From: a virus | Direction: 5' to 3' (one strand) | DNA length: 44,612 nucleotides | IMG/VR virus record: IMGVR_UViG_3300025679_000002 | Coordinates: 1-44,612 of that record | Shown here: piece after piece, positions 1-44,612 of the stretch | Position numbering within the stretch: position 1 is the stretch's first letter | How the letters are laid out: each line of letters opens with the position of its first letter | The notes under the pieces: generated by a model | What the model saw: only the letters and a program-made list of their open reading frames with translations | What the model was told of the DNA's origin: nothing | Database searches by the model: none | Program-made: the position numbers and the translations under genes

Positions 1-127
1 GTCTTGACGAGCAACCCTCCCCAGTATTACTGCGTGGATGATGACGGGAACCGTAACCCGTGCTACTGCCACGTCTGCGACTGGGACGGGTGGGCTCCGC
101 AGAGCGAGGACGAGATGCACGCGATAA
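1..127. repeat. Contig-end overlap, left copy
   Basis: These 127 bases are identical to the last 127 bases of the window (44486-44612). A gene reads without interruption through the join. A 127-base end overlap equals a k-mer size commonly used by short-read assemblers, so the simplest reading is a circular or terminally redundant molecule and not a biological direct terminal repeat. Confidence 0.95.
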
Positions 128-165
128 GCAACGAGAGATTGCTCCGGCTGTTCGAGGTGAGATGA
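1..165 (+). CDS. Small Cys-rich protein, 3' part (gene spans the contig join)
   Basis: This is the C-terminal part of a 63-residue protein whose start codon is at 44459, at the other end of the window. Joining the two pieces gives an uninterrupted frame ending at TGA 163-165. The middle carries CYCHVC followed by DWDGW, which resembles a small zinc-binding knuckle. Its stop overlaps the ATG of the next gene as ATGA, which suggests translational coupling. The function is unknown. The intact frame is the best evidence that the contig is circular. Confidence 0.7.
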   Translation, partial: VLTSNPPQYYCVDDDGNRNPCYCHVCDWDGWAPQSEDEMHAISNERLLRLFEVR

Positions 166-629
166 CCGACACCCCCATATCCCGAGAGCAAGCGATTGAA
201 GCGCTCGAAACGCGAGTTGAGGAATCGGAACAACGCGCGGCTCGGAACGAGTTCGGCGACGCCGAGTGGGAACGTGGCTGGCTCATTCGCAGGCGCGGGA
301 TGGAGGATGCACTCAACATCATCTCGGCCCTTCCCCCTCTCAACTCACTAAGAGAACCCCTAGAACCAAGCATTTACAGTCACGATGAGAACCATCTGCC
401 GGACAACGAACTGCCGGGGATGTGGGAACGGTCCGACTATGAGGGCGGCGAAACCGATTCTCGTGACGCCATCCTCACCACCTCTCCCCCGATACAAGGA
501 GAGGGCGCGTGCCCGCATGTTGACTTGCACGGCGATTCTTGGAAGGGGCAAACGATATGGGGCAAACCGTTCGCGCACTGCCCCGACTGCGGTCAACCAC
601 TTTCCAGCCCACAAGAAGAGGGCCGATGA
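162..629 (+). CDS. Hypothetical protein with C-terminal zinc ribbon
   Basis: The start chosen is ATG 162, which overlaps the preceding stop as ATGA; the open frame extends further upstream but only through the previous gene. The protein has 155 residues. Its N-terminal half is helical and charged (EQAIEALETRVEESEQRAARN), then comes a loop rich in D and E, and it ends in HCPDCGQPLSS, where CPDC looks like half of a zinc ribbon together with the earlier ACPH. The last residues GQPLSS are encoded by an 18-bp repeat shared with two unrelated genes downstream. The function is unknown. Confidence 0.65.
   Translation: MTDTPISREQAIEALETRVEESEQRAARNEFGDAEWERGWLIRRRGMEDALNIISALPPLNSLREPLEPSIYSHDENHLPDNELPGMWERSDYEGGETDSRDAILTTSPPIQGEGACPHVDLHGDSWKGQTIWGKPFAHCPDCGQPLSSPQEEGR
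591..608 (+). repeat. Gene-junction repeat, copy 1 (GGTCAACCACTTTCCAGC)
   Basis: This perfect 18-bp repeat is found at 591, 1148 and 2940, each time about 20 to 30 bases before the stop/start overlap of two genes and each time read in the same frame as GQPLSS. Confidence 0.9.
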
Positions 630-1192
630 AACTCGTTTACGCTGACCCTCCTTACCTCGGTCAATGCGCGAGCTACGACCACTTCCACGGTGAAGGTCTT
701 GAAATGCCGTGGGATGGGCTGTGCTGGGATGATTTAAACACGCAGCTCATTCTTCTCGACTGGTTGAGCGTGGTCCCAGATGGGTATGCGTACTCGTGCA
801 ACCCGAGCGATTTGGGGGCGGTCGCATCGCGCTTCTATACGGGCGTTCGGATCGCCGCGTGGACCAAAACCTGGCACCAGATACGCCCGACGACCGTGCA
901 ATTCGCGTGGGAGCCGGTGATATTCAGCCCATCTCGCAAGGACAACAAGCGCACGCCAATGGTCCGCGACTGGCTCAGCTGCGCCGTGACGCAACAGACA
1001 GGGCAGCGCGGGGCCAAGCCCGACGCCTTCAATGACTGGATTCTCGACCTCTTGGTCTACGAACCGGACGATGAATTCGTGGATCTATTCCCCGGCAGTC
1101 ATTCAATGCAACGAGCGTTAGACCGATTTGAGCAACGACTTCGCTGCGGTCAACCACTTTCCAGCGCCTCTACACCTGAAATGGAGAGTTGA
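626..1192 (+). CDS. DNA N-4/N-6 methyltransferase (DPPY type)
   Basis: The gene starts at ATG 626, overlapping the previous stop, with an AGAGGG ribosome site. It encodes 188 residues. DPPY at residues 7-10 is motif IV, the catalytic signature of amino-methyltransferases acting on adenine N6 or cytosine N4. A motif-I-like stretch VDLFPGSHSMQRAL at about 152-165 would hold S-adenosylmethionine, and GAKP at about 129-132 matches the conserved segment just before it. DPPY first and motif I last is the beta-class order. The protein is compact, with little room for a target-recognition domain, as in other phage enzymes. No restriction partner is seen, so self-modification against host restriction is likely. 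The C-terminus ends in the repeated GQPLSS tail. Confidence 0.8.
   Translation: MKLVYADPPYLGQCASYDHFHGEGLEMPWDGLCWDDLNTQLILLDWLSVVPDGYAYSCNPSDLGAVASRFYTGVRIAAWTKTWHQIRPTTVQFAWEPVIFSPSRKDNKRTPMVRDWLSCAVTQQTGQRGAKPDAFNDWILDLLVYEPDDEFVDLFPGSHSMQRALDRFEQRLRCGQPLSSASTPEMES
1148..1165 (+). repeat. Gene-junction repeat, copy 2
   Basis: This is a second perfect copy of GGTCAACCACTTTCCAGC. Here it runs into a longer block (1159-1197) that matches 1622-1660 at 35 of 39 positions, including the GGAGAGTTGAAATGA ribosome site and start of the next gene. Confidence 0.9.
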
Positions 1193-1193
1193 A

Positions 1194-1655
1194 ATGAGTA
1201 ATCCTACTGAGCCAAGTGAACTGAGGGGCGACGTGATTTCACGAATAGCGGCGATTGAGGCAGTGAAGAAATGCCGACCGCGAGAGCCGTTCCAGTACGC
1301 ACACGAATACACAGAGCGTGACATGATTGATTTGCAGATTATCCCGTCTCTCTCGACTCTTCCGAGTGTCCCTGAACCACCGACATGTCCAAATCCAAAA
1401 ATTCACGTCGCATGCAATCTCGACGGCGAAGGCTACTGCTCGACTCACACTTCATGGCGCTGTTTCCCGAACCGTGGCGAAATCGCAGGTGTCGTTTCCA
1501 GCGCCCCTACAGGGCTAACGAGGGAGACTTTGTTGACATTGAAAGAGCAACTTTACGAGCGGGCGAACTCCTTTTACGACGATGAGCAAATCGACGCTTT
1601 CATTGATTTGATTCTTGAATCTTCCAGCGCCCCTACACCTGAGGGGGAGAGTTGA
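1194..1655 (+). CDS. Hypothetical protein
   Basis: ATG 1194 is preceded by GGAGAG and lies just after the methyltransferase stop. The protein has 153 residues. Nothing in it is recognised. The N-terminal 45 residues are helical (ISRIAAIEAVKKC), the middle has scattered cysteines (CPN, CNL, CST, CFP) and the C-terminal third is an acidic helix. The tail SSSAPTPEGES belongs to the repeated gene-junction element, and a related SSAPT also occurs inside the protein near residue 101, as if the element had been passed over during gene fusion. Confidence 0.6.
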   Translation: MSNPTEPSELRGDVISRIAAIEAVKKCRPREPFQYAHEYTERDMIDLQIIPSLSTLPSVPEPPTCPNPKIHVACNLDGEGYCSTHTSWRCFPNRGEIAGVVSSAPTGLTRETLLTLKEQLYERANSFYDDEQIDAFIDLILESSSAPTPEGES

Positions 1656-1660
1656 AATGA
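1622..1660 (+). repeat. Gene-junction element with hairpin, copy related to 1159-1197
   Basis: This 39-base block matches 1159-1197 at 35 positions and spans the end of one gene, the ribosome site GGGGGAGAG and the start of the next. It includes a small hairpin, CCCCT/AGGGG at 1630-1646, absent from the other copy because the second arm there reads AAATG. Confidence 0.8.
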
Positions 1661-1701
1661 AGCCGCGACTTTTGGATTTGTTCTGCGGGGCTGGTGCGCT
1701 A
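1657..1701 (+). pseudogene. 5' remnant of a C5-cytosine DNA methyltransferase gene
   Basis: A good ribosome site (GGGGGAGAGTTGAA) and ATG 1657 begin MKPRLLDLFCGAGAL, the motif I start of a Dcm-type cytosine methyltransferase. After this the frame turns into unrelated sequence antisense in character to the family, and an HNH gene starts at 1712. The same peptide PRLLDLFCG reappears at 2266-2291 in front of the rest of the methyltransferase. The left copy is therefore the original 5' end, cut off by the HNH insertion. Almost every codon differs between the two copies, so they are not a recent duplication. Confidence 0.7.
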
Positions 1702-1711
1702 AACTGGTCCA

Positions 1712-2263
1712 ATGACAACAGTGACGTGCCAGCACTGCGGCGAGGTGTTCGAGTCCCAGCGCAAGACGCGGAAGTTCTGCTCGCGGGGCTGTTCCAATCG
1801 AGCCGCCTGGGTGGTCACGAAGACGCGCCAATGCCGACACTGCGGCAAGGAGTTCCCGGTGTCAGGGATAGGCGACGCCAATCGTCAGCACTGTTCCAAG
1901 GAATGTGCCAAGAACCACGCGGCCAAGACGGTGAGCACCTGGCAGGCCGAGCACCCCGAGATGCGGACGACCTACCGCAAGAATCAACTAACCAAGGACC
2001 CTGGCTACGAGCGGAAACGGTGGCAGGACCGCAGGGGAAGGATTCTCGACCTACTGGGCGGCGAATGCGTCGTGTGTGGGGTAACGAACCCCTACTGGCT
2101 GCACGTCGACTTCATCCCTACGGGACGGGGTCAGACGTACCGACACCCCAGGCACTACCGATACGTGTCGGAGCATCTGGATGAGTTCCGAATCCTCTGC
2201 GCCAATCACCACTACGAACTCACCCTCACCGGGCGAATCAAAGGAACCGACATCACCCAATAG
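1712..2263 (+). CDS. HNH homing-type endonuclease (possibly degenerate)
   Basis: This 183-residue protein has two N-terminal zinc fingers (CQHC with CSRGC, then CRHC with CSKEC; residues 6-27 and 41-65) and a C-terminal HNH-like domain with CVVC (119-122) and CANHH (163-167). The usual catalytic VDH of the HNH fold reads HVDF here (residues 131-134), so the metal or general-base histidine is replaced by phenylalanine unless H131 substitutes. There is no clear ribosome site before ATG 1712. It sits between a stump of a C5 methyltransferase gene and the rest of that gene, the typical position of a mobile endonuclease in a conserved coding site. The family cuts DNA at the allele lacking the insertion. 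Confidence 0.8.
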   Translation: MTTVTCQHCGEVFESQRKTRKFCSRGCSNRAAWVVTKTRQCRHCGKEFPVSGIGDANRQHCSKECAKNHAAKTVSTWQAEHPEMRTTYRKNQLTKDPGYERKRWQDRRGRILDLLGGECVVCGVTNPYWLHVDFIPTGRGQTYRHPRHYRYVSEHLDEFRILCANHHYELTLTGRIKGTDITQ

Positions 2264-2978
2264 ACCCAGGTTGCTTGATCTTTTTTGTGGTGGGGGGGGC
2301 GCAGCCATGGGCTACCACCGAGCTGGGTTCGAGGTAGTGGGAGTGGACATCAACCCGCAGCCTAACTACCCGTTTGAGTTTCACCGGCTAGACGCGATGA
2401 CTCTCGCCCCGCAGTCATCCCACCGGTGCTGGCATCCTGGAAAGCGAACGAATTCAGCAGACTGCCTCGGGGCATTTGATGTCATTCACGCGAGTCCTCC
2501 CTGTCAGCACTACAGCACCGCTACGGGGAAGAGCCGGCAGCATCTGTACCCCGATTTGGTTGGGCGAGTACGTGAATTACTAATCTCCGCCGGGGTTCCC
2601 TACGTCATCGAGAACGTGCCAGGTTCACCCCTCTCTACCACCTTCGTTCTTTGCGGCTCGATGTTCGGGCTGAGAGTTCGCCGGCACCGCCTCTTCGAGA
2701 GCAGTTTTCTCGTTATGCCGCCGCGTTGCGCCCACAAAACACAAGGGGAACCCGTTGGCGTGTACGGGATGGGGGGCGCCTACCGAGAGCGGGCAAGCGG
2801 GGGGAGTAGAGGAAACAAGGCCGCGCCGGCGCAGTACGCGGAGCTTATGGAAATGCCGTGGGCCGAACCGTCAGAAATTCGCCTCGCAATCCCCCCCGCC
2901 TACACCGAATACATAGGAACCCAACTTTTGCAGCACTTGGGTCAACCACTTTCCAGCCCAGTGAAGGAGGACCTGTGA
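2181..2978 (+). CDS. C5-cytosine DNA methyltransferase (Dcm-like)
   Basis: This enzyme transfers a methyl group to cytosine C5. All core motifs are visible: motif I LLDLFCGGGGAAMGY (31-45), motif II VVGVDINP, catalytic motif IV SPPCQ with Cys108, motif VI ENV (144-146), motif VIII RVRRHR (165-170) and a terminal motif IX/X-like EYIGTQLLQHL. At 265 residues it is short, with a small target-recognition region around 70-95 and 180-215. The start is uncertain: ATG 2181 has GGAG eight bases upstream but lies inside the HNH gene and adds about 27 low-complexity residues, while TTG 2271 would start inside motif I. Homologues usually start right before motif I. A T6 tract and a G8 tract lie in the motif I codons. 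Confidence 0.85.
   Translation: MSSESSAPITTTNSPSPGESKEPTSPNRPRLLDLFCGGGGAAMGYHRAGFEVVGVDINPQPNYPFEFHRLDAMTLAPQSSHRCWHPGKRTNSADCLGAFDVIHASPPCQHYSTATGKSRQHLYPDLVGRVRELLISAGVPYVIENVPGSPLSTTFVLCGSMFGLRVRRHRLFESSFLVMPPRCAHKTQGEPVGVYGMGGAYRERASGGSRGNKAAPAQYAELMEMPWAEPSEIRLAIPPAYTEYIGTQLLQHLGQPLSSPVKEDL
2940..2957 (+). repeat. Gene-junction repeat, copy 3
   Basis: This is the third perfect copy of GGTCAACCACTTTCCAGC. It is again in the GQPLSS frame at the C-terminus of an unrelated protein and is followed by the AAGGAGG ribosome site of the next gene. Confidence 0.9.
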
Positions 2979-3139
2979 AACTCGCCGTTTGTAAAAACTG
3001 CGGCCTCAAAATCTCGAACGAATGGGGTGCCTGGGGGCATGTCGAAACGCTGACGAGTTTGTGTGACAAGACCGAGATGGGCGGCAGAATTCTTTTGTTT
3101 GCAGCCCCTCAGAGCCAAGCGAAAGGTGAGGAAGCATGA
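2975..3139 (+). CDS. Small protein with CxxC motif
   Basis: A GTG start at 2975 overlaps the methyltransferase stop (GTGA) and follows a strong AAGGAGG. It encodes 54 residues starting MKLAVCKNCGLKI; CKNC is a half zinc knuckle and a further Cys lies at about residue 30. The start MKL-V resembles the MKLVYADPP start of the first methyltransferase, both following the 18-bp repeat. The function is unknown. Confidence 0.6.
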   Translation: MKLAVCKNCGLKISNEWGAWGHVETLTSLCDKTEMGGRILLFAAPQSQAKGEEA

Positions 3140-3756
3140 GTGACGAGGTGTGTTCAAATTGCGATGGGCGAAAATGTATGGGCTGTGTATTCCGCGAGCA
3201 CCCTCACGAGTGCGCCGACGACTGCCCGTTTTGTTGTCCTCGTGACACGTCGAACGACTGCCATCACGGGGTTCCCGGCGATTGCGTTCTGTGCGAAAAC
3301 GAACAACTCCGCGCCGAACTCGCCGCCCTTCGCGAGCCCGAGAGCGTGGTGTCACCAGACGAACCGACTGAGCGCGAATACGAAATGAATGTGCGCATGA
3401 TGGAGATGCTCGTTGCTCTCGTAGCCATAAAGCAAGCGGCCCTCGATAGTTCGCTGGACAGAATCGCCGCGATTCTTGAAGGGCTGTCTGAGTCGGCACA
3501 AGAACGCTTGGACGCTCGCGCCCCCACGTCACTAGACGACCGAGTAAAGAAGTTGGAGTGGCGGGAAGAAAGCGCAAAAGGCGGAGGCTTAGACGTTTTC
3601 GCTGACGGCTTCACGATTCAGGATGACCTAGATCGCGGAGGCTGGAATCTTTACGTAGACAAAATCCACGTTTCCACGCTTGACGAAGCCAAATCACTGT
3701 CTCAAACCATCCAATCCCTTCTCTCTAGCCCTACGTCAGTAGGGGGCGGGGAATGA
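3136..3756 (+). CDS. Hypothetical protein with Cys-rich N-terminus
   Basis: The gene starts at ATG 3136, overlapping the previous stop, with a GAGGAAGC ribosome site. It encodes 206 residues. The first 55 contain about a dozen Cys and His residues in pairs (CSNC, CMGC, CPFCC, CHH, CVLC), suggesting two or three metal-binding knuckles. Residues about 55-125 form an acidic helical region, probably a coiled coil, and 130-195 are a mixed domain. The tail SSPTSVGGGE is the repeated junction tail. The function is unknown. Confidence 0.65.
   Translation: MSDEVCSNCDGRKCMGCVFREHPHECADDCPFCCPRDTSNDCHHGVPGDCVLCENEQLRAELAALREPESVVSPDEPTEREYEMNVRMMEMLVALVAIKQAALDSSLDRIAAILEGLSESAQERLDARAPTSLDDRVKKLEWREESAKGGGLDVFADGFTIQDDLDRGGWNLYVDKIHVSTLDEAKSLSQTIQSLLSSPTSVGGGE
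3734..3756 (+). repeat. Gene-junction element, CGTCAGTAGGGGG form, copy 1
   Basis: This 23-base block differs at one position from 3967-3989. It encodes the C-terminal TSVGGGE tail and supplies the ribosome site GGGGAATGA of the next gene. Here it also completes a CCCTAC/GTAGGG hairpin at 3729-3744. Confidence 0.85.
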
Positions 3757-3989
3757 GCCGAAGGAGTCGAACCGTGACCGTTACTGATTTCTCCGAAAAT
3801 CGCGTGGTTAAGTTCCAACCAAGTTCTCCACCAGAAAAACGCGAGCCCGTATTAGTAAACGGTGAACGCGGAATTGTGAAGAAGGCCGCTGTCTCTTGGG
3901 TAGGGGATGTGTGGACGTTGACGAAACTTGTGGTCGTAATGGATGAACAGGCTTCTAGTTCGCCGGCGTCAGTAGGGGGTGGGGAATGA
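3753..3989 (+). CDS. Hypothetical protein
   Basis: ATG 3753 overlaps the previous stop as ATGA. It encodes 78 residues, basic at the N-terminus (MSRRSRTVTVTDF) and then mainly beta-strand-like. The C-terminal SSPASVGGGE nearly repeats the tail of the preceding protein, although the rest is unrelated. No family was recognised. Confidence 0.6.
   Translation: MSRRSRTVTVTDFSENRVVKFQPSSPPEKREPVLVNGERGIVKKAAVSWVGDVWTLTKLVVVMDEQASSSPASVGGGE
3967..3989 (+). repeat. Gene-junction element, CGTCAGTAGGGGG form, copy 2
   Basis: This is the second copy of the 23-base block (one T in place of C), again covering a gene's last codons and the ribosome site of the next gene. The left hairpin arm is lost here (GCCGG in place of CCCTAC). 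Confidence 0.85.
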
Positions 3990-4117
3990 CCATGCAACGC
4001 GAACACGGACGCGCAACCTACAACAAGGGATGCCGCTGTAGGTTCTGTGTTGAGTCCTGCAAGCTCTACATGAGGCGCTACCGAGCGCGGAAGAAGGCCA
4101 GCCATTCTTACTCTTAG
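3986..4117 (+). CDS. Small basic protein with GCRCxxC motif
   Basis: ATG 3986 overlaps the preceding stop. It encodes 43 residues with HGRATYNKGCRCRFC, then an Arg/Lys-rich tail (MRRYRARKKA). The pattern H-G-x3-Y-x2-G-C-R-C-x2-C with a following RRYR helix is a common small-protein type in actinobacterial phages, probably a zinc-stabilised nucleic-acid binder. The function is not established. Confidence 0.65.
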   Translation: MTMQREHGRATYNKGCRCRFCVESCKLYMRRYRARKKASHSYS

Positions 4118-4448
4118 CCAAATCCATGACCGCTTAGAACGAGAATTAGACCGTCTCGAAGAACTGGTTTCTGAGGTTCAGGAAGCGGGGTTGTCCGCGG
4201 CGAGAACAGAGTCCGAGTACAGGAGCGAGGCGGCGAAATGTGCGCTCTCCATACGTGCGACGGCCATGACCAAGATGACTGTGGGGGAAATCGACGCGGA
4301 GGTCCAAATCGCCTGCGAGAAACTCCACTTGGCGTACCTAATCGCGGCGAACAACTTAACAACGGTTCGCGAAGCGGTGAGAGCCGGGACTACAAGGGTT
4401 GACGCCCTACGAAGTCTCGCCGCGTCGTTCAGGTCTGCCGGAGGATAA
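4104..4448 (+). CDS. Coiled-coil phage protein with non-canonical start
   Basis: The frame ends at 4448 and its first usual start codon is TTG 4191, but the reading frame upstream is clearly protein-like: SQIHDRLERELDRLEELV continues into the helix after it, and related phage proteins have this extra helix. There is no ATG, GTG or TTG upstream. ATT 4104, six bases after AAGAAGG, is the only reasonable near-cognate start, giving 114 residues; a +1 shift from the preceding gene at TCT-TAG is the alternative. The protein is an antiparallel coiled coil ending RVDALRSLAASFR, as in a widespread actinophage family of unknown function. Confidence 0.55.
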   Translation: MLTLSQIHDRLERELDRLEELVSEVQEAGLSAARTESEYRSEAAKCALSIRATAMTKMTVGEIDAEVQIACEKLHLAYLIAANNLTTVREAVRAGTTRVDALRSLAASFRSAGG

Positions 4449-4566
4449 CCTCCGTCTCTTCAATAACGTCCTGAATCATCCTCGGCAGCGCAGCAAACAT
4501 CCTCCAGCGCCAGTAGTTGCAGTCGGCGCACTCGGGGTCGTCACAGAACTCGCTACAACTCACCAT
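4429..4566 (-). CDS. Small Cys-rich protein, last gene of the leftward module
   Basis: The start ATG (4566-4564) overlaps the stop of the upstream leftward gene. It encodes 45 residues beginning MVSCSEFCDDPECADCNYW, with a CxxxC and a CxxC pair, then an amphipathic helix. It converges with the rightward gene ending at 4448, overlapping it by 20 bases. The Cys spacing and the overlap support a real gene, but it is short and unrecognised. Confidence 0.5.
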   Translation of the reverse strand: MVSCSEFCDDPECADCNYWRWRMFAALPRMIQDVIEETEVILRQT

Positions 4567-5204
4567 TTCACCGCTTGGTAGGCGATCTGCTCGTTGTTGA
4601 AGGCGTACGTCCCTTGTGAGGTCACGACGTGGGTGTAGTCGAATACGAATTGCGTCCAGGTGTAGTGCGTGATGAACCCGTCATCTACGACCGTCAGAGT
4701 CTTAGAATTCGCTTGGATTATGCCTAGAACGTGCATCATCACCGGACCAGTTATCGAAGCCTCGACGCCTCCGTTGTTGGCGGCTTGGACGATCTGATAT
4801 TTGTTCGTGACAGTGGTGATTGACGCGGCGCGGTGTCCGGCGAAACCGTGACTGAGTAGGTAATTCTGCCCCGCGACCAACCCATTCACTGCGTAGTTGG
4901 GGTCGAAGCCAATCCCGTAGGTGCTGTACGCAGATAGGACTTCACTCGTGGTTATCTTCGACTTCGGCCACCTCGCTAGAACTAGGTTCGCCGCTGTCTC
5001 ATACTGGCAGTCTCCCGTGGTGAAATTACCGAACGCTTGAAAGGGCTTGGTAATCTCCAAAATCCCAGAGCGCGAGAACGTCGTTTTGTATGTTGCGGCA
5101 CCAGCGACGGATGAACAGCACAAGGAAATGCATCCGGCGATCCAGGCATATTTCCGAGCGCGACGCTGACCCCTGCCACTCATGCTCGGGTATGTGGCCC
5201 CCAT
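4560..5204 (-). CDS. Secreted papain-fold (C39-like) cysteine peptidase
   Basis: The start is taken at ATG 5204, preceded by AAAGGAG. It encodes 214 residues with a signal peptide: a basic start (RGQRRARK), a hydrophobic stretch (AWIAGCISLCCSSVAGA) and likely cleavage before ATYK. The mature part has FTTGDCQYETAANL (nucleophile Cys in GDC), a histidine in MMHVLGII about 100 residues later, and DDGFITHYTW, the Cys-His-Asn/Asp order of C39-like peptidases. The late-gene protein at 37158 has the same arrangement (GDC, FHAVALV, VTWG). It lies far from the lysis genes in the early leftward module, so a role outside lysis, for example at the host surface, is possible. Confidence 0.6.
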   Translation of the reverse strand: MGATYPSMSGRGQRRARKYAWIAGCISLCCSSVAGAATYKTTFSRSGILEITKPFQAFGNFTTGDCQYETAANLVLARWPKSKITTSEVLSAYSTYGIGFDPNYAVNGLVAGQNYLLSHGFAGHRAASITTVTNKYQIVQAANNGGVEASITGPVMMHVLGIIQANSKTLTVVDDGFITHYTWTQFVFDYTHVVTSQGTYAFNNEQIAYQAVKW

Positions 5205-5331
5205 AGCGCTCCTTTCGCAAGACGTAGTTCGCATGCCTGCGCCTTGATTTGTCAAAATCTGTACGAACACTCGTTCGCCTGCGCCGCGTCGGGGACAAGT
5301 CGACGCAGCGCACGCGCTCGGCGTGCTGATT

Positions 5332-5451
5332 CTAAAACGCTCCTTCCTGTTCTAAGAGCCGCGCGTAGGGTGTGGGTTGCCCTGTGCGTAACTCGTGGTT
5401 CTCTGTTCGGAGTTGTGCCAGTTCGCGGCCAGCTTCCTGGAGTGCCTTCAT
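5332..5451 (-). CDS. Small coiled-coil protein
   Basis: The start ATG (5451-5449) overlaps the stop of the upstream gene as ATGA. It encodes 39 residues, with LQEAGRELAQLRTENHEL forming a leucine-heptad-like helix. The function is unknown. About 130 bases without a gene follow downstream, holding a GCACGC/GCGTGC hairpin without a T tract and a TTGACA box (about 5256-5261, leftward) that may be the -35 of the peptidase gene. Confidence 0.5.
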   Translation of the reverse strand: MKALQEAGRELAQLRTENHELRTGQPTPYARLLEQEGAF

Positions 5452-5600
5452 CGCCGCGTCGAGTTGACGGGTCGTAGCGCCTCTCCCAACTGGTCATAGG
5501 CGTTGTAAATCCGGCGCGACTCTTCACCGTTGCCGTCTAGGTCTTCGGCCAGTTGCAACAGTTCGCCGCGTATCTCAATAATGCGCTCCCTGGTGGTCAT
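5448..5600 (-). CDS. Small helical protein
   Basis: The start ATG (5600-5598) overlaps the stop of the upstream gene. It encodes 50 residues, MTTRERIIEIRGELLQLAED and onwards, almost all helix and highly charged. Tight overlaps on both sides place it in one leftward operon. No family was recognised. Confidence 0.55.
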   Translation of the reverse strand: MTTRERIIEIRGELLQLAEDLDGNGEESRRIYNAYDQLGEALRPVNSTRR

Positions 5601-5920
5601 GCCGCCACCTCGAAACTCAGCACGTCGCCGATAGGGATTACGCGCTTAACGCTGAGCATCTTGGTCGAGACTCCGGCGATCTTGCGCGTCTCAGGCTTCA
5701 GCACGTAGACGAACGATCCGCTAGGACTCAGGAACATCAGCCCTTTGAGCGTCTCGGTCATTAAAGCGACCTCAGCGCGGCCCAGAACGTCGTCCATGCG
5801 CAACAGCGCCGCGGCCTTGCATACTTTCGCCAACGTCGCTTTCGTGGTGAGAGTGGCCTTTACGGCCTCGTCTCGTGAATCGCCCAACTGTAGATACAGT
5901 CGGCTTTCAGTCATTGTCAT
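5597..5920 (-). CDS. Hypothetical protein
   Basis: Of two in-frame ATGs, the one at 5920 has AAGGG eight bases upstream, while that at 5926 leaves only two bases, so 5920 is preferred (107 residues). The protein starts with beta-like SRLYLQLGD, has a helical middle (TTKATLAKVCKAAALLRMDDVLGRAEVAL) and a C-terminal region of short strands. It is unrecognised. Confidence 0.6.
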   Translation of the reverse strand: MTMTESRLYLQLGDSRDEAVKATLTTKATLAKVCKAAALLRMDDVLGRAEVALMTETLKGLMFLSPSGSFVYVLKPETRKIAGVSTKMLSVKRVIPIGDVLSFEVAA

Positions 5921-5985
5921 ATCCATGTCCCTTGTTCCGTTGGGTTGGTGTCTCCAGCCCTCAGCACGTCCGATGCGGGCGAACT

Positions 5986-6001
5986 GAGCGCCGGAGCGCT
6001 C
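5986..6001. terminator. Intergenic hairpin
   Basis: A perfect stem GAGCGC/GCGCTC with a four-base loop CGGA lies between two leftward genes, just after the stop of the 6004-6474 gene. No T tract follows, so it may be an mRNA-stabilising or attenuating hairpin and not a full terminator. Confidence 0.4.
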
Positions 6002-6003
6002 AA

Positions 6004-6474
6004 CTACGCCGCTGTGACGATGTAGCCCGTTGTCTCGCCACGGTTGCGGCCTGTCGCCTTGTAGGTCCGCTCCAACTTGAGCCCGATAGCGTGAGCTACT
6101 TTTAGCATGGACTCAAGACCGCAAGCGCCATCTAGTCGTACCCCGCCGCCTCCCGTGACCGTCATTCCGTAGAGCCGATCTGCGGCCATGCTGTGTTCGT
6201 ACCACGGTTCGCGCGCGGGCGTGAAATAGCGAATGTCAGCACGCTCGGCAACGGCTTGTAGGCGCTTTGGGTAGGTTGCTTCCATCCAATTTCCAACGCT
6301 GGTCCCGGTCATGTCATAGCCGCCACCGTTGCACCTAAAGCGCTTGCCGGTGTTCTGGTCCGTTACGGTCATGATGTTGTAGCCGTACGTCTCGCGCCCG
6401 CGACTCACAGACCATGAGAAAGCCAAGTACGTTGGTTCGATCTCTTCGGGCTGAATCTCTGTCGTGTTCGTCAT
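6004..6474 (-). CDS. Hypothetical protein
   Basis: ATG 6474 is preceded by GAAGGGAC and by a promoter at 6509-6537. It encodes 156 residues: acidic at the start, then YGYNIMTVTDQNTGKRFRCNGGGYDMTG, a Gly-rich TVTGGGGVRLDGACG near residue 112, and a helix with a beta C-terminus. It is the first gene after the promoter and so the most strongly expressed of this module. No family was recognised. Confidence 0.65.
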   Translation of the reverse strand: MTNTTEIQPEEIEPTYLAFSWSVSRGRETYGYNIMTVTDQNTGKRFRCNGGGYDMTGTSVGNWMEATYPKRLQAVAERADIRYFTPAREPWYEHSMAADRLYGMTVTGGGGVRLDGACGLESMLKVAHAIGLKLERTYKATGRNRGETTGYIVTAA

Positions 6475-6508
6475 AATCTTGTCCCTTCGTCATTACTGCA
6501 CTGTGTCA

Positions 6509-6537
6509 AGTATGGCATGAACTAAGCACAGTGTCAA
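6509..6537 (-). promoter_or_regulatory. Sigma70-type promoter of the leftward module
   Basis: On the minus strand TTGACA (6537-6532) is followed by exactly 17 bases and CATACT (6514-6509), with TG one base before the -10 (extended type). TACTTGACAC occurs twice, at 6531-6540 and 6503-6512, and GACACTGTGC / GACACAGTGC are also partial inverted repeats of each other, so an operator may overlap the promoter. Confidence 0.65.
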
Positions 6538-6540
6538 GTA

Positions 6541-6891
6541 GAAAGAGAACGATAAGTGTTACAACTGCGTTACGATTAAATGTCGCCGCGTCTCCCTCAT
6601 TCCTGCTACCATGAACTCGACCAGCGTTCCCTTGACGCCGACACCTCATAACCATTTCGGGGATGGTCATAAGTTGGTTGGCAGTGCGTCTAAGCCGTTT
6701 CCGCAGCCTGACGACTGCCGTAGAAATGAGTTTCAACAACTTTTTGGACCATCTCAAGACTTGCGTTTATCCTGGTCAGTGAGTGGCACTGTACTATTGC
6801 CGGCGACAGATAATGCCTTAGAACGAACCACAGCGCGTGCCAAATGGGTTCAGTTGACTGCTATTCAGCTCAACCCCGCCGCGAACCGTTT
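6541..6891. other. Stretch without a convincing gene
   Basis: This 351-base stretch lies between the leftward promoter and the end of the ribbon-helix-helix gene. It has open frames on both strands (6611-6922 plus, 6506-6757 minus), but neither has a ribosome site or a recognisable protein, and they overlap the regulator gene or the promoter. It may be the 3' untranslated part of the regulator transcript. Confidence 0.4.
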
Positions 6892-7047
6892 TCACTGCTT
6901 AGTCGTCCTGGCTTCTAAGTAGTAGGAGGAGAGGATAGACCTAATCACTGCGCTTAAAGGTTTGCTCGATTTGACTGAATCTTCTTTCAATCGTTCCAAT
7001 AACTCAGGTTTGATGCGTACGTGGATGAGTTCAGATCGTGTGGCCAT
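6892..7047 (-). CDS. Ribbon-helix-helix regulator (Arc/CopG-like)
   Basis: This gene of 51 residues begins MATRSELIHVRIKPELLERL. Residues about 6-12 form the DNA-contacting beta-strand (LIHVRI), followed by helix A (PELLERLKEDSV) and helix B (PLSAVIRSILSSYYLEA), the standard layout of a dimeric ribbon-helix-helix repressor. There is no ribosome site: a TAATGT -10-like box lies seven bases before the ATG and GTGACA lies 18 bases above it, so the mRNA is probably leaderless, which is common in actinobacteria. Three TTGTCACACA boxes overlap this promoter, pointing to autoregulation. Confidence 0.8.
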   Translation of the reverse strand: MATRSELIHVRIKPELLERLKEDSVKSSKPLSAVIRSILSSYYLEARTTKQ

Positions 7048-7086
7048 TGTCACACATTAGGCGTTTGTCACACAGATTGTCACACA
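7047..7086. promoter_or_regulatory. Three direct repeats TTGTCACACA (operator-like) over a promoter
   Basis: Identical 10-mers start at 7047, 7065 and 7077 (steps of 18 and 12 bases). They cover the putative -35/-10 of the ribbon-helix-helix gene (GTGACA, 18-base spacer, TAATGT read leftward) and its start codon. The most natural ligand is that regulator. They are one base longer than, and differ from, the actinobacterial DnaA box TTGTCCACA. Confidence 0.7.
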
Positions 7087-7469
7087 TGATGAGTTAGTGA
7101 TAATGAGACTCAATCTCATTTAGGCAGACTTTCGCTACATTCCGTGATTATCACGATACATTGGCTATCATTCGCTGTCATTCGCTCTCGATCACGTTGA
7201 TAACGCTCTCAGCTTTACGTAATCACTATTATCGGCGTTACTCATGTACACATCACACCTGATGAGCAAGCATATCTATGTGTAGTGATGAGAGAATGAT
7301 GTTCAGAGCATGGTCATGGTGCGAGGTCGTGTGAGTTGTGGGAATCGGCTGTGTGTACAAGTTGCGAACCGGGTATGTGCCCAGACGGGTAGGGAAATGT
7401 AGTAACTATGTCACTTACGTACAAAGCCCAATAAGTTATCCTGTCGTAGACCTAAGAATGGAGTCCACC
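7087..7469. promoter_or_regulatory. AT-richer divergent control region with palindromes
   Basis: This 383-base stretch without a convincing gene separates leftward and rightward genes. It holds AATGAGA-CTCAA-TCTCATT (7102-7120), the near-continuous palindrome CGTGATTATCACG (7143-7155), a tandem TCATTCGCT (about 7168-7187) and CATCAC/GTGATG arms around 7250-7290. Its composition is clearly poorer in GC than the rest. It could hold regulator sites or an origin; no consensus DnaA box was found. Confidence 0.5.
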
Positions 7470-7619
7470 ATGCCCGAGTCAGTCTTTACCCTTCACGACG
7501 GAGCGAACCTTTTGGGTATCCACGCCACTAAGGAAAGCGCCGAGACGTGGTCTCGCGAGGCTACGCCGCCCTATCCAGATGCCACCGTTACCGAATGGTG
7601 CGTCGAGGACTTCGCCTAA
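7470..7619 (+). CDS. Small hypothetical protein
   Basis: ATG 7470 has GGAG six bases upstream, better than the longer in-frame GTG 7338. It encodes 49 residues: MPESVFTLHDGANLLGIHA, then a helix and an acidic end. It resembles small single-domain phage proteins but no family was recognised. It is the only rightward gene in the control region and is closed by a hairpin at 7630-7651. Confidence 0.55.
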   Translation: MPESVFTLHDGANLLGIHATKESAETWSREATPPYPDATVTEWCVEDFA

Positions 7620-7629
7620 CACGAAGAAG

Positions 7630-7651
7630 CCGGAGAACTATGCCTCCGGCC
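7630..7651 (+). terminator. Hairpin after the 7470 gene
   Basis: A perfect 7-bp stem GCCGGAG/CTCCGGC with loop AACTATGC starts 11 bases after the stop codon. There is no T tract, as is often the case for actinobacterial terminators. Confidence 0.5.
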
Positions 7652-7683
7652 CTACCTCCGCATCGCACACCCCGGCTAAGAGG

Positions 7684-7735
7684 CGCCAACTTGTCAACCC
7701 TGAAGACCGCACGTGATCAGTCTTTGGGGTTGGCG
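7684..7735. terminator. Long hairpin between convergent small genes
   Basis: Two alternative pairings exist: CGCCAAC (7684-7690) with GTTGGCG (7729-7735), or CAACCC-TG-AAGAC (7695-7707) with GTCTT-TG-GGGTTG (7720-7732). The hairpin lies just after the end of a tiny leftward gene and downstream of a rightward one, so a bidirectional terminator fits; a switch between the two folds is possible. Confidence 0.45.
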
Positions 7736-7737
7736 TT

Positions 7738-7803
7738 CTAATGCCTTATGAGAAAGACCACTCCACAGATACCGACGATGACGAGGACGACGATTAAAAG
7801 CAT
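7738..7803 (-). CDS. Tiny single-pass membrane protein
   Basis: The start ATG (7803-7801) has GAAGGGAG five bases upstream. It encodes 21 residues, MLLIVVLVIVGICGVVFLIRH, one transmembrane helix followed by a basic end. Such short membrane peptides are common in phages and actinobacteria. It points away from the terminase gene and ends at the long hairpin. Confidence 0.5.
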   Translation of the reverse strand: MLLIVVLVIVGICGVVFLIRH

Positions 7804-7878
7804 GGGACTCCCTTCGAGAGTTATCTCGCGCTTGGGTCCGCCACGCTGTTTTCAGTGTACCTGATAATCTCGTACTAA

Positions 7879-7894
7879 TGTTTCACGTGAAACC
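7879..7894. promoter_or_regulatory. Chromosomal-type parS site (ParB-binding)
   Basis: TGTTTCACGTGAAACC matches the bacterial parS consensus TGTTTCACGTGAAACA at 15 of 16 positions and contains the full 14-bp palindrome GTTTCACGTGAAAC used by actinobacterial ParB. It ends directly at the terminase ATG, where a ribosome site would normally be. No ParA or ParB gene was recognised in the phage, so the ligand would be host ParB. A GATAAT box lies at 7863-7868, just upstream. Confidence 0.75.
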
Positions 7895-9811
7895 ATGGTC
7901 ATAAGCTCCCAGCAGTGGCTCCTCTACGAAGAGTCTCGCGCCAGGGGATTGAACCAGGCGAAAGCCGCCAGAGCCGCGGCGATAGGGATTTCCTCAGCGA
8001 AGCGGCATGATTCTCGCGCTCCCGAGGGTACAAAGTACCGTGAGATTGCCAGATTAGCCAGGAATCAGCCGGACCCGATGCGGCCCGCTCAACTTGGTCC
8101 TGAGGCGAAGAAAGCTTTGAAGGACTTCAACTACTTCCAGAAGCGATACCTAGGCCGGATTGGACTCCCCTGGCAGCAGGACGCGGCGAAGCAGATCGTC
8201 AAATTGCTCCATTCCGAAGACAAGGAGTACGTGGTCATCAACGCCCCCCCGGGAAGTGGTAAATCATCCTTCTTCACCTACGCCCTGCCTCTCTGGTTGA
8301 CGTGTCAGGACAGGGCCATTCGAGGATTAGTAGGTTCGGCAACCGCCAGACTTGCCTCTCAGTACACGGCGAACATCCGTCGAGCTTTGGAATCCACCCT
8401 CCCGATTCTGGCGGATGAGGAGGATTTAGCCAAAGGAATAGCCGTTGACGCCGAGGCCACCCTCTCTGAGGATTTCGGACGCTTCAAGCCCGTCGATCAC
8501 GAGAGTTGGACCAAGGACGCCTTCATCGTCCAGCAGTTCGACGGTGCCTCGATTACCTCAAAAGAACCGACCTGGACCGCCGTCGGGAGGGACCAGGAAT
8601 TCATCGGGGGACGGTACGACTTCTGTATCTGGGACGACCTCGTTACTTCTAACAGACTTAGGTCTTTGGAAACCGTCGAGAAGGACCGGGACTGGTGGGA
8701 CACCTACGCGGAACGACGGTTAGAGCCTGGGGGGTTGCTGATACTCCAGGGTCAAAGAATGGGCGCCAACGATCTGTACAGGTACTGCCTGGACATGGAA
8801 GTAGTCGATATCGAGGAAGACGCCCAGGACGATTTAGAGGGCGTTTCGATGAGGGAGAGTGAAGATGGGTCCAAGAGGAAGTACCACAGCATCATCTACC
8901 GCAGCCACTACGACGAGTTCTGTAAAGGGAAAGACACCCATAAGTTGTCCGCCGACCCTTGGCCCAAGGGCTGCCTTTTGTCTCCAAGAAGGGTTAGCTG
9001 GCGCGAAGTGTCGTCTATGCAGCACCGTCGCCCGGACACCTACGCCCAGGTCTACCAGCAGTTAGACGTTTCCAACGACACGGTTCTCGTGGACCCAGCC
9101 TGGATAAGCGGTTCGGGTAATTTCGTCGGCTGCTGGGACATGGAGAGGGATAGGCTGGAGATTCCCCAAGGGCTCGCTCCTCCCACGTATTCGATAGTCT
9201 CCGTTGACCCCTCTCCCACCAGGTACTGGGCTATCGAGTGGTGGCTGTACAACGAACCCTCGGACCAGTGGTTCCTCATTGATTTACTTAGGTCAGGCTT
9301 GGACGCGCCGGATTTCCTGGACTGGAACCAGAACGAAGCGCAGTACTACGGGGTGATGGAGGACTGGCAGCAGATGAGCTACAAACTGGGTGCTCCGATA
9401 ACCCACTGGATAGTGGAACGTAACGGCGCGCAGAGGTTTCTTCTTCAGTACGACCACGTCCGCAAGTGGCAAGCGAAGAACTCCGTTCAGATAATCCCCC
9501 ACGACACCTACCGCAACAAGGTCGATGACGAGTTCGGGGTGCAGATGATCGCTCCGGCGTTCAAGTTCGGTCGCGTCCGCCTTCCTGGGAAGTCAGCGCG
9601 TAACGCGAAGGTCCAGCCGATGGGCCGGATGCTCGCGATGAAACTGGTGGATGAGGTGACGCGGTTCTCGACCACCTCATCCTCTAAAGGTACGACCGAC
9701 GACTGCGTGATGGCGATGTGGTTCGCGCTCTTTCAGATGCAGTATTTAGCCATCCCATCAAGTACAATCAGGCCTAGCCGCAGACCGTCGTGGTTAGGAA
9801 GGGCGTCGTGA
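7895..9811 (+). CDS. terL: Terminase large subunit
   Basis: This is the ATPase and nuclease that packages DNA into the procapsid. It has 638 residues. Residues 5-45 form a small helix-turn-helix-like segment (GLNQAKAARAAAIGISSAK). Walker A is APPGSGKS (117-124), Walker B is FCIWDD (243-248), and the C-terminal RNase-H-like nuclease has SVDPSP (435-440) and TDDCVMAMW (601-609) with the metal-binding aspartates. No small subunit lies next to it; HTH proteins at 38246 or 41438 are candidates. ATG 7895 has no ribosome site and abuts a parS palindrome. Confidence 0.92.
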   Translation: MVISSQQWLLYEESRARGLNQAKAARAAAIGISSAKRHDSRAPEGTKYREIARLARNQPDPMRPAQLGPEAKKALKDFNYFQKRYLGRIGLPWQQDAAKQIVKLLHSEDKEYVVINAPPGSGKSSFFTYALPLWLTCQDRAIRGLVGSATARLASQYTANIRRALESTLPILADEEDLAKGIAVDAEATLSEDFGRFKPVDHESWTKDAFIVQQFDGASITSKEPTWTAVGRDQEFIGGRYDFCIWDDLVTSNRLRSLETVEKDRDWWDTYAERRLEPGGLLILQGQRMGANDLYRYCLDMEVVDIEEDAQDDLEGVSMRESEDGSKRKYHSIIYRSHYDEFCKGKDTHKLSADPWPKGCLLSPRRVSWREVSSMQHRRPDTYAQVYQQLDVSNDTVLVDPAWISGSGNFVGCWDMERDRLEIPQGLAPPTYSIVSVDPSPTRYWAIEWWLYNEPSDQWFLIDLLRSGLDAPDFLDWNQNEAQYYGVMEDWQQMSYKLGAPITHWIVERNGAQRFLLQYDHVRKWQAKNSVQIIPHDTYRNKVDDEFGVQMIAPAFKFGRVRLPGKSARNAKVQPMGRMLAMKLVDEVTRFSTTSSSKGTTDDCVMAMWFALFQMQYLAIPSSTIRPSRRPSWLGRAS

Positions 9812-11679
9812 CGACCTCTATCGAATCCATCGAGCAGTTCTATCGACAACGACAGGCTGAACGCGGACCCTTGCTGATGCGCTGGGCGGAAGTAGCGCGT
9901 CACGTTGACGGGGATATCACCGTCCCGCTCTCTGAACTGGATAAAGACGAGAAGTCGATGGCCGTCAATCTGATGGGGCCTGGGTTAGACCAATTAGCGA
10001 TGCGAATCGCCTCGACGATGCCCGACATCTCAGTCGATGCTCTACGACCAGGATTCAAGGAATCGGAGAACAGGGCCGACACCAAGCGCAAGGCGATGCT
10101 CTCGTGGTGGGACATGAACCGCATGGATATGATTATGCGCCGGCGAGCTCGGTATCTCCTTGGGTACGCAGCAAGCCCAGTCTCCATCTCCTTCATGGCG
10201 ATGAACCCGCTCGACAAGCGAGAGATGCCCCACTGGCGAGTCTTGAACCCGATGTGCGTCTTTCCCGCTCCGACGACGGACCCCAACGACATCGAGCCGC
10301 CGAACTCCATCCACTCGACGCTGCAGACGTTGTCCTGGCTGCAAGCGACCTACCCAGTGCAAACGTCGGTTCTGTACAAGGGGAAGGCCAATCCCTCTAC
10401 GAAATTTGAAATCCTTGAGTACAACGACGACGAGGAAACCGTCTTACTCGCGTTAGGAGCGGTGAAGGAATCCGACGAAGGTCCTCACTGGATGGCCGCG
10501 AGCACCGTCGCGAACGGGACGCAGAGTTGCGTGGAACTCGCGAGAGTGGTGAACCGCGCCGGGATCCCGTTGACGGTGTATCCCGGCAGGATAACGCTCT
10601 CCAAACTACAGGGGATGTTCGACCAACTCATGCCCGTGTATCACAACGCCTCGAAACTCGCGGCCTTGGAATACATCGCCATCAAGCAAAGTATCTTCCC
10701 CGAGCAGTGGTTGGTCAGCCACCCCAACTCGCCTGGTCAGGCGCAGATAATTAACGCGGCGGACGGGTTAACCGGCGTCATCGGAGAAATCAGGAATGGG
10801 CAACTTCAGCAAACTCAAACCCAGCCATCTGTACAAGCGGCTCAGATGCAGGACCGACTGGAGCGCGTTGGAAGACTCGCTGGAGGACTACCTGCTGAAC
10901 TGGGTGGTGAATCCGCCACGAACATCCGCACCGCACGAAGGGGCGAAGCAGTCCTTGGCGCAGCGATTGACATGCCGGTACAAGAGCATCAAGAGATTTT
11001 TGAAGACAGCCTTGAAGCGGAGAACCGGCGAGCGATAGCGGTCTCTAAAGGACACTGGGGACCGAAGCAGTTCTCGTTCTACATCCCTCGCAACGGGAAG
11101 ATGACCTCAAAAGACTACGTCCCGAACGACGTATTCGAGAACGATCAGAACGTCGTCAAGTACGGAATGACTGGAACGGACGCGAACTCCTTCGTCATCG
11201 CGATGGGACAACGTCTTCAGATGGAAACCATCTCCCAAGAGACCTTCATGGAGATGGACCCAGTTGTTGAGGACGTGCAGGAAGAACTCGCACGCATCAA
11301 CATCGGCGGCGCACGCAGGGCGATGATGAGTTCAGTCGAGAACGGCGCAAGCCAAGGCCAGATTGACCCGACGTTCATCGCTCGCTTCGCCCAAGCCTTA
11401 CAGGACGGCAAGACGAACCCAGAAGATGCCCTGGTCAAGGTACATAAAGAGATGCAGGCCGAACAAGCCGCGCAGCAACCCCCTCCGGGGGCAGCCGCTC
11501 CCCAGCCTGGGCAGATGCCTGGGATGACTGGCGCCCCCGGAGTCCAGGGCGGTGTGCCGATGCCGCCACAGGGCCAAGGGGCACTAGCGAAGATACTCGG
11601 GAACCTTAGGCAACCCGCGGCACAAGGACCAAGTGAGCAGGCTGGGAATGCGCCGCCTCCTAACGCGATGGCACAGTAG
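9808..11679 (+). CDS. Portal protein
   Basis: The start is GTG 9808, overlapping the terminase stop and preceded by AGGAAGGG; GTG 9790 is less likely. It encodes about 623 residues. Its position directly after terL, its size, the helical N-terminus (SIEQFYRQRQAERGPLLMRW), the central strand-rich wing and the long Gln/Ala-rich C-terminal barrel-like helix (QALQDGKTNPEDALVKVHKE) fit a portal, the dodecameric ring through which DNA passes. The last 80 residues are Pro/Gly/Gln-rich and probably disordered inside the head. Confidence 0.78.
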   Translation: MTTSIESIEQFYRQRQAERGPLLMRWAEVARHVDGDITVPLSELDKDEKSMAVNLMGPGLDQLAMRIASTMPDISVDALRPGFKESENRADTKRKAMLSWWDMNRMDMIMRRRARYLLGYAASPVSISFMAMNPLDKREMPHWRVLNPMCVFPAPTTDPNDIEPPNSIHSTLQTLSWLQATYPVQTSVLYKGKANPSTKFEILEYNDDEETVLLALGAVKESDEGPHWMAASTVANGTQSCVELARVVNRAGIPLTVYPGRITLSKLQGMFDQLMPVYHNASKLAALEYIAIKQSIFPEQWLVSHPNSPGQAQIINAADGLTGVIGEIRNGQLQQTQTQPSVQAAQMQDRLERVGRLAGGLPAELGGESATNIRTARRGEAVLGAAIDMPVQEHQEIFEDSLEAENRRAIAVSKGHWGPKQFSFYIPRNGKMTSKDYVPNDVFENDQNVVKYGMTGTDANSFVIAMGQRLQMETISQETFMEMDPVVEDVQEELARINIGGARRAMMSSVENGASQGQIDPTFIARFAQALQDGKTNPEDALVKVHKEMQAEQAAQQPPPGAAAPQPGQMPGMTGAPGVQGGVPMPPQGQGALAKILGNLRQPAAQGPSEQAGNAPPPNAMAQ

Positions 11680-12140
11680 TGCCACACGCACGCTCTTCTC
11701 CTCGCGGAAAGTTACAACCGAACCGCGCTGACTTAACGCGCCCTGCCGTCCAGACCGTCCCCGGTCAAGGTTACGGTGAAGCGGCAGCACAACGATCCGC
11801 GATGCAAGCAATCCCGCTTCCAACGCCACAAGTCCCCGGTGGGGGTGCGCCCACGTCGCCCCCCACCGGCCCTCCCTCCGCGCTCGCAGGCGCTCCGATG
11901 GTTGGTTCTAACGGTCCACTCACCAGACCTACCGAGCGACCGAACGAACCAGTAACGCACGGACTTCCCGTAGGGCCAGGCGCGGGGCCGGAAGCGTTGC
12001 AAGGTGTCGGTGCGGCGGCGAGAGAGAACGCAGTAGAGCAAGGGACGCTTTCGCACCTCCTCACCTCGTTGGCGTCAGTCCCTAACGCCACGTCAGCAAT
12101 CAAAGACTTGGCCGCGCGCGCGACGCAGGGCGTGATGTGA
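11679..12140 (+). CDS. Pro/Gly-rich head-associated protein
   Basis: GTG 11679 overlaps the portal stop (TAGTG). It encodes 153 residues: an Arg-rich start (MPHARSSPRGKLQ), a central GQGYGEAAAQRSAMQAIPLP that resembles small proteins found after the portal in other actinophages, then about 50 residues of Pro/Gly/Thr and a C-terminal helix. It is probably a minor virion component. The function is unknown. Confidence 0.6.
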   Translation: MPHARSSPRGKLQPNRADLTRPAVQTVPGQGYGEAAAQRSAMQAIPLPTPQVPGGGAPTSPPTGPPSALAGAPMVGSNGPLTRPTERPNEPVTHGLPVGPGAGPEALQGVGAAARENAVEQGTLSHLLTSLASVPNATSAIKDLAARATQGVM

Positions 12141-15100
12141 GCCTTCAATCGACTGACCCCACCGCTCCGCCGCCTACGCCAACCGCGTCGGGCTTTTCAA
12201 CATCTCTCAACACCGTTCTGAACACAGCTCCAGAGTTAGCGAAGTCCCCAGGACTCTCCGTTGGGATAGCACAGGCCGGTGGAGATACGCAAGGCAATTC
12301 ACAAGCAGTAGCGAGAGGGACGAACGCCATCTCCGACACGACCGCGCACGCCTCGGTCGCGGCGGCGGTCGGCGGCGGGAACGTCCTGCAAACTGCTCTC
12401 GACTGGTTCGGCAATCACGTCTCTTCGACGGTCGGTCAGTACGGGTCTGACGTTATCAAGGGTGTGCAGAAGGTCGGTTCGGCGGCGCTCGGCACGCTGA
12501 ACAAGCCAATGCAAATCGTCCAGCACGAGTACAGGTATTTACATGACGTGGAGGCGACGCATGGCCCTATGGCCGCGTTACTGGAAGGAATTGGCATAGC
12601 CGCAGGCGCAGTCGGCGGGACTCTTGCCACCGGGAGTCTCTACGGCGGCGTCTTAGGAGCGGAGGCCGCGACGGGTGTTGAGTCGCAACTCTTCTACAAC
12701 GACTCGTGGAGCCGCACCTCGAAGGCTAGTTACGTCGATCCCAACACCCATCAGCAAGTCTCATTCGGGCGCGACGTGGTGTCGGAACTCTCGCGAGTTG
12801 TCCCAGGCCTGCAACGGCAGTCAACCGGATTCAAAGTAACCTCAGGTCTTCTCGACGGGGTGTTCGACATGAACGTCGGTGGGACGGAACTCCTAGGTCT
12901 TGCTGGGAAGGCCAACTCTGCCGAAGGACTCGGGGGGGTCCTGGGTGATTACTTTCCTGGCAAGGCCCCGCAGACGACGGAACAGTTCGACAGTCTGTTG
13001 AACTCAGTCTCAGGTGGCAACGTTCGCAGGGCCTTTCGCGATATCGCGTCCAAGACATCGGGAGAGATTGCTACCGCCTACCGTCCTCTCGCAAATCAGG
13101 CGGATTTCTTAGGCGCCCTCGGGCGGGCGAACACCGAGGAGGATGTCGCGCAGTTGTTCCGCTCAGCAATCAGGACGCACGAACTCGCCTTCATGGAGAA
13201 ACTGCCGACATTCTCCGTAGGAAGGCTTCCCTTCCAGGCGATGCACGAAGCGATGGGCAACTCTGCCATCCCTGGCGTGCAGAATCTCTTTCGTGCAACC
13301 TCTCGCCTGCCGACCTCGTGGGATGACGTAGAGAAGGTTTGGACCAACAAGCAGTTCGACCCCGCGTCCTCTGCCGACAGCGGGATACTCGGTGTCTATA
13401 GAACTGCGTTGTTCACCGAGAACCAGCACACCGCGGCTTCGCTCTCGCAAGCATTTGCCAACGCGGACGTTCCAGGGAAAATCCGTATCTGGAAGAACCT
13501 CCAGATGTCCACCATGATCAACATGGCTGGGTATCACGGCTTCTCGAAGGATGAATACTTAGCAGCCGCGTTCGACGACCCGACGGTCCGAGCGGAGTGG
13601 GGTCACGCAATCGACGAAGCCGTCGCTCAAGGGATGTTCGGCAAGTCTGCGGTGTATGGATACTCACCCGAAGCGGACATCTCGACGGTGAGAGACACGC
13701 AGACGGGCGCCACACACTCAGCAGCGATAACGAAGAACCAGACAGGAAGTTTCGAGTACCTCGACCTCGCAAAAGTCCGACGGGCGGGGCAGATTCTTGG
13801 CAACCACAAGGCTGCTGCGATGATTGGCGGATTCGGGGACTTCGCGTACGACCACGTAACGGCAGCGGTCTTTAAGCGCTGGGTGCTGATGTCACCGTCC
13901 TACGCCATGCACATCTCTCTCGCGGAGTTAATCCCCAACGCGTTACGTCTCGGCCCGTTCACACTTGTACGGAGTTCCGTCGAAGGGCGCATGGCTGAAC
14001 TCGGAGTGAAAGCAGAGCAGGGCGACATCAACGCCGTCGAAGGTATCGTCTACAAAACGCTTCGTCACATCCCGGGACTGACCATCGACTCGAAGAACGT
14101 CCAGTACGCGACGGACGCGATTCTCAGCAACGACGGGCAGATAGTTCCTCGCGCGTTGAGTTCGGGCCACAACTACGCCGACGAGATTCTTCCGCGAGAT
14201 GAGAAGTCGGTCAGCCTCATCAGACGGGGGATGTTCGATTCAGGCAAGACGGCGCAGAAACTCTCTGACGACTTCGCACTCTACGGGGCTGGGAGTAAGC
14301 AGTACGACGACGCGTGGCAGGCGTCGCTGCACGAAAGTTCTAGGGATGAAGCAAGCCAGATGGCCGCGAAGACAATTCGGGCAGGCGCGGCGCGCGGCGA
14401 AACGCTGGACGAAGCGACGGCTAAGGCGACTCAAGAAGTGGCTGCGTACCTCCGTAGTGAACCCGAGGCCTACAAAGGCTTCTTCCTGCGCTCACTACCG
14501 CACATAACGTCGTTTCCCGCTGGGATTGACCGACCTCCCAACATGGATCAGTTCGACGAGTGGGCGAACGCGATTGTGAAGAAAGTGGTTGGAGAGACGA
14601 AGGGTGTTGACGGGACACTGCATGTCCCGCTTCTAAGCCACGTCGCCAATGGAGAGTTGGTCGATGATGCCGAACTCTCCGCTATCCCCGCACACCAACG
14701 CCCACTCATGGTGAAGGGCCGCGAGGCGGTTCCTTCGGGCGACCCCTCACTTCAACGAATCGCCAACTGGGGCTTTCGTCGAGTCCTGAATCCGATGGTG
14801 AACTTCCTCAGCCGTCAACCGATTTGGATGGCGCAGTACATCAAGGAACGCACGCTGCTACAAGACGCAGTGGACCGTGGGTTCTTGAGTGACGACGAAG
14901 CGAAGGTCGCGGCCAACATCCGCTCAACGCAAAAGGTGATGGACAACGTTCACAACCTGACCGACCGCACACAGTGGACCGTGACCTTCAGGAACTGGGC
15001 GCCGTTCTACTTCGCGCAAGAGCAGGCGTATCGCAGGATGGGACGGTTGTTGGCCGACAACCCCGCCGCCTTTAGGAAGTATCAACTGATGATCACTTCC

Positions 15101-16606
15101 ATGCACGACGTGGGACAGATATTCGGCGGCAAGGATGGACACGGCTACCTCGTAATTCCTGGGACTGGGTTTATGACGGCTGGCGCCGTAAGCGCTGCGG
15201 CGATGCTTGGACTCCCCGTTGACACTGCGACCCCTATCGGCATGGGCTGGAACCTCTCAAGTTCGAGCGTCATCTTCCCTCTCTCAGCAGGCTTTCGTCC
15301 CGACGTTGGGCCTCTGCTTTCCATTCCGGTTTCTGCCGTTGCTCAGTTCTTCCCTGAAACGCTCTCACCTGTTCTCGGTGCTGACCTACAATCGACCGCC
15401 GCGACGCTCCTAGGGCCAACCGCGACCGAGCCCATCTACGAACAGATGGTGCCGAACACGATTCTCCAACGCCTCCTGACGGCGGCGGTTCCTGGCTTCG
15501 CGCAACGCACGTTCAACTCCACGATGATGCAGGTCTTGGCAACGTTGGCGTATGAGAACAAAATCCCACCCGCCGACGCGAACTACCGCCAGATGCAGAA
15601 CTTCATTGACACCGTGCGCTGGCAGACGCGAGCGCTCTACGTGATGAAGGCACTCGTCGGAGCGGTGACGCCTGTCTCGCCCGAGTTGACGAACCCTATC
15701 TACAACCAGTTCTCCGCAGACTTGACGGCAGAAATCAACTCGCACAAATCCATCGCCGCCGGTTTCCAGGCCTTCGCGCAGAAGTACCCCGGCGCGTGGC
15801 CGTTCGCCGTTGCGCAGTCGCAGAACATCACGGGTGCCACCGTTCCTTCCTCAGTCGCTGCGGAGAAGTGGATCAACGAGAACATGGACCTCATCAACAA
15901 ATATCCGAACGCTGGAATCTTGATGATGCCGATGACCGGACTTTCGACGAAGTACAACGCGGCGGTGTACAACGAACAAATCGCCCAAAGCCTCCGAGTG
16001 AAATTGCATCCATCGGAACCGCAGGAGTTCGGCAATATCACCGTTCCGAGCTACATCGACTCGCTCTACATCGGCGCGGGAAACGCGACCTTCTACAAGT
16101 GGTACGGGCAGTACACCGCGCAGATAAAGGGACTGGCGGGAACACAGAAGTACGACGCCGAGCAAGCCTTCTGGGGCAAGGGCACGCCTGGTTCGGGAAC
16201 CATCGGTAAGTACGGCCTGCAAAACCCCGTCTGGTATAACTGGTTCAACTCGAATACGCGAGAGATTCAGCGCGGCGAGACAATCAAGCAGATGACGAAA
16301 CTCTTAGCCGACAACCCGCAACTGAAGACGCCCCTCGCGGAGAACACGCGAGTTCTCTTGAACGGCTATCAGTCCTACGAGAAGCAAATAACCACGTTGA
16401 CTCAAGATGGCGCGTCGAGTTCTTTACAAACTGCCGCGAAGGATACCTGGGACGCTTACCTGCAAAATGTCGCGACAACCGACCCTGAGATGATTAACGT
16501 CATCACGGGGCTGTTCATGTCCATCACCACCCCGACCTCGCAATCCGTCAACGCCACCAACTCACCCGGTGCCTTTACCGCTAAGTCGTGGAGGCCCGCA
16601 GCGTGA
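12137..16606 (+). CDS. Giant virion protein, probably ejected or internal
   Basis: A GTG start at 12137 overlaps the previous stop. The protein has about 1,490 residues, a tenth of the genome. The first 60 residues are Ala/Thr/Pro-rich, a Gly/Ala-rich hydrophobic stretch near 148-170 (MAALLEGIGIAAGAVGGTLA) could be membrane-inserting, the middle is largely helical, and residues about 950-1,010 carry a conserved-looking RNWAPFYFAQEQAYRRM segment. No enzymatic motif is visible. It is too far from tail genes, and before the capsid gene, to be an ordinary tape measure; size and place recall the large internal or ejection proteins of podoviruses such as N4 or T7. That role is inference. Confidence 0.65.
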   Translation: MSLQSTDPTAPPPTPTASGFSTSLNTVLNTAPELAKSPGLSVGIAQAGGDTQGNSQAVARGTNAISDTTAHASVAAAVGGGNVLQTALDWFGNHVSSTVGQYGSDVIKGVQKVGSAALGTLNKPMQIVQHEYRYLHDVEATHGPMAALLEGIGIAAGAVGGTLATGSLYGGVLGAEAATGVESQLFYNDSWSRTSKASYVDPNTHQQVSFGRDVVSELSRVVPGLQRQSTGFKVTSGLLDGVFDMNVGGTELLGLAGKANSAEGLGGVLGDYFPGKAPQTTEQFDSLLNSVSGGNVRRAFRDIASKTSGEIATAYRPLANQADFLGALGRANTEEDVAQLFRSAIRTHELAFMEKLPTFSVGRLPFQAMHEAMGNSAIPGVQNLFRATSRLPTSWDDVEKVWTNKQFDPASSADSGILGVYRTALFTENQHTAASLSQAFANADVPGKIRIWKNLQMSTMINMAGYHGFSKDEYLAAAFDDPTVRAEWGHAIDEAVAQGMFGKSAVYGYSPEADISTVRDTQTGATHSAAITKNQTGSFEYLDLAKVRRAGQILGNHKAAAMIGGFGDFAYDHVTAAVFKRWVLMSPSYAMHISLAELIPNALRLGPFTLVRSSVEGRMAELGVKAEQGDINAVEGIVYKTLRHIPGLTIDSKNVQYATDAILSNDGQIVPRALSSGHNYADEILPRDEKSVSLIRRGMFDSGKTAQKLSDDFALYGAGSKQYDDAWQASLHESSRDEASQMAAKTIRAGAARGETLDEATAKATQEVAAYLRSEPEAYKGFFLRSLPHITSFPAGIDRPPNMDQFDEWANAIVKKVVGETKGVDGTLHVPLLSHVANGELVDDAELSAIPAHQRPLMVKGREAVPSGDPSLQRIANWGFRRVLNPMVNFLSRQPIWMAQYIKERTLLQDAVDRGFLSDDEAKVAANIRSTQKVMDNVHNLTDRTQWTVTFRNWAPFYFAQEQAYRRMGRLLADNPAAFRKYQLMITSMHDVGQIFGGKDGHGYLVIPGTGFMTAGAVSAAAMLGLPVDTATPIGMGWNLSSSSVIFPLSAGFRPDVGPLLSIPVSAVAQFFPETLSPVLGADLQSTAATLLGPTATEPIYEQMVPNTILQRLLTAAVPGFAQRTFNSTMMQVLATLAYENKIPPADANYRQMQNFIDTVRWQTRALYVMKALVGAVTPVSPELTNPIYNQFSADLTAEINSHKSIAAGFQAFAQKYPGAWPFAVAQSQNITGATVPSSVAAEKWINENMDLINKYPNAGILMMPMTGLSTKYNAAVYNEQIAQSLRVKLHPSEPQEFGNITVPSYIDSLYIGAGNATFYKWYGQYTAQIKGLAGTQKYDAEQAFWGKGTPGSGTIGKYGLQNPVWYNWFNSNTREIQRGETIKQMTKLLADNPQLKTPLAENTRVLLNGYQSYEKQITTLTQDGASSSLQTAAKDTWDAYLQNVATTDPEMINVITGLFMSITTPTSQSVNATNSPGAFTAKSWRPAA

Positions 16607-18273
16607 GTAATATCCCCACCTACACAGGCTCAGGCGGTACGACTACTACGCCCTCCAGCAGCGCAGGTACGGCGGGGATGTTCGCTGGTTCATCCTCTGG
16701 TAATTCAGTCTCGGACCAGTTGGTCGCTATCCAAACTCAGTTGAAGTCAATGTCCCCCGCGCAGTTCTTCGCGGCCTACGACATCACCTCAACGACCCAA
16801 GCCCTCTACCTCTCTAGCGCCGGAGGGTTGAACGACAACGCCGTCTATCTCGCCTACTACAAATCCCTCAACCAGCAAGAACGCCAGCAACTCCAGAGCC
16901 AGATGGTCACTGTCGGCGCTCTGCCCGCGGCGGACGCGAACGGACTGGAGAACTCTGCGTCGAAGGCAGCGTGGGAATCACTCATCGGCCAGAGCGCCGC
17001 ACAGGGGACGAACGTCCTTTCGTACCTCGCGCAGAATGCCACCGGCACCAACTCGATACAGAACCAGATTTCGGCCAATCTCACTCGGGCGCAACAGAAC
17101 GCCGTCCAGCCCATCGTGGCGACGGTTGAGAATCCCACCACCCTCTCAGCGACGATCACCGCAGCCTTCGAAACCGCACTCGGCTATTCTCCTGACCAGG
17201 CGCAGATTCAGTCCTTCGTCTCTCAAGTCCAGGGCCAGGACACCGCCTACGCGCAAGCCCCTAGAACTGAGGCGCAGGCGCAGATAAACCTCGCGCACTC
17301 CCAGGAATCGGCCCTCAACAAACTAGGTCCCGAGGGTATCGACTCGGTTATCCAGGCGTACCAGGCGGCGGTTTCAGGGACAAAGATGCCTGGCGCTGGG
17401 ACCGTTCAGGGACCGGCGAACGGCGCACAACCCACTCCCGGCCAGACCAACTTCGAGCCGCCAGGAAGCCCACTAGCACCAGGAACGGTCCCGGCCTTTA
17501 ACGCCAGTGGGCAGGTAGGAGGGGCCACGGTCGCCCCGTCAGCGCAGGCGAAGACCGTCCAGACTCCCGCAGACCCGTCACTCGGTGCCTCTATCGGCGC
17601 GGACATCAGCCACATGAACTTCGCCGGGGCGCAACCTGGCACCAAAACCTCCTACGACGTGACCTCCACAGCGAACCCAACATCATTCCAGGCTGGGACA
17701 CCGGGAACCACACCGATCTACGGTGGACTGTACGCACTTTCCGCAGCGGACTGGAAGAAAGCACAAGCCGACTACGCACCCGCGAAGAAGTACGCGACAC
17801 CTGGCGCAGCCCCATCCTCAGTTCAACTCGGTGCGTTCTCCGCCGTTCTCCAAAGTGCCTACGACTCCAATGGGGGTAGTTGGAGTAAGGCCGTCGCCTC
17901 GATTGCGTCAGGTTCTCCCTTCGGAACTGCGGAAGGGACCCACCTCTCTAACTTCGGGAATCAAGTCGCGACGGAAGTGAACAATCAAATCGCCTCGCTG
18001 CAAAGTCAGGTGAATAACGACACCGTGACGACGAAAGTCTCAGCCCCCGACGCCACAGCAGAGGCGAATCTCGCGGCGAAGCAATCCGACCCCACTGGGT
18101 ACTACGCCGCGCAGGACGCTAGTTGGGGTTCAGTCCTGAATAAGATGCTCTCAGGAACGCCCTCCATGTACAACCAATCCTCAAGTGACACCTTCACTGG
18201 CCCTGTGGGGGCACAGGCCGCTACCGCACCCGCAGCAGCCGCACCGACGACCGTGGGGGCAGGAGCACCGTGA
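16603..18273 (+). CDS. Virion protein, Gln/Ala/Thr-rich
   Basis: The start is GTG 16603 with GGAGG nine bases upstream, overlapping the previous stop. It encodes about 556 residues with a Ser/Thr/Gly-rich N-terminus, helices rich in Gln and Ala, and long Pro/Thr/Gly linkers near 260-370. Residues about 190-225 (TAAFETALGYSPDQAQIQSF) resemble a short helical domain seen in other phage structural proteins. It forms a block with the next two genes, which share composition and style. A minor or internal virion protein is likely. Confidence 0.6.
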   Translation: MSNIPTYTGSGGTTTTPSSSAGTAGMFAGSSSGNSVSDQLVAIQTQLKSMSPAQFFAAYDITSTTQALYLSSAGGLNDNAVYLAYYKSLNQQERQQLQSQMVTVGALPAADANGLENSASKAAWESLIGQSAAQGTNVLSYLAQNATGTNSIQNQISANLTRAQQNAVQPIVATVENPTTLSATITAAFETALGYSPDQAQIQSFVSQVQGQDTAYAQAPRTEAQAQINLAHSQESALNKLGPEGIDSVIQAYQAAVSGTKMPGAGTVQGPANGAQPTPGQTNFEPPGSPLAPGTVPAFNASGQVGGATVAPSAQAKTVQTPADPSLGASIGADISHMNFAGAQPGTKTSYDVTSTANPTSFQAGTPGTTPIYGGLYALSAADWKKAQADYAPAKKYATPGAAPSSVQLGAFSAVLQSAYDSNGGSWSKAVASIASGSPFGTAEGTHLSNFGNQVATEVNNQIASLQSQVNNDTVTTKVSAPDATAEANLAAKQSDPTGYYAAQDASWGSVLNKMLSGTPSMYNQSSSDTFTGPVGAQAATAPAAAAPTTVGAGAP

Positions 18274-19964
18274 CCATACCCAAGGACGCCGTAACCTTCA
18301 TTCAAGGCGTGTTGAAGGGAATTGGCGCGCCCATCAACGCCCAGACCGAACAGGGGTTCGTCAACTGGCTCGCAAACGAACAGGGTGGCCCGAATCTCAC
18401 CTCCTTTGAAGCCAACAAGGGCAACCCTCTGGGTGTCATGGACCCAGCGGGACACGCGGCGGGAACCTCTGGCAACGTCCAGGGAGGGATCAACGCGACG
18501 GTCGCCAACCTTCTTGGTGGGAATTACAACAATCTCGTCGCGGCCTTTAGGAAGGGAACGTCCTCGGCAGAGATAGACCAGCAGGTCGTCGCCTCTCCTT
18601 GGAATGGGAACAGGTACGGCGGCGCGGCCCAGTTCACTGCGACGGCTACCGGACAATCGACCGGGGCAGCCGGGACGACCGGAGAGGTCGGGGCAGTCAA
18701 CGTCCCCAAGCAACCAGCCATCGCCCCCATCGCTGGCGCGGACATCAAGAACTTCTACGGCTATGACCTGACCCCGTTCAACAACTCCACGGAACTCGGC
18801 AAGATGGAACAGACCATCAAGCAGTACGTGGAAGATCCCGGCTACGCGAAGACGATAGACACGAAACTCGCAACGACCTACGGGTATCAGACGAACTGGT
18901 GGAAGAACATCCCCCAGGTCAATGCCGCGATGCTCTACGCGGCGGTCAATCTCGACCCGTCGAACGCTACGCAGCAGAACGAATTCCAATCCATGCTGGC
19001 TCAGACCCAGTGGTGGAAAACAACCACCTCCAACGGAAGGTATTGGGATGAGGCCTACGGGACGAATGGTTCACAAGGGACCGACCCCGCCCAAGCATCT
19101 CAGGCCATCCAGAACGCTCAGGAGAAAGTCTTAGCCGACGCTAACCAGATAGGTGTGACGCTCAGTAAGCAGGAGCTCGATTCCATCGCTCTCACGTACG
19201 CGAAGAACAACTACGTCGCGTCAGGATCGTTCGGCACTGCCTCTGGGACCGCCCCGGAGTGGCTGGACCAAGCAATCGTTGACACCCTGATGAACATTCA
19301 GGGACAGAAGATAGGGAAGATACCCACCGACTTCTCCACCCTCGCGGCGGGGCAGAGTCAGTTCGGACTTGATACGCAAGGGACCCCAGGAACCACTGCA
19401 CCCGGCGGGACGCCGACTGGTCTTTACGGCATCTCAGCGCAACTTTACTCAAACTTCCAGAACATCGCCCAGCAGTACTTGATGTACAACCCCAACAACC
19501 CCAGCGGGAGTCTGATGAACCAGAACTCGCTCTTGCAGGCCGTTCAGGGGGCGTTAAAGAACTACACCGGGACCGGCTCATCTTTCGGATCGTCGAACCT
19601 CATCACTGGCGCGGAGCAGCAGTTCACGCAACAGATGATTACCCAGGCCTCTCAGATGTACCCCGGCATGGCGGCGGCTATCGCGGCAGGAACCACCCCC
19701 CAGGCGTACGTCCAGCCCTACTCATCTGTAATATCCCAGATGACGGGCATTGACCCGGCCTCGATTAACTTCACCGACCCCAAATGGAACTGGGTCATCG
19801 CAACCCCGGACCCCAAGACCGGCCAGAAGACCGCTTTAACCTCGGACCAGGTTCAGCAGAAACTCGCAACGACTCCCATGTTCGACCAATCAAATAACGC
19901 GGCACAGATGGCTGACAGCGTTACCACAGGACTTTCTAAGATGATGGGCTTCGGAGGGACCTAA
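18270..19964 (+). CDS. Virion protein with lysozyme-like N-terminal domain
   Basis: GTG 18270 overlaps the previous stop. It encodes 564 residues. Residues about 5-125 resemble the muramidase/transglycosylase-like domain often found on phage virion proteins: VNWLANEQGGPNL with Glu37 as the likely acid, then NKGNPLGV and YNNLVAAF and a closing SPWNGNRYGG. This domain would cut peptidoglycan locally during DNA entry. The rest is Gln/Ala/Thr-rich and helical, like the neighbouring genes. The catalytic assignment rests on pattern similarity only. Confidence 0.6.
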   Translation: MTIPKDAVTFIQGVLKGIGAPINAQTEQGFVNWLANEQGGPNLTSFEANKGNPLGVMDPAGHAAGTSGNVQGGINATVANLLGGNYNNLVAAFRKGTSSAEIDQQVVASPWNGNRYGGAAQFTATATGQSTGAAGTTGEVGAVNVPKQPAIAPIAGADIKNFYGYDLTPFNNSTELGKMEQTIKQYVEDPGYAKTIDTKLATTYGYQTNWWKNIPQVNAAMLYAAVNLDPSNATQQNEFQSMLAQTQWWKTTTSNGRYWDEAYGTNGSQGTDPAQASQAIQNAQEKVLADANQIGVTLSKQELDSIALTYAKNNYVASGSFGTASGTAPEWLDQAIVDTLMNIQGQKIGKIPTDFSTLAAGQSQFGLDTQGTPGTTAPGGTPTGLYGISAQLYSNFQNIAQQYLMYNPNNPSGSLMNQNSLLQAVQGALKNYTGTGSSFGSSNLITGAEQQFTQQMITQASQMYPGMAAAIAAGTTPQAYVQPYSSVISQMTGIDPASINFTDPKWNWVIATPDPKTGQKTALTSDQVQQKLATTPMFDQSNNAAQMADSVTTGLSKMMGFGGT

Positions 19965-21037
19965 TGACGATGCCTGCAAATGACAACTCCTGGAACCAGG
20001 GACTAGCAACCAGCCAGCCCGTCGATGCCGCTACGCAGACCTACATCCAAGGCGGCGGGACGGTGACCGACCCGAACTTTGGGGGGACTGCCGCCGCTAC
20101 CTCTACGGCATCACAATCAGCAACCGCGACGGTGGACGCCTGGGCCACCTCCGTAGGACTAGGTTCGCTCTCACCCTGGATTAACCAGCAGATTCAGACC
20201 CTCGCCGGACAAGGTCTGGCCGCGTCGGACATCTACACCCAAATCGGCACGACGATTAACACCGCTCCAGGCTTCGACCAGATCATGCCGGGGTATAACC
20301 AGAGAATCAAGAACGGCTACACCAACACCGACGCCAACACCGGAGCGGGGATAGCGGGATACATGGCCTACACCCAGCAACTCCAGGCGATGGCCGAGAC
20401 GGCAGGATTAGTCCCTGGAACGTTGACGCCAACGGATATCGGAAACGCCTGGGCCGGAGACGTGTCAACCTCTGAGATGAGTGATCGAATCACCACCGAG
20501 TACACCAACGCAGTCAACGCTCTGCCAGCAGTCCAGGGAGAACTACAGAACTACGGCTACACACAGAGTCTTTCACCTGGTCAACTGGCCTCTTACTACC
20601 TAAATCCTGAAAACACCACGGCTCAGCTTCAACAGCAGTTCAACTCAGCCGTCGCTGGCAGTGAAGGGAAACTCACTGGCTTCGGTGAAATCGGCCAATC
20701 GCAGGCCTACGCTCTCCAAGCCTTCCTCTCCAACGGTGGGCAGAACAATCTCTCGAACACTCAAGCCGCAGGATTCTTTGACAATTCGCTCGGAGGAGGA
20801 CTCAACTCCATCGCTTCGATGGCGAACGCTGGTTTTGAAAACGCTCAACTCGGCACTGCTCAGAATGGTCCAGGCGTCGTCACTCAGCAGCAACTACTTG
20901 GTGCCGCTGAAGGAAACGCCGCGGCTCTTGCGGCCACTCAACGCGCTGCTCAGACTCGTGCTGCTCCTGGGGCTGGTGGTGGTGGATTTGCCAGCGATCA
21001 GGCCGGAGTTGCTGGCGCTGGTTTCGGCACTTCCTAG
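19964..21037 (+). CDS. Virion protein, Gln/Ala/Gly-rich
   Basis: ATG 19964 overlaps the previous stop (TAATG). It encodes 357 residues. It is similar in composition to the two genes before it, with many Asn/Gln/Thr and a Gly-rich C-terminal tail (PGAGGGGFASDQ). It is the last gene of the portal-linked block and is followed by a hairpin. It is probably an internal or minor head protein. Confidence 0.55.
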   Translation: MTMPANDNSWNQGLATSQPVDAATQTYIQGGGTVTDPNFGGTAAATSTASQSATATVDAWATSVGLGSLSPWINQQIQTLAGQGLAASDIYTQIGTTINTAPGFDQIMPGYNQRIKNGYTNTDANTGAGIAGYMAYTQQLQAMAETAGLVPGTLTPTDIGNAWAGDVSTSEMSDRITTEYTNAVNALPAVQGELQNYGYTQSLSPGQLASYYLNPENTTAQLQQQFNSAVAGSEGKLTGFGEIGQSQAYALQAFLSNGGQNNLSNTQAAGFFDNSLGGGLNSIASMANAGFENAQLGTAQNGPGVVTQQQLLGAAEGNAAALAATQRAAQTRAAPGAGGGGFASDQAGVAGAGFGTS

Positions 21038-21044
21038 AAACGCA

Positions 21045-21058
21045 GGGCGCTTGCGCCC
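21045..21058 (+). terminator. Hairpin ending the portal-linked operon
   Basis: GGGCGC-TT-GCGCCC lies eight bases after the stop of the 19964 gene. The stem is perfect, but the two-base loop would open to four and no T tract follows. Its position before the capsid promoter suggests a terminator. Confidence 0.45.
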
Positions 21059-21197
21059 GAGTACGCCGTTGTCGTTTGGTGGAGTCCTCACGCGCTGAAA
21101 GAACTTATGTCTAGTCGAAACTACAAACGTGTAATTCGGCTCTGCTTGTGAACGTTCTCACTATCTCCTTGTGAAAAGATTCACTTAGGCAGATGAC

Positions 21198-21226
21198 TTG
21201 ACATTGGAAGAATGTCGTGAAATACT
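21198..21226 (+). promoter_or_regulatory. Promoter of the scaffold and capsid genes
   Basis: TTGACA (21198-21203), a 17-base spacer and AATACT (21221-21226) form a good sigma70-type promoter inside the 340-base gap 21038-21377. A second, weaker pair TTGACG-17-TAGATC starts at 21231. Upstream lies the inverted repeat GTGAA-AAGA-TTCAC (21171-21184) and GAACGTTC (about 21150), possible regulator sites. The rest of the gap has no convincing gene. Confidence 0.65.
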
Positions 21227-21377
21227 TCACTTGACGTTAACGCCTCGGTGTCGTAGATCGACCTGAGTGTGGGCGTCGCTGCCGTTGGAACGAGCCGTGC
21301 CTCGTCCAATGAGATTGCCGCACGAGTCCAATTCGGAAATCCACGCGGTTCCACGTGTGTAAGCAAAAGGAAATGTA

Positions 21378-21860
21378 ATGCCAGAAGAGACTGAAGTACT
21401 GACACCCGAAGAACTTCAATTGCCCAATGAAATCCAGGCGCAACTTCGCATTGGCCGCAAGGTCGCGAAGGAACTTGAGGCCTCCCAAGCCCAGGTAAAG
21501 CAAATGGAGAAGCAGTCGGCGATTGATAAAGCCGGTGTCCCAGAACACCCAGCACGAGATGTTGTCTTTGCGAACTACGACGGTCCGCTCGAAGCCGAAC
21601 CCATTAGGGAGTACGCGGCCAAGATGGGGATCGTCGCTCAAGAGGCGCCCACAGGGGTGACTGCTCAAGAGACGGAAGCGATGCGACAGATTCTCCAAGC
21701 CGGTGGGGGAAGCCCTCCCAGCTCAGGTGACATCGACGCCGCAGTTGCTATGCGAAATGCCAAGACCCCCCAAGAGGTCATGGACATCGTGAAGCAGGTG
21801 GCGGGTCAGCCGGGTTTCAAGAACGCTCAGGGTCTGATAGGCGTGTTGCCCGAGTATTAA
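21378..21860 (+). CDS. Scaffold-like protein
   Basis: ATG 21378 follows AAAGGAAA. It encodes 160 residues, strongly acidic at the start (MPEETEVLTPEELQLPNE), with a coiled-coil stretch (VAKELEASQAQVKQMEKQ) and a flexible Gly/Ser/Pro middle. Such a helical, acidic protein directly before the major capsid gene is the usual place of the assembly scaffold. The assignment is by position and composition. Confidence 0.55.
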   Translation: MPEETEVLTPEELQLPNEIQAQLRIGRKVAKELEASQAQVKQMEKQSAIDKAGVPEHPARDVVFANYDGPLEAEPIREYAAKMGIVAQEAPTGVTAQETEAMRQILQAGGGSPPSSGDIDAAVAMRNAKTPQEVMDIVKQVAGQPGFKNAQGLIGVLPEY

Positions 21861-21863
21861 AGC

Positions 21864-21879
21864 GGGGCTAGGAGGCCCC
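21864..21879 (+). promoter_or_regulatory. Hairpin presenting the capsid ribosome site
   Basis: GGGGC-TAGGAG-GCCCC is a perfect 5-bp stem whose loop holds most of the AGGAGG ribosome site of the capsid gene (ATG 21886). It could either expose the site in the loop or hinder it, giving control of capsid translation. Confidence 0.55.
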
Positions 21880-21885
21880 TAACAC

Positions 21886-22896
21886 ATGGCTTATACCACC
21901 ACAGGAACGGTTGACTACGTTCAGACCAGTTGGGACATGCTCGCGTACTTCGCGCTGCGACCGGAAGAGTACTTCGACCAGGTAGCCGACGTGAAGCCGA
22001 CGAACCAATCCAACCCTGGTTCGAGCGTTGTCTTCAACGTGCAGAACGACATGGCACTCGCTACGACCGCCATCAACGAATCGACCGACATCACGCCGGT
22101 TGCCCTCACTTCAAGTCAGGTCACCTTGACCTTGGCTGAGTACGGCAACGGCACACTGACGACCTCCGCCCTTCGTGGTCAGGCGTTCGTGGACATCGAC
22201 GCGATTCAGGCGAACGTCGTCGGACAGAACGCGGGACGTTCCGTTGACGAGTTGGCGAAAATCCAGCTCCAAGGCGGCTCGAACGTCAGTTACGCGGCTG
22301 GTCCCGGCGTCACCGCAGGTACGGCTGGGCAACCACCCGCCGCACGCAACCAGATCACCCCCTTGGACACGATTCGCGCCTACGACATCCGCTACAACGT
22401 GGCTGCCCTCAAGCGCAATAACGTCCCTGGTTACGGTGGGTACTACCTCACCTTCATCCACCCGGACGTTTCGTTCGACCTCTGGCAGGAGAGTGGCAAC
22501 CAAGCCCTCATCGCCCCGCACGTCTACTCCGCCCCGGACGAAATCTTCCGTGGTGAGGTTGGTTCGTTCGCGGGCGCCAGGTTCATCGAGACCCCGACCG
22601 CCCCGCTGTTCGCGGACGCCGGTTCCTCGACGACCGACACCGACGTGTACGGGACGCTGTTCATCGGACGCCAAGCCCTAGCCAAGGTCTGGTCGATGAA
22701 GGACGGCAACGGTCCACAGCCCGTCATCGTCATGGGTCCGATCACCGACTTCCTTCGCAAGTTCCAGCCCGTCGGTTGGAAGTGGATGGGTGCCTACGGG
22801 GTCTTCCGTTCGCAGAGTGTCTGGCGCTTGGAGAGTGCTTCGTCCATCGGTCAGAACACGACCGCCGGAGTAGACACTCCCGCAGAGGACCTGTAG
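21886..22896 (+). CDS. Major capsid protein (N4-gp56-like)
   Basis: This gene starts at ATG 21886 after AGGAGG and encodes 336 residues. The sequence has the pattern of the N4-gp56 branch of HK97-fold capsid proteins: an N-terminal arm (TTTGTVDYVQTSWDMLAYFALRPE), then TLTLAEYGNGTLTTSALRG and the helix VDELAKIQLQGG, with YLTFIHPDVSFDLWQ near the middle. Its own promoter, strong ribosome site and flanking hairpins fit the most abundant virion protein. Confidence 0.78.
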   Translation: MAYTTTGTVDYVQTSWDMLAYFALRPEEYFDQVADVKPTNQSNPGSSVVFNVQNDMALATTAINESTDITPVALTSSQVTLTLAEYGNGTLTTSALRGQAFVDIDAIQANVVGQNAGRSVDELAKIQLQGGSNVSYAAGPGVTAGTAGQPPAARNQITPLDTIRAYDIRYNVAALKRNNVPGYGGYYLTFIHPDVSFDLWQESGNQALIAPHVYSAPDEIFRGEVGSFAGARFIETPTAPLFADAGSSTTDTDVYGTLFIGRQALAKVWSMKDGNGPQPVIVMGPITDFLRKFQPVGWKWMGAYGVFRSQSVWRLESASSIGQNTTAGVDTPAEDL

Positions 22897-22910
22897 CAGA
22901 ACTAGGATTA

Positions 22911-22934
22911 GCCGGGGAGGGCGACCTCCCCGGC
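22911..22934 (+). terminator. Strong hairpin with GNRA tetraloop after the capsid gene
   Basis: A perfect 10-bp stem GCCGGGGAGG/CCTCCCCGGC closed by the tetraloop GCGA, very stable, lies 15 bases after the capsid stop. No T tract follows. It may be a partial terminator, or a 3' end that stabilises the capsid message and lowers expression of the genes downstream. Confidence 0.6.
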
Positions 22935-22953
22935 ACCTAACCAAAGGAGTTCC

Positions 22954-23355
22954 ATGGAAGCATGTGCAGCGTGTGGACGCGCAGACCTCATGCAGCCCGA
23001 CGTGGTGAATCTTCAATGCCTCGCCTGCGGGGCCCTCACCTCTATCGACACGGGTAAAGTCGTCGTCCCTCACCCACCCGCGGAGAACCTGTCCAACGCT
23101 GGCTTGCCAGTAGTGGAGTTGGGCCACGTCGTGACGGCTGACGCTGACGACACCGACCGTCGCTACAAGGAGACACCCGCTGAAGAGGCAGCAGAGGCCC
23201 CTGTAGAGGCACCTGCGCCCGTCGGACCCATTCCTGCGCCAGTTGCCCCTGAACCTGTCCCCGAACCCGTTGTAGAGCCGGTAGTTGACATCGACTTCAC
23301 GAACCTGACACCGGACCAGATTGCACGTATCCAAGCCATTGAGAGCGAGGGTTGA
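22954..23355 (+). CDS. Zinc-ribbon protein with Pro/Glu-rich tail
   Basis: ATG 22954 follows AAAGGAG. It encodes 133 residues. CAACG near the N-terminus and CLACG about 20 residues later form a four-cysteine zinc ribbon. Residues about 70-110 are an extended Pro/Ala/Glu/Val linker and the end is a short acidic helix (TPDQIARIQAIESEG). Its place after the capsid gene suggests a minor head component, but the function is unknown. Confidence 0.6.
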   Translation: MEACAACGRADLMQPDVVNLQCLACGALTSIDTGKVVVPHPPAENLSNAGLPVVELGHVVTADADDTDRRYKETPAEEAAEAPVEAPAPVGPIPAPVAPEPVPEPVVEPVVDIDFTNLTPDQIARIQAIESEG

Positions 23356-23356
23356 A

Positions 23357-23602
23357 ATGACTGAAGTGATCAACACACAAACCGCCGGTTCACGCCTTCC
23401 TTCTGAAGTCCCGTGGAGTGGCGCGCAGTCCGGCGTCGGGTTGAAGCCCGACCTTGAAGGGATTGCTGGGCTTTCCACCAGCAACCTCCCTCCACGTCCC
23501 GTCCGAGCTAAGCAGCACGACGCGGCCTTCGACCACGGCGTCAGCGCCGAGGGGAGTCTTGACGGTAGAATCAACGAGAAGGGAGAGATACCATTTCTAT
23601 AA
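23357..23602 (+). CDS. Hypothetical head-region protein
   Basis: ATG 23357, with GAGGGTTGAA upstream, lies one base after the previous stop. It encodes 81 residues, polar and without obvious helices: TEVINTQTAGSRLPSEVPWS, then PPRPVRAKQHDAAFDHGVS. It is unrecognised. The ribosome-site context resembles the junction elements of the accessory block. Confidence 0.55.
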   Translation: MTEVINTQTAGSRLPSEVPWSGAQSGVGLKPDLEGIAGLSTSNLPPRPVRAKQHDAAFDHGVSAEGSLDGRINEKGEIPFL

Positions 23603-23628
23603 ACCCAAAGGCCCGCAGGGCCGAAGGT

Positions 23629-24009
23629 GTGCGCCCTCTAAGTTCCGCTGACCTTGAAGGTTCCAGGGGTAAAGATGGACGCGGCGTCAACCTCCCGACA
23701 TCCACCTACGAGAACGCTGGCCCCACCCCTAACATCCGAGGCATCGAGCCCAACACCAACCTTCACGACGCCAGCAACTTCGAGCCAGCCTTCACTACGC
23801 AGACCTTCGGGCCTGAAGTCCCTCGTGGAGAGACGTTCGACACCCCCGACTCCTCGGGCCGCTTGGCCGGTGGAGAGGGAATGGGGACTCCGCGCAGCAC
23901 CACCGACTCATCCTCAAGGAACTCCCACGCCTACACCATGCCCCCTGATTCCTTCAGTGCGATAGGTGAGAGTTACCCAGCGAACGGAGGACGCGATGGC
24001 GAGTCCTAA
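23629..24009 (+). CDS. Hypothetical Gly/Pro/Ser-rich protein
   Basis: GTG 23629 follows CCGAAGG and a small GGCCC/GGGCC hairpin at 23610-23622. It encodes 126 residues, low in hydrophobics and rich in Gly, Pro, Ser, Thr and Asn (PNIRGIEPNTNLHDASNFEP); it is probably largely disordered. It lies in a run of small head-region genes. The start and function are uncertain. Confidence 0.5.
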   Translation: MRPLSSADLEGSRGKDGRGVNLPTSTYENAGPTPNIRGIEPNTNLHDASNFEPAFTTQTFGPEVPRGETFDTPDSSGRLAGGEGMGTPRSTTDSSSRNSHAYTMPPDSFSAIGESYPANGGRDGES

Positions 24010-24244
24010 CATCCCCCAGCGTGACCCCGAAACGGGTGGCGGAGAAGCATCAAAGGGCTTCGCTGATTCCAGTTCCGCGCAGTACGCCGACACCGACCGT
24101 CACGGCAGGACTCAAACGGGTCACACCATCGACATCAGGCTTCCCCAGAACCTCGTCTCAGACCCAGTGTGGGGTGTTAACGTACCCGCTGGAGGAAAGA
24201 ACCCACCCCTACCGCCCGAGATTCGGGTAACCGAAGGAGAATGA
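23996..24244 (+). CDS. Hypothetical head-region protein
   Basis: ATG 23996 has GGAGG five bases upstream and overlaps the previous gene by 14 bases. It encodes 82 residues, polar, with HTIDIRLPQNLVSDPVWGV as the only structured-looking segment. It is unrecognised. Confidence 0.6.
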   Translation: MASPNIPQRDPETGGGEASKGFADSSSAQYADTDRHGRTQTGHTIDIRLPQNLVSDPVWGVNVPAGGKNPPLPPEIRVTEGE

Positions 24245-24245
24245 A

Positions 24246-24902
24246 ATGGCAGATTCCACACAGGCAGTAGGGACGGGCGCGGGCTCAACCTTCCCTCAGA
24301 CCCCCGACGTGCTCAACCGGTCCTACGACCCCAACGTCGGCCCTGCGATCATGGCGATGCAACAGTTCTACGGCGGCTACACCGGCCCGAGTTCACTGAC
24401 GAACGTCATCGCTCAGTCCATCCCGGACGAGTTGGCTACTTCGACCCTCACGGCCACGGCTGGAACGGTGTTCGCCACGCTGATGCAACTGTCGGCGGGA
24501 ACGGTTCTCAACAACGTCAGCATCATCAACGCTGCTGGAGCGGCCTCCACCCCCACTCACCAGTGGGCTGGTATCGCCTCGTTCGCCACGACCTCCAAGG
24601 TTCTTGCAGTGACGGCGGACACCACGACCGCGGTCGTTTCAGCGAATACGGTGCAGACCTTCGCCTTCGCCGCTCCCTACACGGTTCCCGCATCGGGTCT
24701 GTATTACATCTTCTTCTGCATCGCAGGGACGACGGGTCCGACCTTCGCTGCCGCGACGACACTCTCGACGACTGGACGCGGTGCCGTTGCGCCGTACCTC
24801 TCGGGCCCGTGCGCGACGGGTCAGTCAACGGTGCTGGCGGTTGCTTCGACCTTTACCCAGCCCACCGCCCACGCCGCGCAGCCCCTCATCTACTTGTCCT
24901 AG
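24246..24902 (+). CDS. Virion surface-type beta protein
   Basis: ATG 24246 follows AAGGAGAATGAA. It encodes 218 residues. After a linker (residues 1-60), the protein is almost entirely short beta strands rich in Thr, Ala and Val (STLTATAGTVFATLMQLSAG, TSKVLAVTADTTTAVVSANT, GLYYIFFCIAG), like capsid decoration or minor tail beta-sandwich domains. The exact role is unknown. Confidence 0.55.
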   Translation: MADSTQAVGTGAGSTFPQTPDVLNRSYDPNVGPAIMAMQQFYGGYTGPSSLTNVIAQSIPDELATSTLTATAGTVFATLMQLSAGTVLNNVSIINAAGAASTPTHQWAGIASFATTSKVLAVTADTTTAVVSANTVQTFAFAAPYTVPASGLYYIFFCIAGTTGPTFAAATTLSTTGRGAVAPYLSGPCATGQSTVLAVASTFTQPTAHAAQPLIYLS

Positions 24903-24909
24903 GAGCACC

Positions 24910-25572
24910 ATGGCCGAGCCGTTCTATCGGATAGAAGAACAGCGAGGTCCATTCACTGTCACCGAGAGCACCTTCGAGTACCTGGCTAACGGCAGGACTC
25001 GGGAGTGGGTCAAGGACTCAGGGGGGAACTCAGCCACCACCTACGGGTACGACGACGACCGCGAGTACTACCAAGTCTGTGAGAGGGATGGGTCAATCTT
25101 GGTTCCCTTCACGGTGAGGCATCCGAAGACCGAAGCGGGCGTACCGAAGAACGCGAGTTGGGTCTACGTGGGTAATTCCAAGTACGACTACTGGCGCGTT
25201 CTCTGTGAGTGGTGGAAGCCGAAAGAGTTCGTCATCATCGAGCACGACGTGAAAGCCTCACCGGAAATCTTCGAGGAGTTTGCCGCGTGTCAAGAGCCTT
25301 GGTGCTACTTTCGTTACGACAACCACTCGGAAGAAGACGCGGAAGCCTGGAAGTACGGGATACTCGGTTGCACCCGATTTCAGGCTCGACTCATCAAGAA
25401 AGTCCCAGACGCTCTCAAAGGGATGCAGTGGCGCTTTCGCGACTGGCACCACGTTTCCACCGCGTTAGGGATGGCGCTTAGAGAAGCAGGGTTCGAACCT
25501 CACATCCACGGTGTCGTCGATCACCACCGCATGATGGACAAGGGCGGCGTAGCAGTGCTGATGGCAACATGA
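24910..25572 (+). CDS. Glycosyltransferase-like protein (GT-A type)
   Basis: ATG 24910 follows AGGAGCACC. It encodes 220 residues. FVIIEHDVKASPEIFEEF at about 106-123 has the 'EHD' style acidic motif in place of DxD, followed by CQEPWCYFRY, LGCTRFQARLIKKVPDAL and a late VDH with further His residues, a pattern seen in small glycosyltransferase-like phage proteins. It probably adds sugar to a virion protein or a host surface polymer. It starts the tail-fibre block together with the GT4-type gene at 30095. Confidence 0.55.
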   Translation: MAEPFYRIEEQRGPFTVTESTFEYLANGRTREWVKDSGGNSATTYGYDDDREYYQVCERDGSILVPFTVRHPKTEAGVPKNASWVYVGNSKYDYWRVLCEWWKPKEFVIIEHDVKASPEIFEEFAACQEPWCYFRYDNHSEEDAEAWKYGILGCTRFQARLIKKVPDALKGMQWRFRDWHHVSTALGMALREAGFEPHIHGVVDHHRMMDKGGVAVLMAT

Positions 25573-26057
25573 GCATCGCCTACGACTCCGCCACCCTCTA
25601 CGACTCCGCCACCCCCTACGAAGGGGCGTCGTCAACGGGCTACGTCTTCACTCCTCCCGTGGTGAAAGTCGTCCCGACGTTCCTTCCTGGCTCGTCAGAG
25701 CTGGAGAAATCGCTCTGGGCGCACTTCGAGAATCGCTACCGCGGGGTGAACGTGTGGATTCTCTCGGACGGTTCAGTGGTTCAATCCGACCCCTCCCCAG
25801 AGAACTCCAACACTGACATGAACAACGTTTATCCTTGGGATGTGAACAATCCCACGGCACCCTTCGTCCGTTCCATCTACATCGATGCGGGCGCCAATCC
25901 CCAGGTCGCCACTGAACACGTCACTGTCCACGCCGTCTACCCCGTCGCTAACTTCTACGGGGGTTCGAGTTACCAAGTCACGGACGCCCAGGCCGCGTTG
26001 CTGCTCGGCTACACCGCGCATGGAGCCGGGTACGCAGATTGCCTAACCCCATTGTGA
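25569..26057 (+). CDS. Minor virion protein
   Basis: ATG 25569 overlaps the previous stop. It encodes 162 residues with a short N-terminal repeat (YDSATLYDSATPYEG), then mixed strands with many aromatic residues. Similar proteins precede fibre genes in other actinophages; the function is unknown. Confidence 0.5.
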   Translation: MSIAYDSATLYDSATPYEGASSTGYVFTPPVVKVVPTFLPGSSELEKSLWAHFENRYRGVNVWILSDGSVVQSDPSPENSNTDMNNVYPWDVNNPTAPFVRSIYIDAGANPQVATEHVTVHAVYPVANFYGGSSYQVTDAQAALLLGYTAHGAGYADCLTPL

Positions 26058-26064
26058 GGAACTA

Positions 26065-27393
26065 ATGCCTACTAACTATCCCGCCAGCATCGACAACTTC
26101 ATCGACCCGACCCCCACGGAGCCGATGAACAGCCCGTCGCACTCGACCCAACACGCGAACCATAACGACGCCATCATCGCGATTGAAACCGCCATCGGCA
26201 CGACTGGTTCGCCAAAGTTTGCCACTGGCGCGTCAGTCACCACAGCCGTGGGAGTTGAGACGACTCGTGCGACAGCGGCGGAGGCGCTGGCTCTACCCAA
26301 GACGGGTGGCACCATGACAGGTCCCATTGTCGGCTTACAGGACAAGGGCTCGCAGGTCTTCTTCGCCAAGGCGTACGGGACGATGGACCCGACCGGAGCT
26401 ACCGACTCCACCGCTGCCATCCTCGCCGCCATCGCTGCGGCTGCCGCGAACACACAGGGCGGCGTCGTGCAACTCCCACCTGGTATCTTCAAAATCTCCT
26501 CGTCGCTCGTGGTAAACAGCAACCTGGTCAGCATCATTGGGGCTGGCAATGCCGCCACGATTCTTGAACCCACGTCGGCCCTCAATGGGGGTACTGTCCT
26601 CACAGTGCAGATGAGCCCCTTTCAGACTGGTGTCAACTACTTCCAGGCGGGAACATTTTCTGGGTTCACCATAGATGGAGCGAACACGACCAACGCCACG
26701 GGCCTTCAATTCGGTGACATCGTGGGGGGTCGCGTTGATCTAAGCGTGAACAACTTCCGGGGGGCGAGCGGGGTCGGGGTCAACTTTGTGAACACGACCA
26801 ACTGGACCGAAGAGAACTTCATTAGGCTCTACGTGAATCTGAACACCATCGGCGCGAAGTTCGGACTCGTCGGAAGTGGGACGAACTCCTTCGGATACAA
26901 CGACATCGACATCTTCGTCCGGTGCGGGGGTGGTTTGTACACTGGACAAATCGGCGTACAGATTTCCACAGCCGTCCAGGTGTACCACGGAAAGTTCCGC
27001 ATGACGGGCAACCTTGCTAATAGCGCCATCGGGATTAAGGGCGTCGCCTCAGGGACGACCTACGGAGGTCTCGGGCCCGCAGTGACATTCGACATCGTTG
27101 TAGAAACCAATGACGCCAGCGCGTGCGTGCCCCTTCAGTTGCCTGGTTACTTCCAGTTCTATGGGAATGGCATTGTTGATACCACTGGCGGCAACTACAA
27201 CCCCAACTCGTCGCTCACGTCATCGTCCTTGGCGTTCACGGGCTGGTGGAACGTACCTGGCGGGCAGCCGAAGGGACTTTTCTCTAACCAAGCCACGGGT
27301 AATATCATGGCAACAGGGATGCCTACCGCCGACCCTCATGTGGTCGGCGCGTTGTGGGCCAACGCGTCCATTGTTACGGTGTCGGCGGGCTAA
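26065..27393 (+). CDS. Tail fibre/spike with beta-helix (pectate-lyase-like)
   Basis: ATG 26065 follows GAGGAACTA. It encodes 442 residues. The first 50 form an attachment module (ASIDNFIDP, PMNSPSHSTQHAN, AIIAIETAIGTT) shared with the fibre at 27703. A short helix-rich linker ends in KTGGTMTGPI, a typical fibre hinge. Residues about 95-400 are a right-handed beta-helix: TDSTAAILAAIAAA, GGVVQLPPGIFKI, SIIGAGNAATIL and repeated short strands with Asn/Gly turns. Such folds bind or depolymerise surface polysaccharide. Confidence 0.75.
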   Translation: MPTNYPASIDNFIDPTPTEPMNSPSHSTQHANHNDAIIAIETAIGTTGSPKFATGASVTTAVGVETTRATAAEALALPKTGGTMTGPIVGLQDKGSQVFFAKAYGTMDPTGATDSTAAILAAIAAAAANTQGGVVQLPPGIFKISSSLVVNSNLVSIIGAGNAATILEPTSALNGGTVLTVQMSPFQTGVNYFQAGTFSGFTIDGANTTNATGLQFGDIVGGRVDLSVNNFRGASGVGVNFVNTTNWTEENFIRLYVNLNTIGAKFGLVGSGTNSFGYNDIDIFVRCGGGLYTGQIGVQISTAVQVYHGKFRMTGNLANSAIGIKGVASGTTYGGLGPAVTFDIVVETNDASACVPLQLPGYFQFYGNGIVDTTGGNYNPNSSLTSSSLAFTGWWNVPGGQPKGLFSNQATGNIMATGMPTADPHVVGALWANASIVTVSAG

Positions 27394-27702
27394 ATGGCAC
27401 AGAACTACTCGACTCTCAATCTCTACAGCACCGACACTAACTACGATGGGACCACCGTGACCATGACCTACGCACCGACAATGGGATGGCTGGCAGTCTT
27501 AAATGTTCTGGCCGGAACGAAGAACCTCGGAGAGAACGCGGCGGCTAACGCCTACGCGGGGACGAAGAATCTTGGACTTCTGGGGGCGCTTAATGCGGCG
27601 GCTGGCACAAACAACCTCGGACTCGATGCGGCATGTAACGCAATTGCAGGAACCAATGGCCTCAGCGCGTTGGGTGCTTTGAACGAGAAAGCAGGACAGT
27701 AA
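27394..27702 (+). CDS. Small fibre-associated protein with 15-residue repeats
   Basis: ATG 27394 directly follows the previous stop. It encodes 102 residues. From about residue 40 it consists of four copies of a 15-residue unit, AGTKNLGENAAANAY, AGTKNLGLLGALNAA, AGTNNLGLDAACNAI and AGTNGLSALGALNEK, and ends AGQ. The regular spacing suggests stacked helical or solenoid turns. Its place between two fibre genes suggests a fibre adaptor. Confidence 0.65.
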   Translation: MAQNYSTLNLYSTDTNYDGTTVTMTYAPTMGWLAVLNVLAGTKNLGENAAANAYAGTKNLGLLGALNAAAGTNNLGLDAACNAIAGTNGLSALGALNEKAGQ

Positions 27703-29553
27703 ATGGCTACGACATTCCCCACGTCAATCGACTCATTCACCAACCCGGTAGCGGGCAACCCGATGACGAGCCCAGATCATGCGACGCAACACGCCAACGC
27801 AAACCTGGCTATCGAGGCGATAGAAACATTCGTCGGGACTACGTCTGCCCGCACAGCCACAGCTACTCCTGACCTGACCGTGGCCGCGTCAAACTCTCTC
27901 GCCGCCGTAATAGCCGCCGCGAACTATGTCTGCACCGGCACCAATGACGACGTGGTGATTAATGCTGCTCTCGCCGCGCTACCCGCAACTGGTGGGATGG
28001 TACATCTCGCTGCCGGTGACTACTATGAGGGCAACACCGGAATTCTCATCGCCAACACGGGCGTCACGCTCGCGGGCGCCGGCCGCGAAAAAGCGTCGGT
28101 GATTCACGTCCCAGCCAGTTTCTCGGGTGCAGCGGGCATCAAGATAAGCAACGGCGGTCTTTCGTGTGGAGTCCGGGACCTCTACATGGACTTCGATAAC
28201 CCAGCAGGAGTGACCGCTCCAGGCATCTGGACGCTCTGTAACGAGCCACAGATTTCCAATGTGAAGATTGAGAACGCTGGCGGCCACGGCTTCCTCATTG
28301 ACGGGGCTTCCGCGAACACGGTCTACAACGGGCGCATTGTGAACTGCGAGGCGGTGTTCGCCGGTAGCGGTACCCTCGCCGACGGCTTCGTGGCTACGGC
28401 CAACGCGCAGAGTTGTCTCTTTACCGACTGCACCGTGAACGGCTACTTGAGTTATGGAGCCGCCGCGCTTGGCACTGCGCTCACGAACGGTCAGACCGGC
28501 ATCACGTCATTGACGGTGAAACCACTCCTCGGCGCAATAACCAACGGCGACACCCTCATTCTCAACCTACCGAACTTCAACACCGGAGCCTCCACGACCC
28601 AACTCATCACCGCCTCGGCATCGGCGGCGGCTGGTGCCACCGTAATCTCTGTCAACTCATTCACCGCTAATGCCGCCTACGGGGTGGGGAATTACGGGGG
28701 GACCGTCGTCGCTGACAAGACGAAGATGATCACGCGCAACGGGTTCTCCATCTCGGGTATCGACATGCACCTCACGAACTGCCACGCCTACGGGTGTTAC
28801 GAGGCCGGACTCCAGGTAAATAGTGTGGGCAACATAAATATCTTCGTGGTCGGTGGTGAGTTCGAGAACAACGGCTGGTGCAACATGAACCTGGCCGCCG
28901 TTCAGCAAAGCATCATCAGCGGCGTGGGCTTCTCTAACTACAGTTGCTACGCAGCGTTGCGCGTCGTGAGCGCTAGCCAGACTGTCGTCGTTGGCAACTA
29001 CATAGACGGGCAACACGGCGTGTACGGAGCCGCGGTTTTAGCCTGCACCCTCTCAACCTTTTCCGATAACGTCGTGGTGAATGGTGTCGGGTCGTCCGGA
29101 GCAATCTGCTTTATAGAGTCGTGCGTCAGATGCACTGTTGTAGGCAACACAGCCGGGTACGCCACTTTGAGCGGCGCGGGCAACTCATTCACCTTCTACG
29201 CGAACACTTACTCGCTGTTCTCTGACAACAACAACACCACCGCGACCGGGTATTTGGTGGGCGGCACGAACACTGGAAGCATCTACAAAGACAACCTCGG
29301 CTACAACCCGGTCGGCAGTTCAGTCCCCGGCACTGCGTTCGCCATCGGTGCGACCACAGCAGCGGCCACGAATAATACCGGAGTGGATGGCGCGCTTTAC
29401 GTGACCGCAGCGGGGACGGTTACCGCTGTGACCGTGAACGGGGTGGTCGTTTCAGCGGTCATGGCCGTTGGTGACACGTACCGCCTTGCTGCCGGTGGGA
29501 CTTTCAAAATCACGTACTCAGTAGCCCCGACCATTGTGTTCGTCGGGGACTGA
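27703..29553 (+). CDS. Second tail fibre/spike with beta-helix
   Basis: ATG 27703 directly follows a stop. It encodes 616 residues. The N-terminal module (TSIDSFTNPVAGNPMTSPDH, AIEAIETFVGTT) is paralogous to that of the fibre at 26065. Residues about 80-520 are a beta-helix: NDDVVINAALAALPATGG, MVHLAAGDYYEGN, GVTLAGAGREKAS, then rungs such as VRDLYMDFDN and HLTNCHAYGC. The C-terminal 100 residues form a beta-sandwich-like tip. The two fibres probably share one virion socket but have different receptor parts. Confidence 0.75.
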   Translation: MATTFPTSIDSFTNPVAGNPMTSPDHATQHANANLAIEAIETFVGTTSARTATATPDLTVAASNSLAAVIAAANYVCTGTNDDVVINAALAALPATGGMVHLAAGDYYEGNTGILIANTGVTLAGAGREKASVIHVPASFSGAAGIKISNGGLSCGVRDLYMDFDNPAGVTAPGIWTLCNEPQISNVKIENAGGHGFLIDGASANTVYNGRIVNCEAVFAGSGTLADGFVATANAQSCLFTDCTVNGYLSYGAAALGTALTNGQTGITSLTVKPLLGAITNGDTLILNLPNFNTGASTTQLITASASAAAGATVISVNSFTANAAYGVGNYGGTVVADKTKMITRNGFSISGIDMHLTNCHAYGCYEAGLQVNSVGNINIFVVGGEFENNGWCNMNLAAVQQSIISGVGFSNYSCYAALRVVSASQTVVVGNYIDGQHGVYGAAVLACTLSTFSDNVVVNGVGSSGAICFIESCVRCTVVGNTAGYATLSGAGNSFTFYANTYSLFSDNNNTTATGYLVGGTNTGSIYKDNLGYNPVGSSVPGTAFAIGATTAAATNNTGVDGALYVTAAGTVTAVTVNGVVVSAVMAVGDTYRLAAGGTFKITYSVAPTIVFVGD

Positions 29554-29681
29554 TGACCCCTCTCTTGAACAAGCCCAGCACCGAAGAAGAAGTTCTCATC
29601 CTCGATGACAACGACGAAGACGGGTACCAGGACGGACCATTCGATGTTGATGAGGATGGGGAAAACGGATACGACTGGTGA
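29553..29681 (+). CDS. Small acidic protein starting MTPLLNKPST
   Basis: ATG 29553 overlaps the fibre stop (TGATG). It encodes 42 residues: MTPLLNKPST followed by an extremely acidic part (EEEVLILDDNDEDGYQDG). The first 27 or so bases are repeated almost exactly at the start of the next gene, so two small genes share a leader and differ in the body. Confidence 0.55.
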   Translation: MTPLLNKPSTEEEVLILDDNDEDGYQDGPFDVDEDGENGYDW

Positions 29682-29782
29682 CCCCTCTCTTGAACAAGCC
29701 GAGCACCTTCCCCTACCGGGCGCCGCGTCAGAAACTTCGTTCTCGAATCCGCAACGCCATCTATCTATGGACTGGACTATGA
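29678..29782 (+). CDS. Small basic protein with the same MTPLLNKPST leader
   Basis: GTG 29678 overlaps the previous stop. It encodes 34 residues: MTPLLNKPST, then a basic part (FPYRAPRQKLRSRIRNAIYLW). The DNA of the shared leader differs at one base. The bodies are opposite in charge, so this looks like duplication of a start region and not of a whole gene. Confidence 0.5.
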   Translation: MTPLLNKPSTFPYRAPRQKLRSRIRNAIYLWTGL

Positions 29783-30102
29783 GCGAACTTGAGTACGAAC
29801 CACATGACGGCAGGCATCAGAACTGCGCCCCCTGCTATAGGGTCAAACTTGATTCCATCCAGTTCACCAGTGTTGACGCAGGGCAAAGACGCTTCACAGA
29901 GAAAGAGCGCGACAGGGATATGGACGCCTATCAAAAACTCCGCAGGCAGGGTTACCAACCGAAGAACGTCTTCGGCTCTGCGGAAATTGCCGCGCAAGCC
30001 TCGACGCCGTTTGAACTCGAACACAGCGTAGTGATGAAGCCCTCTATCCGCAAGGAGATGGAGTCGAAGATGGCACAGACAGCGGAGATGTTCAGTGCCT
30101 AG
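29779..30102 (+). CDS. Conserved actinophage protein with CAPCY motif
   Basis: ATG 29779 overlaps the previous stop as ATGA. It encodes 107 residues with CAPCYRVKLDSIQF near residue 18, then ERDRDMDAYQKLRRQGYQPKN and GSAEIAAQASTPFELEHSVVM. This combination is common among actinophage structural-region genes of unknown function. It lies between fibre and glycosyltransferase genes. Confidence 0.65.
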   Translation: MSELEYEPHDGRHQNCAPCYRVKLDSIQFTSVDAGQRRFTEKERDRDMDAYQKLRRQGYQPKNVFGSAEIAAQASTPFELEHSVVMKPSIRKEMESKMAQTAEMFSA

Positions 30103-31513
30103 GCTCTCGCTACTGTACGTCCACAATAGGGAATTAGGGTATGGACGACTCGGCGTTGACCTTGCGAGAGCAGTCGCACGCCAAGGAATCGATGTCTTCG
30201 ACGACCTCCCCAGTCCGTCAAGTTCAGACGCGCACAAGTTCATCCCTCACACGGACGGAAACTCTGCGATATGCGGTCACGTCTCGTGGGTCGCGACGCC
30301 GGGGCACTACCGCGGCCACTGGAAGGGGCAGACCACCTCACTCCTGTCCATGTGGGAGAGCAATCTCCTGCCGGAACCGTTCAGGGAATGTCTCGATGTC
30401 TTCGACACCATCGTCGTCCCCTCTGAACAAAACCAAGAACTCTTCAGTCGCTATCACTCGAACGTGAAGTACGTCCCGCTAGGGATTGACCCGACCGAAT
30501 GGTTCCCGATGAAGCGCCCGACCTTGGATGAGGATCACTTCACGTTCCTCATCTCCGGCGGTGGGCATCGCAAGGGCTCGGACCTCGTGATAGACGCCTT
30601 CAAGAAAGTCTTCGACTCTCGCATCCCTGATGGCCCCGCGCCGAGGTTGTTCGTCCACTCCGCCAAAGCGAGTGAGTTCCCGAAGGACGACCGCATCCAT
30701 CTCATCACCGGCAAGTTGACGGACGAAGAAGAAGTAGCTCTTTACGCGATGTGCCACGTCTACGTCCAACCGTCACGCGGTGAGGGGTTCGGCCTTCGAC
30801 CACTCCAGGCGATGGCCCAAGGGATGCCCACTATCGCCACGAACGCCCACGGCCACGCGGCCTACGGAGATTTACTAACCTATCCTCTCGGCTTCACGCT
30901 GCAAGAAACTCCGCCGCAGGCGTTCCATCACGGCCCCGCTGGCAGTTGGTGGGAGCCGGACCTCGACGATTTATGCGAGGCGATGGAGGATGCCTACCTC
31001 CACTACGACCGCGCAGTATCAAGAGCGAGAGTCAACGCCGGAGTCGTCGGACGTGAGTTCACCTGGGACGAGACGGCGAGGAAGTACTTAGACGCGATAG
31101 GCCGAGAGAATCTTGAACTCCCCGACGTTGCGCCAGTTGAATGGGTCGAGCCGGTAGCACGAAGGTACCTGGTCAGGGTCAACGTCCCGAAGCCGATGGA
31201 GGTCGCCGGAGTGCAGTACATGTTCGAGCCAGGTCGTGATTACTTCGAGCCAGCCGACGTGAAGCGCGTCTTGTTCGACGGGGGACACTTGGACCTCGCC
31301 TGCCTGCCACAGAACATGATCATCAACGCGGATGGTGACGGAGGTTCTCCAGCGATGACGTTACTGGAATCAGGCTTGACGCCCGAGCAGTTAAAACAGA
31401 TACCTGATTACACGGCCTCTGCTGCGCTCTGTCCGACGTGTCACCAGATGCTCAACACGAACACGCCCACGCTGGAGTTCCTCGAATCACTACCCATGCC
31501 CCGAGAGACGTAG
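30095..31513 (+). CDS. Glycosyltransferase, GT4 family-like (GT-B)
   Basis: A GTG start at 30095 overlaps the previous gene by 8 bases. It encodes 472 residues. The C-terminal Rossmann domain shows the family pattern: FLISGGGHRKGSDLVIDAF (donor loop with Lys160), VYVQPSRGEGFGLRPLQAMA (Glu230 with Gln238 where many members have Glu) and GMPTIATNAHGH. The extra C-terminal part (about 350-472) has CPTCHQM, a possible zinc knuckle. The enzyme would transfer a sugar from a nucleotide donor, perhaps to virion fibres or cell envelope; the target is not shown by the sequence. Confidence 0.82.
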   Translation: MPRLSLLYVHNRELGYGRLGVDLARAVARQGIDVFDDLPSPSSSDAHKFIPHTDGNSAICGHVSWVATPGHYRGHWKGQTTSLLSMWESNLLPEPFRECLDVFDTIVVPSEQNQELFSRYHSNVKYVPLGIDPTEWFPMKRPTLDEDHFTFLISGGGHRKGSDLVIDAFKKVFDSRIPDGPAPRLFVHSAKASEFPKDDRIHLITGKLTDEEEVALYAMCHVYVQPSRGEGFGLRPLQAMAQGMPTIATNAHGHAAYGDLLTYPLGFTLQETPPQAFHHGPAGSWWEPDLDDLCEAMEDAYLHYDRAVSRARVNAGVVGREFTWDETARKYLDAIGRENLELPDVAPVEWVEPVARRYLVRVNVPKPMEVAGVQYMFEPGRDYFEPADVKRVLFDGGHLDLACLPQNMIINADGDGGSPAMTLLESGLTPEQLKQIPDYTASAALCPTCHQMLNTNTPTLEFLESLPMPRET

Positions 31514-32419
31514 ATGGCAACGCTCGGCTCGATGATAAGTCAGACTCTCCGCAGGGTCCAACCTGGTCAACAGGTAGAGGCTCTCACTCTGAACGGCGCG
31601 TACACCGCGGGTTCCACGTCACTCGTCGTCTCGGACCCTGCGGGGACAATCCTGCCAAGTCTTAGACCAGAGACAGTCATCTCCATAGACCTTGAACTCC
31701 TCTACGTCCAAGCCGTCAGCGGGACTACCGTAACCGTGGTCCCTGGTTACCTAGGTTCGACAGAAGCGAATCACGCCAGTAACGCGATGGTGTACCTCAA
31801 CCCGCGCTTCTCCGCCTTCGACATAATGACCGCCATCAACGACGACCTCAACGACCTCTGCTCGCCAGAGAACGGTTTGTACACGGTTGCTTCAGTCGAG
31901 GTCCCCTACAACCCCGCGACCGTTGGCTATGACTTGACAGGGGTCACGGGGTTAATCGGCGTCCTCTCTATCCAGCAGCAACAGCCCTATCCCATTGGTT
32001 ACTGGGTGCCAATCCCTAGGAAGAAGTGGACGCTGACGGCGAACGCCGACACGACCGCCTTCCCTTCTGGCTACGCACTTCGATTGAACACCGGAGGGTA
32101 TCCAGGGATGCCGCTTCGCGTCACGTACAAGCAACAGTTCCAACCCTTCGTGAATCTGACCGACGACGCGACGACCGTTGCTGGGCTTTCCAATACGATG
32201 TACGACCTCCCTCCGTTGGGTGCGATGGTCGCCTTAGTCGCCCCGCGAGAGATAAAGCGAAACCAGATTGACGCGGCACCGGACTCACGTCGTGCGACCG
32301 AAGTCCCACCTGGCTCAGTGATGAACTCCGTCGCGCAAGTTCTAGCGCTACGTGCGAGAAGGATTAACGCGGAGGCATCTCGTCTAACCCAGCTCTACGG
32401 TTCACAAGCCGGTAGGTGA
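31514..32419 (+). CDS. Neck/adaptor protein (tail-tube A-like)
   Basis: ATG 31514 directly follows the previous stop. It encodes 301 residues. The N-terminal third is a small beta domain (TSLVVSDPAGTILPSLRPET), the middle has helices and the end is a helical segment (VMNSVAQVLALRARRINAEASRLTQLYG). Size, order and fold pattern fit the podovirus adaptor (gp11-like) that joins portal and nozzle. This is an inference by position. Confidence 0.5.
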   Translation: MATLGSMISQTLRRVQPGQQVEALTLNGAYTAGSTSLVVSDPAGTILPSLRPETVISIDLELLYVQAVSGTTVTVVPGYLGSTEANHASNAMVYLNPRFSAFDIMTAINDDLNDLCSPENGLYTVASVEVPYNPATVGYDLTGVTGLIGVLSIQQQQPYPIGYWVPIPRKKWTLTANADTTAFPSGYALRLNTGGYPGMPLRVTYKQQFQPFVNLTDDATTVAGLSNTMYDLPPLGAMVALVAPREIKRNQIDAAPDSRRATEVPPGSVMNSVAQVLALRARRINAEASRLTQLYGSQAGR

Positions 32420-34311
32420 TGGGCGTCACCTCGACGTTCGATGAACCGTTCCTCTACGGTTCTTCTGGTATCTCCCCTGACGTACCTGGGACGTACGACG
32501 TAGCCATTGACGGTCACGGCTACATGATTAACACGGTGTTCGAGTTCGGACGCAGAGACAGTTTCCGCCACTCATCCATCCCCGCGCAACGCGACGCGAC
32601 GGACATCTCCAACCAACCAGGTGAAGCGACCATCAACCCCCAAGGGTTGTGGCGTAGCGAGTTCAACGACTGGTCGATGGGGTCGGGACAGTTGTTCGTC
32701 GATAGGAAAGACTCGCTCCCCAACAGATTCCACCACTCACAAGGGGTTGACGTATTCACCAACAAGTGGTACGCGAAGAACCTCCCCGCTACGACGCAGT
32801 TAGTCGCTGACACCGACGCGGCCTGTCAAGTTCTCGTCGTGGGGGCGTACGTCTACAAACTCAACTCGACTGGCGTCAAGTACTCAACCGACGGGACTTC
32901 GTACACCACGGTCAACGGGCTGTCAGGTGTGGCCCCAGTGATGATGTGTACTGACGGCAACACCATCTACATCGCGGCGGGCTCCGGTGGGGTCTACACC
33001 ACGACGGCAGGGGCTACCGCCTCCGCGTCGCATCTCGTCAACGTTCCTGGGCAGAACGTGAACTTCGTCGCGTACTGCTCCAACGTTCTCTTAGTCGGTA
33101 ACGGCCCTTCGATGTACCAAGTGACGACGACGATCACTATCTGGCCGACCGCCCTCATTACCCAGGCGCAAGCGACGTGGACGTGGAACTCAGCCTGCGG
33201 AGGGAGTGGGTGGATTTACACCGGGGGCTTCGCCGGTTCGCAGTCCTCAGTCTTCAAGACCCAGTTCTCATCAGATGGCACGGCGCTCTCTGCCCCGACT
33301 GTCGCCACGCCTCTACCGCCGGGTGAACTCGTCTACTCACTCTTCGTCTTCGTGAACTACATCCTCATAGGGACTTCACTCGGGATGAGGTTCTGCCAGA
33401 CGCTAGGCGTCATCGACCCTTCAGGGCAGGACACAGGTCTCTTAAAGATAGGCCCCATCATCCCCAACTTGCAAGAACTTGTGACCAAGCCCGTTCGGTG
33501 TTTCACCGCCAACCAACGCTTCGTCTACTTCGGGTGGTCAAACTACTCCAACTCCACGGTGAAAGCATCGGCTCCTTGCACCGGCTTAGGGTGGCTGGAC
33601 ATCGCGAACTTCACCGGCAACCAGACCCCCGCGTACTCAAGCCATCTCATGGTGAACGGGAGCGGAGAGATTACGTCGATGGACTGGTTCAACGGCGCAC
33701 CAATCTTCACCGTCCAAGGCAAGGGGGTGTACACCGCCGCGTCAACCTACACCAACGGCACAATCTACTCTGGCTACATCGGGTTCAGAATCCCTGACCA
33801 GAAGGTTCTCGTTGCGTACTCCGTTGACACCACCTCAACCGCAGGTTCGGTAACTGCATCAATCAATCAGGACGACGAGAACACCTACCCCCTAGGGACG
33901 CTCACAGGGAACTCCACCCTCTTCGCCGTCCCCCAGGTATTCGGGGAACTCTTCGAGACTGCCCTCACGCTGAACTCCTCAACCGCCCCGACCACCGTCC
34001 GCCGGGCGACCCTCCAGGCCTACCCAGCCATCACCGCAGGGACACAGTTCATCGTGGCCCTGACCTTCGCGTGGGAGGTGGAGACGAGGGCGGGGCGGCG
34101 GGGGATGGACACCTACTCAGAGGAAGCCTTCCTCCAGAACCTCCGCTACAACCAGAACCTCATCATCTACCAAGAGGGTGCGAATCAGTGGGAGGTGGTG
34201 GTTGACGACATCGACTTCGTCCTCTACCAGCCAAGCCAGAACCCCAAAGGGGGCTTCGACGGGGTGTGCATGGTTACACTTAAGACAGCCACGTCAGGAC
34301 TAATAACATGA
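32416..34311 (+). CDS. Tail nozzle-like protein (tail-tube B-like)
   Basis: The start is GTG 32416 or ATG 32419. It encodes 631 residues of repeated beta blades: GVKYSTDGTSYTTVNGLSG, MMCTDGNTIYIAAGSGGVYT, VNFVAYCSNVLLVG, EITSMDWFNGAPIFTVQG. A beta-propeller-like middle framed by adaptor parts is what podovirus nozzles (gp12-like) look like. Its position after the adaptor supports this. It would form the conduit below the neck. Confidence 0.55.
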   Translation: MMGVTSTFDEPFLYGSSGISPDVPGTYDVAIDGHGYMINTVFEFGRRDSFRHSSIPAQRDATDISNQPGEATINPQGLWRSEFNDWSMGSGQLFVDRKDSLPNRFHHSQGVDVFTNKWYAKNLPATTQLVADTDAACQVLVVGAYVYKLNSTGVKYSTDGTSYTTVNGLSGVAPVMMCTDGNTIYIAAGSGGVYTTTAGATASASHLVNVPGQNVNFVAYCSNVLLVGNGPSMYQVTTTITIWPTALITQAQATWTWNSACGGSGWIYTGGFAGSQSSVFKTQFSSDGTALSAPTVATPLPPGELVYSLFVFVNYILIGTSLGMRFCQTLGVIDPSGQDTGLLKIGPIIPNLQELVTKPVRCFTANQRFVYFGWSNYSNSTVKASAPCTGLGWLDIANFTGNQTPAYSSHLMVNGSGEITSMDWFNGAPIFTVQGKGVYTAASTYTNGTIYSGYIGFRIPDQKVLVAYSVDTTSTAGSVTASINQDDENTYPLGTLTGNSTLFAVPQVFGELFETALTLNSSTAPTTVRRATLQAYPAITAGTQFIVALTFAWEVETRAGRRGMDTYSEEAFLQNLRYNQNLIIYQEGANQWEVVVDDIDFVLYQPSQNPKGGFDGVCMVTLKTATSGLIT

Positions 34312-35435
34312 CCGCATTCCAACGCAGGTACTACGACGGGGGCGGAGCGGCTACGTCGCTCGCGTCCTCGATGGGCGCTGCCGATACCTCTTTCGTCCTC
34401 ACCTCAGCTACGGGGTGGCCGGGGTCACCCGCCAACGATTTCGCGGTGTGCATCGACCGCGGGACTTCTAACGAGGAAAAGATTCTCTGCTCCTCCAACT
34501 CAGGGACTACGGTCACCGTTGTAACCAGGGGGATAGACGGCACCTCCGCAACCACCCACTCCGCTACGGCACCCGTAGTCCTTTGCGCAATCTCTACCGA
34601 CTTTGACGAGGCCAACCAACTCACCAACCTCGCGGGCAACTTAGCCACGGGTTCTCTGATAGTCGGCGCTGGGGCGGGAACACTCCCCACGGCGTTGGGC
34701 GTTGGTTCAGCCGCGTCAATCCTTGCGGGTGGAACGTCACCCTCTTACGTCTCTGGTACGAACGGTCAGGTGTTCGGGGTCAGCGGCGGTTCGGTCGCGG
34801 CGATAACGCTCGCCAGTGCAACGGTCCTCACCCCCGTCATCTCGTCCATCAGCCTCACCGCAACGAACGGCAGTTACATCGAAGCCACCGCTTCCATCAC
34901 TGTCACTTCCCCAGCGGTCACAGCGGGCAACAAGTTCGGAGCCTTCGCTAACTACGCCGCGACTAACGCTTCGCCCGTCACCGTGACAGCCGCTAGTGGT
35001 AACTTCATCGGCCCTGGCATCCCTGCTTCAACAACGTCTATTCTCCTTGGCGCGCCGAACGCCAACGTGTCCTTTGCCAGTGACGGGACGAACTGGATAC
35101 TGACAAGCGGCGAACAGGACTCTGGGTGGATTACGCCGAGTCTTGGGAACTCGTGGGCCACCGTGAGCGCGACCCCTAAGTACCGCCTAAAAGGGAACCG
35201 TGTGTCCCTCCAGGGGGACATGAATGGCGGGGGGACAGCAACTGTGCCGTGGGTGATGCCAAGCGGTTACCGACCTCTGGTGAGTGGCTATTACGCCGCC
35301 GCCGCGACGACGACCTCGAACGTGGCTATGGCCGCGATTGTACAAATCACAGTCTCCACTGGGAACATCCAACCCATATTTGGGGCGACGCTTACTGACT
35401 TCGCGCTCAACGGCATCTCCTACACGGTTGACTAA
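34308..35435 (+). CDS. Minor tail/fibre tip protein
   Basis: ATG 34308 overlaps the previous stop. It encodes 375 residues. The N-terminal 90 residues (DTSFVLTSATGWPGSPANDF, GTSNEEKILCSSNSGTTVTV) match the small beta domain common at the start of actinophage minor tail proteins. The middle is Gly/Ala/Ser-rich and the C-terminal 120 residues are a compact beta domain (QDSGWITPSLGNSW, YRLKGNRVSLQGDM) like receptor-binding tips. Confidence 0.6.
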   Translation: MTAFQRRYYDGGGAATSLASSMGAADTSFVLTSATGWPGSPANDFAVCIDRGTSNEEKILCSSNSGTTVTVVTRGIDGTSATTHSATAPVVLCAISTDFDEANQLTNLAGNLATGSLIVGAGAGTLPTALGVGSAASILAGGTSPSYVSGTNGQVFGVSGGSVAAITLASATVLTPVISSISLTATNGSYIEATASITVTSPAVTAGNKFGAFANYAATNASPVTVTAASGNFIGPGIPASTTSILLGAPNANVSFASDGTNWILTSGEQDSGWITPSLGNSWATVSATPKYRLKGNRVSLQGDMNGGGTATVPWVMPSGYRPLVSGYYAAAATTTSNVAMAAIVQITVSTGNIQPIFGATLTDFALNGISYTVD

Positions 35436-35953
35436 TGAGAGACAGTCGCGCCGCGATAGTAGCCACAGCCTTCTGGCTTGAGGCCCGTAAGTCTCGCTGC
35501 ACCTACTCCGAGGGCGCACAGAGGATGTCCTGTATCGGCAGACCGTTCACCGTCCCCTACGTCTCGGACTGTTCCGCGTTCGTAACTGTGTGCTACAACT
35601 GGGCCGGAGCTCCGGACCCGAACAAACTTCACTTCGACCACGAGGGCTACACAGGGACCTTGTTATCAGCCGGTGAACACCTAGCCCTGTTCAGAATCAA
35701 CGGACGCGGCATGACCCACGAAGAGGTAGAGCCAGGAGATGTCGTTGTCTTCGGTCCAGGGACAGGCGTCCACACCGCGCTCGTTGTAGGCAAGGGCAAC
35801 GGCGACCCCGTCTGCATCTCAATGGGCAGGCAGGGTGACCCGTCGATTGTAACCGTGTCACAGATGGCGTCACTTGGGGAGCAAACCTATCTAAGATTTA
35901 ATACCATGACCAGGAAAGTTCACTACCCGCCCGGACATAGGAAACTTCGATGA
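35435..35953 (+). CDS. NlpC/P60-type peptidoglycan peptidase (endolysin candidate)
   Basis: ATG 35435 overlaps the previous stop (TAATG). It encodes 172 residues. SDCSAFVTVCYNWAG near residues 44-58 holds the nucleophile Cys in the usual DCS context; PGDVVVFGPGTGVHTALVVG about 55 residues later holds the catalytic His after the PGD strand. This is the order of NlpC/P60 or CHAP peptidases that cut cell-wall peptides. There is no signal peptide, so release would depend on a holin. It is the first gene of the lysis block. Confidence 0.75.
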   Translation: MRDSRAAIVATAFWLEARKSRCTYSEGAQRMSCIGRPFTVPYVSDCSAFVTVCYNWAGAPDPNKLHFDHEGYTGTLLSAGEHLALFRINGRGMTHEEVEPGDVVVFGPGTGVHTALVVGKGNGDPVCISMGRQGDPSIVTVSQMASLGEQTYLRFNTMTRKVHYPPGHRKLR

Positions 35954-36444
35954 TTGTCGGCGTCACGTCAAACGACTACATCGCCATCGGGACGATAGTC
36001 CCCGTCGTCTTCGTCATCGGCGGCGAGGTCGGACGCAGGTGGGGGAAGAAGACGAAACACCGACAGGCCGAGGAGAACGCGCTTCAGCAACTGACCTGGG
36101 TGGTGGGTGGTAAACCCGCCGACGACTTCAATGCCGAACGCATTCCTGGCTTGATAGAACAGATGAAAGACCTGGGCGCCGACCACCGTTCATTCCAGGC
36201 CGACACCACCGCGATGTTCGCCAAGTTACTCGCCCGAGCTGAACGCTCCGAGGAGTCGATTAAGGAAGCCACTGCGCTGGCGGCCAAGGCAGTCCTTGAC
36301 ACTGCGCGGGTAGCTGCGACGGAGAAGGACGCAGCAGCAGCAGTCGCCTCAGCGGAACTCATAGCCACTGCGCTGGCGGCCAAGTTCGCGTTGGATGGGG
36401 AGACACCCAAGCCGCGCACCCGTCGTGTAGCAACAGCGAAGTAG
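35950..36444 (+). CDS. Membrane-anchored coiled-coil protein (holin-like)
   Basis: ATG 35950 overlaps the previous stop. It encodes 164 residues: one transmembrane helix (DYIAIGTIVPVVFVIGGEVG), a basic stop-transfer RRWGKKTKHR, then a long Ala-rich helix to a basic tail (PKPRTRRVATAK). Single-pass membrane proteins beside an endolysin gene are often holins or spanin-like accessories. Confidence 0.6.
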   Translation: MIVGVTSNDYIAIGTIVPVVFVIGGEVGRRWGKKTKHRQAEENALQQLTWVVGGKPADDFNAERIPGLIEQMKDLGADHRSFQADTTAMFAKLLARAERSEESIKEATALAAKAVLDTARVAATEKDAAAAVASAELIATALAAKFALDGETPKPRTRRVATAK

Positions 36445-36455
36445 AAAGGAATTAC

Positions 36456-36539
36456 ATGTCCTTACAAACATTTGAGGTAGTCGAACTGCTCATCACTGGC
36501 CTGACTCTCGTGGCCGTGCTCTTCGGACTGCGAAGGTAG
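36456..36539 (+). CDS. Tiny membrane protein
   Basis: ATG 36456 follows AAAGGAA. It encodes 27 residues, MSLQTFEVVELLITGLTLVA then VLFGLRR: one membrane helix with a basic end. It is probably part of the lysis block. An HNH gene follows it directly. Confidence 0.55.
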   Translation: MSLQTFEVVELLITGLTLVAVLFGLRR

Positions 36540-36556
36540 ATGCACTGGCATGCCAC

Positions 36557-36934
36557 ATGAATGAGACTCAGGCTCGCTATCGGGCATCGACCAAAGGCCG
36601 CGCCACACTTGCTGCGTGGCGTGAGAGAAACCCGTACACGAGGACACCGGAGCGAGTGAGGGTGCAAGAGACATACCGGAGAGAACGCCGGAAGTTCCTT
36701 GACGACCTAAAGGTATTTCTGGGCTGCGCCGACTGTGGCTACCGGGAATATGCGGAGTCCCTTCAGTTTGACCATCTACCTGAGTTCGAGAAGTCGTTTT
36801 GTGTCGCGGAAAAATGGGACGGCAGGTTGGAAATTCTTCTCGCAGAACTGGACAAGTGCGAAGTGGTATGCGCCAACTGCCATCATCACCGCACGGCGGT
36901 ACGAAGGGGGCCTCCAAAATGGTCCATTGGTTGA
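36557..36934 (+). CDS. HNH endonuclease
   Basis: ATG 36557 starts 125 residues. The basic N-terminus (residues 7-48) probably binds DNA. The HNH core is CADCGY (57-62), LQFDHL (69-74) and CEVVCANCHHHRT (101-113), with the DH histidine present, so unlike the HNH gene at 1712 it looks intact. It lies between two small membrane-protein genes of the lysis block, a typical free-standing homing endonuclease place. Its 3' end overlaps the next gene. Confidence 0.82.
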   Translation: MNETQARYRASTKGRATLAAWRERNPYTRTPERVRVQETYRRERRKFLDDLKVFLGCADCGYREYAESLQFDHLPEFEKSFCVAEKWDGRLEILLAELDKCEVVCANCHHHRTAVRRGPPKWSIG

Positions 36935-37161
36935 ACAACATCTGGTTCGACTACTTCTGGCCGAGTCTCAAAAGCAACGGACCAGAAGCGTTGGTCCAGA
37001 CGGTTCTCTACGCGGCGATAGCCTTCATCTTCGTGCCCCCCGTCCGGAGGTACGTCAACGCCCACGTCAAGTCCCTGCACGACAAACTCGATATGCACCA
37101 CGAGGAACACATGAAGGCGCTCGGAGTCAAGAAGCGTGGTGCTGACGGACGGTTCAAGTGA
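36919..37161 (+). CDS. Holin-like membrane protein
   Basis: ATG 36919 lies inside the end of the HNH gene. It encodes 80 residues: FDYFWPSLKSNGPEALVQT, a membrane helix (VLYAAIAFIFVPPVRRYV), and a His/Lys-rich soluble tail (LHDKLDMHHEEHMKALG). Such short one-helix proteins with a charged tail near endolysins are holin candidates in actinophages. Confidence 0.6.
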   Translation: MVHWLNNIWFDYFWPSLKSNGPEALVQTVLYAAIAFIFVPPVRRYVNAHVKSLHDKLDMHHEEHMKALGVKKRGADGRFK

Positions 37162-37733
37162 TACCCGCCTCCGCTGACGTACGCGGCGGCATCCGCAGGT
37201 GGGGGATGCTCGGCAACGACACCAACGGTGACTGCGTCGTCGCCGCGACCGAACACCTTGAGATGATTCACCACCTCGCGACAACGTCGTCGTGGAAGAG
37301 GTTACTCTACCGCTTAGGGTTCAAGCCACCCTCAACCAAGTTCACCCTCGCTCTCTACAACGAGTTCCTCAAATCCCAAGGGCAGGCACCGAACACGGGG
37401 ATAGACCCCGCGAACTGGTTCGTGTGGCTTAAGGCCAACGGAATCATCACGGACTACAAGCAGGTATCTTTGGACGCCGTAGAGCAAGCGCTCATCGACT
37501 GGAAAGGCTGTCTCTTAGGACTTGAACTCACTCCCACCGCGTACAACGGAACCTTCGGGAACGTGCCGTGGGAGATTGGACCGGGCGATGTCCCAAACCC
37601 CAACCTCTTCCACGCCGTCGCGTTAGTGACCTACAACACCACGGACTACGGCTGCGTCACCTGGGGACGGATGAAGTCCATGACCAATGAGTTCTTCACC
37701 ACCTGCGCGTTCGGGTGCTGGGTGTTCAAGTGA
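37158..37733 (+). CDS. Papain-fold C39-like cysteine peptidase
   Basis: GTG 37158 overlaps the previous stop. It encodes 191 residues. NDTNGDCVVAATEH (Cys at about residue 26), LFHAVALVTYN about 125 residues later, and GCVTWGRMKSMTNEFF form the Cys-His-Asx order of a C39-like family common in actinobacteria and their phages. There is no signal peptide. The secreted early protein at 4560 has the same layout. It could cut peptidoglycan peptides or process proteins. Confidence 0.65.
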   Translation: MIPASADVRGGIRRWGMLGNDTNGDCVVAATEHLEMIHHLATTSSWKRLLYRLGFKPPSTKFTLALYNEFLKSQGQAPNTGIDPANWFVWLKANGIITDYKQVSLDAVEQALIDWKGCLLGLELTPTAYNGTFGNVPWEIGPGDVPNPNLFHAVALVTYNTTDYGCVTWGRMKSMTNEFFTTCAFGCWVFK

Positions 37734-38230
37734 TCGAAGCGGGAGATATAGGTTTCGCTCACTCGACGGGTGTGATGGGGAAACTCATCCGCGTCGGAGA
37801 GTGGTTGAAGTTCCGCAAAGGGTCGTCGTGGAATCACATGTTCATCATCGACCGCGTGGACAACCTCGTCCCCTACGTCATCCAAGCGACGTTAAAGGGC
37901 GTGACGAACTCAGCACTCCTAGAAGAGGTAGCGCCAGGTGGGAAGTACATCACGATGCCACCTCCCGCTGGCGTCAGCCGCGAGCAACTCCTACTCTTCG
38001 CCCGTCGTCAGGTAGGACTGCGCTACGGGTACTGGACCATTATTGCGATAGCCCTGGACATCCTGACCTGGCAGTGGTTCCCAGCCTTTAGAGGCGCGAG
38101 GAAGCCATCGTGGATATGCTCAGCCCTCGGCTGTGAAGCCTTACGTTACGGCGGCTGGCTCTACGATTGGATAGATATCTACACCGTCACACCAGCGCAG
38201 GCGTGGCTTGCCTTAAACAACATTCCTTAA
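37730..38230 (+). CDS. Permuted papain-fold peptidase (NlpC/P60 superfamily)
   Basis: The start is GTG 37730, overlapping the previous stop. It encodes 166 residues. Here the histidine comes first (GDIGFAHSTG, SSWNHMFIIDRV) and the cysteine last (PSWICSALGCEALRYGG), the permuted order known from YiiX/YebB-type NlpC/P60 relatives. RQVGLRYGYW precedes the Cys region. It is the third papain-fold gene within 3 kb and may act with the others on the wall. Confidence 0.62.
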   Translation: MIEAGDIGFAHSTGVMGKLIRVGEWLKFRKGSSWNHMFIIDRVDNLVPYVIQATLKGVTNSALLEEVAPGGKYITMPPPAGVSREQLLLFARRQVGLRYGYWTIIAIALDILTWQWFPAFRGARKPSWICSALGCEALRYGGWLYDWIDIYTVTPAQAWLALNNIP

Positions 38231-38245
38231 CCGAACGGGAGCATC

Positions 38246-38479
38246 ATGCCAGAGAAGAAACCAGTAGTTGACCTGTCGGAGTTCAGGCGCAAGCCTACGG
38301 CGGGGTGCGGATTCGCTCGGCTCGTGATTCAGCCCGAGCATCTTGAGACGCTGAAGGCGGCGATGCAGGCCGACGACATCAGTGGTTCGTCTATCCACGA
38401 ATGGCTCAAGAAGCGCGGCTACGCCATCGCCGAGGGTTCGGTTCGCAAGCACCGCAAGGGAACCTGCGCATGCCCGTGA
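38246..38479 (+). CDS. HTH DNA-binding protein, candidate small terminase
   Basis: ATG 38246 follows GGGAGCATC. It encodes 77 residues: CGFARLVIQPEHLETLKAAM, then ISGSSIHEWLKKRGYAIAEG and SVRKHRKGTCACP, a helix-turn-helix whose recognition helix ends in a basic Cys tail. This protein type is widespread in actinophages. As no small subunit precedes terL, it is a reasonable small-terminase candidate, but a regulator is equally possible. Confidence 0.65.
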   Translation: MPEKKPVVDLSEFRRKPTAGCGFARLVIQPEHLETLKAAMQADDISGSSIHEWLKKRGYAIAEGSVRKHRKGTCACP

Positions 38480-39492
38480 ACGAACTAGAGGAGTTCCGCG
38501 CCCACGACAAGATTGAAGCACTACGTCAAGCCAACGCCACTCTCCAAACACAACTCATCGCGGCGAAGAACAGGGGCGCTGAGATTGTTAGCGCCGTCTA
38601 CCAGGCGGCCTACGACGCAGCGCTCCTGACGAGGACCGAGAAAATCGTCCCGCCAAAGGCGGACAAGCGCACGAAGTCCGAAGAGGTCTCTCTCTGGCAC
38701 ATGACGGACTGGCAGGGCAGCAAAGTCACGACGAGTTACAACTCCGAAGTGATGAAGGAGCGCGTCAAGTTGTTCGTGAAGAAGGCCCTCGCCATCACCG
38801 AGATTCAGCGGGCCGACCACCCCGTCAAGGATTGCGTCATCATGTTCGGTGGAGATATGGCCGAAGGCTTGTTCAACTTCCCAACCCAGCCCTTCGAGGT
38901 GGACGCCACGCTGTTCAAACAATTCGTAGTCGTTGCCAAGTTAATCGAAGAGGTAGTGCGTGAGGCACTCGCCAGCCACGAACACGTCACCGTCATCGGA
39001 GAGTGGGGCAACCACGGGCGCCTGGGTTCCAAGCGCGACGCCATCCCGAAGTCCGACAACCTCGACCGTATGATTTACGAACTCGCACGGCAACGGTTTG
39101 AGGGCGAGTCGCGTTTGACCTGGGAAGACGGAGCCGAGGATATCCAACGTGTCGAAATTGGGAACTACCGCGCGCTACTCATGCACGGCGACGAGGTCGG
39201 TCGGGCGGGCTTCGCAAGCCCATCCGCCTGGCAAGCAGCAGGGAACAGGTGGAAGGCCGGGGCGTACGACTGGGAGTTCCTGGACATCTTCCTAGGCCAT
39301 TACCACAAGGTCGCGCAGGAGAATCTAAGCGACGGTGTTGGAGCTATCTACTGGACCGGCTCGACAGAAAGCGACAACCGCTACGCCCGCGATTCAATGG
39401 CCGCGTCCGGCGTCCCCTCCCAACGACTCCACTTCATCGACCCCGATAAAGGTAGGACCACGGCGCAGTACATCGTGTATCTGGATAAGTGA
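38470..39492 (+). CDS. Metallophosphoesterase (calcineurin-like)
   Basis: ATG 38470 overlaps the HTH gene end. It encodes 340 residues with an N-terminal coiled coil (residues 5-35). The metal-site motifs are all visible: HMTDWQGS (Asp80), GGDMAEG (Asp129), GNHGR (180-184), LMHGDE (His239) and LGHYHK (His277, His279). Such phage enzymes hydrolyse phosphodiesters, often in DNA, in the manner of Mre11/SbcD. The close pairing with the HTH gene suggests work on phage DNA ends. Confidence 0.82.
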   Translation: MPVNELEEFRAHDKIEALRQANATLQTQLIAAKNRGAEIVSAVYQAAYDAALLTRTEKIVPPKADKRTKSEEVSLWHMTDWQGSKVTTSYNSEVMKERVKLFVKKALAITEIQRADHPVKDCVIMFGGDMAEGLFNFPTQPFEVDATLFKQFVVVAKLIEEVVREALASHEHVTVIGEWGNHGRLGSKRDAIPKSDNLDRMIYELARQRFEGESRLTWEDGAEDIQRVEIGNYRALLMHGDEVGRAGFASPSAWQAAGNRWKAGAYDWEFLDIFLGHYHKVAQENLSDGVGAIYWTGSTESDNRYARDSMAASGVPSQRLHFIDPDKGRTTAQYIVYLDK

Positions 39493-39632
39493 TGGACGGG
39501 ACCGCCTTCGGCTACCACGACGGCCTGGTCCTGCTGCGTGAAGAACCGCCTCAAAATACGCTCTGTCCCGTGTGCCACGAGACACGAGAAGATTTCTCGA
39601 TGCCCTGCGAACACTGTGACGGTGCAGATTGA
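39492..39632 (+). CDS. Small zinc-knuckle protein
   Basis: ATG 39492 overlaps the previous stop. It encodes 46 residues: LCPVCHE, then MPCEHCDGAD at the end, a four-cysteine zinc knuckle of the CxxC-CxxC type. The function is unknown. Confidence 0.6.
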   Translation: MDGTAFGYHDGLVLLREEPPQNTLCPVCHETREDFSMPCEHCDGAD

Positions 39633-39669
39633 AACCGTTACCTCACTGCTGGTCTGTAATGGGTGACAA

Positions 39670-40143
39670 ATGACCGTCGTCGCGGCGCTCATCACTCCGA
39701 AGGGATGCTGGATGGGTTCGGACTCCCTCAGTTCCGACGACCTAACCTGCGCCAGCGTTCTCACCCCGAAGGTCGGGAGGTTCGGGGACAAACTCATCGG
39801 CTTCGCAGGCTCGTGGGATGGGCAGCGCGTTCTCGATATCGCGGCGCGACACTCCGAATTGACCTACGCCGAGATTCTGTTCCGAGCGGGGACGCTGAAA
39901 CCAGGTCAGACAATCCTCTGTGTGGAGAACGGGAAGTTGCTCTTCACCCAGGACGACAAGGAGATACTCTTGCGGCGTAAGCGCGCGGGGATTTCCTACG
40001 ACGCCATCGGTTCGGGCTCCCCTCACGCACTCGGCTCTCTTTTCTCATGGCACGATGGACGCGAGGCACTAGCTAGTTCCTTGAAGGCCGCCGAAGCTCA
40101 CAACCCTTTCGTTCGCGGGCCGTTTAAGATAGTTTCAATCTAA
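39670..40143 (+). CDS. Proteasome-beta/HslV-like Ntn hydrolase
   Basis: ATG 39670 gives 157 residues starting MTVVAALITPKGCWMGSD. If Met is removed, Thr is residue 1, the aspartate of MGSDS is residue 17 and the lysine of TPKV is residue 33, exactly the Thr1-Asp17-Lys33 spacing of proteasome beta subunits and HslV; LIGFAGSWDGQ then matches their conserved GxAG loop at 43-46. AIGSGSPHALG is also typical of the fold. The enzyme should be an N-terminal-threonine peptidase forming rings. No ATPase partner gene is seen. It lies between the metallophosphoesterase block and a holin-like gene. Confidence 0.75.
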   Translation: MTVVAALITPKGCWMGSDSLSSDDLTCASVLTPKVGRFGDKLIGFAGSWDGQRVLDIAARHSELTYAEILFRAGTLKPGQTILCVENGKLLFTQDDKEILLRRKRAGISYDAIGSGSPHALGSLFSWHDGREALASSLKAAEAHNPFVRGPFKIVSI

Positions 40144-40151
40144 GGAGAACC

Positions 40152-40547
40152 ATGAACCCCAACGCAATCAAAGCAATAGTTCGAAGCATCACCCCCTCCC
40201 TCTACGCAGGGGTGGCGGCAATCATCGCGCACTTCGGCTACCACGTCGGCAACGCCACGGTCATTCAGATCGCCGCCGCCGCCTACGCGGGACTCACCGT
40301 CATCCTTCACGCGGCGGAAACCAGGTGGCCCTGGGTCGGTGGGTTGCTCGGCTGGTTCGGCGCCCCGCAGTACACACCATCCACGAAAGTCACCCTCGTT
40401 CAGGTCCAGGCTGAACTCGACGCGCTGAAGGCACAACAGCACGAGGCCGCGAACCCCACAGTCCCCACCGCACCCGTAGTTTCTCCGCCTGGCGCCATGG
40501 CTCCGCCCACCCCGATAATCCCTCCCGTTACGCCCTATCTGGGCTGA
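40152..40547 (+). CDS. Holin-like protein with two membrane helices
   Basis: ATG 40152 follows AAGGAGAACC. It encodes 131 residues: two hydrophobic segments (about 15-28, TPSLYAGVAAIIAHF, and 36-53, ATVIQIAAAAYAGLTVILHA), a short helix (VQVQAELDALKAQQHE) and a Pro-rich end. Size and layout fit an actinophage class II holin. The 120 bases that follow have no gene; the extended -10-like TGCTACAGT near 40634 may be a promoter for the next gene. Confidence 0.65.
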   Translation: MNPNAIKAIVRSITPSLYAGVAAIIAHFGYHVGNATVIQIAAAAYAGLTVILHAAETRWPWVGGLLGWFGAPQYTPSTKVTLVQVQAELDALKAQQHEAANPTVPTAPVVSPPGAMAPPTPIIPPVTPYLG

Positions 40548-40667
40548 GAACGCCGTACAGCGCGTCAGGGGAAAAGTTCCTAACAAAGTCGGCTCTGAAA
40601 ATCTCGCTATATCTACGCGCCATGACTCGTGCCGTGCTACAGTTGGCGTCAACTCAAGGAGGCAACA

Positions 40668-41441
40668 ATGAACATTCCAACCAACCTACCGAAGCTCAAA
40701 GGCGGAATCGGTGCGCCAGGGTCCGGCGAAGTCTGTGCAGAACAGGCCGTGAATTGGCTCGTGTCGGGTCGACTCGAGTTGGGAGATGAGACGGACCACC
40801 CGTCCTGCGTCCAACCAGTGTTGAACGCCCTCGCGATCCACGTCAACGACGCGCTACCCGACGAACGTAGGCATGAGATGTGGCCGATTATCCTACGCCA
40901 GCCCGGTACGGCGCACCCCGAGATGGAGCCGATTCTTTCGATTCGGCTCGCGTGCTTCCTGGCGAACAAGGTAATTCACTTGACGCGCAAGCAGGACCGC
41001 AAGGCGTGTGAGGACGCGATTGCTTCGTCCCTGGCGTACTGCGATAACCCGTGCAAGGAAACCGCCGACGCCGCCTACGCCTACGCCGCCGCCTGGGCCA
41101 ACGCCGCCGCCGCCTACGCCGCCGCCGCCGCCGCCGACGCCGCCTACGCCGCCGCCGCCGCCGCCGCCGCCGCCGACGCCGCCTACGCCGCCGCCGCCTG
41201 GGCCAACGCCGCCTACGCCGCCTACGCCGCCGCCGCCGCCGCCAACGCCGCCGACGCCGCCTACGCCGCCTACGCCGCCAACGCCGCCGCCGCCGCCAAT
41301 CCAAAAGACCGCTGGGACTCTCTTCTATGCATCTTGAACGACGCACAGAACGAGTGTGAGCGTCTGACAAATCACGTCGCGCCAGCGTGTGATTTGGACC
41401 GGGTGAAGCGACTCGGGGAACTCGTCGGGACCGTCAAGTGA
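40668..41441 (+). CDS. Ala-rich protein with conserved CVQPVL domain
   Basis: ATG 40668 follows AAGGAGGCAACA. It encodes 257 residues. Residues about 10-130 match a domain common in actinobacteria and their phages: EVCAEQAVNWLVSG, DHPSCVQPVLNALAIHVNDALPDE, then helices. Residues about 133-210 are a run of Ala interrupted by Tyr, Asp, Asn and Trp (AAYAAAAAADAAYAA), predicted as a long helix. A normal segment (WDSLLCILNDAQNECERL) follows. The function of the domain is unknown. Confidence 0.7.
   Translation: MNIPTNLPKLKGGIGAPGSGEVCAEQAVNWLVSGRLELGDETDHPSCVQPVLNALAIHVNDALPDERRHEMWPIILRQPGTAHPEMEPILSIRLACFLANKVIHLTRKQDRKACEDAIASSLAYCDNPCKETADAAYAYAAAWANAAAAYAAAAAADAAYAAAAAAAAADAAYAAAAWANAAYAAYAAAAAANAADAAYAAYAANAAAAANPKDRWDSLLCILNDAQNECERLTNHVAPACDLDRVKRLGELVGTVK
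41063..41298 (+). repeat. GCC-based codon repeat (Ala-rich tract)
   Basis: About 236 bases consist almost only of GCC codons mixed with TAC, GAC, AAC and TGG. The minus strand therefore shows a spurious poly-Arg frame. Such a simple repeat is prone to copy-number change by slippage and to assembly error. Confidence 0.9.
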
Positions 41442-41635
41442 GCCCACAGCCCAACGTCCTACGAATCATCGAAACCCTCCGCCCTGAACTGACGGAGAAA
41501 GCCCAGAAGATGCGCAACAAGGGAGCATCGTTCGACGCCATCGCTCGGATGCTCTGCAACGAAACGGGGATGGAAGTAGGGCGCGAGACGGTGCGGCGGT
41601 ACTTCGCGCCGGACAAGGTGAGCGATGAAAAGTGA
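41438..41635 (+). CDS. Small HTH protein
   Basis: GTG 41438 overlaps the previous stop. It encodes 65 residues: a helix (VLRIIETLRPELTEKAQKMR), then GASFDAIARMLCNETGMEVG and RETVRRYFAP, a helix-turn-helix of the resolvase or small-terminase type. It precedes the recombination nuclease gene and overlaps it by 11 bases. It is a regulator or a second small-terminase candidate. Confidence 0.6.
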   Translation: MSPQPNVLRIIETLRPELTEKAQKMRNKGASFDAIARMLCNETGMEVGRETVRRYFAPDKVSDEK

Positions 41636-42416
41636 TTACGACAACGCCCTCGCGCACAAGTACCGCGTAGAGCATGACGGGGATTTCGTCCCCGGAGTCA
41701 CGACGGCGATCAACATTCTGGACAAGCCCGGCTTGAAATGGGCAGCCGCGAAGTTGACCGCTGAGTACACCTTCGACTACGCGGTGAACGAGACGATCAA
41801 CCCAACGGACACGCCGGACGAAGAAATCCTCAAGCACTGCACCGGCCATTTCGACCGCGTTTGGCGAGACAAGGCCGCGACCGGAACCCGAGTTCACGAT
41901 GTAGCGGAGCGTTGGACGAACGGCGAATCAGTTGAGGTGTCCCTCGCGGACCAAGGTTTCGTAGACGCACTCGAAGCGTTCCACAAGGAGTTCAAGCCGC
42001 GATTTCTCATGGCTGAACGCGTAGTTCTCAATAAAACGCTGGGCTTTGGTGGCAGATTCGACTTCATCGGATACCTGGAGGGCATAGGGGTAGTCTTGGG
42101 AGATTACAAGAGTGGCTCTAAACGGCCTCTGGAAGCCGCGCTCCAGGCCTCTGCCTACCTCCACGGCAAACTAGCCACCTACGACGAGAACGGGGCACTG
42201 AGCGAACTGCAGTCCCTACCAAAACTCGACGGAGCAAGGACGATCTACCTCCACGCGGACGGCAGTTTCGAGATGTCAGACCCCTTTGAGATAATTCCAG
42301 AGGACGAAGCGTTCGAGGCTTTCACAGCCTGCTTAAAGTTATTCACGCTTCACAAGAGCCTTACCAAAACACTAAAACAAGGGGAAGAAAATGGCAGAGT
42401 TCAAGAGGAATCTTGA
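41625..42416 (+). CDS. RecB/Cas4-like exonuclease (PD-(D/E)XK)
   Basis: ATG 41625 gives 263 residues. The family motifs are ATGTRVHDVAERW (His91), AERVV (Glu131), GGRFDFIG (Asp146), VLGDYKSG (Asp160, Lys162) and LQASAYLHG (Gln174), the standard order of RecB-type nucleases. It would resect double-stranded DNA ends for recombination. The next gene is an annealing-protein candidate, making the pair a lambda-exo/beta-like system. Confidence 0.82.
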   Translation: MKSDYDNALAHKYRVEHDGDFVPGVTTAINILDKPGLKWAAAKLTAEYTFDYAVNETINPTDTPDEEILKHCTGHFDRVWRDKAATGTRVHDVAERWTNGESVEVSLADQGFVDALEAFHKEFKPRFLMAERVVLNKTLGFGGRFDFIGYLEGIGVVLGDYKSGSKRPLEAALQASAYLHGKLATYDENGALSELQSLPKLDGARTIYLHADGSFEMSDPFEIIPEDEAFEAFTACLKLFTLHKSLTKTLKQGEENGRVQEES

Positions 42417-43005
42417 TTACATCGACGTTGCAGCACGACTCGTAGAGATGAGGACGAAGTTCCCAGACCTCACGATGCAACAGGTTTCAATGGAGTTCGT
42501 CTCAATCGGACAGAAGGACTTCGTGGTCTACACCGCCGCGGCGTACCGGACACCGGAGGACGTTCGACCTGGAATTGGAACGGCGTGGGAACCCATTCCT
42601 GGCCCTACCAACTTCACAAGGGACTCCGAGGTTCAGAACGCGGAGACGGCGGCCTGGGGCAGGGCGTTAATCGCCATCGGAGCTTCGACCAAGAACGGCA
42701 TCGCGTCGGCGGAGGAAGTCAGCAACCGTTCGGGCGACCAGGAACAACGCCCCGCTCACCAAGCGCCACGCGACAGCACAACGGGCGCCTCCAACGATCC
42801 CCGCATTGACCTCATTCTGCGCGCATCCCAACAGGGGGACAACGACTTCCTCAACTCTCTCGCCACGCAGTTCATGGAGCGCGGAACGTTGACGGAGAAG
42901 CAGATTGAGTCAGGGACGCGGCAGGCGCAGAAAATCGTCACCACGCCGCGTTCGGCACCCCCACGCGAGGACTACCCCTTCGCCGACGAGGAAGAAAGAT
43001 TCTGA
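42391..43005 (+). CDS. Single-strand annealing or binding protein (Erf-like)
   Basis: ATG 42391 follows AAGGGGAAGAAA and overlaps the exonuclease gene. It encodes 204 residues. SEVQNAETAAWGRALIAIGA, then GIASAEEVSN, is the ExxETxAxGRAL pattern of Erf/Sak-type recombination proteins. The region after about 110 is flexible, and the end YPFADEEERF is acidic, like the partner-binding tail of single-strand DNA-binding proteins. It would anneal the strands made by the neighbouring exonuclease. Confidence 0.72.
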   Translation: MAEFKRNLDYIDVAARLVEMRTKFPDLTMQQVSMEFVSIGQKDFVVYTAAAYRTPEDVRPGIGTAWEPIPGPTNFTRDSEVQNAETAAWGRALIAIGASTKNGIASAEEVSNRSGDQEQRPAHQAPRDSTTGASNDPRIDLILRASQQGDNDFLNSLATQFMERGTLTEKQIESGTRQAQKIVTTPRSAPPREDYPFADEEERF

Positions 43006-43007
43006 CC

Positions 43008-43319
43008 ATGAAGCGCGTCTCCGACAAGCGCAAGATAGTGAACGCGCAGCGCAAGGTCTTGATGCTAGAGAAGTTCGGGCCGCGCGAGGAGTGGAAGTGT
43101 TCGATGAACGGAATCTGGACGATAGCCCAAGGCGTTCAGGTAGGTAAGTGCCACGGAGCGGTCAACGGCCACGAGTTGTTGAAGCGTTCACGCGGCGGGT
43201 CGATTATCGACATGGACAACGTGACGCTACTCTGTGACGGTCACAATTCTTGGGTCGAGGACCACCCAATAGAGGCACACCGGCTCGGGCTTTCAATGCA
43301 CACCTGGGAGGCATCGTGA
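43008..43319 (+). CDS. HNH protein
   Basis: ATG 43008 gives 103 residues. WKCSMNG and GKCHGAVNGHELLKRSRGGS carry two Cys and the first His, MDNVTLLCDGHNSWVEDHP the rest, a pattern seen in short actinophage HNH proteins. It lies among recombination genes, so it could work in packaging or DNA processing and need not be a homing enzyme. Confidence 0.7.
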   Translation: MKRVSDKRKIVNAQRKVLMLEKFGPREEWKCSMNGIWTIAQGVQVGKCHGAVNGHELLKRSRGGSIIDMDNVTLLCDGHNSWVEDHPIEAHRLGLSMHTWEAS

Positions 43320-43687
43320 ACGAACCCGACACCCTCTTCACCATCGGGGGCCATTGGTTTAAAAGCGAAATACTCAAGTTTGAATCCTGGCAACGCCACG
43401 ACCCGCCCTCCATCCACTACTCTCAGACTTCGATGGACGCGGCGACCTCCATCAAGCCCAAAGCTCCAACTCTCCGAGAACGCGTCTACCAAGCGATTAA
43501 GAACTCGCCATCAGGTCTGACGGACGAGGAAATCTGCCTCGTCACCCTTTTAGGCCCGTCTACTGCTAGACCAAGGAGAATAGAACTCGCAGCCGAGACC
43601 CCGCCGCGCATCCGCAGTAATGGAAAGCGCAAGACCGTGAGTGGACGTGACGCCACGGTATGGGTCGTGACGAACGCGGATTCTTGA
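43316..43687 (+). CDS. Winged-helix DNA-binding protein
   Basis: The start is GTG 43316, overlapping the HNH stop (GTGA). It encodes 123 residues. After a short N-terminal part comes TLRERVYQAIKNSPSGLTDE, then a helix and STARPRRIELAAETPPRIRS, ending in a wing-like GKRKTVSGRDATVWVV. This GLTDEE winged-helix domain is frequent in actinophage early regions and probably acts as a regulator or in replication. Confidence 0.65.
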   Translation: MNEPDTLFTIGGHWFKSEILKFESWQRHDPPSIHYSQTSMDAATSIKPKAPTLRERVYQAIKNSPSGLTDEEICLVTLLGPSTARPRRIELAAETPPRIRSNGKRKTVSGRDATVWVVTNADS

Positions 43688-44022
43688 GGTACGCGGCGGC
43701 CCTTCTCTTGGCCGCGATAATTTCATTGTCAGGACAGGCCGGTGCCTCGAAGCCCCTCGTCTCGTCGTCAGTGATGGCAAAGACGATCAAAGTCATGCAC
43801 TGCGAAACGGGTAACTGGCACACGAACGGGCCGCGCTACTACGGCGGGCTCGGCTGGCTCGACGCGACCTGGCTCTCCTATCGGCTCCCAGGCTTCCCGC
43901 GCTACGCCTCACAAGCCACCCCCGAACAACAGGCCCGCGCGATGCTCCACTTCGTCACGGTCGCCCTTCACGGCTGGTGGCCTCATCAGACGTACCCGGC
44001 GTACTGCGGACCTGGTTACTAG
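43660..44022 (+). CDS. Secreted Rpf-like transglycosylase
   Basis: ATG 43660 (or TTG 43684) gives 120 residues. A signal peptide (LRYAAALLLAAIISLSGQAG) is followed by a short linker and a domain resembling resuscitation-promoting factors: VMHCETGNWHTNGPRYYGGL with Glu49 as catalytic acid, DATWLSYRLPG, TPEQQARAM, and a second Cys at 116 (YPAYCGPGY) able to pair with Cys48. Rpf proteins cleave the glycan strand and wake dormant actinobacteria. The domain looks complete though short. Confidence 0.72.
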   Translation: MGRDERGFLRYAAALLLAAIISLSGQAGASKPLVSSSVMAKTIKVMHCETGNWHTNGPRYYGGLGWLDATWLSYRLPGFPRYASQATPEQQARAMLHFVTVALHGWWPHQTYPAYCGPGY

Positions 44023-44050
44023 TGAACCTCTTCACAAGCCCTCAATAGGC

Positions 44051-44079
44051 TTGCACGCCTACTCCGTTCGTGCCATACT
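44051..44079 (+). promoter_or_regulatory. Promoter of the accessory block
   Basis: TTGCAC (44051-44056), a 17-base spacer and CATACT (44074-44079) with TG one base before it (extended -10). The stretch GTGCCATACTTGA nearly repeats ATGCCATACTTGA of the leftward promoter at 6509-6537. A CAAGCC/GGCTTG hairpin (44035-44053) overlaps the -35. It drives the genes across the contig join. Confidence 0.65.
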
Positions 44080-44106
44080 TGAGTAACGTCGAACAAAGGG
44101 GAAGTA

Positions 44107-44427
44107 ATGAAAGTTGAAGTAGAAATGGGAGAGTGCGTCAGTTGCAGGGAGCCAATCTCTGCATGGGAGTGGGTTTCGGGTGAGCCGTGGTGCGAGATAT
44201 GCGTCCTGGTCAGCGCCGCGAAATGCGAACTCTGCAAAGAACTGGTGGATGTTCAAGTCGGCTACCAGGTCAGCCGCGGAGCAACATCATCCTTCGTCTG
44301 CCCGAACGATCTACTGCCTTTCGTTCTACGCGAACGACTCAATCCAGTGGAGTGCTGTCAACCCGACTACGACTACGAGCGCGGCCAGTACATCCACGAC
44401 GACGACTGCACAGGGGACGCCCCATGA
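44107..44427 (+). CDS. Zinc-ribbon protein
   Basis: ATG 44107 follows AAAGGGGAAGTA. It encodes 106 residues. CVSC and CEIC (residues 10-32) make one four-cysteine ribbon, and CELC with VCPND (40-66) a second; the end is acidic. It is the first gene of the accessory block. The function is unknown. Confidence 0.65.
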   Translation: MKVEVEMGECVSCREPISAWEWVSGEPWCEICVLVSAAKCELCKELVDVQVGYQVSRGATSSFVCPNDLLPFVLRERLNPVECCQPDYDYERGQYIHDDDCTGDAP

Positions 44428-44458
44428 CCGGCAAAGACCAAGACCCGAAGGAGATGAA

Positions 44459-44612
44459 ATGAGACACAACCCAATCAGGGGCCTCGTCTTGACGAGCAAC
44501 CCTCCCCAGTATTACTGCGTGGATGATGACGGGAACCGTAACCCGTGCTACTGCCACGTCTGCGACTGGGACGGGTGGGCTCCGCAGAGCGAGGACGAGA
44601 TGCACGCGATAA
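44459..44612 (+). CDS. Small Cys-rich protein, 5' part (continues at position 1)
   Basis: ATG 44459 follows AAGGAG. The 63-residue protein begins MRHNPIRGLVLTSNPPQYYC; its last part is at positions 1-165. A 12-codon frame at 44424-44462, overlapping both neighbours, could be a leader peptide that carries the ribosome site. The frame continues in register over the join. Confidence 0.65.
   Translation, partial: MRHNPIRGLVLTSNPPQYYCVDDDGNRNPCYCHVCDWDGWAPQSEDEMHAI
44486..44612. repeat. Contig-end overlap, right copy
   Basis: This is identical to positions 1-127. It should be counted once in the genome. Confidence 0.95.

Follow-up and report, generated by a model that had tools for sequence, protein, structure and literature searches.

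The window, that is, the whole stretch of 44,612 nucleotides of viral DNA analyzed here, carries a terminase large subunit gene encoding 638 amino acids (terL; positions 7895 to 9811, + strand; phrog_38, E 9e-43). The next late-region gene encodes the portal protein (9790 to 11679, + strand; phrog_104, E 1.3e-10), and the major capsid protein gene lies further downstream (21886 to 22896, + strand; phrog_1357, E 1.1e-66). After the portal region, an ORF of 1489 amino acids without a PHROG match (12137 to 16606) was kept at 44 to 80% in the six other close lineages compared over that region. Directly upstream of terL, a single base separates the ATG (7895 to 7897) from the end of a perfect 14-bp palindrome of the parS type, GTTTCACGTGAAAC (7880 to 7893, no strand assigned; exact match, 14/14), and no purine-rich ribosome site was seen before that ATG on inspection by eye. 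The palindrome is embedded in a 16-bp parS-type context, TGTTTCACGTGAAACC (7879 to 7894, + strand), with the 5' T of the consensus and a 3' C in place of the consensus A; the 16-mer is not palindromic as a whole, perfect symmetry being confined to the 14-bp core. An 8-codon ORF (MFHVKPWS and a stop; 7878 to 7904, + strand) opens at an ATG that extends into the 5' end of the palindrome and runs into the start of terL; it is probably incidental, perhaps related to small hydrophobic ORFs in two relatives, L003 and L004.

Further upstream, a conserved noncoding block (AACCGGGTATGTGCCCAGACGGGT / AACCGGGTNTGTNCCCAGACGGGT; 7367 to 7390, + strand) was shared with relatives. Its distance upstream of terL is 141 to 664 bp in the window and the 8 relatives, of 10 examined, that have it; at up to 6 substitutions it was matched in the window, L003, L004, L005, L007, L008, L009, L010, and L011. 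At the same threshold it was absent from L006 and L138, part of it being present in L006 in a separate comparison, and 12 named phages lacked it at up to 7 substitutions over their first 2,600 bases (4,001 for JXY1). The block is mostly followed by a GTAACTAT..CACT-like stretch and is perhaps a late promoter or a cos-type element; in all four carriers that have both, the parS palindrome lies between the block and terL.

The palindrome occurs once in the window, with no further match even when 2 mismatches were allowed, and an order-1 Markov model predicts 2.5e-4 exact copies per window. The first-pass annotation, made from the letters alone, had placed a host-type parS at the start codon of terL, within the 16-mer at 7879 to 7894 and next to an ATG lacking a ribosome site, and had put its chance occurrence at about 0.0002 per 44 kb; all of this was borne out. 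According to Table 1 of PMC7022226, the parS of M. smegmatis is GTTTCACGTGAAAC itself and the B. subtilis consensus is TGTTNCACGTGAAACA. A 16-mer quoted for both M. tuberculosis and B. subtilis in PMC2346475, TGTTTCACGTGAAACA, is identical to the window 16-mer at 15 of 16 positions. Judged by its letters, the palindrome at 7880 to 7893 is a host-type parS, as first annotated. The S. coelicolor consensus, as given in PMC7022226, has a CCTG center, so that GTTTCACGTGAAAC might not be the preferred form if the host were a Streptomyces. The core hexamer CACGTG was depleted in the window (3 observed versus 17.7 expected, one of the three lying inside parS), perhaps reflecting restriction-site avoidance.

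A TerL scan of IMG/VR gave ten related records (L002 to L011; TerL identity 69.5 to 100%), to which a profile scan added L138 (70%), making a close set of 12 records with the window and nine lineages after merging of the window with L002 and of L008 with L009 and L011. The exact 14-mer was present in 6 of the 12 records, corresponding to five of the nine lineages, at 1 bp (window/L002), 561 bp (L003), 64 bp (L004), 1 bp (L010), and 10 bp (L138) upstream of terL. For the site as first annotated, the relatives thus gave a mixed answer: exact conservation near terL in five lineages speaks for it, but the 14-mer was absent from the other four, over the whole records of L005, L006, L007, and L008/L009/L011, the last three holding merely about 0.4 to 1.0 kb of sequence before terL. 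A two-mismatch form of the palindrome was present in L007. The same record has GTGTCACCTGAAAC at 8575 to 8588, 1.4 kb upstream of terL, which differs at one position from the S. coelicolor parS listed in PMC7022226; this near match is probably due to chance. Beyond the close set, no exact 14-mer was found in the stretch searched of L012 (partial TerL match, 39%) or in any of 14 records at 42 to 44% TerL identity, although a two-mismatch form was present in one of the 14.

On the TerL tree, the carriers were not monophyletic: three changes were needed, two of them forced by well-supported branches, meaning that the site was gained or lost more than once. Clustering of carriers on this tree, in which two distant rows were long-branched, was weak, 45 of 500 shuffles being as low. 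Within the limits of partial contigs, no window ORF combined matches in at least three of the four remaining carriers with absence from L005, L006, and L007, and several window ORFs were matched in L003 alone or in L003 and L004 alone. The start of terL itself varied among close members: it is apparently ATC in L003 (6984) and ATT in L005 (6498), where the upstream ORF ends 2 and 6 nt before it, respectively, and ATG, GTG, or TTG elsewhere. The terL frame of L010 (1950 to 3774) was broken, with 10 stops on read-through and two tblastn pieces, and represents a pseudogene, a sequencing error, or an intervening change.

Several comparisons showed that the 14-mer itself stands out from its surroundings. 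Among the five carriers, core identity was 100%, whereas the 60 flanking bases (30 on each side, ungapped) averaged 27%, about the chance level. GTTTCACGTGAAAC was the sole 14-mer common to five of the nine upstream regions (up to 700 bp). The DNA available for the nine lineages contained 8 perfect 14-nt palindromes, of which only GTTTCACGTGAAAC was shared, and when all 420 palindromes of the same half-site composition were searched in that DNA, GTTTCACGTGAAAC occurred in 5 lineages, with no occurrence of any of the other 419. A set of 200 random exact draws yielded a single nonzero value (5), which can only be the true palindrome drawn by chance, since no other member of the 420 occurs in the nine lineages. 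At up to 3 mismatches, 17 palindrome matches were counted in the loci scanned (the L007 site being counted twice, in overlapping loci), and 3 of 60 shuffled palindromes gave at least as many; the argument therefore rests on exact sites only. One site in one window would be a rare but possible accident (2.5e-4), yet its recurrence in five lineages with an invariant core between chance-level flanks, set against 0 of 419 control palindromes, leaves coincidence a negligible probability, and it was rejected. This pattern indicates that the palindrome was kept as DNA by selection, albeit with four of the nine lineages lacking it.

Selection could also have acted on something encoded by these bases, namely, the first codons of a small protein (MFHVK...) or a hairpin in the RNA ahead of terL. 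The window, L003, L004, and L010 share the context ATGTTTCACGTGAAAC, which opens an ORF for MFHVK (reading ATG-TTT-CAC-GTG-AAA). The ORFs that start from parS in L003 (6407 to 6505; MFHVKRYPDEARLRFFLVGLLIGSVLGLLAIL, 32 amino acids) and L004 (4502 to 4585; MFHVKRSQLFLIGLYIGVVLGLLTFVR, 27 amino acids) encode similar, hydrophobic peptides, and those of L004 and L010 end in ATGA on the terL start. An RNA stem of 5 to 6 bp is possible, and folding in L003 (z −1.78) and L004 (z −2.62) was stronger than in most shuffled sequences. However, the corresponding peptides of the window and L010 reach merely 8 and 6 amino acids, wobble positions within the palindrome are invariant among carriers, and L138 has the exact 14-mer with no ATG, from which it follows that the DNA sequence, and not a peptide, is kept; the coding explanation was rejected on the strength of L138. 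A hairpin was likewise rejected as the general cause, folding being unremarkable in the window (z 0.52), L010 (z −1.06), and L138 (z −0.15). Taken together, a role as peptide start or RNA structure is very improbable.

The absence of phage ParA and ParB, which had also been claimed from the sequence, held in the wider set. ParB_N (PF02195; matched in 11 of 14 known control genomes), the ParA-type domain AAA_31 (PF13614; 14 of 14 controls), and the tyrosine integrase domain (PF00589; 14 of 14 controls) were each found in 0 of 12 family records; several of these records are fragments and the integrase search covered the tyrosine type, so that a divergent ParB or another type of integrase could be missed. 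A partition system of the phage's own, with parA and parB beside an iterated parS, was not found with the two partition profiles in these partly fragmentary records, and the palindrome is single at up to 2 mismatches; this explanation was set aside.

The host is likely an actinobacterium, as suggested by the TerL and capsid relatives and by an Rpf-like transglycosylase domain that scored just below its cut-off (25.5 versus 27 bits). Phage records yielded no close cultured relative: no DNA match was found to positions 6900 to 10500 of the window, and among the matches listed, TerL identity with Streptomyces phages was at most 24% (over 80% of the query), while with Microbacterium phages it reached 28% in shorter alignments; 94 of the 95 TerL-matching phage records came from Microbacterium or Streptomyces phages and one from Weizmannia. 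In tblastn searches with the capsid protein, 29 of 58 records were Streptomyces phages, the best named relatives (about 40% identity), with 13 from Bacillus and 1 from Bacteroides. A single scan of genome contigs with a TerL-alignment pattern revealed no TerL relative. The nearest named phages, nine Streptomyces phage records (eight Beephvirinae and Abafar), contained no parS at up to 2 mismatches.

Host-type parS sites were also found in many phages outside this family. In a collection of 50,697 phage records, a 20-bp parS-type query had matches in 332 at E ≤ 10 (not dereplicated and thus inflated by sister isolates; the 60 best and 60 spread rows were inspected), and some unannotated Listeria records among these may be host DNA. 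Scrambled palindromes, two in number only, matched 0 and 0 records of the same collection. Among the phages with a site are cultured ones of Microbacterium, Arthrobacter, Gordonia, Curtobacterium, Lactobacillus, and Bacillus. ParB_N was absent in all nine exact-site phages chosen from the match list outside Quhwahvirus (SpecialK, Nubia, Woes, LP-048, Lpa804, Bo-Finn, CMP1, OneinaGillian, and RpAliso). The location of the site differed among them: SpecialK has it between the genes for capsid and adaptor, Nubia between those for DNA polymerase I and a purA-like product, and Woes near the right end. Quhwahvirus members (Quhwah, Teamocil, and Ariadne) had the exact site in 3 of 3 records, in frame within a DNA-binding-protein gene (Quhwah 42851 to 42864; L168:6852-6865) and inside a 20-nt run identical in all three, surrounded by a variable linker with many indels; these phages encode a ParB_N protein. 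The phi29 genome, which had no ParB_N match, carries four one-mismatch sites, GTTCCACGTGAAAC, that fit the B. subtilis consensus in PMC7022226.

In IMG/VR, many matches were listed for the bare 14-mer, which says little by itself, and likewise for the 14-mer followed by ATG, versus 0 for one scrambled palindrome; the number carries little weight because bacterial DNA and ParB-encoding phages may be among these contigs. Among the matches listed in the two scans, 49 hand-picked contigs longer than 30 kb contained ParB_N at E ≤ 0.01 in 9 cases and above the family cut-off in 5. The first-pass annotation had considered the use of host ParB by a phage without partition genes unusual. That judgment did not survive the survey of 332 matching records, the nine sampled phages without ParB_N, and the reported precedent of phi29: a host-type parS in a phage without ParB_N is not unusual among phages. 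No report of host-type parS in phage genomes was found in the literature searched, which omits most subscription journals, and the breadth of such sites across phages may be under-reported.

We consider it probable (roughly 0.6) that the palindrome serves as a host-type parS that loads host ParB, whereby phage DNA would be retained or properly placed in cells whose lysis is delayed; binding, spreading, and benefit are all inferred here. Host ParB (Spo0J family, a CTP clamp) would load at the single site on injected or replicating phage DNA and spread along it. Through ParA and SMC, the host would then position, condense, or retain the phage genome as it does an origin-proximal piece of its own chromosome. 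Any benefit would most likely arise under delayed lysis, as in slow growth, a carrier state, hyphae, or spores. A broader reading is tentative, and we hold it at slightly less than even odds: that capture of the host centromere is widespread and has evolved repeatedly in phages without partition genes, that a 14-bp site lets even virulent phages ride the ParB/ParA/SMC machinery, and that in the window's family its placement beside the start of the late operon may couple host chromosome handling with packaging or late expression.

The constant terL neighborhood in the window's family suits a cis-regulatory role at least as well. Host ParB might act as a roadblock at, or spread over, the start of the late operon and so limit or delay terminase until phage copies outnumber ParB, a control of terminase that had also been proposed in the first-pass annotation. 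The site does lie 1 to 561 bp upstream of terL in all five carriers, with a single base between it and the start codon in two of them (window and L010), and control of gidB has been proposed for a putative parS of M. bovis BCG that coincides in part with a −10 element (PMC2346475). The same range of distances weakens the proposal, however, with an ORF of 159 codons between site and terL in L003; in addition, a scan of sigma-70 type found no promoter-like site at 7850 to 7895, and four lineages do without the palindrome. Moreover, the sites of unrelated phages occupy a DNA-binding-protein gene, the capsid/adaptor gap, or the interval from DNA polymerase I to a purA-like gene, from which it follows that terL control is not the general reason for the site. 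We regard terminase control as unlikely, at about one chance in five.

Two further explanations appear improbable. The palindrome might be the operator of another phage or host regulator whose target coincidentally equals parS: a palindrome beside a gene start has the usual shape of an operator, and many of the scanned phage ORFs were without a family match. Such a coincidence fits poorly with an exact match to a known, widespread site in five carriers with zero drift, and with the enrichment of parS-type sites over phages of unrelated hosts. The window contains no second copy at up to 2 mismatches, a frequent companion of autoregulated operators, and none of its ORFs was carrier-specific with matches in at least three other carriers, the latter being a weak test on partial contigs. 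ParB recruits SMC and spreads over kilobases, so one site can gather much protein. The site could on that account divert or titrate host ParB or SMC, disturbing chromosome segregation or guarding phage DNA from defense, all the more as many phage copies are presumably made; against this, one site per genome would be a weak sponge early in infection, and we give diversion just as little credence as a coincidental operator.

If host ParB does load at this site, a phage without partition genes would reach the segregation and condensin machinery of its host through 14 bp. This would help to explain how phages without integrase or ParAB persist in slow-growing, filamentous, or sporulating hosts. 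The idea is directly testable in cultured phages that carry the same site. Scanning genomes for host parS motifs would also be an inexpensive way to spot phage-host DNA handling overlooked by annotation.

Compared with the chromosomal parS of M. smegmatis and B. subtilis, the predicted site of the window has an identical 14-bp core and differs in being carried on a phage genome, with no parAB found alongside. The extrachromosomal prophages RedRock and kin resemble the proposed role in that a centromere-like site keeps the phage DNA; according to PMC7157519, however, RedRock encodes both ParA and ParB, and its parS comprises two loci of eight directly repeated 8-bp motifs rather than the host palindrome. 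Quhwahvirus shares the exact host-type parS with the window, but its site is intragenic and, on the linear map, about 42 to 43 kb away from the start of terL, in a genome that encodes a ParB_N protein. The functional precedent is phi29, which, like the window, has host-type parS sites and no ParB_N match in its genome. Host Spo0J reportedly takes part in trapping the infecting phi29 genome in spores (Meijer et al. 2005, EMBO J 24:3647), and a benefit of host Spo0J to this virulent phage in B. subtilis is said to appear when lysis is delayed. It differs from the window in having four one-mismatch copies over 19 kb versus one exact copy beside terL, and in belonging to another phage family with a host probably of another phylum; any corresponding function in the window's family is putative. 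Use of a host parS-ParB system by a phage without its own ParB is of a kind already reported for phi29. What is new here is a phage family with one exact copy of parS at the start of its late operon.

Follow-up and report, generated by a model that had tools for sequence, protein, structure and literature searches.

A divergent proteasome-like Thr1 peptidase of the PPH/AAH kind in a complete phage genome

Introduction

Fuchs, Alva and Lupas described 22 new proteasome homologues in 2021 (PMC8665760). The novel homologues have no propeptide and carry Thr1, Asp17 and Lys33, and their group I radiates from BPH, for which no unfoldase is known (PMC8665760). PPH, with about 140 residues and without helix H2, occurs in Caudovirales and in their hosts; AAH was not found in actinobacterial phages by that survey (PMC8665760). 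The superfamily also takes in the ligase connectase and non-ring forms (PMC8665760). The literature that we searched contained no study of what phage proteasome homologues do.

Here we analyse a peptidase gene in the window, by which we mean the whole 44,612-nucleotide stretch of viral DNA (IMG/VR record IMGVR_UViG_3300025679_000002). As judged from its sequence, the peptidase is a divergent group I member of the PPH/AAH kind, phage homologues having already been described in 2021. Like PPH and AAH, it is small (157 aa) and phage-encoded, here in a complete phage genome, has no propeptide, carries Thr1-Asp17-Lys33 and shows affinity to group I, with BPH as the best PDB match of the family profile A5. 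Its H1/H2 region is shortened in the predicted model and, in contrast to the AAH survey, probable actinobacterial phages carry such genes in the present analysis.

Other members of the superfamily are less close. HslV (ClpQ) has the same fold, the same Thr1/Asp17/Lys33 set, a GFAG motif and a similar length, but we saw neither HslU nor any other unfoldase encoded in the window genome, and the peptidase has no NCBIfam HslV match. Among PDB structures the family profile matches BPH (5ovs, 5ovt, 5ovu) best, but this bacterial protein is longer and forms a tetradecamer, whereas ring formation by the window protein is a prediction. The 20S proteasome beta subunit differs in that the window peptidase starts with Met-Thr, without a propeptide, and is the single phrog_1040 match in its genome, with no partner alpha gene.

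Results and discussion

The gene and its N-terminus

The open reading frame, whose translation begins MTVVAALITPKGCWMGSDSLSS... and runs to 157 aa, has the coordinates given in a preliminary description of this DNA, and its numbering of Thr1, Asp17, Lys33 and GFAGS (43-47), counted with Met removed, was borne out. Residue counts in the following list refer to an alignment of 82 viral sequences in which one clade dominates.

39670..40143, + strand: CDS of the proteasome-like (PPH/HslV-type) Ntn peptidase, 157 aa
39664..39666, + strand: in-frame stop TGA, two codons 5' of the ATG, fixing the N-terminus with Thr after the initiator Met
39673..39675, + strand: Thr1 codon, predicted nucleophile once Met is removed; Thr in 82/82
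39721..39723, + strand: Asp17 codon; Asp in 82/82
39769..39771, + strand: Lys33 codon; Lys in 82/82
39808..39810, + strand: Gly46 codon, candidate oxyanion-hole glycine in GFAGS; Gly in 82/82

Because of the in-frame TGA, no start further upstream is possible, and with the start thus fixed, Met removal exposes Thr1. GC by codon position is 58/48/72% compared with 59/48/78% in the major capsid gene, so the frame looks like a real coding sequence. Among the 225 window ORFs of at least 60 aa, only this one has [T/S/C]1-D17-K33, and shuffled ORFs give a chance rate of 0.01 per window for T1-D17-K33. A decaying or inactive remnant is highly improbable: the protein is the shortest of the aligned homologues and sits on a long tree branch, but its frame is intact, its codon-position GC normal and its catalytic set complete.

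Homology and predicted fold

The profile phrog_1040 ('peptidase HslV family') matches the peptidase over its full length (residues 1-157, E 5.1e-13), more weakly than it matches the ct2KA10 or Pitbull proteins. Its homology is therefore independent of the residue spacing. No Pfam or NCBIfam model matched. A tblastn search with the peptidase found the uncultured 485-kb phage LR745208 (28%, E 3e-4), whose protein leads to homologues in phages of Vibrio, Geobacillus, Moorella, Psychrobacter, Xanthomonas and Arthrobacter; 'peptidase HslV family', 'proteasome subunit' and 'Ntn_hydrolase-like' are among the annotations that some of these carry. Identity to the phage homologues found is about 20-34%, and single-sequence queries of IMG/VR, GTDB genomes and plasmids returned no close relatives. 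A PDB search with the single sequence produced nothing beyond ankyrin-like matches over residues 48-75, which we rejected as due to chance.

The A5 profile, built from 38 homologues and mostly not representing the window protein itself, matched BPH 5ovu (2e-13), HslV (2e-8) and also 20S beta subunits in the PDB. With E values of up to 1 allowed, 36 of the 38 aligned members, but not the window protein, touched Pfam Proteasome. The AlphaFold2 model of the peptidase (pLDDT 82.4, pTM 0.81) had its best Foldseek matches in the PDB in HslV, 20S beta and BPH (E 6e-8 to 3e-7, TM about 0.6-0.7, probability 1.00), and its best folds in BFVD were phage HslV-like proteins. The structure prediction proposed in the preliminary description thus gave an Ntn-type fold, and the claim of a proteasome-beta/HslV-type Ntn hydrolase is supported on three counts: the profile match, the predicted fold and the conservation of the catalytic residues. 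In the model, H1 spans residues 49-60 and the second helix is short, covering only residues 66-73; this shortening of the H1/H2 region could alter ring contacts.

We considered whether the window gene and the ct2KA10-type head-module genes may have a common origin. In a tree, a split (95/93) separates the ct2KA10-type head-module genes from the set that contains the window protein, with long branches. The branch of the window protein itself is long and poorly supported and falls apart from the ct2KA10-type group, in a tree from which PPH, AAH and CPH reference sequences are absent.

Catalytic residues

T1, D17 and K33 are invariant in 38/38 aligned phage homologues; conservation of the Thr and the Lys had been named beforehand as a point on which the peptidase assignment could fail. 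Across 12 diverse phage proteins Asp17 and Lys33 were invariant, and residue 1 was Thr in 11 and Ser in one. The oxyanion glycine of proteasomes is at position 47 (K33+14), while the candidate here is at mature position 46 (K33+13), not 47. Towards the C-terminus, Asn145 and Val148 align with an Asp and a Thr of the ct2KA10-type proteins. Given these two residues, the catalysis of the window peptidase may differ in detail.

This non-canonical C-terminal surround of the active site, along with the small size, would suit a specific ligase or processing enzyme comparable to connectase, or an inhibitor incorporated into host rings, instead of a general protease; the superfamily does include the ligase connectase and non-ring forms (PMC8665760). 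We regard such a role as decidedly unlikely, as the helical insertion of connectase is absent and the protein is most like the ring-forming HslV and BPH.

Genome, host and the question of an unfoldase

The window is a complete genome, as it carries a 127-bp terminal direct repeat and its ends are bridged by an identical IMG/VR contig (G001). The following features are relevant here:

1..127 (= 44486-44612), + strand: terminal direct repeat, 127 bp
38401..39492, + strand: calcineurin-like phosphoesterase / DNA-repair-exonuclease-like gene, phrog_284 E 3e-39
39492..39632, + strand: putative 46-aa ORF, CPVC...CEHC, zinc-ribbon-like by sequence, directly 5' of the peptidase
40152..40547, + strand: small holin-like membrane protein gene, 47% in G002 and 45% in G004
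9790..11679, + strand: portal gene, followed at once by the phrog_8200 gene, whereas ct2KA10-type phages have the peptidase gene in between
11679..12140, + strand: phrog_8200 gene, also present in ct2KA10-type phages, there preceded by the peptidase gene
21378..21860, + strand: scaffold-like gene, directly before the capsid gene, assigned by position
21886..22896, + strand: major capsid protein gene, phrog_1357 E 1e-66

Terminase relatives were found in Streptomyces and Microbacterium phages (24-28%) and in an Acidimicrobiaceae MAG (38%), the nearest chromosomal relative, and the phosphoesterase adjoining the peptidase has its nearest relatives in actinobacterial phages. On these sequence relationships the actinobacterial host suggested earlier is plausible. 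A transglycosylase-like protein (43660-44022, phrog_29757), of Rpf type by eye, also fits an actinobacterial host.

As had been claimed, no ATPase partner is encoded: we saw no AAA+ unfoldase in the complete window genome, and its sole credible Walker A is that of the terminase. The peptidase might then dock on an AAA+ unfoldase of the host, such as ARC/Mpa, and redirect degradation in the manner of HslV. In the Acidimicrobiaceae MAG we recognized, from reading the sequences, the genes Dop, psmB and psmA at one locus, and the host may accordingly possess proteolysis fed by an unfoldase. We nevertheless consider docking unlikely. The actinobacterial host is itself only likely, the H1/H2 region is shortened in the model, phages that carry homologues infect hosts as far apart as Vibrio, Geobacillus and Arthrobacter, and no unfoldase is known for BPH, which is the best match in the PDB (PMC8665760).

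We further noticed two tandem proteasome-like peptidase genes (MTCIVGLI...; L131:1189-1779 and 2044-2751) on a contig of genome G016, which belongs to the class of the Acidimicrobiaceae MAG.

A portal-linked clade in ct2KA10-type phages

The terminase of ct2KA10-type phages is 25% identical to that of the window phage, and the two have phrog_8200 and a giant structural protein in common. A search seeded with ct2KA10 and Pitbull yielded 381 viral contigs with such a peptidase gene. Among the best 80 of these 381, a ct2KA10-type portal gene lay upstream in 73, and downstream there was mostly phrog_8200. In a second, portal-seeded sample the peptidase stood directly behind the portal in 60/69 loci with enough sequence (a script counted 58; we added L162 and L221 manually, as the start of their open frames falls outside the limits set for distance), and it was cleanly missing in the other 9/69, where the portal is followed by a small ORF and then phrog_8200; both samples (L046-L125 and L157-L236) are the closest 80 loci and not unbiased. 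The gene is therefore strongly linked to the portal, yet dispensable.

A WhiB-like protein, recognized by eye in ct2KA10 (L128:38023-38376), suggests an actinobacterial host for these phages. Their head-module position of the gene hints at a virion-linked role for the family. It is possible, if doubtful, that the portal-adjacent Thr1 peptidase of the ct2KA10-type phages (probable freshwater Actinobacteria viruses) is a head-assembly or virion-associated protease, of which the window copy would be a divergent toolkit member, relocated or separately acquired. If true, this would be a new use of the proteasome fold. The portal-adjacent homologues in viral contigs offer a concrete place to test action on virion proteins, and the portal-linked clade is a more interesting lead than the window gene.

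Sister phages lack the peptidase

We compared the window with related records, taken as overlapping sets of terminase relatives and capsid relatives, most of which are fragments. None of the 24 related records besides G001 had a phrog_1040 match; G001, identical to the window and partial, ends before the peptidase gene. The sisters without peptidase have a terminase 70-86% and a capsid protein 80-87% identical to those of the window. In G002 and G004 (capsid protein 84% and 80% identical, respectively), the flanking holin-like and other genes match the window with no peptidase between them, a clean absence. The holin-like gene, kept in peptidase-less sisters, marks the insertion site, and the adjoining phosphoesterase gene is also absent from the sister phages.

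These comparisons bear on whether the peptidase is the head-maturation (prohead) protease, acting inside the procapsid to trim scaffold, capsid or internal proteins. The preliminary description had inferred possible processing of virion proteins from the absence of another prohead protease, and indeed we saw no other in the window; the position behind the portal in distant cousins of the window phage points the same way. That inference was not supported, as sisters with nearly the same capsid and portal lack the gene, and no such protease is therefore needed in this lineage. Compared with what is expected of a caudoviral prohead protease, the peptidase gene, at 39670 and upstream of the holin-like gene, lies outside the head module and is not conserved with the capsid gene. 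It can also be missing behind the portal in ct2KA10-type loci, and in Arthrobacter phage Pitbull a peptidase homologue (gene 77) coexists with a separate capsid maturation protease (gene 4). The neighbours of the homologues in other phages are nucleotide-metabolism and early genes. The window peptidase is thus probably not the prohead protease, a role that we hold to be very unlikely.

A probable accessory peptidase

On balance, we slightly favour an accessory group I proteasome-like Thr1 Ntn peptidase of the PPH/AAH kind, which would self-assemble without an unfoldase of its own and act on host or phage proteins, and would not be needed for head building. This reading starts from what could be directly established, namely homology, the predicted fold, the catalytic set, a start site from which Met removal leaves Thr1 exposed, a genome in which no unfoldase was seen, and sisters that lack the gene. 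Host methionine aminopeptidase would free Thr1, and the subunits, without a propeptide, would form a BPH/HslV-like oligomer. Lacking a dedicated unfoldase, this oligomer might, during infection and independently of ATP, cleave those parts of host or phage proteins that are unfolded or exposed. The complete genome and the close peptidase-less sisters argue that the gene is dispensable; as an accessory gene it may bring a benefit in some hosts or conditions.

Two further observations concern other genes of this lineage. Downstream of the holin-like gene, a 270-aa ORF (40629-41441) contains a long alanine-rich low-complexity run (AAYAAAAAADAAYAAA...), and a similar Ala/Arg-rich ORF is present in sister G006 (L040:14648-15316). 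Finally, the homologue in sister G002 (L037:6223-7662) of the lysis gene at 35435-35953 has an intein-like insertion (CFTPETRIL... HN), which is absent from the window copy.
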